Positions 1 to 37,597 of a DNA stretch of 37,597 nt are shown here, piece by piece. Position 1 is the first letter of the stretch. Each line of letters begins with the position of its first letter. A model generated the notes under the pieces. That model was not told the origin of the DNA, did not search any database, and saw only the letters and a list, made by a program, of their open reading frames with translations. The DNA is from Conexibacter sp. (lineage in GTDB: Bacteria > Actinomycetota > Thermoleophilia > Solirubrobacterales > Solirubrobacteraceae). Where the stretch lies: contig JAOPZA010000012.1 of the NCBI GenBank assembly GCA_025964325.1, forward strand, positions 1 to 37,597, written 5' to 3'. A program made the translations under genes and the position numbers.

Positions 1-36
1 TCCTCGCCGCGCCTGGCGGCGTCCTCGACCACTCGA

Positions 37-51
37 AAGACCTCCGGTCTT
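37..51 (-). terminator. Small hairpin downstream of the HD-GYP gene
   Basis: A perfect 6-bp stem (AAGACC / GGTCTT) with a 3-nt loop lies about 70 nt beyond the stop codon of the minus-strand HD-GYP gene. Read on the minus strand, the stem is followed by TTCGAG, so there is no strong U-run. It could be a weak terminator. The rest of 1-123 shows no gene that I can support. Confidence 0.3.
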
Positions 52-123
52 ACTCGGGTCTGCGTCCTTGCCAGCCACGACGATCACTTCGCCATACCAA
101 GGCAAACGTTGCCGGTCACAGCA

Positions 124-1491
124 CTAGTGCGCCGCAGCCTCGTTGAGCCGCCGCTCGAGATCCAGCTCGCGACCGAAGTCGGCGGCGTCGGCGTGGCGGT
201 AGGTGAGGTCGCTGCCTGCCAGCAGCGTCGCGAGGATCTCGACGTAGCGGCCGTCGAGCTGCGAGCCGCTGACGCGGCGCAGCTCGGTCAGCGCCTCGAA
301 CGAGCTGACCGGCGTGCGGTAGGTGTCGTGCGCGGTGAGCGTGTCGTAGACCTCGGCGACGGAGACCATCTTCGCGAGCTCCGGGATCTGCTCGGCCGTC
401 AGGCCGTCGGGGTAGCCGCGCCCGTCGAGCCGCTCGTGGTGCGCCCGCACGATCTCGGCGACCGGGCCGTAGAGGCCGAGGTCGCGCAGCAGGTCGGCGC
501 CCAGCTCGGGATGGCGGCGGATCGCGGTCCAGTCCTCCTCGCTCAGCACGCGCCCGCGCTCGGCGACGCGGTCGGAGAGCGCGAAGTTGCCGATGTCGTG
601 CAGCAGCCCGGCGGTGTGGACCAGCTCGCACTCCTGCTCGCCACAGCCGGCCGCGCGCGCGATGTCGCGCGCGAACGCGGCGACGGCGGCGGCGTGGCGC
701 GCCGCGCGCGGGTCGCGCACGTCGAGCGTGCGCAGGAGGCCGGACAGCACGCCCCACGAGAGCGACGCGTACTGGCGGCTGCGATGGCGCGCCGTCGAGA
801 CGAGGTTCGCCATGTAGCTGAAGGCGATCAGCGTGAAGGCCGCGAACGCGGTCCCGCCGATCCCGAGCTGGAGGCAAAGGCCGGCCGCCGCGAGCGCGAG
901 CGGCACGTTGATCGCGAGCGAGACGAGCAGCATGCGCGAGGCGCCGGCGACCGTCGCAAGGAACGAGTCGCCGTCGAGGATCGAGCTGAGCGCGGCGACG
1001 ATCAGCAGGTTCAGCACCAGCAGCAGCACGGCCGCGAGCGCGAGCGCGGCATAGAAGCCGAAGGACCCGTCCGAGCCGCGAAGGGCCTCGAAGACGGTGC
1101 CGGCGACGAGCACCGGGGCGCCGATGCCGAAGAGGTTGAGCGCGAGCCGCACCGGCGGCCGTCGCTCGACGATCGCGAGGATCAGCTCCGACAGGATCGC
1201 GGCGAGGAATGCCCACGCCGGCCCGAAGAACGCGATCACGAGGATCGTGCCGAGCACGGCGGCGGAGATGTGGACGTGCTGCGCCTCGGTGTTGGCGCCG
1301 AATACGTCGGCACCGACCACACCGAGGGCGAGCACACCGAACAGCCACGACAACCGACCGGTGTCTACGACGAGCGCCGCCCACGTGAGGCAGGCCAGTA
1401 CGCCGGCCGAGGAGATCGCCGCGACGCCATCTCCTCTGGTCCACGCGCGCGACTGACGCATGGACGGAAGGTAACGGTCCTCACGGACCAT
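124..1491 (-). CDS. Membrane-anchored HD-GYP domain protein, probable cyclic-di-GMP phosphodiesterase
   Basis: The N-terminal half (about residues 22-225) is a run of hydrophobic helices forming a membrane sensor region with no recognised ligand motif. The C-terminal half is an HD-GYP domain: HTAGLLHDIGN supplies the HD pair, HPELGADLL follows, and AHHERLDGRGYPDGL gives the HH...GYP signature. This family hydrolyses cyclic di-GMP at a two- or three-metal site on the cytoplasmic side. Metal ligands appear intact, so activity is likely. The start is uncertain: ATG at 1491 gives 455 aa and ATG at 1461 gives 445 aa, and neither has a clear ribosome binding site. The gene is divergent from the MerR-type regulator at 1730, and tandem palindromes sit directly upstream of the longer start. 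Regulation by that neighbour is inference. Confidence 0.85.
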   Translation of the reverse strand: MVREDRYLPSMRQSRAWTRGDGVAAISSAGVLACLTWAALVVDTGRLSWLFGVLALGVVGADVFGANTEAQHVHISAAVLGTILVIAFFGPAWAFLAAILSELILAIVERRPPVRLALNLFGIGAPVLVAGTVFEALRGSDGSFGFYAALALAAVLLLVLNLLIVAALSSILDGDSFLATVAGASRMLLVSLAINVPLALAAAGLCLQLGIGGTAFAAFTLIAFSYMANLVSTARHRSRQYASLSWGVLSGLLRTLDVRDPRAARHAAAVAAFARDIARAAGCGEQECELVHTAGLLHDIGNFALSDRVAERGRVLSEEDWTAIRRHPELGADLLRDLGLYGPVAEIVRAHHERLDGRGYPDGLTAEQIPELAKMVSVAEVYDTLTAHDTYRTPVSSFEALTELRRVSGSQLDGRYVEILATLLAGSDLTYRHADAADFGRELDLERRLNEAAAH

Positions 1492-1515
1492 TGCGAACGC
1501 AGTTGCGAACGCAAC
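1492..1515. promoter_or_regulatory. Tandem palindromes TGCG-AA-CGCA upstream of the HD-GYP gene
   Basis: TGCGAACGCA occurs twice, at 1492-1501 and 1504-1513, spaced 12 bp apart. The second copy extends to a perfect 6+2+6 palindrome, GTTGCG-AA-CGCAAC (1502-1515). The pair abuts the HD-GYP start, in the region divergent from a MerR-type regulator. A related GTTGCGAAC occurs at 3352-3360, upstream of the second MerR-type gene. It is a good operator candidate; the binding protein is unknown. Confidence 0.4.
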
Positions 1516-1729
1516 CGTTTCGACTACTTGCTCTTCCAGAACATTTCGACCTCCTTAGATCGGCGCTGATCTGGGGCCCCGAAGCGCCGACGTTTGGCGA
1601 CCGGCCCGCTCCCTCGTTCAAAAAGCGTAGCCGGTGAATGGAGCTTTTGCAGCATTTGGGGCCCAAAACCTGTGCAATCTTGCGCAGACAGCTCATGTCC
1701 CGGGTCGAAAGGGCCGACCGTGATCGGTG

Positions 1730-2617
1730 ATGCGGTACCTGAAGACCAGCGAGGCAGCCGCGCTGCTGAACGTCAGCCCCAACACGCTGCGCGCGTGGGA
1801 GCGGCGCTTCGGGTTCCCGCGACCACAGCGATCTCCGGGGCGCCACCGCCTCTACACGCACGGCGAGATCGCCGCGCTGCGCGACGCACTGCTCGACGGT
1901 CTCTCGATCTCCTCGGCCGTGTCACGTGCACGCGAAGGCCTCGGGGCCGACACGAACGCGCTCGTCGGCGCGCTCAACGCCTTCGACGGCGCCCGCGCCG
2001 ACGCCGCGGTCGAGGGCGCGCTCGCGTTGCGCTCGCTCGACCGCGCCGTGCAGGAGGTGCTGCTGACCGCGCTCGACGAGATCGCCCGTCGTCACGGCAC
2101 CGATTCGGTGCAGTGGGCGTTCGCCGCCCGCTGGGGCAACGGCTGGCTGCGCCGCGCGCAGCGGCTCGTCTCGCCGTCGATGCAGCCGATCAGAATCGTG
2201 CTCGGCGACGCCTCGCGCGACGACCTCGATCCGGACGCCGCCTACGTGCGCGCGCTCGAGCTGCTCGCGACGCGCTCCGGCGCGACCGTGCTCGGCCTCT
2301 CCGTGCGCGGCGTCGCGAACATGTCCGAGGTGCTCGCGACCCATCGCCCCGACGCCGTCGTGATCGCCGGCTCGGCACAGCCCGACGATGCGGTCGCGCG
2401 CTGGGCCTACGCCGTGCGGCTCGCCACCGGCCCGCTTCCGGTCGCCGTCTTCCGCCGCGGCGCGCAGCGCGCGCGCGTGCGCACGACCGGTGCCGCGATC
2501 CTTCCGAGCACCCCGGGCGAGGCCGCCCGGCACCTGATGGAGCTCGCGACCCACTCGGCCGCGAGTGCCGTGCACCGGACCACGTCGCCCGCACGGATGG
2601 CGGCCGACGGGGCATGA
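1730..2617 (+). CDS. MerR-type regulator with cobalamin-binding-like domain that lacks the B12 ligands (copy 1)
   Basis: Residues 1-70 form a MerR winged helix (NVSPNTLRAWERRFGFP, then PGRHRLYTHGEIAALRDAL). A helical linker (about 75-150) and a Rossmann-like C-terminal domain (about 155-275) follow, the layout of CarA/CarH/LitR photoreceptor-repressors. In CarH-type proteins an E/DxHxxG segment supplies the lower cobalt ligand and a Wx9EH motif contacts adenosylcobalamin. Here the first is DASRDDLDP (160-168), with no histidine, and no Wx9EH is visible. Cobalamin or light sensing is therefore unlikely. The linker carries FAARWGNGWLRRAQRL, which is shared in pattern with the paralogue at 3401. 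GTG at 1727 is an alternative start. A Zn-ribbon/PAS-like gene follows 37 nt downstream. The 238-bp divergent intergenic upstream has no confident -35/-10 for this gene. Confidence 0.85.
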   Translation: MRYLKTSEAAALLNVSPNTLRAWERRFGFPRPQRSPGRHRLYTHGEIAALRDALLDGLSISSAVSRAREGLGADTNALVGALNAFDGARADAAVEGALALRSLDRAVQEVLLTALDEIARRHGTDSVQWAFAARWGNGWLRRAQRLVSPSMQPIRIVLGDASRDDLDPDAAYVRALELLATRSGATVLGLSVRGVANMSEVLATHRPDAVVIAGSAQPDDAVARWAYAVRLATGPLPVAVFRRGAQRARVRTTGAAILPSTPGEAARHLMELATHSAASAVHRTTSPARMAADGA

Positions 2618-2654
2618 TGACCACCACGACCAACAGGCAAGGAGGCCCTCACAG

Positions 2655-3170
2655 ATGACCGGCTCCCACGATCGAGCGGGAAGCGCCTTGCGGCTCGTCC
2701 CGTCGACCGCTGAGGCGGCCTGTCCCTCCCAGTGGTTCTGCGGCCATTGCGGCGCGCCGCCCGAGAACAACCAGACGCCGGCCCCTCCGGCGCGCGTCTG
2801 TGGCGACTGCGGCCTCGGCCTGCTGATCGAAGCGCGGGCGGATGCCGTGCCGAAGGCGAACGAGGCGTTCCTGATCGTCGACGGCTCGCTGTCGGTGTGC
2901 GCCCTCTCCGCGACGAGCGAGCGGTTGCTCGCGGTGGCGGAGACGGACGTGGTGAACCGCCCCGTGATGGAGCTGCTGAGCCCCGCCGACGCGGAGGCGA
3001 GCGGGCCCGAGAGCCTGGCCGCCGCGATCATGTGGGCCGCCCGCGGCGAAGACGAGCCGCGGCGCGTGACCGTGCGCCCGGCGAACGTCTTCGGTGTGCG
3101 GATGCCGCTTCGCGTCGGCGCCTGCGGGCCGCCGCGCGCGGCGCTGCTCGTGTTCGACGACAGCCGCTGA
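2655..3170 (+). CDS. Zinc-ribbon plus PAS-like small protein
   Basis: 171 aa. The start is set by AAGGAGG at 2639-2645, 9 nt upstream of ATG. The N-terminus carries a treble of CxxC-type pairs (C29GHC32 and C49GDC52, with C23 nearby), which suggests a structural zinc ribbon. From about residue 70 (NEAFLIVDGSLSVCALS...) to the end (PRAALLVFDDSR) the secondary-structure pattern resembles a single PAS domain that would report a small ligand or redox state. There is no output domain, so it probably acts through a partner. It lies 37 nt after one MerR-type regulator and 230 nt before its paralogue, so a sensor role for one or both is plausible. I do not recognise a named family. The PAS assignment is by pattern only. 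Confidence 0.7.
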   Translation: MTGSHDRAGSALRLVPSTAEAACPSQWFCGHCGAPPENNQTPAPPARVCGDCGLGLLIEARADAVPKANEAFLIVDGSLSVCALSATSERLLAVAETDVVNRPVMELLSPADAEASGPESLAAAIMWAARGEDEPRRVTVRPANVFGVRMPLRVGACGPPRAALLVFDDSR

Positions 3171-3208
3171 GGAGGACGACAGCACGCCAGGCCTGGCCGG
3201 AGCCCGTC

Positions 3209-3294
3209 TCAGCGCGCGGGTTTCGGCCCCTGGCCGCGCACGGATTTCTGCGCGCACCGCCGGTCCCTTCAGCGCACGCGGGTTTCGGCCCCTG
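3209..3294. repeat. Pair of direct repeats in the intergenic region before the second MerR-type gene
   Basis: Two near-identical copies (3209-3232 and 3269-3294) share an exact 18-bp core, CGCGGGTTTCGGCCCCTG, placed 62 bp apart. They differ only by a 2-bp insertion before the core. The region 3171-3400 holds no gene. The repeats could be operators for the flanking regulators or a dispersed REP-like unit. Confidence 0.55.
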
Positions 3295-3361
3295 CGTGGA
3301 ATACCCGCAATTGACCGAGCGCTCTGCGCGCAGTTTCAACGTGCAGGTTTCGTTGCGAACC

Positions 3362-3390
3362 TTGCCGAAAGTTGTGCAATTCGCGATAAC
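3362..3390 (+). promoter_or_regulatory. Putative sigma-70-type promoter of the second MerR-type gene
   Basis: TTGCCG (3362-3367) and GATAAC (3385-3390) are spaced by exactly 17 bp; each matches 4 of 6 consensus positions. Transcription would begin near 3397, leaving almost no leader before ATG 3401, which also lacks a ribosome binding site. GTTGCGAAC (3352-3360) lies directly upstream and resembles the palindromes at 1492-1515. Confidence 0.4.
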
Positions 3391-3400
3391 CCGTCGTGCG

Positions 3401-4285
3401 ATGAGCGGGATTCGAACCAATGCGGCGGCGGTCATGCTCGGCGTCAGCCCGAACACGCTGCGCAGCTGGGAGCGCCGCTTCGGCTATCCCTCGCCCGGCC
3501 GCACGCAGGGCGGCCACCGGCAGTACGAGCTGGGCGAGATCGAAGCGCTGCGGCAGGCCTTCGAGGAGACCCACAACGTCTCGTCCGCGATCTCGCTCGC
3601 CCGCGAGCGCGGCTCCGGGCCGCCCTCTTCGAGCCGCCTCGGCGCCGCCCTCTCGCGCTTCGACGAGGAGAAGGCGAACCTGCTGCTGGAGGAGAGCCTC
3701 GCGCTGCGCTCGGTCGAGCGCACGGTCGAGGAGGTGCTGCTGCCCGGCGTCGCCGAGCTGCTCGAGGACGCGGCCGCCGCGGCCGAGTACGAGTTCGCCT
3801 GGCGCTACGCGACCGGCTGGCTGTCGGCGCTGCGCCGCCTCTCGCCGCCGGCGACGCGCCCCGAGGGCGTCCTGATCTTCGACGCGAGCGCGCCCTGCGA
3901 CCTCGACGGCCTGCAGGTCCAGGCCTTCGACCTCGTCCTGCGCCGCTCCGGCCTGCGGACGCTCGTACTGACGTCGAGCATCGAGCCCGCGCGGGTCGGT
4001 CGCGCGCTGCGCGCGCTGCGTCCGAGCGCGCTCGTGCTGGGCGGTCGCCGCGCGCAGCTCGAGGCGATCGGCCGGCTCGTCTACGCGGTGCGCAGCGCCC
4101 AGTCGGAGATCGAGGTCTTCGACTTCGGCGGCGCGCTGCCCGACACGGGCGCGAGCACCGTGCGCCGGCTCGGCTCCGCTCCGCTGGCCGCGCGCGACGC
4201 GCTGCTCGAGCGGGTCGCCGCGCGACGCGCGATCGAGCAGGGCGACGGCGAGCGCGACGCGCCACGCGCCGTCCTGAGCATCTGA
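3401..4285 (+). CDS. MerR-type regulator with cobalamin-binding-like domain that lacks the B12 ligands (copy 2)
   Basis: 294 aa and clearly paralogous to the protein at 1730: GVSPNTLRSWERRFGYP at the recognition helix, GGHRQYELGEIEALRQAF in the wing, then the shared linker pattern LALRSVERTVEEVLLPG and FAWRYATGWLSALRRL. The Rossmann-like domain starts near residue 155. The position of the cobalamin E/DxHxxG motif reads DASAPCDLDG (161-170), again without histidine. Both copies keep a DAS...DLD pattern there, so the site may bind something else or be purely structural. No ribosome binding site is visible. The start rests on homology of the N-terminus with copy 1 and on the promoter at 3362-3390. 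CarA/CarH of Myxococcus show that paired MerR regulators can share operators; whether these do is inference. Confidence 0.85.
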   Translation: MSGIRTNAAAVMLGVSPNTLRSWERRFGYPSPGRTQGGHRQYELGEIEALRQAFEETHNVSSAISLARERGSGPPSSSRLGAALSRFDEEKANLLLEESLALRSVERTVEEVLLPGVAELLEDAAAAAEYEFAWRYATGWLSALRRLSPPATRPEGVLIFDASAPCDLDGLQVQAFDLVLRRSGLRTLVLTSSIEPARVGRALRALRPSALVLGGRRAQLEAIGRLVYAVRSAQSEIEVFDFGGALPDTGASTVRRLGSAPLAARDALLERVAARRAIEQGDGERDAPRAVLSI

Positions 4286-4343
4286 TCCCGCCCGCAGGCG
4301 AGGGCGCCCCGCGGCCGCAGGCCGGCCGACGCCGGCCGCCTCC

Positions 4344-4349
4344 TACAAT
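4344..4349 (+). promoter_or_regulatory. -10 box of ileS, suggesting a leaderless or near-leaderless mRNA
   Basis: TACAAT (5 of 6 consensus) ends 9 nt before the ileS ATG. No Shine-Dalgarno sequence fits in between, and transcription would start within a few nt of the start codon. No convincing -35 is visible at 17 bp. Confidence 0.45.
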
Positions 4350-4358
4350 CAGCGCTCC

Positions 4359-7300
4359 ATGAGCGCGCCCCACCGTCCCGTCGATTCGCAGCAGTCGTTC
4401 CCAGCGCTCGAGGAGAGCGTCCTCGCGCGCTGGCGCGAGGACGACGTCTTCCCGGAGACGATCCGCCGTCGCGTGGGCGCGCCGCCGTGGGTCTTCTACG
4501 AGGGGCCGCCGACGGCGAACGGCAGACCGGGCGTCCACCACGTGCTGGCGCGCGTCTTCAAGGACATCTTCCCGCGCTACAAGACGATGCGCGGCTACCG
4601 CGTGGACCGCAGAGGCGGCTGGGACTGCCACGGCTTGCCGGTCGAGCTGGCGGTCGAGGCGCAGCTCGGCTTCGAGTCGAAGGCCGACATCGAGCGCTAC
4701 GGGATCGCCGAGTTCAACGCGAAGTGCCGCGAGTCGGTCTTCGCCTACCTCGAGGACTGGCGGCGGCTGACCGAGCGGATCGGCTACTGGGTCGACCTCG
4801 ACGACGCCTACCGCACGCTCGACAACTCCTACATCGAGTCGGTCTGGTGGGCGCTGAAGACGATCTGGGAGAAGGACCTCCTCTACGAGAGCTACAAGGT
4901 CGTGCCGCACTGCCCGCGCGACGAGGTGACGCTCTCCTCGCACGAGCTCGGCCAGCCGGGCGCCTACCGCGACGTGGTCGACCCGTCCGTCTACGTCGGC
5001 TACCCGGTCACGGAGCCGGCCGGCCCGCTGGCGCCCGGCGACGAACTGCTGATCTGGACCACGACGCCGTGGACGCTCGTCTCCAACGCCGCCGTCGCCG
5101 TCGACGCCGAGCTGACCTACGTGCGCGCCCGTGGCGGCGCGCACGCCGCGGAGGCGGGCGCGCAGGAGACGGTGTTCGTGCTGGCGGAGGCGCTCGTCGA
5201 ACGCGTGCTCGGGGCGGGCGCCGAGGTGCTCGAGCGCTTCCCCGGCGCCGCGATCGAGGGCGCACGCTACGCGCCCCCGTTCGACTACATCCCCGGCTCG
5301 GCCTACGGCCCGCGCGGCCACACCGTGCTGCTCGGCGACTTCGTCACGGCCGACGACGGCACCGGCATCGTCCACACCGCGATCGCCTTCGGCGAGGACG
5401 ACTTCCGGCTCGGCGAGCAGTACGGCCTGACGGTCGTCAACCCGGTCAGGCCGGACGGCACCTACGACGAGCGGATCGGCGACTACGCGGGGCGCAACAT
5501 CCGCGCGGCCAACGCCGACCTGATCGAGGACCTGCGCGCCCGTGGCCGGCTGCTGCGCGCGGAGGACTACGAGCACGCCTACCCGCACTGCTGGCGCTGC
5601 GGCACCCCGCTGATCTACTACGCGAAGCCGTCCTGGTACATCCGCACGTCGCAGATCCGTGACCGCCTGCTGGCCGCCAACGAGACCGTCAACTGGCATC
5701 CGGAGCACGTCAAGCACGGGCGCTTCGGCCACTGGCTCGAGGGCAACGTCGACTGGGCGCTCTCGCGCGAGCGCTACTGGGGCACGCCGCTGCCGGTGTG
5801 GCGCTGCGAGCAGGGGCACACGCACGTGATCGGCGGCTTCGACGAGCTGGAGGAGCGCTCGGGCGTGCGGCTCGACGACGCGCACCGCCCGTACGTCGAC
5901 GACGTCGCCTTCCCGTGCGCGCGATGCGGGCAGCGGATGACGCGCGTGCCGGAGGTGATCGACGTCTGGTTCGACTCCGGCTCGATGCCGTTCGCGCAGT
6001 GGCACGCGCCGCACGAGAACGTCGCGCTGTTCGAGGATCACTTCCCCGCCGACTACGTCTGCGAGGCGCTCGACCAGACGCGCGGCTGGTTCTACTCGCT
6101 GCTCGCCGTCTCGACGCTGCTGTTCGACAGATCGTCGTACAGAAACGTCGTCTGCCTCGGCCTGATCCTCGACGGCGAGGGCCAGAAGATGTCGAAGTCG
6201 AGAGGCAACGTCGTCGTGCCGGACGAGATCCTCGACCGCTTCGGGGCCGACGCGCTGCGCTGGTACTTCTTCACCTCGAAGCAGCCGTGGGACGGCTATC
6301 GCTTCTCCGAGGAGACGATCAGCGAGATGGTGCGGCAGTTCCTGCTGCAGCTGTGGAACACCTACGGCTTCTACGTCCTCTACGCGAACGCGAACGGCAT
6401 CGCGCCGCAACCGGCGCCGACGTCCGACCAGCTGTCGAACGATCTCGACCGCTGGGTCCTCTCGCGCCTCGGCGAGACGGTCGCGATCGCCCGCGACCGG
6501 CTCGACGACTACGACGCGACGACCGCCGGACGCGCGATCCAGACGTTCGTCGACGATCTCTCGAACTGGTACGTGCGGCGCTCGCGCAGACGCTTCTGGG
6601 ACGGCGACCGCGACGCCTTCGCGACGCTGCGCCACTGCCTCGTCACCGTCACGCAGCTGCTGGCGCCGTTCACGCCGTTCGTCGCCGACGAGATCTACCG
6701 CAACCTCGACCCCGACGGGGAGAGCAGCGTGCATCTGTGCGACTACCCCGAGCCGGCTCCGCGCGACGAGGCGCTCGAGTTCGCGATGGGCGTCGCGCGC
6801 GAGGCGGTGCGGCTCGGGCTGGCCGCGCGCGGGGCCTCGAAGCTGAAGCTGCGCCAGCCGCTGCGCGCCGCCGTCGTGACCGCGACCGGCCGCGAGCGCG
6901 AGGCGATCGAGCGGCTCGCCGAGGTCGTGCGCGACGAGCTGAACGTGAAGGAGCTGCGCTTCGTCTCGGCCGCCGACGAGCTGGGCCAGGTCGAGGTCAA
7001 GCCGAACTACCGCGCGCTCGGGCCGCGCTTCGGCAAGAAGATGCCGAAGGTGGCGCTGGCGGTCGCCGCGCTCGATCCCGCGCACGTCGCCGCCGCGGTC
7101 CGCGAGGGCCGCACGATCGCGATCGTGCTCGACGGGCACGACCACCAGCTCGGCCCCGAGGACCTGCTGACGGTGCTCAAGCCGCTCGACGGCTACCAGC
7201 TCGAGCGCGAGGGCTCGCACGCGGTCGCGCTCGAGCTGACGCTCGACGACGAGCTGCGGCGCGAGGGCCTCGCCCGCGAGCTCGTGCACGCGATCCAGGC

Positions 7301-7511
7301 AGCGCGCAAGGCCGCGGGGCTCGACGTCTCCGACCGCATCGCGTTGACGGTCGGCGGCGCCGAGGAGCTGCTCGCCGTCACGCGCGAGTACGAGGCGTAC
7401 GTGACGGGCGAGACGCTCGCGACGACCGTCCGCTACGACGGCGCCGGCGCGGGGCAGGCCTTCGAGATCGACGGCCTGCCGCTGCGCGTCGCCGTCGTCC
7501 GCGCCGGCTGA
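4359..7511 (+). CDS. ileS: Isoleucyl-tRNA synthetase, type 2 (IleRS2-like), with GVHH in place of HIGH
   Basis: 1050 aa, the full length of a class I IleRS. It charges tRNA-Ile with isoleucine in the cytoplasm and is essential. The first signature region reads PPTANGRPGVHHVLAR, so the HxGH motif is replaced by G58-V59-H60-H61 (4530-4541). KMSKS is intact at residues 610-614. The tRNA-facing editing (CP1) insert and a long C-terminal region are present. The PTANGxPGxHH pattern is typical of the type 2, eukaryote-like bacterial enzymes. In that group, exchange of the first and third HIGH residues (GxHH) has been linked to very high mupirocin resistance. It is preceded by a -10 box almost abutting ATG and ends 13 bp before the stop of the convergent clpP. 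No second ileS is in the window. Confidence 0.95.
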   Translation: MSAPHRPVDSQQSFPALEESVLARWREDDVFPETIRRRVGAPPWVFYEGPPTANGRPGVHHVLARVFKDIFPRYKTMRGYRVDRRGGWDCHGLPVELAVEAQLGFESKADIERYGIAEFNAKCRESVFAYLEDWRRLTERIGYWVDLDDAYRTLDNSYIESVWWALKTIWEKDLLYESYKVVPHCPRDEVTLSSHELGQPGAYRDVVDPSVYVGYPVTEPAGPLAPGDELLIWTTTPWTLVSNAAVAVDAELTYVRARGGAHAAEAGAQETVFVLAEALVERVLGAGAEVLERFPGAAIEGARYAPPFDYIPGSAYGPRGHTVLLGDFVTADDGTGIVHTAIAFGEDDFRLGEQYGLTVVNPVRPDGTYDERIGDYAGRNIRAANADLIEDLRARGRLLRAEDYEHAYPHCWRCGTPLIYYAKPSWYIRTSQIRDRLLAANETVNWHPEHVKHGRFGHWLEGNVDWALSRERYWGTPLPVWRCEQGHTHVIGGFDELEERSGVRLDDAHRPYVDDVAFPCARCGQRMTRVPEVIDVWFDSGSMPFAQWHAPHENVALFEDHFPADYVCEALDQTRGWFYSLLAVSTLLFDRSSYRNVVCLGLILDGEGQKMSKSRGNVVVPDEILDRFGADALRWYFFTSKQPWDGYRFSEETISEMVRQFLLQLWNTYGFYVLYANANGIAPQPAPTSDQLSNDLDRWVLSRLGETVAIARDRLDDYDATTAGRAIQTFVDDLSNWYVRRSRRRFWDGDRDAFATLRHCLVTVTQLLAPFTPFVADEIYRNLDPDGESSVHLCDYPEPAPRDEALEFAMGVAREAVRLGLAARGASKLKLRQPLRAAVVTATGREREAIERLAEVVRDELNVKELRFVSAADELGQVEVKPNYRALGPRFGKKMPKVALAVAALDPAHVAAAVREGRTIAIVLDGHDHQLGPEDLLTVLKPLDGYQLEREGSHAVALELTLDDELRREGLARELVHAIQAARKAAGLDVSDRIALTVGGAEELLAVTREYEAYVTGETLATTVRYDGAGAGQAFEIDGLPLRVAVVRAG

Positions 7512-7524
7512 CCGCCCGCGGTCG

Positions 7525-8178
7525 TCAGTCCGCCGCCGCTGCGCCGCCGCCGCCGCCGTTGCCGTCCTCGCCGAACCCGAGGCGCGCCCGGCTCACGTCG
7601 TGGCTCTCGATCACGCGGTCGATCAGTCCGTATTCGGCGGCCTGCTCGGAGGTGAAGAAGCGGTCCCGCTCGAGGTCCCGCTCGATCTGCTCGAGCGGCT
7701 GGCCGGTGTGCTGCGCGTAGATCGACTCGATTCGTCTGCGCAGGGCGAGCGTCTCCTCGGCGTGGATCGCGATGTCGGTCGACTGGCCCTCGAAGCCGCC
7801 GGACGGCTGGTGGTTGAGGATCCGGGCGTTCGGCAGCGCCGAGCGTCTGCCCTTCGCGCCGCCGGTCAGCAGCAGCGAGCCCATCGACATCGCGATCCCG
7901 ACGCAGGTCGTCGCGACGTCGGGCTTGATGAACTGCATCGTGTCGTAGATAGCGAAGCCGGCGTAGACGGCGCCGCCGGGCGAGTTGATGTAGAGCGAGA
8001 TGTCCTTGTCGGGATCCTCGGACTCGAGGTGGAGCAGCTGGGCGACGACGAGGTTCGCGATCTGGTCGTCGACGGCCTGGCCGAGGAAGATCACGCGCTG
8101 GTTCAGCAGCCGCGAGTAGATGTCGAACGAGCGCTCGCCGCGCGCGCTCTGCTCGATGACCATGGGGACGAGGGGCAT
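7525..8178 (-). CDS. clpP: ATP-dependent Clp protease proteolytic subunit
   Basis: 217 aa serine peptidase that forms the barrel of the Clp protease with ClpX/ClpC-type unfoldases. Catalytic Ser98 lies in GIAMSMGS, His123 in [11 protein letters not shown] and Asp172 in [11 protein letters not shown], all at the expected spacing; the classical motif would read ASMG rather than AMSMG. INSPGG and the handle region are intact. The C-terminus is a Gly/Ala-rich tail ([12 protein letters not shown]) of a kind common in actinobacterial paralogues. ATG at 8178 is preceded by AGAAGGAGC on the minus strand; the upstream in-frame extension is not supported. It is monocistronic here, without clpX or a second clpP. 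It is divergent from the SRPBCC/ArsR pair, with two operator-like palindromes between them, and convergent with ileS. Confidence 0.92.
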
Positions 8179-8207
8179 GCCGTGCTCCTTCTCTGATGGC
8201 TCACGTT

Positions 8208-8227
8208 GCGCAACTTGCAAGTTGCGC
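8208..8227. promoter_or_regulatory. Operator-like palindrome 1, GCGCAAC-N6-GTTGCGC
   Basis: A perfect 20-bp palindrome: arms at 8208-8214 and 8221-8227, spacer TTGCAA. It lies 30 bp upstream of the clpP start and shares arm sequence and spacer length with the site at 8249-8268. Centre-to-centre distance is 41 bp, about four helical turns. Confidence 0.65.
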
Positions 8228-8248
8228 TTCTGATGGCTCGCTAGACTA

Positions 8249-8268
8249 GCGCAACCATCCAGTTGCGC
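8249..8268. promoter_or_regulatory. Operator-like palindrome 2, GCGCAAC-N6-GTTGCGC
   Basis: The arms are identical to palindrome 1 (8249-8255 and 8262-8268), with a different 6-nt spacer (CATCCA). It overlaps the presumed promoter/leader of the SRPBCC gene, immediately before its AGGAGG. This position suits autorepression by the ArsR-type protein encoded second in the operon. Confidence 0.65.
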
Positions 8269-8286
8269 AATCAGGAGGCCGTCCCG

Positions 8287-8721
8287 ATGTCCGCAGAGCC
8301 CGCCGCAGCCGTGCACCGCGCCGTCGTGCTGCCCGTCTCGCGCGAGCGCGCCTGGGACGCGGTCACCGACCCCTACCAGCTCGCCAGCTGGCTCGCCGAC
8401 GAGGTCGAGCTCGATCCGCGCGCGGGCGGCGCCGCGGCCTTTCGCTGGGACGACGGCGAGGCGCGCGTCGGCGTCGTCGAGGAATGCGCCGAGCGCCGCC
8501 GCCTCGCCTTCCGCTGGTGGGACCCGGCCGACGCCGACGCCGACGAGTCGCTGGTCGAGCTGACGCTCGACGACGTCGAGGAGGGGACGCGCATCACCAT
8601 CGTGGAGGTGCGTACGGCCGCGCTGCGGAGCGGCAACGCCCGTCTGCTGCCGGCCGGCGCTCCGAGCCCGTGGGGGCCGCGCATGGCGATGCTCGCGTGC
8701 GTGGCCGTGGTCCGGGCATAG
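8287..8721 (+). CDS. SRPBCC (AHSA1/START-like) domain protein
   Basis: 144 aa. ATG at 8287 follows AGGAGG (8273-8278); the longer reading from TTG at 8263 is rejected. The sequence has the AHSA1-type START fold pattern: [28 protein letters not shown] at the N-terminus, [15 protein letters not shown] in the middle, and a final helix around [18 protein letters not shown]. These proteins form a hydrophobic cavity, but the ligand is usually unknown. Here the gene sits 1 nt before an ArsR-type regulator gene, a very common actinobacterial pairing in which the regulator controls the operon. Two identical operators precede it. Confidence 0.88.
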
Positions 8722-8722
8722 C

Positions 8723-9061
8723 GTGAACCCGCAGTCGCAGCCGTCGGCGGACGCGCCGGGCGCCGTCTTCGCCGCGCTCGCCGATCCGACGCGGCGTGCG
8801 GTCGTGCGTGCGCTCGCGAGCCAGCCGACGACGACCGCCTCGGCGCTGGCCGAGGAGCTGCCGATCACCCGCCAGGCGATCAGCAAGCACCTGGCGACGC
8901 TCGCGGCCGCCGGCCTCGTGAGCGGGGCGCGCGAGGGCCGCGAGACCCGCTACCGCCTCACGCCCGCGCCGCTCGACGACGCGATGCAGTGGATGGCGAG
9001 CGTCGGGGCGCAGTGGGACGACCGGCTGGCCCGGCTGCGCCGGCACGTCGAGCTGCCCTGA
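8723..9061 (+). CDS. ArsR-family winged-helix repressor
   Basis: 112 aa from GTG 8723, one base after the SRPBCC stop, so translation is probably coupled. It has the classical ArsR layout: [48 protein letters not shown] as the helix-turn-helix, then [11 protein letters not shown] as the wing and [21 protein letters not shown] as the dimer helix. No cysteine metal site is visible, so it is not an obvious metal sensor. This matches the ArsR group that partners SRPBCC proteins. Likely target: the two GCGCAAC-N6-GTTGCGC sites upstream of its operon (inference). Confidence 0.9.
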
Positions 9062-9454
9062 CACGCGAGCGGCGCCGCGCCGGCCGTGCGCTCAAGCGAG
9101 CTGCGGCGCGGTCGACCCTCTCGCCCATGGGATCGGCCTCACTCGGCGTCGCGCTCGTCCTGCGCGGTCGCGCGTCTGGGATCGCGGCGGCGATCGCCGC
9201 CTACGGGGAGGCGCTTGACGTCGTCGAGCGCGCTGGGCACCTGGCGCTGCTGGCCGTGGCTCGGTCACGAGCGTGCCGCTCACTCACGATCGGCAGTGAC
9301 GTGCGGGTGGGTGTGGGTGCGCCTGAACCACCGGCACTTCGGGGTGCCGGTGGCCGCGTTCGTCGATCATTTCGACCCTGCGGGAGGCCTCGACGACGAG
9401 CGCCGGCCCTGAGGCCGGCGCGATCTCGGGCGCTGCCCGTCGACTGGAGGGCGC
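9062..9454. other. 393-bp region between arsR and trxA without a confident gene
   Basis: No open frame here carries a recognisable domain. A coding-like stretch in one + frame (about 9127-9255) appears to continue in another + frame up to a stop at 9410-9412. This could be a frameshifted remnant, but I cannot name a parent. A strong hairpin (9400-9421) lies at its end. Confidence 0.3.
9400..9421. terminator. Bidirectional hairpin between the ArsR region and trxA
   Basis: A perfect 9-bp GC-rich stem (GCGCCGGCC / GGCCGGCGC) with the 4-nt loop CTGA, located between converging transcripts and 33 bp past the trxA stop. There is no U-run, as is common in GC-rich actinobacteria. Confidence 0.5.
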
Positions 9455-9784
9455 CTACGCGAGCGCTGGCTCCAGCTCTGCCTCGAGCTTGCGCTTCGGG
9501 TACGCGCCGACGACCTTCTTCGCGACCTCGCCGTTCTTGAAGAGGATCAGCGTCGGGATCGAGAGGACCTCGAAGTTCATCGCCGTCTGCTGGTTCTCGT
9601 CGACGTTGAGCTTGACGATCTTCAGCGCCTCGCCCCGCTCGCCGGCGATCTCCTCGAGAACCGGGGCGACCATGCGGCACGGTCCGCACCACGGCGCCCA
9701 GAAGTCGACGAGCACCGGAACGTCGTTCTCGATGACCTCGGCCTGGAAGTTGTTGTCTGTGACCTCGGTGATGGTGCCTGCCAT
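9455..9784 (-). CDS. trxA: Thioredoxin
   Basis: 109 aa cytoplasmic thiol-disulfide reductant. The active site is W32-C-G-P-C36, inside [15 protein letters not shown]. The cis-proline loop ([13 protein letters not shown]) and the buried Asp region are intact, and the length is standard. ATG 9784 is preceded by GAAGGAGCC on the minus strand. It is transcribed alone from a TATACT -10 box at 9824-9829, overlapped by a palindrome that may bind a regulator. No thioredoxin reductase is nearby. Confidence 0.96.
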
Positions 9785-9813
9785 GGTGGCTCCTTCGACG
9801 GATTCGCCCTCTT

Positions 9814-9829
9814 TACTTCACAAAGTATA
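9814..9829 (-). promoter_or_regulatory. trxA -10 box overlapped by the palindrome TACTT-N4-AAGTA
   Basis: On the minus strand TATACT (9824-9829) is a 5/6 match to the -10 consensus, about 40 nt before the trxA ATG. The 14-bp palindrome TACTT-CACA-AAGTA (9814-9827) overlaps it, the classic place for a repressor. The AT-rich island stands out against the GC-rich surroundings. Confidence 0.5.
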
Positions 9830-9889
9830 GTACCCCGCCGAAGCGGATCGACGGGCGTCGCCCGGAGAGCCTAGTGCCGGACGCGGCAT

Positions 9890-9895
9890 TAGGCT
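9890..9895 (+). promoter_or_regulatory. -10-like box abutting the polX start
   Basis: TAGGCT (TANNNT) ends 8 nt before ATG 9904. There is no Shine-Dalgarno sequence between them, which suggests a leaderless transcript. It also argues against the longer GTG 9874 reading. Confidence 0.35.
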
Positions 9896-9903
9896 CTGTT
9901 CCG

Positions 9904-11673
9904 ATGGCGGACCCGACCAACAGCGAGATCGCCGCTGCCCTCGACGAGCTGGGGGACCTCTACGAGCTCGACGGCGCGATCGTCCACCGCGTGATCGCCT
10001 ACCGCACAGCGGCGAAGGTGATCCGCGACGCCTCGACGTCGGTCGCCGGCCTCACGCACGCCGGCCGCGTGACCGAGCTGCCCGGGATCGGCGCGACGCT
10101 CGAGACGAAGCTCGTCGCCCTGCTCGAGCAGGGCGAGATCCCGCAGGCGGTCAGACTGCGGGCGAAGTTCCCCGCCGGCCTGCTGGAGATGACGCGGCTG
10201 CCGGGGCTCGGCCCGAGACGCGCCCGCCGGCTCTACGAGGAGCTCGGGATCGACTCGCTCGAGACGCTCGCGACGGCCGCCCGGCAGCAGCGGATCCGCG
10301 ACCTCAGAGGCTTCGGCACGAAGGCCGAGGAGAACCTGCTGGCGGCGATCGAGCGCGCGACCGCCGCCGCGGCCGAAGGCGGCCCGTCCTCCGGCCGGGT
10401 CGTGCTCGACCGCGCCCTCACGATCGCCGACGAGATCGTCGCCGCGCTGCGGGAGCATCCCGCCTCCGAGCGCGTCGAGCTGGCCGGCTCGGCACGCCGC
10501 ATGGCCGACTCCGTCAAGGACCTCGACATCATCGCGACAGCTACCGACCCGCGCGCGCTGGCAGAGGCGCTCGGCCATCTCGAGCTCGTCGAGGCGGTCG
10601 GCGCGATCGGCGACAACGGCACGCGCGTGCGCACGCACAGCGGCATGAGCGTCGACCTGAAGGTCGTCGCGCCGGACCAGTTCGGCAACCTGCTGCAGCA
10701 CTTCACCGGCTCCAAGCAGCACAACGTCGCCCTGCGCGAGGCGGCCGTCAGACGGGGCCTCCACGTCTCCGAGTACGGCGTCCTCGACGACGCGACCGGC
10801 GAGACGCTGCGCTGCTCGACCGAGGAGGAGGTCTATGCCTCGCTCGGGCTCGCCTACGTCGAGCCGGAGCTGCGCGAGAACCGCGGCGAGCTGGCGGCCG
10901 CCGCGCTCGACGGCGGCGCGGGGCTGCCGCGTCTGATCACCGAGCGGGACCTGCGCGGCGACCTCCACTCGCACACGGTCGCGTCCGACGGCAAGGCCGA
11001 GGTCGAGCAGATGGCGGAGGCCGCCCTCGCGCTCGGCTACGAGTACCTGGCGATCACCGACCACTCGGCCTCACACGGCTTCGGCGACGACGTCTCCCCG
11101 GCGCAGCTGGAGGCGCAGATCGAGCGCATCCACGGGGCCAACCTCGCGTTCGACGGAATCGAGCTGCTGGCCGGCAGCGAGGTCAACATCCTGCCGGACG
11201 GCTCGCTCGACTACCCCGACGAGCTGCTCGCACGGCTCGACTGGGTGATCGCCAGCGTCCACTCCTCCTTCCGCATGGACGAGGCGGCGATGACCGACCG
11301 CATGATCGCCGCGATCGAGCATCCGTGGGTCGACGCGATCGGCCACCCGACCGGCCGCAAGATCGAGCAGCGGCCGCCCTACTCGCTCGACGTCGAGCGC
11401 GTCATCGCGGCGGCCGCGCGCACCGGCACGATGCTCGAGATCAACGGCAGCCCGGCGCGCCGCGACCTGAACGACGTCTACGCGCGCGCTGCGGCGCAGG
11501 CGGGCGTCCGGATCCTCGTGAACACGGACGCGCACCGCCCCGCGACGCTCGCCAGCGCGCGCCGCTACGGGATCGGGACCGCCCGGCGGGCGTGGCTGAC
11601 GGCCGAGCAGGTCGCCAACACGCGGCCGTGGGCGGAGTTCGCCGCCCTGCGCAAGCGCGTCCGCTCCGGCTGA
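9904..11673 (+). CDS. polX: DNA polymerase X family protein with PHP exonuclease domain
   Basis: 589 aa. Order: an 8-kDa-like domain with helix-hairpin-helix motifs (TELPGIGATLETKL, TRLPGLGPRRARRLYEEL, DLRGFGTKAEENLL), the nucleotidyltransferase palm (ELAGSARRMADSVKDLDII, giving GSxRR and the DxD metal pair), the thumb, and a C-terminal PHP domain. The PHP domain shows DLHSHTVASDGK, ITDHSASHGF, GSEVNILPDGSLDYPDE, VIASVHSSF, AIGHPTGR and NTDAHRP, the full set of PHP metal ligands. Bacterial PolX fills short gaps in base excision repair, and PHP gives Mn-dependent 3'-5' exonuclease activity. It is monocistronic, and a hairpin follows at 11679-11700. Confidence 0.93.
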   Translation: MADPTNSEIAAALDELGDLYELDGAIVHRVIAYRTAAKVIRDASTSVAGLTHAGRVTELPGIGATLETKLVALLEQGEIPQAVRLRAKFPAGLLEMTRLPGLGPRRARRLYEELGIDSLETLATAARQQRIRDLRGFGTKAEENLLAAIERATAAAAEGGPSSGRVVLDRALTIADEIVAALREHPASERVELAGSARRMADSVKDLDIIATATDPRALAEALGHLELVEAVGAIGDNGTRVRTHSGMSVDLKVVAPDQFGNLLQHFTGSKQHNVALREAAVRRGLHVSEYGVLDDATGETLRCSTEEEVYASLGLAYVEPELRENRGELAAAALDGGAGLPRLITERDLRGDLHSHTVASDGKAEVEQMAEAALALGYEYLAITDHSASHGFGDDVSPAQLEAQIERIHGANLAFDGIELLAGSEVNILPDGSLDYPDELLARLDWVIASVHSSFRMDEAAMTDRMIAAIEHPWVDAIGHPTGRKIEQRPPYSLDVERVIAAAARTGTMLEINGSPARRDLNDVYARAAAQAGVRILVNTDAHRPATLASARRYGIGTARRAWLTAEQVANTRPWAEFAALRKRVRSG

Positions 11674-11678
11674 CGCGG

Positions 11679-11700
11679 GCCGCCGCGCCGGTACGGCGGC
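11679..11700 (+). terminator. Hairpin after polX
   Basis: A 7-bp GC stem (GCCGCCG / CGGCGGC) with an 8-nt loop begins 5 nt after the polX stop codon. No U-run follows. It is a probable terminator by position only. Confidence 0.35.
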
Positions 11701-11738
11701 GACGGGGAGTCATCGACCGACCGCCTCTCGGTTGAACC

Positions 11739-11757
11739 GTGAACGTCGACAGTTCAC
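11739..11757. promoter_or_regulatory. Inverted repeat GTGAAC-N7-GTTCAC upstream of the secreted phosphodiesterase gene
   Basis: Perfect 6-bp arms (11739-11744 and 11752-11757) in a 210-bp intergenic. A TTGACG element (11775-11780) lies just downstream. It could be an operator; no regulator can be named from the sequence. Confidence 0.35.
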
Positions 11758-11883
11758 AAAAGAGCCACGATTCGTTGACGTTGCGATCACGAGCCCGAGC
11801 ACGGTCTGAGCGACAAGTACGGGCGCGGTCATCGAGCACCTCGTGGCTGCGGTTCCCCTCCCAACGTCCCGGAAGGCTCCCCC

Positions 11884-14800
11884 GTGCAATCCATCTCCTC
11901 GTCGCCCCGCCGGCGGCGGTTGCGGCTCCCTGCCGCCCTCGTGGCGGCAGCGTCGCTCGCGGCGCTCCCCGCGGCCGCGCAGGCCGCCGATCAGCTGACG
12001 CTGACCGACCAGACCGAGCAGGTCGGTCCGGGCATCTCGCTGCGGCACCTCAAGACGCTCACGCCGAGCGGCTGGAACGACGTGCAGCTGATGACGGTGA
12101 ACCTTCAGCAGGACGGCCTCTCGACCGACCTCCTGACGTCGTCGAGGATCGCGCAGGGCACGGAGCTGACCAAGACCTCGAGAGCGGCCGGGGCGGTCGC
12201 CGGCATCAACGGCGACTACTTCGACATCGACGGCTCGGGCGCCGCGATCGGGCCGGAGATCCAGAACGGCGACGTCCTCAAGTCCGGCATCGGCTTCACG
12301 CAGACGGTCGGCGTCACGACCGACAAGCTGGGCCAGCTCGCGAACCTGACGCTCGACGCCTCGGCCGACCTGCCGAGCGGTCCGCAGAAGGTCACCGCGC
12401 TGAACGACCCGACGCCCGCCGGCGTCGACGCCGTCGTCGCCTACACGCCTGCGTGGGGCACGTTCGCCCGCAACGTCGGCGTCGGCATCAGGACGGCCGA
12501 CACGGCCGAGGCGATCGTCCAGGACGGCAGAGTCACGTCCGTCGACGCGACCGGCACCGGCACCGGCCAGCTGCCGGACGGCTCCTTCGCGCTCGACGGT
12601 CGCGAGACCGGCGCGGCGACGATCCGCGCGCTCCGGGTGGGCGACACGGTCGCGCTGCACTACGGCCTCAGAAGCGACGCCGCCGCGCAGTTCAGATTCG
12701 CGGTCGGCGGTCACGAGATGCTCGTCAGGGGCGGCGTCGCCCAGGGCGGCAACAACGTGACGCCCGCCCCGCGCACGTCGATGGGCTTCAAGGACGACGG
12801 CAAGACGATGCTGCTGGCGATCGCCGACGGCCATCAGACGACCGTGCCGGGCCCGACGATCGCGCAGATGGGGGAGATCATGGCCTCGCTCGGCGCGCAG
12901 GACGCGATCAACCTCGACGGCGGCGGTTCGACGACGCTCGTCGCGCGCGGGCTCGGCACGTCGGCCCCGACCGTTCGCAACACGCCCTCCGACGGCCACG
13001 AGCGGACCGACGCGAACGGCGTCGGCCTCTTCCTCGCGCCCGGCGACGGCACCGTGCACGACCTGATCGTCAGACCCTCCGGCGACGACGCCCGCGTCTT
13101 CCCCGGCTTCCACCGGACGCTGACGGCGACTGCCGTCGACGACCGCCAGGCGCCCGTCGCGCTGGCGCGCGGCGACGTCCGCTGGAGCACCGACACCGGC
13201 TCGATCGACGGCGGTCAGCTGGCCGCGCCCGCCGATGCGAGCGGTTCGATCACGGTCCGCAGCACGACCGACTCTGCCCAGCAGGACACGAAGCTCGGCG
13301 TGCTCGGCAGACTGAAGCAGCTCGAGCTCCCGAGCTCGCGGCTGTCGTTCGCCGATCCGACCGCCGACCTCGCGACGACGCTGAAGATCAGCGGCCGCGA
13401 CGACCAGGGCTACACCGCGCCGCTCGAGCCCGAGGACCTGTCGCTCGACTACGACCACTCGGTCGTGCGGATCGACCCGTCCGGCGCGGCGCTGAAGGTC
13501 ACGCCGCTGAAGGCCGGCGGCACCGTCCTGACGGTCACCGCCGGTGGCCAGACGGAGAAGCTGCCGATCTCGGTCGGCGTCCAGACGCTCACCCCGTACA
13601 CGTTCGACGACAACGCCGCGAACACGCGCTGGACGCTCAACGGCAGCGCCAACACCGGGCAGTCGCTCTCGAACACGCCCGAGGGCCTGAGACTCGACTT
13701 CGGTCCCGCCCGCAACATGGGCGTCACGGCCGGCTCCGTGCTCGCCCGCGAGGTGCCGCTGCCGGGCCAGCCGCTGCGGATCAAGGTGAGAGTCAGAGCC
13801 TCGCGCGCGACGTCGCTCGACTACCTCGGCGTGTACGACGCCTCCGGCGTCTCGTACGGCCTCTACGGCTCCGCGATGAGCAGCACGACCGACTGGCAGA
13901 CGATCACGTTCGTCGTGCCCGCCTCGGCGAACTTCCCGCTGCGGATGAACTCGTTCCAGCTGATCGAGACCCAGCCGACGAAGCAGGCGGCCGGCTCGTT
14001 GACGCTCGGCGGGATCTCCGTCGACACGCCGAGCCAGGTCGACCTGCCGGCGCAGGACCCGCTTCGCCGCGACGCGCTGATCTCCCCCGACGGCAGACTG
14101 CCGACCGGCGGCAGAGAGTGGACGTTCGCGACGCTGTCGGACATCCAGTTCACCGCCGCCGCACCCGAGCTCGCGAGAGTCGGCGTCGCCGCACTCGAGC
14201 GGATCCGCAAGACGAACCCGGACCTGATCGTCCTCAACGGCGACGTGACGGACCGCGGCCTGTCCCAGGACATGACGCTGGCGCGCCAGACGCTCGAGGC
14301 CGGCGGCTGCGACCTGGTCGGAGTCGGCCAGGAGCCGGCGCCGGATTCGACGCCCGACCCGAGCAGCGGCAGGGTGCCGTGCTACTACGTGCCGGGCAAC
14401 CACGAGAGCTACGGCCTCGGCAACGTCCAGGCCGACACGAGACCGTTCGAGGCCGAGTTCGGCCAGCCGTACCGCACGTTCGACCACAAGGGCACGCGCT
14501 TCATCCTGCTCGACAGCGCGCTCGGCTCGCTGCACGGCTCGAACTGGGCGCAGCTGCCGATGTTCCAGCAGGCGCTCGCCTCGGCCGCGACCGACGCGAG
14601 CATCGACAACGTGCTGGTCTTCGCCCACCACCCGGTGGACGACCCGGCCGACACGAAGTCGAGCCAGCTCGGCGATCGCGACGAGGTCGCGCTGGTCGAG
14701 AGGATGCTGTCGGACTTCCGCAGCTCGACCGGCAAGGGCGCCGCGATGACCGGCTCGCACGCGCAGATCGCGAACGTGCACCGGATCGACGGCGTGCCGT

Positions 14801-16179
14801 ACACGGTGCTGCCGTCCTCGGGCAAGGACCCGTATGGCACGCCGGATCGCGGTGGCTTCACGGGCTGGCTCGACTGGGCGGTTGATCCGTCGAAGCCGGC
14901 TTCGCAGCAGTGGCTGACGGCGGACGTGCACGCGTTCGCGCAGTCGATCACGCTCAACACGCCCGACTCGGTCGAGGTCAGCACGTCGGCGCCGCTGAGC
15001 GGGTCGATCGTGCAGCCCCAAGGCGTCGCGAACGGCTCGCGGGTCGTGCCGCTCGCCTATCCGATGTCGGTCCACTGGTCCGGCTCGGACGGTCTCGCGA
15101 TCGGCACCGGCACGAGCGCGATCGACGCGGCGCGTGCGGCCGGGAAGATCGCGATCCTCGATCCGATCAGCGAGCAGGTGACCGGCCTGCGGGCGGGCAG
15201 CGTCTCGGTCGCGGTCACCAACGACTCGATGCGCGAGTACACCGACGATGCGTCGCTGGCGCCGATCACGACCGCGAAGACGATCCAGGTCAAGCCCTAC
15301 GCGGGTCCCGGTCCGCGGCTGATGGTCGGGCCGCCGGTCTTCCCCGACCAGCCGATCGGCACGATCGGCGAGGGCCAGCGCCTGACCGTCACGAATGCCG
15401 GCGATCGGCCGCTGCACGTCTCGAAGCTCGCGCGGCAGGACGCCGACGGCAGATCCGCCGGCGACTTCGTCCTCAGCGACGAGACCTGCACGAGCGCCGC
15501 GATCCCCGCCGGCGGCAGCTGCACGGTGCTGGTGCGCTTCGCACCCGCACGCCAGCTCGCGACCTCCCACGAGCGGCTCGTCTTCACCGACGACACCGCC
15601 GACGGATCGCACACGATCGACCTGACCGCCACCAGCGTCGGCCTGCCGAAGGGCGAGCAGGGCGAGCAGGGCGAAGCCGGTCAGCAGGGTCCGACCGGGG
15701 CGCCCGGTCCCTCAGGGGCTGACGGCAGAGACGGCGCGACCGGCGCGACCGGTCCGACCGGCGCGCAGGGCAACACCGGCGCGACCGGTGCCGAGGGCGC
15801 GACGGGCGCCGCCGGGCCGAACGGCGACACCGGCGCGAGAGGCGCTCAGGGCCCGAAGGGCGACAAGGGAGCCAAGGGCGACCGCGGCCCCTCCGGCCGC
15901 GATGCCGCGATCTCCTGCACGGTCAAGCAGCAGCGCGGCGCGCAGAAGGTCGTCTGCACCGTCGTCTTCGTCGGCGGCGAGGCGAGAACGCGCGCGGCCA
16001 GGACGCAGGCGAACGCGCTGAAGGGCCGCTCGGCTCGGCTCGTGCGCAACAACCGCACCTACGCGAACGGCAAGGTCGGGCAGCTGCGCACAGTGCGCAC
16101 GCTGGTGCACGGCCGCTACGCGCTCCGCGTCCGGACCGACGCGAAGCACGTCGCCGTCTACGCGGTCGCGGTGAAGTAA
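11884..16179 (+). CDS. Secreted multidomain protein: phosphodiester glycosidase, calcineurin-like phosphatase and collagen-like stalk
   Basis: 1431 aa from GTG 11884, with GGAAGG shortly upstream. A basic N-terminus and hydrophobic core ending in AAAQAA form a signal peptide (about 1-35). Residues 40-390 are a phosphodiester glycosidase (NAGPA) domain, with [13 protein letters not shown] near 106 and [12 protein letters not shown] near 342. Ig-like or beta-rich segments follow to about 740. A metallophosphatase domain (about 745-990) has NGDVTD, GNHES and FAHHP; its first motif is SDIQF instead of DxH and its last is GSHAQ instead of GHxH. Then come a beta-rich part, a choice-of-anchor-D-like domain (about 1140-1250), 28 uninterrupted Gly-X-Y triplets (15652-15903) and a basic C-terminal domain. 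There is no LPXTG and no terminal membrane helix, so it is probably released or held by the tail. Substrates could be sugar-phosphate polymers of the cell surface, which is inference. Confidence 0.85.
15652..15903 (+). repeat. Collagen-like Gly-X-Y tract within the secreted protein
   Basis: 28 consecutive codon triplets encode Gly-X-Y without interruption. GAT/GPT-type units dominate, with charged [13 protein letters not shown] near the end. Such tracts form trimeric stalks in bacterial surface proteins. The Thr-rich, hydroxyproline-free composition is typical of bacteria. Confidence 0.85.
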
Positions 16180-16204
16180 CCGACGACGCCAAGCACACGG
16201 GGCT

Positions 16205-16233
16205 CGGCCGGGCGTCGAACAGGCGCCCGGCCG
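16205..16233. terminator. Bidirectional hairpin between the secreted protein and the glycosyltransferase
   Basis: A perfect 10-bp stem (CGGCCGGGCG / CGCCCGGCCG) with a 9-nt loop in the 66-bp gap between two converging genes. There is no U-run. Confidence 0.5.
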
Positions 16234-16245
16234 CGCCCGCGGGTC

Positions 16246-17220
16246 TCAGCCGAGCAGCACCGGCAGCACCTCGTCCCGCACCGTCGCCTCGAACGCGGAG
16301 CGGCGGTACGGGGCGAGCAGCGCCGCCGCCCGAGCCGCGTAGTCGTCCGGCGGCGCGTCAAGCGCCGTCCGGATCGCCGGCGCGAGCGCGTCGTCGACGA
16401 GCCGCGGATCCAGCTTGCGCGCGAGCTCGAGCGCGGGGTAAGGGCCGGGGGACGGCGTCGTCACGAGGCGGCAGCCGTCGGCGAGCGCCTCCAGCTGCGC
16501 GATCCCGTAGTCCTCCCGCCGTGGTGCCGCGACGAACACGCGTGCGCGCCGCAGCAATGCGCGGTAGTCCTCACGCGCCAGCAGCCCGGCGCCCTCGGCG
16601 CCCTCCGCCAGCCGCCCCGACTGGCCGGCGACGAGCAGCGTCTCGTCCGCTCGCCGCGCCTGCTCCCAGGCGGCGAGGATGCGCGCGAGCCCCTTCTTCT
16701 CCGCGTCCGCCGCGTAGGCGAGCGCGGCGACGTCGCGGGCGGCTGGCGACGCGAGTGGGCCGGACGGCTCGACCGGCACCGGCAGCACGACGGCGGCGGC
16801 ACGCGGCGCGCAGAGCGTCGCGAGGCTGCCGGGCGCCATCGGCAGCAGCAGCGGCGCGCGCGCCATCCGCCGCCGCTCGGCCGCCCGCTGCCAGCCGCCG
16901 TGGCGCCCTGGACGGTTGTCGGCGGCGGGCGCGTCGAACCAGATCGCCCCCGGCCGCGGGCCGAGCAGCGCCGCCGTCGTCGAGGAGTAGACGACCGCGC
17001 GCGGGTCGTGGCTCGCGATCCCGGTGACGGCGGCGTCGCGCGCCGCGCGCGCCTGCACGAGGTCGGTCAGCATGAAGGTGCGCACGCGCGGCACCTCCGC
17101 GGCGGCGACCGAGGCGACGGTGGCGCCGCCGCGCCGCAGCGCGTCGATCAGCGCGGCGTCGGCGGAGCGCCACCCCGCCGTCGTGCCGAGCGAGACGACG
17201 AGGACGTCGGCGCAAGCCAT
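16246..17220 (-). CDS. GT4-like glycosyltransferase
   Basis: 324 aa. The Rossmann-like C-terminal half has the family 4 pattern: AYAADAEKKGLARILAAWEQA, LLVAGQSGR, then REDYRALLRRARVFVAAPRREDYGIAQLEALADGCRLVTT. The last segment corresponds to the E-x7-E nucleotide-sugar region (here with DYGIAQLEA). The N-terminal half (DVLVVSLGTTAGWRSADAALIDALRRGGATV) suits acceptor binding. No signal peptide, so it is cytosolic. The start at 17220 is chosen because the upstream frame is low-complexity and a TACAGT -10 box lies 8 nt ahead. Sugar and acceptor are unknown. Lying between two secreted collagen-like proteins, it may modify surface glycans or those proteins (inference). Confidence 0.8.
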   Translation of the reverse strand: MACADVLVVSLGTTAGWRSADAALIDALRRGGATVASVAAAEVPRVRTFMLTDLVQARAARDAAVTGIASHDPRAVVYSSTTAALLGPRPGAIWFDAPAADNRPGRHGGWQRAAERRRMARAPLLLPMAPGSLATLCAPRAAAVVLPVPVEPSGPLASPAARDVAALAYAADAEKKGLARILAAWEQARRADETLLVAGQSGRLAEGAEGAGLLAREDYRALLRRARVFVAAPRREDYGIAQLEALADGCRLVTTPSPGPYPALELARKLDPRLVDDALAPAIRTALDAPPDDYAARAAALLAPYRRSAFEATVRDEVLPVLLG

Positions 17221-17242
17221 CGCGCCGCACTGTAGCGGCGCG
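17221..17242. promoter_or_regulatory. Hairpin enclosing the glycosyltransferase -10 box
   Basis: An 8-bp inverted repeat, CGCGCCGC / GCGGCGCG, flanks the 6-nt core at 17229-17234. On the minus strand this core reads TACAGT, a good -10 box 8 nt before ATG 17220. The same hairpin also lies 19 nt past the stop of the upstream collagen-like gene, so it may serve as its terminator. Confidence 0.4.
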
Positions 17243-17260
17243 ATGGATCGCAGTCGTGGG

Positions 17261-18028
17261 TCAGCGGTAGGAGGCGACGTCGATCGCCGCGGATTGGATC
17301 GACAGGTGGCCGGTCGTGCAGCTGTCGCCGACGCGCAGCGCGAGCGTGTGGGGCGTTGCCGCACCGGGCTCGAACAGCGACGGCGGCGTGAACACCAGCG
17401 GATAGGAGTACAGGTTCGCCGACACGGTCGAGCCGAGCGTCGGCGTGCTCGCAAACAGCGCGTAGAACTGTGCGAACGGCTGGCCGTCGAGATACGCGAT
17501 CGCGGTCGGGACGGTGCCGGCCGGGGTGCACGACCCGTAGATGTACTTCAGCTCGCCGAACAGCACGTCGACCTCGGTGGCGGCCTGCGTCCAGGCACCA
17601 TTCGTGAGCGGGTAGTCGAGCGTCGGCAGCCCTCCGACGAGTGCCGTCCCCGTGATCGGCGCGCTCGTGCGCGCCCGCAGCGAGATCGTCGTGCCGTCGC
17701 GCCCGTTCGTCCCGCTGACACCGTTGGCGCCGTTCGTGCCGTTTCTGCCGCTCGCGCCGCTCGTCCCGTTGCTGCCGTTCCTGCCGTCCAGCCCCTTCGC
17801 GTTGAAGCTGAACGAGCGCTCGGATCTCGTGCATCTCTGTCTGCCGCCGATGATCCGGAGCGCACCGCTTCTCTTGTTGATGCACGCGCGCACGGTGCTC
17901 GACTTCGACGTCGCGCGCGGCGCCTTCCTGGCGCTTGCGGCTGCTGCCGGCGCGAGGCCGGCGACGGCGATGGCGAGCGCGAGCACACCAGCGGATCGCG
18001 CATGGGCGCGATCGAGTGAGGCGATCAT
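17261..18028 (-). CDS. Secreted collagen-like protein with an Asn-rich Gly-X-Asn tract
   Basis: 255 aa. ATG 18028 is preceded by AAGGAGACAGG. The signal peptide is about residues 1-33 (VLALAIAVAGLAPAAAASA). A short domain with two cysteines follows (ACINKRSGALRIIGGRQRCTRSERSFSFNAKG), a preface commonly seen in actinobacterial collagen-like proteins. Next are 11 Gly-X-Y triplets (17696-17794), in which Y is very often Asn (GRN, GSN, GTN, GAN). A C-terminal beta-rich domain of about 140 residues carries two cysteines (YGSCTPAG, VGDSCTTGH). No membrane anchor is seen. It is probably secreted; the ligand is unknown. It is transcribed ahead of the glycosyltransferase gene, with a 40-nt gap. Confidence 0.82.
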   Translation of the reverse strand: MIASLDRAHARSAGVLALAIAVAGLAPAAAASARKAPRATSKSSTVRACINKRSGALRIIGGRQRCTRSERSFSFNAKGLDGRNGSNGTSGASGRNGTNGANGVSGTNGRDGTTISLRARTSAPITGTALVGGLPTLDYPLTNGAWTQAATEVDVLFGELKYIYGSCTPAGTVPTAIAYLDGQPFAQFYALFASTPTLGSTVSANLYSYPLVFTPPSLFEPGAATPHTLALRVGDSCTTGHLSIQSAAIDVASYR

Positions 18029-18061
18029 CCTGTCTCCTTGGGTCGCCTTCAGGTGCGGCTG

Positions 18062-18090
18062 GTTCTATGCGCCGCAGCGCGCCCGGTCAA
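18062..18090 (-). promoter_or_regulatory. Promoter of the collagen-like gene
   Basis: On the minus strand TTGACC (18085-18090) and TAGAAC (18062-18067) are 17 bp apart, matching 5 and 4 of 6 consensus positions. The leader would be about 27 nt and contains the AAGGAG ribosome binding site. Confidence 0.55.
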
Positions 18091-18121
18091 GATTTCTGGC
18101 GCGTTTTGCACCAGTTATCGG

Positions 18122-18670
18122 CTATTCGCGCGGTCCAGCCTGCGCGGCGGTCGCCTCGTCGAGCTCCCACGCGCTGGACTTGAAGCCCGGCGTGCGCACG
18201 AGCTGGATCGCGTGCAGCGGCGAGGTGCGCTCGACGTAGTAGCGGACCCCGTCGCGCCCTTCGATCGCCGTCACGGCGGCGTCCTGGCGACGCCACGCGA
18301 GCGCCCAGATGATCGCGAAGCCGGTCGCGATCGCCGCCACCTGCGGGAACAGCAGCGACAGGCCGGCGGCCACGACGGTGGACAGCACCAGCGGCCACAG
18401 GCGGTTCAGGAGCGTGCGCGCCGGGTGTTGCTCGGGCAGCGCCTGCGTCGAGCGGGCGTCGGCCAGCAGCCGCGCGATCGGCGGCGAGGTCTGCGCACGG
18501 CGGCCGAGCACGATCCCGCAGACGGCGGCGATCACCCACCAGCCGGCCGAGAAGGGGACGAGCAGCTGGTCGTCGTTCGAGCTGGCGGAGGCGACGGTGA
18601 TCGCGGCCAGCAGCGTCGCCATCGCCGCGCTTGCCATCACCGTCGCCTTGAGGAAGTCGGTGAAGCGCAT
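18122..18670 (-). CDS. Uncharacterised membrane protein downstream of otsB
   Basis: 182 aa with hydrophobic helices at about 9-31, 36-56 and a long pair at about 87-126, then a polar C-terminal tail of about 55 residues (VTAIEGRDGVRYYVERTSPLHAIQLVRTPGF). I recognise no named family. AGAGGCAG precedes ATG 18670. It starts 15 nt after the stop of the trehalose-phosphatase gene, so the two are probably co-transcribed. A role in osmotic or envelope physiology would be guesswork from that context. Confidence 0.7.
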   Translation of the reverse strand: MRFTDFLKATVMASAAMATLLAAITVASASSNDDQLLVPFSAGWWVIAAVCGIVLGRRAQTSPPIARLLADARSTQALPEQHPARTLLNRLWPLVLSTVVAAGLSLLFPQVAAIATGFAIIWALAWRRQDAAVTAIEGRDGVRYYVERTSPLHAIQLVRTPGFKSSAWELDEATAAQAGPRE

Positions 18671-18685
18671 GAGCTGCCTCTGAGG

Positions 18686-19519
18686 CTATCCGTCGGCGAG
18701 CAGCGCTTCGAGCAGCAGGCGCACGCCGTCGGTCCCGTCGACGATCAGGTCGGCCTCGCCGGCCAGCTCGGCCGGTCCCTCCTCGGAGCTGGCGGCGACC
18801 CGCAGCGCGTGCTTCAGCCGCCCCTCGGCGACCAGCTCGCCGAGGCCGCGGAAGGCGTCGAGGTCGGTCACGTCGTCGCCGACGTAGAGAGCGGCGTCGA
18901 GCTCGGCGTCCTCGAGGAAGGAGACGATCCCCGCGCCCTTGTCCATCCGCACCGGCGGCCGCACCTCGAGCACCTTGCGGCCCCAGTGGGTCCGCAGCCC
19001 GCTCTGCTCGGCCCGGCCCGCGATCGCGTCGATCGCCGCGCGCGCCGACTCCTCGTCCGGCGCGCCGCGCCAGTGGAAGGCGACGATCGAGCCCTTGTCC
19101 TCGATCCGCACGCGCAGGCGGCGCAGCTCGGAGGTGTCGGCCTCGCGGCCGAAGTCGTTGATGCGTCTGCTCCAGTCGCGGACGGCGGGGTCGAGCGTCG
19201 GCTCGGTCCAGCCGGCGCGCAGCAGCTCGGTGCCGTGACTGCCGATGTAGGAGATCGTGCCGATCGAGACGATGCGGCGCGCGTCCGAGGCGCGGCGGCC
19301 GCTGACGCAGGCGACGACGGCGTAGCGGCGGGCGATCTCGATCAGCAGCGAGCGCGTCGCCTCGGGCACGTGCGCGTCGTCGGCGTAACGCACGATCGGG
19401 GCAAGCGTCCCGTCGATGTCGAGCAGGATCGCCGCCCGCGCCGGATCGGCTCGCACCGGCTCCAGCGCCTCGGTGAGGCGGGCATCCGAGGCCCCCGCCG
19501 TGGGTCGGGCACGGGTCAC
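18686..19519 (-). CDS. otsB: Trehalose-6-phosphate phosphatase
   Basis: 277 aa of the HAD superfamily. It removes phosphate from trehalose 6-phosphate, the last step of the OtsAB route to trehalose, an osmo- and stress protectant. Motif I is ILLDIDGTLAPI (D35 nucleophile and D37 acid/base). VACVSGRRASDARRI and SYIGSHGTELL carry the substrate-side OtsB pattern, and ALYVGDDVTDLDAFRGL is motif IV. The GTG 19519 start is supported by a CATACT box 7 nt upstream, implying a leaderless mRNA. No otsA in the window. A membrane protein follows in the same operon. tRNA-Sec lies 83 nt upstream on the same strand. Confidence 0.92.
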   Translation of the reverse strand: MTRARPTAGASDARLTEALEPVRADPARAAILLDIDGTLAPIVRYADDAHVPEATRSLLIEIARRYAVVACVSGRRASDARRIVSIGTISYIGSHGTELLRAGWTEPTLDPAVRDWSRRINDFGREADTSELRRLRVRIEDKGSIVAFHWRGAPDEESARAAIDAIAGRAEQSGLRTHWGRKVLEVRPPVRMDKGAGIVSFLEDAELDAALYVGDDVTDLDAFRGLGELVAEGRLKHALRVAASSEEGPAELAGEADLIVDGTDGVRLLLEALLADG

Positions 19520-19526
19520 GCCTTCC

Positions 19527-19532
19527 AGTATG
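19527..19532 (-). promoter_or_regulatory. -10 box abutting the otsB start
   Basis: CATACT on the minus strand ends 7 nt before GTG 19519. The spacing is that of a leaderless transcript. Confidence 0.4.
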
Positions 19533-19602
19533 CCCGCCGCGGACCTCCGCCGTCCGCTCCCCGTCTGCCGTTGGTCCTCGTGGGAACGCCGGTGCCTTCG
19601 AG

Positions 19603-19695
19603 CGGAGCGGCGAAGGAATCGAACCTTCCAAGCGCCGGGCTACGACGCCCTGCCGGTTTTGAAGACCGGATGGGCCACCAGACCCGTGCCGCTCC
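19603..19695 (-). tRNA. selC: tRNA-Sec (anticodon UCA)
   Basis: 93 nt. The minus strand folds into a selenocysteine tRNA: an 8-bp acceptor stem (GGAGCGGC / GCCGCTCC), discriminator G, a D-arm GGGTC-TGGT-GGCCC, an anticodon stem CCGGT/ACCGG with loop CTTCAAA (anticodon TCA), a long variable arm (GGGC...GCCC), and a 5-bp T-stem GAAGG/CCTTC with loop TTCGATT. The 8+5 acceptor/T arrangement and extended variable arm are diagnostic. CCA is not encoded. It implies that the organism reads some UGA codons as selenocysteine. selA, selB and selD are not in this window, and no selenoprotein is evident here. Confidence 0.93.
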
Positions 19696-19866
19696 GCGCG
19701 GGAGGCTACGACGTCGCGGCGCGTGGCGCGCGCGGCGCCGGCAACAGCGGCTGCTCGCGCTGGCGCGCGTTCGCGCCCGGGCCCGGACGGACGCGCGTCT
19801 CGCCGGGGCGCAGCTCCTCGCCGCACCGACATCCGGCGGGACTTCGCCCGGCACGAGCGTCGCGAC

Positions 19867-20037
19867 GATCTCGTGGGCGCTGACGCATACGCGATCGGGT
19901 TCGCGGCGCTCTGCGGCGCGGCGCCGTCGATCGGCACGCGCGTCGTCGCGCGGGTCATCCAAGCGGCCGGCGCCGCGTTCCTGATGCCGACGAACGAGCC
20001 GGCGGCGGCTGCCGCGGCCGCGAGTCGCATGCGATGA
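19867..20037 (+). pseudogene. Fragment of an MFS multidrug transporter (DHA2-like)
   Basis: One frame reads DAYAIGFAAL, followed directly by CGAAPSIGTRVVARVIQAAG and then AAFLMP. In 14-helix DHA2 transporters, the TM2 segment (VDAYALGFAAL...) and the TM3-4 segment (ALAPSIG...ARVLQGVGAAFLMP) are separated by about 35 residues. Those residues are missing here, and the frame then ends at an Ala run and a stop. There is no start, no TM1 and no remainder. It looks like a deletion remnant. The rest of 19696-20061 shows nothing else that I can name. Confidence 0.5.
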
Positions 20038-20048
20038 CGACCGAGCGC

Positions 20049-20054
20049 AATACT
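20049..20054 (+). promoter_or_regulatory. -10-like box abutting the AraC-type gene
   Basis: AATACT ends 7 nt before ATG 20062, with no ribosome binding site between. This is consistent with a leaderless transcript. Confidence 0.35.
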
Positions 20055-20061
20055 GCCCGGG

Positions 20062-20496
20062 ATGGCGTTCGTCCCACCCGCCCGTCACCTGCTGCGCGCC
20101 AAGGACCTGGCCGACGCCCGCTACTCCGAGGCGCTCGACGTGAGCGACCTGGCAGAGGCGGCCGGCCTCTCGCGCGCCCACTTCAGCCGCGAGTTCCGGC
20201 GGGCGTTCGGCGAGTCGCCGCACGCGTACCTCCTGACCCGCCGGCTGGAGCGCGCCGCGGCGCTGCTGCGCACCACCGATCGCTCGGTCGCCGACGTCTG
20301 CTTCTCGGTCGGCCTGCAGAGCGTCGGCTCGTTCACCACCAGCTTCACCCGCACCTACGGCGCGTCGCCGACGGCCTACCGTGCGACCTTTCCGCCGGCC
20401 GCGCTCCACGCCCGGATCCCGGCGTGCGTTCTGCGCGCGTACGGGCGGCCGCAACGCCGCACGTTTCGAGAAGACAGCGGCCCGGCGGCGGGTTAG
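20062..20496 (+). CDS. AraC-family regulator consisting of little more than the DNA-binding domain
   Basis: 144 aa. The two helix-turn-helix units of the AraC domain occupy about residues 10-110: LDVSDLAEAAGLSRAHFSREFRRAFGESPHAYLLTRRLERAAALLR and TDRSVADVCFSVGLQSVGSFTTSFTRTYGASPTAYR. There is no N-terminal cupin or sensor domain. The 35-residue C-terminal tail has no known motif. Such short AraC proteins often control the adjacent enzyme gene; here a VOC-family gene begins 41 nt after its stop. Activation of that gene is inference. Confidence 0.9.
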   Translation: MAFVPPARHLLRAKDLADARYSEALDVSDLAEAAGLSRAHFSREFRRAFGESPHAYLLTRRLERAAALLRTTDRSVADVCFSVGLQSVGSFTTSFTRTYGASPTAYRATFPPAALHARIPACVLRAYGRPQRRTFREDSGPAAG

Positions 20497-20537
20497 CGTC
20501 CTCGTCGACCATTCCGTCGACGCAGGAGGACCCGATC

Positions 20538-20966
20538 ATGAGGATCGCCAACGCACAGCTGTGGGTGCACGACCAGGACGAGGCGCTCGCCTTCTACACG
20601 CAGAAGCTCGGCATGGAGGTCCGCTCCGACGTGACCATTCCGGAGTTCGGCGACTTCCGCTGGCTCTCCGTCTCGCCCGCCGGGCAGCCCGACGTCGCGA
20701 TCGTGCTGATGCAGATCCCGGGCGCGCCGGTCATGGACCCCGAGACGGGGGAGCAGGTGCGGAACCTGATGGCGAAGGGCTTCGCCGGCACCATCTTCCT
20801 CACGACCGACGACTGCCGCGCCTCCTACGAGGAGCTCAAGGGCCGGGGCGTCGAGTTCGTCGAGCCGCCCGAGGAGCGCCCGTACGGGATCGACTCGGGG
20901 TTCCGCGACCCCTCGGGCAACCACCTGCGGCTCACGCAGGTGAAGGAGATCGTGTCGGCGCAGTAG
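20538..20966 (+). CDS. VOC-superfamily (glyoxalase/bleomycin-resistance fold) protein
   Basis: 142 aa. GGAGGA precedes ATG 20538. It has the paired beta-alpha-beta-beta-beta modules of the vicinal-oxygen-chelate fold: IANAQLWVHDQDEALAFYTQKLGMEVRSD at the N-terminus, and FLTTDDCRASYEELKGRGVEFVEPPEERPYGIDSGFRDPSGNHLRLTQ at the C-terminus. The last Glu/His metal positions of glyoxalase I are not obvious, so the reaction cannot be named. It follows the AraC gene and is probably co-regulated with it. Confidence 0.88.
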   Translation: MRIANAQLWVHDQDEALAFYTQKLGMEVRSDVTIPEFGDFRWLSVSPAGQPDVAIVLMQIPGAPVMDPETGEQVRNLMAKGFAGTIFLTTDDCRASYEELKGRGVEFVEPPEERPYGIDSGFRDPSGNHLRLTQVKEIVSAQ

Positions 20967-20984
20967 CGGCCCGCCCCGGCGCCC

Positions 20985-22763
20985 TCAGTACGCGAGGGCG
21001 CCGAGGCACTCCTCCCACCAGGCGCGCTCGGCGTCCGTACGGGCGTTGCGCGCCTTGCGCCGGGTCCAGTCGCTCAGCATCTCGGTGCGGCCGATCGCGA
21101 GCGTCGGTCCGGTCACGGCGTAGTAGCCGTCGTCGAGCAGCACGAGCGCGCCGGGCATGTCGCGACGCGTGCGCAGGCGGTCGACGACCTGGCGGCCGGC
21201 GACCGCGTCGACCGCCGCCGGGTTGCCGTCCTTGCCGTCCCAGGGGCGCACGGAGAAGATCGGCGCGTGCCCGACGGGAACGCGCGGCGGCCGCGGCGGC
21301 GGCCCGATCGGCCCGTCGCGCCAGCGTTCCAGCAGGCGCGTCACCTCGTCGATCGCCTCGCGGCGGATCAGCACGTGCAGCCGGTCGCCGGCCTCGACCC
21401 GCGTCGAGCCGCGCGGCGGGACGGCCTGTCCGCCGCGCACGATCACGTTGACGATCGCCGCGCGCGGCAGCCCGAGGTCGCGGATCCGCAAGCCGACGAT
21501 CGCGTCGTCGGGCGCGACCGGGTACTCGACCGAGTCGGCGCCGAGCTGGCGGATCGTGCCGGTCTCGGTCAGCGGGCTGGGCCGCAGCGCCGCCGCCGCG
21601 GTCACGCCGAGCCGCTTCGCAACCCACTCGAAGCTCGAGCCCTGCACGACCGTCGACAGCAGCACGGCGAAGAAGACGATGTCGAAGAACGCGACGCTGT
21701 GGCGGACGTGCGCGATCACCGGGAAGGTCGCGAGCACGACCGGGACCGCGCCGCGCAGCCCGGCCCAGCCGAGCACGATGCGGTCCGGCAGCGTGAAGCC
21801 GCGGCCGCTCGCGACGAACGCGGCGATCGGCCGGGCGACGAACGCCAGCACGAGCGCGAGGATCGTTCCCTGCAGCGCGTAGTTGTCGAGCTGGCTCGGG
21901 AAGACGAGCAGGCCGAGCGCGAGGAACATCGTCAGCTGCGCGACCCACGCCATCCCCTCGTGGAACGTGACGATCGTCTGCTTCGCCGGGATCCGCGCGT
22001 TGCCGAGCGCGAGGCCGGCGATGTAGACGGCGAGGAAGCCGGAGCCGTGGAGGCTGTCGGCGGCGCCGAAGGCGAGCGCGGCGGTCGCGATCGAGGCGAC
22101 CGGGTAGAGGCCGGGCGTCGTCAGCTCGAAGCGCTTGAACGCCTGCACCGCTCCGAGCCCGACGACGATTCCGATCCCGCCGCCGATCCCGATCTGCCGC
22201 ACCAGCAGCACGAGCATGTCGCCGATCCCGTAGCCGGGCTTCTCGATCCAGTCGATCAGGCCGACCACCAGCAGCACCGCGATGGGGTCGTTGAAGCCCG
22301 CCTCGCCCTCGAGCGTCGTCGCGATCCGTCTCTTCAGCTGCGAGCCGCGCAGCAGCGAGAAGATCGCCGCGCCGTCGGTCGAGGCGACGATCGCCCCCAG
22401 CAGCAGCCCTTCCAGCAGCGTGAAATCGAACAGCCAGGTCGAGACCAGCCCGCAGATGCCGGCCGTGATCAGGGTCCCGAAGACGGCGAGGCCGAGCGCG
22501 TTGCCGAGCACCGGCCGGATCTCGGCGAAGCCGGACGTCAGGCCGCCCTCGAAGAGGATCAGCGCGAGCGCGACGATGCCGATCTGTCTCGCGACCGCGT
22601 AGTCGCTGAAGCTGACCCAGCCGAGGCCGTCGGTGCCGACGGCCATGCCGACGCCGAGGAACAGCACGAGTGCGGGAACGCGGAGGCGTCCCGCCAGCAG
22701 CGAGGCCGCGAGGCCGGCGACCAGCAGCGCGCCGGCGACCAAGATCGATTCGGCGTCCGCCAT
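20985..22763 (-). CDS. CPA1-type K+(Na+)/H+ antiporter with C-terminal RCK/TrkA-C domain (NhaP2/CvrA-like)
   Basis: 592 aa. About 12 membrane helices fill residues 1-400. Hallmarks are LILFEGGLTSGF, ASTDGAAIFSLLRG, and EGEAGFNDPIAVLL (the ND pair of the electroneutral CPA1 exchangers), plus GWAGLRGAVPVVLATFP. A cytosolic TrkA-C-like domain follows (about 415-490: EYPVAPDDAIVGLRIRDLGLP through GDRLHVLIRREA). The last 90 residues are an additional soluble domain with YYAVTGPTLAIGRTEML. NhaP2-type proteins exchange K+ or Na+ for protons at the inner membrane, and the RCK-related domain senses nucleotides or ions. It is divergent from the pentapeptide-repeat gene with 52 bp between starts. Confidence 0.88.
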   Translation of the reverse strand: MADAESILVAGALLVAGLAASLLAGRLRVPALVLFLGVGMAVGTDGLGWVSFSDYAVARQIGIVALALILFEGGLTSGFAEIRPVLGNALGLAVFGTLITAGICGLVSTWLFDFTLLEGLLLGAIVASTDGAAIFSLLRGSQLKRRIATTLEGEAGFNDPIAVLLVVGLIDWIEKPGYGIGDMLVLLVRQIGIGGGIGIVVGLGAVQAFKRFELTTPGLYPVASIATAALAFGAADSLHGSGFLAVYIAGLALGNARIPAKQTIVTFHEGMAWVAQLTMFLALGLLVFPSQLDNYALQGTILALVLAFVARPIAAFVASGRGFTLPDRIVLGWAGLRGAVPVVLATFPVIAHVRHSVAFFDIVFFAVLLSTVVQGSSFEWVAKRLGVTAAAALRPSPLTETGTIRQLGADSVEYPVAPDDAIVGLRIRDLGLPRAAIVNVIVRGGQAVPPRGSTRVEAGDRLHVLIRREAIDEVTRLLERWRDGPIGPPPRPPRVPVGHAPIFSVRPWDGKDGNPAAVDAVAGRQVVDRLRTRRDMPGALVLLDDGYYAVTGPTLAIGRTEMLSDWTRRKARNARTDAERAWWEECLGALAY

Positions 22764-22800
22764 GGCAGAACCATGGCAGGCTTCTCATGCTCCCGGCGGC

Positions 22801-22806
22801 TAGCCT
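22801..22806 (+). promoter_or_regulatory. -10-like box abutting the pentapeptide-repeat gene
   Basis: TAGCCT (TANNNT) ends 9 nt before ATG 22816, with no Shine-Dalgarno sequence between. Confidence 0.3.
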
Positions 22807-22815
22807 TCCGCGCCG

Positions 22816-23370
22816 ATGGCACGCGAACCGCTTCCGCCGCGCATCCCCGCGAGCGGGCTCGAGCCGCTCCCGGGCGGCGTGCTCGACGCCGATCTGCTCG
22901 CGGCCGACGGGCTCGCCGACGCGCTGCTGGAGCAGGTCAGCCTCGCGAACGTGCGCGCGCTCCACGTCTCGCTCCACCGCGTCGTCCTGCGCGGCTGCCG
23001 CATGACCGGCCTGCAGCTCGCCGAGTCGACGTTCCGCGACATGACGATCGACGACTGCCGCATCGACCTCGCCGCGTTCCGCGTCAGCCGCTTCGAGCGC
23101 GTCGTCTTCCGCAACTGCATGCTGCAGGAGGCCGACTTCGTCGAGGCACGGCTCGACTCGGTCGTCTTCGAGGACTGCGACCTGTCCGGCGCCGACCTCT
23201 CGCACGCGACCTTCTCGCGCTCCCAGCTGCGCGGCTGCCGGCTCGACGGGATCGTCGGCGCCGAGCGGTTGCGCGGCACGGCGATGCCGTGGCCGGACAT
23301 CGTCGGCTTCGCGGGCGAGCTGGCCGCCGCGATCGGCATCGCCGTGCTCGAGGACGAGCCGGACTCATAG
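22816..23370 (+). CDS. Pentapeptide-repeat protein
   Basis: 184 aa. Residues about 45-145 form quadrilateral beta-helix repeats with the A(D/N)LxxxxF-type spacing: VVLRGCRMTGLQLAESTF, VVFRNCMLQEADFVEARL, VVFEDCDLSGADLSHATF and LRGCRLDG. The C-terminal 40 residues are a short helical cap. The length is close to MfpA/Qnr proteins, which mimic DNA and shield gyrase from quinolones. The sequence alone does not place it in that group, and many actinobacterial members have no known role. It is divergent from the antiporter and convergent with the OB-HD nuclease gene. Confidence 0.85.
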   Translation: MAREPLPPRIPASGLEPLPGGVLDADLLAADGLADALLEQVSLANVRALHVSLHRVVLRGCRMTGLQLAESTFRDMTIDDCRIDLAAFRVSRFERVVFRNCMLQEADFVEARLDSVVFEDCDLSGADLSHATFSRSQLRGCRLDGIVGAERLRGTAMPWPDIVGFAGELAAAIGIAVLEDEPDS

Positions 23371-23390
23371 GGGTTTGGGGGCTCGACGGC

Positions 23391-23430
23391 GGAGGTTCGG
23401 CGCCGGAGGTTCGGCGCCAGCCGAACCTCC
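23391..23430. terminator. Tandem 14-bp repeat forming a strong bidirectional hairpin
   Basis: GGAGGTTCGGCGCC occurs twice in tandem (23391-23404, 23405-23418). The second copy pairs with GCCGAACCTCC (23420-23430) through an 11-bp stem and 4-nt loop. GCTCGACGGCG flanks the unit on both sides. It lies between converging genes. Confidence 0.6.
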
Positions 23431-23444
23431 AAGGCTCGACGGCG

Positions 23445-24329
23445 CTAGCCGGCGAGCCCGTGTTCCAGCGCGCCCTTGACGGCCGCGTCGAGCGCGTTGA
23501 CGCGCGCCAGCGCGAGCGCCTCGGCCGAGCCGAAGCGCCGACCGGGCGCCGCGTCGGGGCCGTGATGGCAGAGCACGCAGTGCAGCAGCGCGAGCCGCCG
23601 TTCGGCGCTCAGCAGCGCGCCCAGGCCGGCGGCGCGCTGCTCGATCATCCGCTGCGCGATCTGCACGTGGCCGAGCAGCCGGCCCTCCTCGGTCAGGCCG
23701 AACTCGGCGCCGTAGGTGAACTCGCGCACCTTGCCGACGTCGTGCAGCAGCGCCGCCGCGATCAGCAGGTCGGAGTCGAGCTTCACGTGCAGCTGGCAGG
23801 TCTCCTGTGCGAGCGTGGCGACCGCGACCGTGTGCTCCAGCAGGCCGCCGAGATAGGCATGGTGGCCGTTGCGCGTCGCGGGTGCGCGCCGCAGCGCGGC
23901 GCGCAGCTCGGCGTCGCCGAGGAACGCGCCGACGAGCGCCTTCAGGCCGGGCTCGTAGACCTCGCCGGCGAGATGCTCGAGGAAGCCGTCGAGCTCGTCG
24001 AGGTCGCGGTAGGCGCTCGGCAGGAAGGCCGCCGGATCGACCTGCGCGGGGTCGGCGCGCGCGATCTGCCGGACGTCGATCTGCAGCTCGTCGCGGAAGC
24101 GCTCGACGCGGCCGGCGACGCGCACGAGGTCGCCGCGCTCGAAGCGCCCGGCCAGCACGTCGGCGTCGCGGAACGCGCGCGCGGGGACCGTGCCGGTGCG
24201 GTCGCGCAGCTCGAGAGCGAGGTACGGCGTTCCGGCTCTGCTGGTCAGTCGATCCTTGCGCGTGCAGGCGAAGACGGCGTCGATCTCCTGCGTCGGACGC
24301 AGTGCGCTGACCGTGACGGAATCGGGCAC
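23445..24329 (-). CDS. OB-fold/HD-domain 3'-5' exoribonuclease-like protein (YhaM family)
   Basis: 294 aa from GTG 24329; the longer upstream frame has non-coding character. The N-terminal OB fold (about 10-90: TQEIDAVFACTRKDRLTSRAGTPYLALELRDRTG, then FERGDLVRVAGRVERFRDELQI) is followed by an HD domain: NGHHAYLGGLLEHTVAVA, LLIAAALLHDVGKVREF and LGHVQIAQRM. These motifs supply the H...HD...D metal ligands. Together this is the layout of YhaM, a Mn-dependent 3'-5' exonuclease acting on RNA and ssDNA. The lid sequence LHCVLCHHGPDAAPGRRFGS also fits. It is divergent from the PAC2 gene, with start codons 29 bp apart. Confidence 0.85.
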   Translation of the reverse strand: MPDSVTVSALRPTQEIDAVFACTRKDRLTSRAGTPYLALELRDRTGTVPARAFRDADVLAGRFERGDLVRVAGRVERFRDELQIDVRQIARADPAQVDPAAFLPSAYRDLDELDGFLEHLAGEVYEPGLKALVGAFLGDAELRAALRRAPATRNGHHAYLGGLLEHTVAVATLAQETCQLHVKLDSDLLIAAALLHDVGKVREFTYGAEFGLTEEGRLLGHVQIAQRMIEQRAAGLGALLSAERRLALLHCVLCHHGPDAAPGRRFGSAEALALARVNALDAAVKGALEHGLAG

Positions 24330-24335
24330 GCACCC

Positions 24336-24347
24336 ATCATGTACTAA
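24336..24347. promoter_or_regulatory. Back-to-back -10-like boxes for two divergent genes
   Basis: Minus strand: CATGAT (24336-24341) lies 6 nt before GTG 24329. Plus strand: TACTAA (24342-24347) lies 10 nt before ATG 24358. Both positions imply leaders of only a few nt. The plus-strand box is a weak match. Confidence 0.3.
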
Positions 24348-24357
24348 GTTGGACGTG

Positions 24358-25230
24358 ATGCAGCCGCTGCAATGGGAACGCCGCCCCGACGGTCTCCGCG
24401 CCCCCGCCCTCGTGTGTGCCTTCAAGGGCTGGAACGACGCCGGCGACGCCGCCACGACCGCGCTCCAGTTCGTCGGGACGCAGCTCGGCGCCTCGCGCTT
24501 CGCCTCGATCGACCCCGAGGAGTTCTACGACTTCCAGGCGACGCGGCCGCACGTCAAGATGACCGAGGGCCAGACGCGCGAGATCAGCTGGCCGGCGGTC
24601 GAGATCTTCGAGGCGCGGGTGCCGCGGGCGCCGCGCGACCTCGTGCTCGTCTCCGGCAGCGAGCCGTCGATGCGCTGGCGCACCTTCTCGCAGCTCGTGA
24701 TCGACCTCGCCGAGGCGCTCGGCGCGCAGCTCGTCGTCTCGCTCGGCGCGCTGTTGGCCGACGTCGCCCACTCGCGGCCGATCTCGATCACCGGTCTCGC
24801 CTCGGATCCCGCGCTGGTCGAGCGGCTCGGGCTGCAGCCGACGTCCTACGAGGGCCCGACCGGGATCGTCGGCGTGCTGCAGGCCGCCTGCGGCCAAGCC
24901 GGGATACCGGCGGCGAGCCTGTGGGCGGCGGTGCCGCACTACATCGCCTCGGCGCCGAACCCGAAGGCCGCGCTCGCGCTCGTCCGCAAGCTCGAGGGCC
25001 TCGTCGGGATCGCCGTCGACGCCTCCGACCTCGAGCGCGCCGCGAGCGACTACGAGCGCCAGGTCAACCTCGCGGTCCAGAGCGACCCCGACGTGCAGGC
25101 GTTCGTCGAGCGGCTCGAGAAGGCCGCCGACGACGAGGAGCCGATCGACCCGCGCGAGCTGCCCTCCGGGGACCGCATCGCGAGCGAGTTCATGCGGTTC
25201 CTGAGACAGCGCGGCGACGACCCCGCCTGA
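24358..25230 (+). CDS. PAC2 family protein (proteasome assembly chaperone-like)
   Basis: 290 aa. It shows the PAC2 pattern: APALVCAFKGWNDAGDAATTALQFVGTQL at the N-terminus, FYDFQATRPHVKMTEGQTREISWP, DLVLVSGSEPSMRWRTFSQLVIDLAEALG, and ARPISITG-type and TGIVGVLQAACGQAGIPAASLWAAVPHYI segments. The C-terminal 60 residues are helical and acidic. In actinobacteria these proteins resemble the archaeal/eukaryal 20S proteasome assembly chaperones, but their role is unsettled. ATG 24358 is taken; GTG 24355 is possible. Confidence 0.88.
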   Translation: MQPLQWERRPDGLRAPALVCAFKGWNDAGDAATTALQFVGTQLGASRFASIDPEEFYDFQATRPHVKMTEGQTREISWPAVEIFEARVPRAPRDLVLVSGSEPSMRWRTFSQLVIDLAEALGAQLVVSLGALLADVAHSRPISITGLASDPALVERLGLQPTSYEGPTGIVGVLQAACGQAGIPAASLWAAVPHYIASAPNPKAALALVRKLEGLVGIAVDASDLERAASDYERQVNLAVQSDPDVQAFVERLEKAADDEEPIDPRELPSGDRIASEFMRFLRQRGDDPA

Positions 25231-25349
25231 GGAGCGCCTCGACGCGCCCGGCGTCGTCGTCGTCCCTACGTCCCGACGATCGCGGTTCCGACGCGGACCG
25301 CGCGGACGATCCTCGCGCAACGAGCGAGCCAGCTGGTCCGGGGCCGAGC

Positions 25350-28300
25350 CTACCGCTCTGCCGCTGGGCAGACGAGCCGGTAGTCGCAGATCGCGCACGC
25401 TGCGTAGGAGGGCGTCGGCTCGAAGCCCTGCGAGAGGATCCCCTCGGCGACCTCGGTCGCGATCTCCTCGATCCAGCCGCGGTCGGCCGGGTCGCGCGCG
25501 ACCGGGACCTTCGCGTCGTCGAGCACGTAGTAGTACGCGCCGCGCGCCGCGTCGAGCTGCCACGCCTCGTGCGCGGCGACGGCGTACAGCGAGAGCTGCA
25601 CGTCCTGCTCGAGCTGACTGGCCGTCTTCGGCGGCCCGGTCTTGTAGTCGATCAGCTCGTAGCCGCCCTCCGGCAGACGGTCGACGCGGTCGACGCGGCC
25701 TCGCAGCAGGTGCGGTCCGAGCTTGAACGAGAACGAGCGCTCGAACCACATCGGCTCGGCGTCCTCGTCCTGGAAGCGCTCGTGATAGCGCGTCAGCGCG
25801 GCCGTCGCCTTGTCGCGCAGCTGGCGCTCCTGCTCGGAGCCGCCGAAGCCGCCGCGGCGCCAGGCCGCGTCGGCCAGCCCCAAGATCGCGTCGAGCGTGG
25901 TCGCGCCGCCGTCGGCGTGGAAGCGCTCGAGCACCTGGTGGACGAAGATCCCGAAGCGCTGGTTGAGCGTCGGCTCCTGCGGGATCCGGAAGACGCGCGC
26001 GAACTTGTACTTCAGCGGGCAGGTGCGGTACGTGTCGATGTCCGACGCCGACAGCATCAGCCCGTCGCCGCGGCGCGGCAGGAACTGCTCCAGCGTCGGC
26101 TCCTCGCGCGCGGCGATCGCCTGCGCGCGGCGGCGGTCGTCGCCGTCGGCGTCGAGCAGGTACTCGTCGAGCGTCGAGCTGAGCAGGATCTCGCGCTGCT
26201 CGGAGGTGACGGCCGATCCGATCCGCGCGTTCACCTCCGCCAGCGCGTCGCCGACGCTCTGGTCGGGCGAGCGCTCGATCAGCGCCGCCAGCTTGACGAC
26301 CTCGAGGTACCGCGCGACCGCGTGCGAGACGTCGAGGTCGGTGTCGAAGCGCAGCTCGCCGATCCGCGCGCCGGTCCGCTTGATCGTCTCGAGCAGCTCG
26401 TCGCGCAGGATCCGGTAGGTCGAGTGGAGCGTCTCGGCCGGCCCGAACAGCTCCTCCGCGCGCTCCTCCCAATCCGCCCCCAGCGCGGACCGCGCCTCCT
26501 CCGCGAACGGCGACGGCGGCTGCGCGGCGCCGCGGTCGCTCGCCTGCGGGTGGACGAGCACGAGCCGCTGCCGCGCGCGCGTCATCGCGACGTGCAGCAG
26601 CCGCCGCATCTCGGCGACGTGTGCGGCGAGATCGCCCTCCGGCAGCGTCTCCTTCAGCAGCTCCGGCGGGATCGGCTCGAGGGTGCGGGCGTGCGCGCCC
26701 GGCATCGAGGCCGCGTGCAGCCCGAGCACGTAGACGTGATCGAACTCGAGCCCCTTGGCGGCGTGCATCGCCAGCACCTGGACGCCGTGCGCGGCGAGTG
26801 GCGTCGGCTCCTCCTCCTCGCGCAGCCCGGCCTCCGCGGCGGCCGCGATCGAGCGCGCGAACTCGCGCGGCGTCGCCTGCGGCTGGCGCTGCACGAACGA
26901 CGTCGCCAGCTCGCCGAAGCGCGCGAGCCCGCGGAGGCGCTCGACGACGTCCGCCTGCGCCGTGAAGAGCTGCTGACGGCGCAGCCCGAGCCGCTCGATC
27001 AGACGGTGCACGTAGAGGTCGGGGCGCATCGTGTCGAGCGCGGTGACGGCCGAGCGGTAGAGCGTCAGGAAGGTGCGGATGCGGTCGCGTGCCTCGGGCG
27101 GGATCTGCGGCGACTCGAGCGCGGCCGCCAGCGCGCCGACCATGTCGAGCTTGCGGCGGCGGGCGATCTGCGTGCAGCGCGCGAGGTCGACCGAGCGCAG
27201 CTCGATCGGCGGCCGCGCGAGCGCGCGCACGACCGCGGGGGCGTCGCCCGGGTCGATCAGCAGCCGCAGCCATGCGAGCAGGTCGCGCACCTCCGCGCGC
27301 TGGAAGAAGGCGGCCTCGCCGACGATCCGGTGCCCGACCGCGCGCTCCTCGAGCGCGACGGCGACGGCCTGGCCCTCGCGCGCGATCGAGCGCACGAGCA
27401 CCGCGATCTGCTCGGGGGCGACGCCCTCGCGCCCGATCAGCCGCTCGACGTCGGCGGCGACCGCCTGCGCCTGCGCGCGCTCGTTGGCGGCACGCCAGAA
27501 GGCGACCTCGCCGGGGCCGCCGGCGCGGCCCTCGAGCGGCTTCTCGAGCCGCTCCTCGAGCGGCTCGACGACCGCCCGTGCCGCGCCCAGCACGCGGGGC
27601 GGGCAGCGGAAGCTGTGCTCGAGCCGGACGACCGTCGCATCCGGCAGCTCGGCTTGGAAGTCGCGCAGGTTCTTCGTCGCGGCGGCGCGGAAGCGCGCGA
27701 TCGCCTGGTCGTCGTCACCGGCGGCCGTCAGGTTGCCGTGCTCGGATGCGAGCAGCCGCAGCAGCAGCCCGTGCGCGAAGTTCGGCTCCTGCAGCTCGTC
27801 GACGAGCAGGTGGCGGTAGCGCGCCGCGACGCGGGCCCGCACGTGGGGGTGCTCGCGCAGCAGCCGCAGCGCGCCGATCACGAGGTCGCCGCTGTCGAGC
27901 GCGCCCTGCTCGCCCAGCATCCGGTCGTGTGCGCGATAGACCTCGGCGAACTCGCACTCGCGCGTCGCCCGCGCGCGGGCCGCGTCGTCGCCCTCCTCGC
28001 TCTCGTCGCGCAGCGAGGCCGCCCACGCGGCGTAGTCCTCGGGGCCGATCAGCTCGTCCTTGAGGCGGTCGATCCGTTGGACGAAGCTCGCCACCAGCGC
28101 GCCCGGACGGCCGCGGAAGTCGTGGTGGCGGATCGTCAGCTCGTCGATTCGCTCGAGCAGCATCGCGAGCCGGTCGGCGCGCCCGACGGCGACCGCGAAC
28201 GGGTCGATCCCGCCCTCGAGCGCCTGCTCGCGCAGCAGCCGCGCGCAGAAGGCGTGCACGGTCGTGACGGCGAGCTCCTCGTACGGCGCGGCGATCGCGT

Positions 28301-28574
28301 CCTCGACCTGTCGCCGCAGCGCGTCGGCCGCGCGCTCGGAGAGCGCGAGCGCGAGCAGCGCCTCCGGCGCCTCGCCCTGCCCGGCGAGCCAGGCGAAGCG
28401 GGCGACGAGCGTGCGGGTCTTGCCGCTGCCGGCGCCGCCCAGCACCAGCAGCGGACCGCCGGCATGGGTGACGGCCCGCTGCTGGGCGGGGGAGAGCCCG
28501 TCCTGCGAATTGGGAGTTCCACGACGGCGGTGCGATGCTGCGCTGCGCTGGGGGGAACTCCCGGAAGAGGGCAC
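25350..28574 (-). CDS. UvrD/PcrA-like superfamily 1 helicase fused to a Fe-S RecB-type nuclease
   Basis: 1074 aa. Helicase motifs: GGAGSGKT (46-53), Walker B LLVDELQE, AAGDDDQAIARFRAA, EHSFRCPPRV, VLAMHAAKGLEFDHVYVLG and EMRRLLHVAMTRARQR. The nuclease follows from about residue 840: LSASDIDTYRTCPLKYKFAR, GIFVHQVLERFH, YELIDYKTGPP, then CAICDYRLVC at the C-terminus. The lone upstream Cys plus this Cys triad match the 4Fe-4S staple of AddB/AdnB nucleases. Such enzymes resect DNA ends for recombination. The Walker B motif has DELQE where UvrD has DEFQD. The GTG start is at 28574, and a TATCCT box 6 nt upstream supports it. No second AdnA-like or AddA-like partner is in the window. Confidence 0.92.
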   Translation of the reverse strand: MPSSGSSPQRSAASHRRRGTPNSQDGLSPAQQRAVTHAGGPLLVLGGAGSGKTRTLVARFAWLAGQGEAPEALLALALSERAADALRRQVEDAIAAPYEELAVTTVHAFCARLLREQALEGGIDPFAVAVGRADRLAMLLERIDELTIRHHDFRGRPGALVASFVQRIDRLKDELIGPEDYAAWAASLRDESEEGDDAARARATRECEFAEVYRAHDRMLGEQGALDSGDLVIGALRLLREHPHVRARVAARYRHLLVDELQEPNFAHGLLLRLLASEHGNLTAAGDDDQAIARFRAAATKNLRDFQAELPDATVVRLEHSFRCPPRVLGAARAVVEPLEERLEKPLEGRAGGPGEVAFWRAANERAQAQAVAADVERLIGREGVAPEQIAVLVRSIAREGQAVAVALEERAVGHRIVGEAAFFQRAEVRDLLAWLRLLIDPGDAPAVVRALARPPIELRSVDLARCTQIARRRKLDMVGALAAALESPQIPPEARDRIRTFLTLYRSAVTALDTMRPDLYVHRLIERLGLRRQQLFTAQADVVERLRGLARFGELATSFVQRQPQATPREFARSIAAAAEAGLREEEEPTPLAAHGVQVLAMHAAKGLEFDHVYVLGLHAASMPGAHARTLEPIPPELLKETLPEGDLAAHVAEMRRLLHVAMTRARQRLVLVHPQASDRGAAQPPSPFAEEARSALGADWEERAEELFGPAETLHSTYRILRDELLETIKRTGARIGELRFDTDLDVSHAVARYLEVVKLAALIERSPDQSVGDALAEVNARIGSAVTSEQREILLSSTLDEYLLDADGDDRRRAQAIAAREEPTLEQFLPRRGDGLMLSASDIDTYRTCPLKYKFARVFRIPQEPTLNQRFGIFVHQVLERFHADGGATTLDAILGLADAAWRRGGFGGSEQERQLRDKATAALTRYHERFQDEDAEPMWFERSFSFKLGPHLLRGRVDRVDRLPEGGYELIDYKTGPPKTASQLEQDVQLSLYAVAAHEAWQLDAARGAYYYVLDDAKVPVARDPADRGWIEEIATEVAEGILSQGFEPTPSYAACAICDYRLVCPAAER
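28512..28562. promoter_or_regulatory. Inverted repeat GGGAGTTCC...GGAACTCCC at the divergent helicase/IMPase starts
   Basis: Perfect 9-bp arms (28512-28520 and 28554-28562) are separated by 33 bp. They lie inside the first codons of the helicase and just upstream of the phosphatase gene. It could be a paired operator or an mRNA hairpin near the helicase start. Confidence 0.35.
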
Positions 28575-28580
28575 CCTGGG

Positions 28581-28586
28581 AGGATA
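28581..28586 (-). promoter_or_regulatory. -10 box abutting the helicase start
   Basis: On the minus strand TATCCT ends 6 nt before GTG 28574. This implies a leaderless mRNA. On the other strand the same bases are part of the GGGAGGA ribosome binding site of the divergent gene. Confidence 0.35.
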
Positions 28587-28594
28587 TGCCGCGG

Positions 28595-29443
28595 ATGACC
28601 CTCTCCGAAAGCGCGCTCGGCGCAGATTGGATCGGCGCCTGCCGCGACGCGGTCGCCGGCCTGCACACCGTGCTTGCCGAGGCGCCCGCCAGCCGTGAGC
28701 GCGTCGTCGAGACGGGGACCCGCGGCGAGGGCGGCGACCACACGCTCGTGATCGACCGCGACGCCGAGCGCGCCGTCTTCGCGCAGCTCGACGCGCTGCA
28801 CAGCGCCGGCCACCGCTTCACCGCCGTCTCCGAGGAGCGCGGCGAGGTCGACTACGGCGGCGGAGCGGTCCGCGTCGTCATCGACCCGATCGACGGCAGC
28901 CTCAACGCCAAGCGGCTGATGGGCCACTACGCGCTCTCGATCGCGGTCGCCGACGGGCCGACGATGGCGGACGTCGCCTTCGGCTTCGTGCACGACTTCG
29001 GCAGCGGCGAGGAGTGGAGCGCCACGCGCGGCGGCGGCGCGTGGCTGGACGGCGTGCGGCTCGACCCGGCGCTGCCCGAGCGTCGCGGCCGCGACGGCAA
29101 GCTCGAGCTGCTCGGGGTCGAGCAGGCCGACCCGCAGTGGATCGCCGCCTCACTCGACGGGCTGACGACGTCGGCCCGCAGGCTGCGCGTCGTCGGGGCG
29201 ATCGCGGTCTCGCTCTGCCAGGTCGCGGCCGCGCGGCTCGACGGGATGGTCACGCTGCGCAGATGCCGCGCCGTCGACGCGGCCGCCGGGCAGCTGATCG
29301 TGCGCGAGGCCGGCGGGTTCGTCGCCTTCCCGGGCGTGGGCGATCCGCTCGCCGCGCCGCTCGACGTGGCGCCGCACGCGCCTGTCGTCGCCGCCCGCAC
29401 CGCGGCGACGCTCGCGCAGTTGGCCGGCATTCCCCGCGCCTGA
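28595..29443 (+). CDS. Inositol monophosphatase family protein
   Basis: 282 aa from ATG 28595; GGGAGGA at 28578-28584 is 10 nt upstream, too close for the alternative ATG 28586. Lithium-sensitive phosphatase fold: GDHTLVIDRDAERAVFAQL, VSEERGE (motif E-E), VVIDPIDGSLNA (DPIDGS metal motif), YALSIAV, and RAVDAAAGQLIVREAGGFV in place of the usual WDxAAG motif. The members hydrolyse inositol monophosphate, fructose-1,6-bisphosphate or PAP; the substrate cannot be assigned here. Sitting divergent to a DNA-end nuclease suggests no clear shared pathway. Confidence 0.88.
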   Translation: MTLSESALGADWIGACRDAVAGLHTVLAEAPASRERVVETGTRGEGGDHTLVIDRDAERAVFAQLDALHSAGHRFTAVSEERGEVDYGGGAVRVVIDPIDGSLNAKRLMGHYALSIAVADGPTMADVAFGFVHDFGSGEEWSATRGGGAWLDGVRLDPALPERRGRDGKLELLGVEQADPQWIAASLDGLTTSARRLRVVGAIAVSLCQVAAARLDGMVTLRRCRAVDAAAGQLIVREAGGFVAFPGVGDPLAAPLDVAPHAPVVAARTAATLAQLAGIPRA

Positions 29444-29499
29444 GCGGCTCCCGGCGGGCGGTTCGCCGCCCACCCTCCGAGCCGGAGTGCCCACGCTGC

Positions 29500-29505
29500 C
29501 ATAGT
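29500..29505 (+). promoter_or_regulatory. -10-like box abutting the DUF2342 gene
   Basis: CATAGT ends 6 nt before ATG 29512, with no room for a ribosome binding site. Confidence 0.4.
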
Positions 29506-29511
29506 GAACGG

Positions 29512-30564
29512 ATGATCGATTGGCCGCTCGCCCAGCGGCTCGCCGGCTTCGTCGCCGGGGAACCCGACGTGCGCCCCCTGCGCACCGACCTCGTCGCGCT
29601 CGCCCAGGACAGCGAGCAGCGCGTCGTCGCCTACACCGGCCTGACGCCCGCGTCCGCGCTGCCGCCGGCCGAGGGGATCGCACGGCCGGAGTGGATCCGC
29701 GCCAACGTCAGCGCGATGAGCGCGCTGCTCGATCCGGTGCTCGAGCGCGCCGGCGACGGCCTCGGCCCGGCTAAGCCGGCGATGCGACTCGCCGCCGGCG
29801 TCGTGATGACGGCCGAGGTCGGCGTCCTGCTCGGCTTCCTCTCCCAGCGCGTGCTGGGCCAGTACGAGCTGGTCCTGCTCGACACGACGCCCGCCGACCG
29901 GCCGCCGCGGCTGCTGTTCGTGCTGCCGAACCTGGCCGGCGCGGTCCGCGCGTTCGGCGCCGACGAGCGCGAGTTCCTCCACTGGGTCGCGCTCCACGAG
30001 GTCACGCACGCGGTCCAGTTCGCCGGCGTGCCGTGGCTGCAGGGCCATCTCGCGGGAATGGCGAACGAGCTGCTCGCCGGCGCCGAGCTGCGGATCGACG
30101 CGTCGCGCGCGCTGCGGCTGCCGCGGACCGACGACCTCAAGCGGCTGGTGAACGCCGTCCGCTCCGGCGACATCGTCTCGCTCGTCGCGAACGAGCGCGA
30201 GCGCGCGACGCTCGACCGCATGCAGGCGACGATGGCCGTCCTCGAGGGTTACGCCGAGCACGTGATGGACGCCGTCGGCGCGCCGCTGCTGCCGTCGCTG
30301 CCGAAGCTGCGGGGGGCGCTCGACCGCCGTCGCCGCTCGCAGTCGGCGCCGGCGCGGCTGCTGAGCCGCCTGCTCGGCCTCGAGCTGAAGATCCGGCAGT
30401 ACGAGCAGGGCAAGCGCTTCTGCGACGCGGTCGTCGCGGAGGGTGGCATCGTGGCGCTCAACCGCGTCTGGCGCGACCCCGCCTCGCTGCCCACGATCGC
30501 CGAGCTTGCGGATCCGAGCGGGTGGCTGAGGCGAACGGACGTTCCGGCGCTTCCGAGCACCTGA
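29512..30564 (+). CDS. DUF2342 zincin-like protein (zinc-dependent metalloprotease / F420-biosynthesis-associated family)
   Basis: 350 aa. HEVTH at residues 162-166 gives the HExxH zinc motif, in FLHWVALHEVTHAVQFAGVPWLQGHLAG. A downstream Glu in MAVLEGYAEHVMD (about residue 246) may be the third ligand. MTAEVGVLLGFLSQRVLGQYEL and the C-terminal KIRQYEQGKRFCDAVV are typical of this actinobacterial family, which is often annotated as F420-biosynthesis-associated because of neighbourhood in mycobacteria. No F420 gene is nearby here. No signal peptide is seen, so it is cytosolic. Proteolytic activity is predicted from the motif only. Confidence 0.88.
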   Translation: MIDWPLAQRLAGFVAGEPDVRPLRTDLVALAQDSEQRVVAYTGLTPASALPPAEGIARPEWIRANVSAMSALLDPVLERAGDGLGPAKPAMRLAAGVVMTAEVGVLLGFLSQRVLGQYELVLLDTTPADRPPRLLFVLPNLAGAVRAFGADEREFLHWVALHEVTHAVQFAGVPWLQGHLAGMANELLAGAELRIDASRALRLPRTDDLKRLVNAVRSGDIVSLVANERERATLDRMQATMAVLEGYAEHVMDAVGAPLLPSLPKLRGALDRRRRSQSAPARLLSRLLGLELKIRQYEQGKRFCDAVVAEGGIVALNRVWRDPASLPTIAELADPSGWLRRTDVPALPST

Positions 30565-30592
30565 AGCCCGCTGTTCACGCGATCTTCACGTC

Positions 30593-30610
30593 ACACCGGG
30601 TGCGCGGTGT
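30593..30610. promoter_or_regulatory. Inverted repeat ACACCG-N6-CGGTGT upstream of the hendecad-repeat protein
   Basis: Perfect 6-bp arms at 30593-30598 and 30605-30610; one more matching pair is found outside the arms. It lies 100 bp before the gene at 30712 in an AT-richer intergenic that also holds a TTATCG-like -10 near 30678. It is a possible operator. Confidence 0.35.
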
Positions 30611-30711
30611 AACGATCAGCTCGACCGTGGTGTACAAACACACGTTCGTCCAGTCCTGTTCGACGAGCGTAAAACTGTTATCGTCACCGCCACAAGGAGT
30701 CACGCACCCAC

Positions 30712-31377
30712 ATGGCCGCGAACGACACCACCAGAACCACGACGAGTCCCGCTTCCGGCGCCACGCCGAGCGCGACCGCGAGCAGCCCGAGAGCGACGAG
30801 AGCGCCGAGAGCCGCCGCCAGACGCAGACCGGCACCCCGCAGAACGGCCGCCAGCCGCAGCACGAGCGCGCGCGGCGCCTCGCGCGCCACGGCGCGCACG
30901 GTCCGCAGCTCGGGCCCCCGCACCGTCGCGACCGCGCCCCCGACGCCGATCGCCCAGGCCCAGCAGCTCGCCGGCCGCGTCGTGCTGATCCCGGTCGGCG
31001 CGGCGCTCGAGGCGCGTGACCGCGTCGTCGACGCGCTCGACACGGTCGTCTCGACGACCAGCTCGCGGGGGGCGCTGGACCAACAGCTGAAGCGCTTCGA
31101 GCGCCGCGGCGGCCGTGCGCGCGCGCAGCTCGAGCGCGAGGTCCGCAAGACCCGCACGCGCCTCGAGCGCGAGGTCCGGCACGGCCGCACGCTCGTCGAG
31201 CGCGAGGCCGCCAACGCCCGCCGCGGCGTCGACCGCCAGCGCGCCGAGGCGCGCAGGACGCTCGGCACGAACGTCGGCTCGCTCCCGGGCCGGGTCGAGA
31301 ACGTGGTTCAGAACGGTGTCAGCGCGGGCATCACGCTCGTCAACGGGGTTCAGGACCGCATCGCGAAGGTCGTCTGA
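30712..31377 (+). CDS. Basic protein with Ala/Arg/Thr-rich N-terminus and hendecad-repeat coiled coil
   Basis: 221 aa, no recognised family. AAGGAG at 30693-30698 precedes ATG by 13 nt. Residues 1-80 are disordered and rich in Ala, Arg, Thr, Ser and Pro, with clusters such as AARRRPAPRR, like histone-type or nucleic-acid-binding tails. Residues 81-112 form an amphipathic helix (AQQLAGRVVLIPVGAALEARDRVVD). Residues 140-183 are four in-phase 11-residue repeats (LEREVRKTRTR, LEREVRHGRTL, VEREAANARRG, VDRQRAEARRT). These suggest a right-handed hendecad coiled coil. The last part (PGRVENVVQNGVSAGITLVNGVQDRI) is amphipathic. The helix layout recalls phasins or heparin-binding haemagglutinin; polyanion or granule binding is only a guess. 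Confidence 0.75.
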   Translation: MAANDTTRTTTSPASGATPSATASSPRATRAPRAAARRRPAPRRTAASRSTSARGASRATARTVRSSGPRTVATAPPTPIAQAQQLAGRVVLIPVGAALEARDRVVDALDTVVSTTSSRGALDQQLKRFERRGGRARAQLEREVRKTRTRLEREVRHGRTLVEREAANARRGVDRQRAEARRTLGTNVGSLPGRVENVVQNGVSAGITLVNGVQDRIAKVV

Positions 31378-31480
31378 CGCCCTGAAGCTTCCCCCGGCCG
31401 GCGCACGTGGAGGGCGCCGGGTCCGGGACGGGTTCGCCGGCCCATATCTCGCCGGCGGATGTTGCATCTCTCCTCCCTCA

Positions 31481-31515
31481 ACCGCCGGGACGTCCAGGAT
31501 GGGCGTCCCGGCGGT
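31481..31515. terminator. Strong 12-bp hairpin between the hendecad protein and mrp
   Basis: ACCGCCGGGACG (31481-31492) pairs perfectly with CGTCCCGGCGGT (31504-31515) across an 11-nt loop, about 105 nt after the upstream stop. No U-run follows. Confidence 0.5.
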
Positions 31516-31575
31516 CGTGGAGGCCCGGTTGATCGGCACCCGCCCCGCGTTCGCCGACTGACACGACGAGCCTGC

Positions 31576-31581
31576 GACAAT
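31576..31581 (+). promoter_or_regulatory. -10 box abutting the mrp start
   Basis: GACAAT ends 6 nt before ATG 31588. This is the same tight spacing as at ileS, otsB and others. Confidence 0.35.
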
Positions 31582-31587
31582 GGGGCC

Positions 31588-32760
31588 ATGCCGACTCAAG
31601 ACCAGATCCGCGAGGCGCTCCGCGCCGTCATCGACCCCGAGCTGCGCAGAGACATCGTCGAGCTCGAGATGGTCCGATCGATCGACATCCACCCCAACGG
31701 CGTCGTCGACGTGATGGTCTCGCTCACGACACCCGGATGCCCGATCCGCAGTCACTTCCAGACCGGCGTCGCCCAGGCCGTGCGCGCGCTCGACGGCGTC
31801 GCGCACGTCAACGTCAGCTTCGACGTCCTGTCTGCCGACGAGAAGGGCAAGCTGCAGTCGAAGCTCGGCCGCGGCGGCCTTCCCGACGGCGCGCTCGCGC
31901 AGGTCGCGAACGTCATCTGCATCGGCTCCGGCAAGGGCGGCGTCGGCAAGTCGTCGGTCACCGCGAACCTGGCGGCCGCGCTGACGGCCGAGGGCAAGCG
32001 CGTCGGCGTGCTCGACGCCGACGTGTGGGGCTACTCGCAGCCGCGCATGTTCGGCCTCGGCGCCCTGCGCCCGAAGGTCAACGACCAGCGCAAGATCGTC
32101 CCGCCGGTCGCGCACGACGGCATCAAGGTGATGTCGATCGGCTTCTTCATCGAGGAGGACGCGGCCGTCGTCTGGCGCGGCCCGATGCTGCACAAGGCGC
32201 TCACGCAGTTCCTCGAGGACGTCGACTGGGGCGTGCTCGACTACCTGCTCGTCGACCTGCCGCCGGGCACCGGCGACGTCTCGATGACGCTCGCGCAGCT
32301 GCTGCCGCAGGCCCAGTTCCTGCTCGTCACGACGCCGCAGCCCGTCGCGCAGAAGGTCGCGCGCCGCTCCGCCGAGATGGCCCACAAGGTCAGACTCGAG
32401 ATCGCCGGCGTGATCGAGAACATGACCGCCTTCGTGACGCCGGGCGGCGAGCGCTTCCCGATCTTCGGCGAGGGCGGCGGCGAGCTGCTGGCGAACGATC
32501 TCGACGTCCCGCTGCTCGGCAAGGTGCCGCTCACGATGGCGCTGCGCGAGCAGGCCGACGCCGGCATCCCGCTCGTCATGTCCGACCCCGACGACGCCGC
32601 CGCGCAGGCGCTGCGGCAGATCGCCCGCGGACTGGTCGCGCTGGCGCCGATCGCCCCGATCTCGCTGCCGGTGATGCAGGCCGCCGCCGCTCCGAGCGGT
32701 CTCGACGTGATCCCGCCGAGGCCGAAGCAGCCGGCCGGGATGTCACTGCCCATGGCGTGA
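31588..32760 (+). CDS. mrp: Mrp/ApbC-type P-loop ATPase, iron-sulfur cluster carrier family, lacking the CxxC motif
   Basis: 390 aa. The N-terminal MIP18/DUF59 domain (about 1-95: IREALRAVIDPELRRDIVELEMVRSI, VDVMVSLTTPGCPIRSHFQ) is fused to a Mrp/NBP35 ATPase. Walker A is GSGKGGVGKSSVTANLA, switch LDADVWGYSQPRMFG, and LLVDLPPGTGDVSMTLAQ is the second signature. These carriers bind an Fe-S cluster at the dimer interface through a CxxC in the segment ENMSxFxCPxC. Here that segment reads ENMTAFVTPGGE, so both cysteines are replaced (32437-32448). A cluster would need other ligands, or the protein may have a different role. A ferredoxin gene is convergent, just downstream. Confidence 0.92.
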   Translation: MPTQDQIREALRAVIDPELRRDIVELEMVRSIDIHPNGVVDVMVSLTTPGCPIRSHFQTGVAQAVRALDGVAHVNVSFDVLSADEKGKLQSKLGRGGLPDGALAQVANVICIGSGKGGVGKSSVTANLAAALTAEGKRVGVLDADVWGYSQPRMFGLGALRPKVNDQRKIVPPVAHDGIKVMSIGFFIEEDAAVVWRGPMLHKALTQFLEDVDWGVLDYLLVDLPPGTGDVSMTLAQLLPQAQFLLVTTPQPVAQKVARRSAEMAHKVRLEIAGVIENMTAFVTPGGERFPIFGEGGGELLANDLDVPLLGKVPLTMALREQADAGIPLVMSDPDDAAAQALRQIARGLVALAPIAPISLPVMQAAAAPSGLDVIPPRPKQPAGMSLPMA

Positions 32761-32791
32761 ACGGCTGCGCGCTGCGCGCTTGCCGTTGATT

Positions 32792-32818
32792 GCGGGTTTC
32801 GCCGGAGGCGAAACCCGC
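32792..32818. terminator. Bidirectional hairpin between mrp and the ferredoxin gene
   Basis: A perfect 12-bp stem (GCGGGTTTCGCC / GGCGAAACCCGC) with a 3-nt loop lies between convergent genes, 31 bp from each stop codon. Confidence 0.6.
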
Positions 32819-32848
32819 GGCGGGGTCTAGCCCACCGGCTCGGTCCGC

Positions 32849-33115
32849 TCAGGATCTCCCGGCGTAGTAGTTGGCGTTGATCTCCGCGTATCTGCCCCAC
32901 TCCTCCGGGAGCTGATCCTCGGCGAAGCAGGCATCGACGGGGCAGGCCTCGACGCAGGCGTCGCAGTCGATGCACTCCTCCGGGTCGATGTAGAGCATCT
33001 CGACCTTGTCGTAGTCCGCCTCGTCGGGCGTCGGGTGGATGCAGTCGACCGGACAGACCTCGACGCACGAGTTGTCCTTGGTGCCGATGCAAGGCTCTGC
33101 GATCACGTAGGCCAT
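32849..33115 (-). CDS. fdxA: Seven-iron ferredoxin ([3Fe-4S][4Fe-4S])
   Basis: 88 aa electron carrier of the cytosol. C9-x7-C17-x3-C21-x3-C25 (PCIGTKDNSCVEVCPVDCIHP) and C48-x2-C51-x2-C54-x3-C58 (ECIDCDACVEACPVDAC) fit the FdxA type. In that type the position equal to C11 of Azotobacter FdI is not cysteine, here Thr, so the first cluster is 3Fe-4S. ATG 33115 is preceded by AAAGAGG. It is transcribed alone from a TACAAT box. Partner enzymes are not visible here. Confidence 0.92.
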   Translation of the reverse strand: MAYVIAEPCIGTKDNSCVEVCPVDCIHPTPDEADYDKVEMLYIDPEECIDCDACVEACPVDACFAEDQLPEEWGRYAEINANYYAGRS

Positions 33116-33156
33116 CAGTCGTACCTCTTTGCAACGTTGGAGTGGACCGGCGATGC

Positions 33157-33162
33157 ATTGTA
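33157..33162 (-). promoter_or_regulatory. -10 box of the ferredoxin gene
   Basis: On the minus strand TACAAT (5/6) lies 41 nt before the ATG, leaving a normal leader with AAAGAGG. No strong -35 is visible. Confidence 0.4.
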
Positions 33163-33195
33163 CGGACGGTCTCCGGTGGAGTGTCGCGCGCCGGG

Positions 33196-33816
33196 CTACG
33201 ACTCGCCGGGGCGGTGCGTGTGGCCGCCGCTGAGATCCGCCTGCCAGAAGCGATCGCGGGCCGGGACGCCGCTGAAGAAGAGCGACCACTGCGACGGCCG
33301 GCCGCGGATGATCGAGGCCGTGATCGCGAGGTAGTCGAGCCGGCGCGTGCTGAAGCGGCCGTGGGCGGCGGCCGCGCGCGTCGCCCGCAAGGGACCGGGC
33401 GGATCGATCGCGCTCAGCATCAGCGCGGGCCCAGGATCGTGGCCGCCTGACGTGGCCGAGACGGCGAGCCGCGGCGAGATCGTGAGCACGCGCTGGTCGC
33501 CGGCGCCGTTGTGGGAGATCGCGATCAGCCGGCTCCGGTCGAGCCGCATGGTCGTGACGACCTCGCCGCGGCGGAGCGTGCCGCGCAGCGTCGCGAGCGC
33601 GCGTCGGAAGCCGCTCGGGGCGACCAGCGCGACGGCGGCGGGCGTGCCGCTCGTGCGCTTCTTCGCGGGCGTACGCCGGGCGATCGGCGTGGCGCGTGCG
33701 TCATGCCCGCCGGTCGCGGGGGCCGTCGGCGAGGAGCTGAAGCTCGAGCCCGGGGTCGTCTCGCGCAGCGCGCGGAAGGGGTCCTCGTCGTCCTCGCGTC
33801 GCCGCCGGCCCCACAT
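33196..33816 (-). CDS. Uncharacterised protein downstream of the amidase gene
   Basis: 206 aa. Residues 1-60 are charged and low-complexity (MWGRRRREDDEDPFRALRE, then Ser/Ala/Thr-rich). From about 65 to the end there is a compact beta-rich-looking domain: ALVAPSGFRRALATLRGTLRRGEVVTTMRLD, SRLIAISHNGAGDQRVLTISPRL, DYLAITASIIRGRPSQWSLFFSGVPARDRFWQADLSGG. There is no signal peptide, no metal motif and no family I can name. ATG 33816 lies 8 bp after the amidase stop, so the two genes form one transcription unit. Function unknown. Confidence 0.7.
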   Translation of the reverse strand: MWGRRRREDDEDPFRALRETTPGSSFSSSPTAPATGGHDARATPIARRTPAKKRTSGTPAAVALVAPSGFRRALATLRGTLRRGEVVTTMRLDRSRLIAISHNGAGDQRVLTISPRLAVSATSGGHDPGPALMLSAIDPPGPLRATRAAAAHGRFSTRRLDYLAITASIIRGRPSQWSLFFSGVPARDRFWQADLSGGHTHRPGES

Positions 33817-33824
33817 CTGTGCGC

Positions 33825-35264
33825 TCAGGCTGTCGTGGCGAGCTCGGGGCGGCGCTCGGCCCAGGGGAGGGCGGCCTCGAGCTGCGCGGCGAGTGCCAGC
33901 AGCTGGCCCTCGCCGGCGGGACGGCCGATCAGGTGGACGGCCGTCGGCAGCCCGTCCTCGCCGTGGTAGAGCGGCAGCGCGATCGCCGGCTGACCGGTCA
34001 CGTTCGCGATCGCGGCGAAGGGCGTGAACTCGCCCGAGCGGCGGAACGTCCCGGCCGGGTCCGGCGTGTCGCCGCTGAGCTCCCCGATCGGGACCGGCCG
34101 CTGCGCGAGCGCCGGCGTCAGCACGGCGTCGAAGGCGGTCGTGGCGGTCACGATCGTGCGTCCGAGCGCCTGCACCTGTCCGATCCCGGCGAGGTAGCGG
34201 GCGGAGCTGAGCGCGCCGGCCTGCTCCCAGATCATCCACGAGAGCGACTCCATGTCCTCGCGCGCCGGCTCGCGGCCGGCGAGCATCCCGCCGAGCACGA
34301 TCGAGGAGGCGACCGCCGGGCCGAAGCAGGCCGCGAACTGCGCCAGCAGGCCCGGGATCGCCCACGGCGGGTCGATCTCCTCGACCTCGTGGCCGAGCGA
34401 CGCGAGCAGCTCGGCGGCGTCGCGGGCGCCCCGCTCGGCGATCGGGTCGAGCGCCGTCTCGGTCAGCGGCGGCCGCAGCGCGAGGCCGATCCGCAGCCGT
34501 CCGGGCTCGCCGGCGGCGGTGTCCGCGAACGGCTCCGACGGCGGCGTCGCCCACGACGCGTCGCCCGGCTCGGGACCGCTCAGCAGGTCGAGCAGCTGCG
34601 CGGTCTCCGCGACCGTCCGCGTCAGCACGCCGTCGGTCACGAGGAACGACTCGCCCTCCATCGGCGCGTGCGAGATCCGGCCGCGGGCGGGCTTCAGGCC
34701 GACGAGGCCGCAGCAGGCGGCGGGGATGCGGATCGAGCCACCGCCGTCGTTGCCGTGCGCGATCGGGACCATGCCGGCGGCGAGCGCCGCCGCCGCACCG
34801 CCGGAGGAGCCGCCCGGCGTGCGCGAGAGGTCCCACGGGTTGCGGGTCGGACCGTTGCGGATCGACTCGGTCGTCGGGAGGATCCCGTACTCGGGCAGGG
34901 CGGTCTTGCCGACGATCACGAAGCCGGCCTCGCGCAGCCGCCGCACGAACGCGGCGTCGAAGGGGGCGACGAAGTCGCCGAGCAGTCCGGCGCCGAGCGT
35001 CACGGGCATCCCGCTGACGGGCCGGTTGTCCTTGATCGCGATCGGCACGCCCGCGAAGGGCCGCGGATCGCGCGGCCCGATTCCCTCGGCGGTCGCGAGC
35101 GCACCCTCCGCGTCGACGTGCGTGAAGGCGTTGACCTGGCCGTCGAGCGCGGCGATCCGGTCGAGCGAGAGCGACACCAGCTCACGCGCGGACAGCTCGC
35201 CGGAACGCACCAGCGCGGCGAGTTCGCCGACGGGACGGAAGAGCAGATCGGAGGTCGCGGTCAC
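33825..35264 (-). CDS. Amidase-signature family hydrolase
   Basis: 479 aa from GTG 35264, preceded by AAGGAGC. The Ser-cisSer-Lys triad is clear: Lys79 in AGVPIAIKDN, cis-Ser153 in RTPGGSSGGAAAALAAG and nucleophile Ser177 in HGNDGGGSIRIPAACCGLVGLKP. The family includes GatA, fatty-acid amide hydrolase and many detoxifying amidases. The absence of gatB/gatC neighbours and the divergent N-terminus argue against GatA, so the natural substrate is unknown. A short conserved protein of unknown function follows in the operon. The divergent neighbour is citrate synthase 2; a palindrome and an operator-like cluster lie between. Confidence 0.9.
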   Translation of the reverse strand: MTATSDLLFRPVGELAALVRSGELSARELVSLSLDRIAALDGQVNAFTHVDAEGALATAEGIGPRDPRPFAGVPIAIKDNRPVSGMPVTLGAGLLGDFVAPFDAAFVRRLREAGFVIVGKTALPEYGILPTTESIRNGPTRNPWDLSRTPGGSSGGAAAALAAGMVPIAHGNDGGGSIRIPAACCGLVGLKPARGRISHAPMEGESFLVTDGVLTRTVAETAQLLDLLSGPEPGDASWATPPSEPFADTAAGEPGRLRIGLALRPPLTETALDPIAERGARDAAELLASLGHEVEEIDPPWAIPGLLAQFAACFGPAVASSIVLGGMLAGREPAREDMESLSWMIWEQAGALSSARYLAGIGQVQALGRTIVTATTAFDAVLTPALAQRPVPIGELSGDTPDPAGTFRRSGEFTPFAAIANVTGQPAIALPLYHGEDGLPTAVHLIGRPAGEGQLLALAAQLEAALPWAERRPELATTA

Positions 35265-35284
35265 GGAGCTCCTTCGGGCAGCGT

Positions 35285-35304
35285 GGTTGGCCGACCGGCC
35301 AACC
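35285..35304. promoter_or_regulatory. Inverted repeat GGTTGGCC-N4-GGCCAACC between the amidase and citrate synthase genes
   Basis: 8-bp perfect arms (35285-35292, 35297-35304) sit 21 bp upstream of the amidase GTG. It is a TetR/GntR-sized site by geometry, with no regulator nearby. Confidence 0.45.
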
Positions 35305-35321
35305 CTACGGGCTGGGCGACG

Positions 35322-35369
35322 CGTTCGTACCGTCTTCGTGCGAATCTCTGGCTCAGGCCCGTACGAACG
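35322..35369. promoter_or_regulatory. Cluster of TTCGTACGAA-like sites upstream of citrate synthase
   Basis: Three related elements: CGTTCGTAC (35322-35330), the near-palindrome TTCGTGCGAA (35335-35344) and GTACGAACG (35361-35369). The outer two form an exact 9-bp inverted repeat. The cluster ends 19 bp before the citrate synthase ATG, so a regulator bound there would block or tune the gene. Confidence 0.45.
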
Positions 35370-35388
35370 AATCCCCCAGGAGCCCACC

Positions 35389-36477
35389 ATGAGCGCGACC
35401 ACGAGCGACGTCCAGTCCGGTCTCGAAGGCGTTGTCGCCTTCGCGACGGAGATCGCCGAGCCGGACAAGGCAGGTGGGGCGTTGCGCTACCGCGGTGTCG
35501 ACATCGAGGAGCTCGTTGGCGCGGTGCCGTTCGAGCACGTCTGGGGCCTGCTCGTGGACGGCACCTTCGAGCCCGGCCTGCCACCGGCCGAGCCGCACGC
35601 GCTGTCGGTCCGCTCGGGCGATCCGCGCGTGGACGTGCAGTCCGCGCTGGCGATGCTCGCGCCGGAGTGGGGTTTCGGACAGCTGATCGACATCAGCGAC
35701 GAGGAGGCGCGCGACCAGCTCGCGCGCGCGTCGGTGATGGCGCTCTCGTTCGTCGCGCAGTCCGCACGCGGCGCCGGACGGCCGCCGGTGCCCCAGCGCG
35801 AGATCGACCGGGCGACCTCGATCCCGGAGCGCTTCCTGCTGCGGTGGCGAGGCGAGGCGAATCCCGACCACGCGAGAGCGATCGACGCCTATTGGATCAG
35901 CGCCGCCGAGCACGGGATGAACGCCTCGACGTTCACCGCGCGCGTGATCGCATCGACCGGCGCCGACGCCGCGGCGGCGCTCTCGGGCGCGGTCGGCGCC
36001 CTCTCGGGCCCGCTCCACGGCGGCGCCCCGTCGCGCGTGCTGAAGATGCTCGACGAGGTCGAGGCGCTCGGCGACGCGGACCGCTGGGTCAAGGACGCGC
36101 TCGACCGCGGCGAGCGGCTGATGGGCTTCGGCCACCGCGTCTACCGCGCGGAGGACCCGCGCGCGCGGGTGCTGCGCCGCACCGCGCAGGAGCTCGGCTC
36201 GCGCCGCGCGGAGGTCGCCGAGGCGCTCGAGCAGGCCGCGCTGGCGGAGCTGAAGGCGCGCCGGCCCGATCGCGTGCTGGCGACGAACGTCGAGTTCTGG
36301 TCGGCGGTCGTGCTCGACTACGCCCAGATCCCGCCGGAGCTCTTCACGCCGATGTTCACGTGCGCGCGCACCGCCGGCTGGTCGGCCCACATCCTCGAGC
36401 AGAAGCGCGAAGGACGCCTGATCCGTCCGACCGCCAAGTACGTCGGACCGGCGCCGCGCTCGCGCGACGACGTGTGA
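35389..36477 (+). CDS. citA: Citrate synthase 2
   Basis: 362 aa. It condenses oxaloacetate and acetyl-CoA to citrate (TCA cycle entry). AGGAGCCC precedes ATG 35389. Histidines: H175 in SAAEHGMNAS, H210 in SGPLHGGAP and H249 in GFGHRVYRAEDPRARV. The third catalytic residue is Glu302 in ATNVEFWSAVVLDYAQIPPELFT, where most citrate synthases have NVDF; this E is typical of the actinobacterial citrate synthase 2 group. The C-terminal RTAGWSAHILEQKREGRLIRPTAKYVGP is also diagnostic. The stop codon overlaps the GTG of the next gene by 4 bases, so the AceE-like subunit is probably translationally coupled. Confidence 0.93.
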   Translation: MSATTSDVQSGLEGVVAFATEIAEPDKAGGALRYRGVDIEELVGAVPFEHVWGLLVDGTFEPGLPPAEPHALSVRSGDPRVDVQSALAMLAPEWGFGQLIDISDEEARDQLARASVMALSFVAQSARGAGRPPVPQREIDRATSIPERFLLRWRGEANPDHARAIDAYWISAAEHGMNASTFTARVIASTGADAAAALSGAVGALSGPLHGGAPSRVLKMLDEVEALGDADRWVKDALDRGERLMGFGHRVYRAEDPRARVLRRTAQELGSRRAEVAEALEQAALAELKARRPDRVLATNVEFWSAVVLDYAQIPPELFTPMFTCARTAGWSAHILEQKREGRLIRPTAKYVGPAPRSRDDV

Positions 36478-37597
36478 GCACGCGCCCATCCGGCAGGCCA
36501 GCGCCGCCGTCGGCCGCCCGCTCGACAGCGCCTCCGGCGCCCGCCGCGCTCGACCTCGAGGCGCTACACGCGGTCGAGCAGCGGGTGCTGTGGCTCGCGG
36601 TCGCGCTCGTCCAGCACGGCCGCGCCGCCGGGGCCCCGGCCGCCGCCGCCTCGATGACGAGCATCATGGCCGCGCTCTGGCTCGGCCTGCTCGAGGCGGC
36701 CGACCGCGTCGTCGTGAAGCCGCAGGCGATGCCCGTCCTGCGTGCACTCGAGCAACTGCTCGGGTCCACGGCCGTGGCGCACCCGGAGGGAAGCGGCGCG
36801 ACCGCCGCGGTCTGGAGCGCGCTCGCGCGGCGCTACGTCGCGACGCACGGCGGCGCGGCCGCGGGGGAGCCGGTCGCAGGGCCGGGACGGCAGATCGCGC
36901 TGCTGGGCGAGGCGGAGCTCGACGGCGGGGCCTGCTGGGAGGCGCTCGCGGAGCCGAAGGTGCCGCTGCTGGGCGAGCTGCTGTGGATCGTCGACCTCGA
37001 TCGCCAGTCGCTCGACCACGTCGTGCCGGACGTGCGCGCCGGCCGCCTGCGCCACGCCTTCGAGGCGGCCGGCTGGCACGCGATCACGCTCAAGTACGGC
37101 CGCGGCCTGCAGGCGCTCTTCCAGCGCACCGGCGGCGGCGACCTCTGCCGCCGGCTCGACCGCATGGACAACGCCGAGTTCCAGCGGCTGCTGGGCGCCG
37201 ACGCGGACGGGCTGCGCGCGGGCCTGCCGGGCCTCGGCCCGGGACGCCGGGCGATCGCACGGCTCGTCAGCCAGCTCGACGATCGCGAGCTGCGTGGCGC
37301 GATCCGCGACGTCGGCGGCCACGACCTCGCCGCGCTGCTCGACGCGTACCGCGCCGCCGACGCCGTCCGCGACCGCCCGGCGGTGATCTTCGCCCACACG
37401 ATCCGTGGCTGGTCGCTGCCGCTCGAGACGCAGCCCTCGCGTCACGCGCTGCCGCTGACCGCGACGCAGTACGCGCGCCTCGCGCAGGAGCTCGGCGTCG
37501 ATCCGGCGGCGCCGTGGGAGGTCCTCCCGCCCGGCTCGGCCGCCCGCGCGCTCTGCGACGCCGCGGCGATCCGGCTCGCGCGCCCCGGGGCCGACGG
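36474..37597 (+). CDS. Pyruvate dehydrogenase E1 (AceE-like) homologue, truncated by the window end
   Basis: About 374 codons are present from GTG 36474, overlapping the citA stop (GTGA). After a Pro/Ala-rich start come thiamine-diphosphate enzyme segments: AASMTSIMAALWLGLL, QIALLGEAELDGGACWEAL, LLGELLWIVDLDRQSLDHVV, FEAAGWHAITLKYGRGL and HDLAALLDAYRAADAVRDRPAVIFAHTIRGWSLPLE. They align in order with the homodimeric E1 of pyruvate dehydrogenase. Where AceE has GDGEMDEPE and an Asn (CNLQRLDGPV), here GEAELDGGA and an Asp (LDRQSLDHVV) occur, so it is a divergent paralogue. Its pairing with citrate synthase suits acetyl-CoA supply, if it acts on pyruvate. The rest lies beyond 37597. Confidence 0.75.
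   Translation, partial: MSTRPSGRPAPPSAARSTAPPAPAALDLEALHAVEQRVLWLAVALVQHGRAAGAPAAAASMTSIMAALWLGLLEAADRVVVKPQAMPVLRALEQLLGSTAVAHPEGSGATAAVWSALARRYVATHGGAAAGEPVAGPGRQIALLGEAELDGGACWEALAEPKVPLLGELLWIVDLDRQSLDHVVPDVRAGRLRHAFEAAGWHAITLKYGRGLQALFQRTGGGDLCRRLDRMDNAEFQRLLGADADGLRAGLPGLGPGRRAIARLVSQLDDRELRGAIRDVGGHDLAALLDAYRAADAVRDRPAVIFAHTIRGWSLPLETQPSRHALPLTATQYARLAQELGVDPAAPWEVLPPGSAARALCDAAAIRLARPGAD

What the first reader, a model, noticed from the sequence alone, without database searches (positions are those of the whole stretch)
4530..4541. IleRS with swapped signature GVHH in place of HIGH
Residues 58-61 read G-V-H-H within PPTANGRPGVHHV. In type 2 bacterial IleRS, exchange of the first and third positions of HxGH (GxHH) has been reported as the cause of mupirocin hyper-resistance. 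Here it is in the only ileS of the window, in an apparently normal, native context, so the organism may be innately resistant or produce/meet the antibiotic.
Basis: partly seen in the sequence, partly recalled or inferred. Interest (0 to 1): 0.75.

Follow-up and report, generated by a model that had tools for sequence, protein, structure and literature searches.

The report
Housekeeping IleRS2 with swapped GVHH signature
The window carries the ordinary housekeeping isoleucyl-tRNA synthetase of a Conexibacter-like soil bacterium, of a published mupirocin-hyper-resistant type that its whole order shares; the less expected result is a second, divergent copy elsewhere in the genome, inside a conserved gene cluster that looks built to make an isoleucine look-alike.

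Summary
The ileS at 4359-7511 (+) encodes 1050 aa with GVHH at residues 58-61 (4530-4541), exactly where HIGH belongs, and no HxGH anywhere. It is a type 2 IleRS: nearest solved protein is Priestia megaterium IleRS2, and it lies inside the IleRS2 clade. G/AXHH IleRS2 and its mM-range mupirocin Ki were published in 2023 (PMC10485003). The motif is ancestral here: 99 of 99 readable relatives (Solirubrobacterales, Rubrobacter) and 27 of 45 phylum representatives have it, and the gene sits in genus-wide synteny. So innate insensitivity is expected, but it is not a special adaptation of this organism.

The suggested search for a second ileS found one. All seven Conexibacter-group genomes held carry a divergent IleRS2 paralogue (about 52% identical, GSHH/GAHH), absent from eight outgroup genomes. 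In six it follows a tight gene run: keto-acid C-methyltransferase, cupin, DmpF-, DmpG- and DmpE-like enzymes and usually an AlaX-type deacylase. Predicted chemistry gives the keto form of an isoleucine analogue that E. coli IleRS is known to charge. I propose a self-protection or dedicated-charging IleRS for such an analogue (about 40%). Nothing was tested at the bench.

The parts
4359..7511 (+). ileS, type 2 isoleucyl-tRNA synthetase, 1050 aa plus stop
   Evidence: TIGR00392 914.7 bits over cut-off 621.4; best PDB match P. megaterium IleRS2; tree
4530..4541 (+). GVHH, swapped class I signature motif (residues 58-61)
   Evidence: sequence; aligned to the HVGH/GVHH of P. megaterium IleRS2; 99/99 relatives G/AXHH
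5058..5078 (+). TTTPWTL, threonine-rich motif of the editing domain (residues 234-240), canonical here; TTQ/TTM in the second genomic copy
6186..6200 (+). KMSKS, second class I signature (residues 610-614)
1727..2617 (+). MerR-type regulator-like gene upstream, kept in the genus (synteny marker)
   Evidence: 84-90% identical in five genus loci; function from sequence only
7525..8184 (-). clpP-like gene, convergent with ileS (start approximate; synteny marker)
   Evidence: 75-81% identical next to ileS in four of five genus loci compared; ClpP read from its sequence, no family search run

Best explanation
The window gene is the vertically inherited housekeeping IleRS of a Conexibacter-group actinobacterium and belongs to the published G/AXHH subgroup of type 2 IleRS. 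In this subgroup the third-position His takes over the catalytic role of the first His of HIGH, and its bulk clashes with mupirocin, so the organism is expected to be innately insensitive (Ki in the mM range). Shown here: sequence, type, phylogeny, conservation, synteny. Inferred from published work on homologues: the mechanism and the insensitivity. Because the housekeeping enzyme is already of the resistant form, the second, genus-specific GxHH paralogue elsewhere in the genome probably serves something else; its gene cluster suggests handling of an isoleucine analogue (inference, about 40%, see the section on the most novel reading).
For: Sequence and motif. Type 2 by PDB matches (960 bits to P. 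megaterium IleRS2, 378 or less to IleRS1) and by a tree with IleRS1 separate at 100* and the window enzyme among Solirubrobacteraceae at 99*. G/AXHH in 99/99 readable relatives and 27/45 phylum representatives. Genus-wide synteny. Published mutagenesis and Ki values for homologues (PMC10485003). Intact KMSKS and editing motifs.
Against: No enzyme measurement for this lineage; the closest measured GxHH/AxHH enzymes (S. griseus, D. radiodurans) are distant. In TtIleRS2 the swapped motif alone gave only 35 uM, so the level of resistance depends on the rest of the enzyme. With two ileS genes, which copy is housekeeping in vivo rests on phylogeny and synteny, not on knock-outs.
Confidence: 0.88

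Rival explanations
1. The GVHH is a recent, organism-specific adaptation to mupirocin or a mupirocin-like compound that the organism makes or meets (the stronger form of the first reader's reading).
For: GxHH does give mM resistance in tested IleRS2 (PMC10485003).
Against: The motif is order-wide and common in the phylum; the gene is vertically inherited in the housekeeping clade and syntenic. No direct search for a mupirocin cluster was made.
Confidence: 0.04
2. The window enzyme is an acquired or mobile resistance gene of the MupA/MupB kind.
For: Same type 2 family; MupA and MupB models match.
Against: 823 and 776 bits against curated cut-offs of 1900; no plasmid record at 60% identity or more; native synteny and vertical phylogeny.
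Confidence: 0.01
3. For the second copy: it is simply a spare or condition-specific housekeeping IleRS, and the neighbouring Dmp-like genes are an aromatic meta-cleavage remnant that lies beside it by chance.
For: DmpF, DmpG and DmpE families are best known from aromatic catabolism; catalytic motifs of the second IleRS are intact; two IleRS types coexist in some Bacillaceae (PMC10485003).
Against: The same run of genes, tightly packed, is kept in six genomes; the aldolase is a distinct paralogue, about 350 bits beside about 500-bit copies in five other genus genomes; a keto-acid C-methyltransferase and an AlaX-type gene are not meta-cleavage genes; the IleRS has changed at 8 otherwise conserved positions against 0-1 for control clades.
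Confidence: 0.35
4. For the second copy: it donates isoleucine or an analogue from tRNA to a natural product, as SbzA does, instead of serving protein synthesis.
For: SbzA is an IleRS copy in a biosynthetic cluster that transfers Ile from Ile-tRNA to altemicidin (PMC12945691).
Against: SbzA has HYGH and AMSKA motifs, whereas the Conexibacter paralogue keeps GxHH and KMSKS; no acceptor-making genes were recognised among the cluster genes scanned.
Confidence: 0.12

Closest known systems
G/AXHH type 2 IleRS (Streptomyces griseus IleRS2; Deinococcus radiodurans IleRS2 ALHH), PMC10485003
   Same: Type 2 IleRS with first and third signature positions swapped, KMSKS kept, predicted mupirocin hyper-resistance
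   Different: Another lineage (Solirubrobacterales); no kinetics for this enzyme
Priestia megaterium IleRS2 (8c8u/8c8v HVGH, 8c8w GVHH)
   Same: Closest solved structures, full-length alignment
   Different: Naturally HVGH; GVHH only as a laboratory variant (PMC10485003)
MupA / MupB of staphylococci
   Same: Type 2 IleRS linked to mupirocin resistance
   Different: Acquired, plasmid-borne in the records seen, under 40% identical; the window gene is chromosomal housekeeping
SbzA (SB-203207/203208 cluster, Streptomyces), PMC12945691, as comparison for the second genomic copy
   Same: Extra IleRS copy encoded with biosynthesis-like genes
   Different: HYGH and AMSKA motifs and other neighbours; the Conexibacter paralogue keeps GxHH and KMSKS and usually has an AlaX-type neighbour
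MppJ / SgvM / 2-ketoarginine methyltransferase (MrsA), as comparison for the methyltransferase of the second copy's cluster
   Same: Homologous alpha-keto acid C3-methyltransferases; both metal-ligand His of SgvM kept
   Different: Only 107 bits to the 2-ketoarginine model against a cut-off of 425: a relative, probably with another substrate

Membership tests
G/AXHH type 2 IleRS | Type 2 by phylogeny | tested here: met
   Tree: IleRS1 separate at 100*, window enzyme in the other clade; PDB ranking
G/AXHH type 2 IleRS | Gly or Ala at position 1 and His at position 3 of the HIGH signature | tested here: met
   GVHH at 58-61 in register with HVGH of PmIleRS2
G/AXHH type 2 IleRS | Active isoleucyl-tRNA synthetase | not testable with these tools
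   Motifs intact; TIGR00392 over its cut-off
G/AXHH type 2 IleRS | Mupirocin Ki in the high uM to mM range | not testable with these tools
   Needs the purified enzyme
IleRS1 | Clusters with IleRS1 and keeps HxGx in the DGPPYANG context | tested here: not met
MupA / MupB | Above the curated NCBIfam cut-off (1900 bits) | tested here: not met
   823 and 776 bits
Self-resistance aaRS in a biosynthetic cluster (second genomic copy) | Extra synthetase copy besides the housekeeping one | tested here: met
Self-resistance aaRS in a biosynthetic cluster (second genomic copy) | Encoded within a biosynthetic gene cluster | tested here: inconclusive
   Conserved run of plausible biosynthetic enzymes; product unknown
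Self-resistance aaRS in a biosynthetic cluster (second genomic copy) | Less sensitive to the cluster's product than the housekeeping enzyme | not testable with these tools
   Product not known
2-ketoarginine methyltransferase (cluster methyltransferase) | Above the curated cut-off (425 bits) | tested here: not met
   107 bits: homologous, not filed as that enzyme
AlaXM (cluster deacylase) | Above the curated cut-off (300 bits) | tested here: not met
   237 bits: AlaX-type, specificity open

The most novel reading that the evidence does not exclude
Conexibacter-group bacteria carry an apparently undescribed small pathway (keto-acid C3-methyltransferase, cupin, DmpF/G/E-like enzymes, usually an AlaX-type deacylase) that makes an isoleucine analogue such as 2-amino-3-methyl-4-pentenoate or 4-hydroxyisoleucine. 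The genus-specific second IleRS (GSHH/GAHH, TTQ/TTM in the editing motif, changes at 8 otherwise conserved positions) is a dedicated enzyme that excludes, edits or deliberately charges that analogue, with the AlaX-type protein clearing mischarged tRNA-Ile.
Probability: 0.4. Interest if true: 0.68.

Novelty: new member of a known kind. Interest (0 to 1): 0.38.

Why it matters
For the window gene: it extends the published GxHH IleRS2 group to a whole order in which the swapped signature is simply the norm, and warns against reading the motif as the mark of a resistant or antibiotic-producing strain. For the second copy: if the reading is right, it points to an unrecognised isoleucine antimetabolite and a self-protection pair (IleRS plus AlaX-like deacylase) that can be tested directly in cultured organisms.

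Tried and rejected
(1) Recent organism-specific swap: rejected, order-wide. (2) IleRS1 or a hidden HIGH: rejected. (3) MupA/B-like mobile gene: rejected by cut-off, synteny and plasmid search. (4) The second ileS as bin contamination: unlikely, orthologues with the same neighbours occur across the genus and form one clade. (5) 'TTM/TTQ means lost editing': not kept as a claim, because TTMPWTL also occurs in the housekeeping-type IleRS of L048, L071 and L073; TTQ was seen only in the paralogue. (6) The cluster as the only isoleucine route: unlikely, threonine dehydratase ilvA is present in all seven genomes. (7) Cupin structure prediction: too poor to use (pLDDT 58). (8) Rfam: nothing upstream of either ileS reached a gathering score, so no T-box was found. 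(10) Literature: no held paper has Conexibacter together with the other two terms, and no listed title or abstract described this gene combination; only the open-licence library was searched. (11) G008's second copy (L125, 59% identical) looks broken near its 3' end and was not pursued.

Full report
CHECK. The ORF 4359-7511 (+) encodes a 1050-residue protein with G-V-H-H at residues 58-61, codons GGC GTC CAC CAC at 4530-4541, in PPTANGRPGVHHVL. The protein contains no H-x-G-H and only this [GA]-x-H-H. KMSKS (610-614), the TTTPWTL editing motif (234-240) and the editing-domain His/Asp stretch are intact.

WHAT IT IS. NCBIfam calls it ileS (TIGR00392, 914.7 bits, cut-off 621.4), with the MupA and MupB models far below their cut-offs. 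The nearest solved proteins are P. megaterium IleRS2 chains; the top one, 8c8w, reads GVHH at the same place, while 8c8v and 8c8u read HVGH. IleRS1 structures score far lower. A tree of 74 proteins places it inside the type 2 clade with the housekeeping enzymes of Solirubrobacteraceae (99*), IleRS1 being separate at 100* (quick search, SH-aLRT support only). The nearest named isolates are Conexibacter sp. CPCC 206217 and CPCC 205762 at 80% and 78% identity.

HOW COMMON. Among 105 distinct relatives (Solirubrobacterales, Thermoleophilaceae, Rubrobacter), all 99 with a readable motif have G/A-X-H-H. In a phylum sample of 45, 27 have it; the remainder are IleRS2 with HxGH or a near variant, or IleRS1. 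The upstream genes and the convergent clpP-like gene downstream are kept in most genus loci compared. The motif is therefore an ancestral, ordinary trait of the lineage.

MECHANISM (published, not tested here). PMC10485003 showed that the third His of GXHH places its nitrogen where the first His of HXGH acts, and that its bulk clashes with mupirocin. DrIleRS2 (ALHH) has a Ki of 6.6 mM that drops 823-fold on change to HVGH; PmIleRS2 and TtIleRS2 rise about 430- and 175-fold on change to GVHH. IleRS1 does not tolerate the swap. By homology the window enzyme should be active and insensitive. S. [quoted passage not shown] whether this one does is unknown.

SECOND COPY. The whole-genome search found a second full ileS at G000:C29:26336-28882. 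It reads GAHH and is 54% identical to the window enzyme. G000 and G002-G006 have both copies; the 77%-complete G001 shows only the second. Eight outgroup genomes have a single IleRS at the threshold used. A DNA pattern for its HHVLLRSFKD stretch hit only this genus among 299 class genomes, an exact-match test that can miss variants. The paralogue forms one clade (100*) with a long stem (0.56), grouped with another family of the order, so an old duplication or an old transfer are both possible. It departs from 8 positions that are otherwise at least 93% conserved, against 0-1 for control clades: window residues Y47, V127, Y151, T236, G301, V533, G541 and N667. T236 is in the threonine-rich editing motif (Q or M in the paralogue); V533 and G541 lie around the IDVWFDSG motif of the amino-acid site. 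Both copies look to be under purifying selection by a crude count.

ITS CLUSTER. In six genomes the same run precedes it: methyltransferase, cupin-like protein, acylating acetaldehyde dehydrogenase (DmpF-like), 4-hydroxy-2-oxovalerate aldolase (DmpG-like, with its communication domain), 2-oxopent-4-enoate hydratase-like protein (DmpE), AlaXM-like deacylase, IleRS. Neighbouring ends overlap or nearly touch, as in an operon. The deacylase is missing in the window's own genome: absent between hydratase and ileS, and the only AlaXM match elsewhere lies in an 888-residue frame of AlaRS length. The methyltransferase is closest to MppJ, to chains 8ftr/8ftv (depositor name only 'Methyltransferase') and to 2-ketoarginine methyltransferase. 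MppJ, SgvM and MrsA are described as alpha-keto acid C-methyltransferases, and the two metal-binding His reported for SgvM (PMC10502145) appear kept. No relative of it at E below 1e-30 was found in 245 other phylum genomes; it is present in all seven genus genomes, with one in-frame TGA in G001. The cluster's aldolase is a distinct paralogue (about 350 bits), beside better-scoring copies (about 500 bits) in all genus genomes but the window's own.

READING OF THE CLUSTER (inference). Pyruvate plus acetaldehyde would give 4-hydroxy-2-oxopentanoate. The hydratase acting in reverse would give a 2-oxopentenoate, and C3 methylation then the keto form of 2-amino-3-methyl-4-pentenoate; without the dehydration, that of 4-hydroxyisoleucine. 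A general transaminase would be needed. E. coli IleRS charges (2S,3S)-2-amino-3-methyl-4-pentenoate and puts it into protein (PMC12123629). Furanomycin is a known natural isoleucine antagonist charged by IleRS (PMC3662646), and SbzA is a known extra IleRS in a biosynthetic cluster (PMC12945691). An IleRS plus an AlaX-type deacylase next to such a pathway is what self-protection would look like. The product, the direction of the reactions and the enzyme specificities are unknown, and the window species lacks the deacylase; I give this reading about 40%.

VERDICT. The finding is real and correctly read at the level of the enzyme, but known and clade-wide.

Noticed in passing
L118 2935-10534 (G000:C29), with orthologous stretches in L119-L123: Second, genus-specific GxHH ileS behind a run of keto-acid C-methyltransferase, cupin, DmpF/G/E-like and (not in G000) AlaX-type genes.
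   Followed up: yes
L142, L149, L150, L158, L161, L163, L165 (phylum sample): IleRS1 proteins with HAGT, HVGT or HLGT in place of HIGH (Thr at the fourth position), whereas PMC10485003 describes HXGH in all IleRS1.
   Followed up: no
window 19604-19695 (-): Selenocysteine tRNA (Rfam RF01852, 69.5 bits), so a selenocysteine system may be encoded in this genome.
   Followed up: no
L125 (G008:C31): A genome of another genus of the family has a second IleRS2 (GTHH, 59% identical) whose frame appears to shift near the 3' end; pseudogene, assembly error or contamination.
   Followed up: no
L048, L071, L073, L130: Housekeeping-type IleRS of some relatives have TTMPWTL or TTLPWTV instead of TTTPWTL in the editing domain.
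   Followed up: partly
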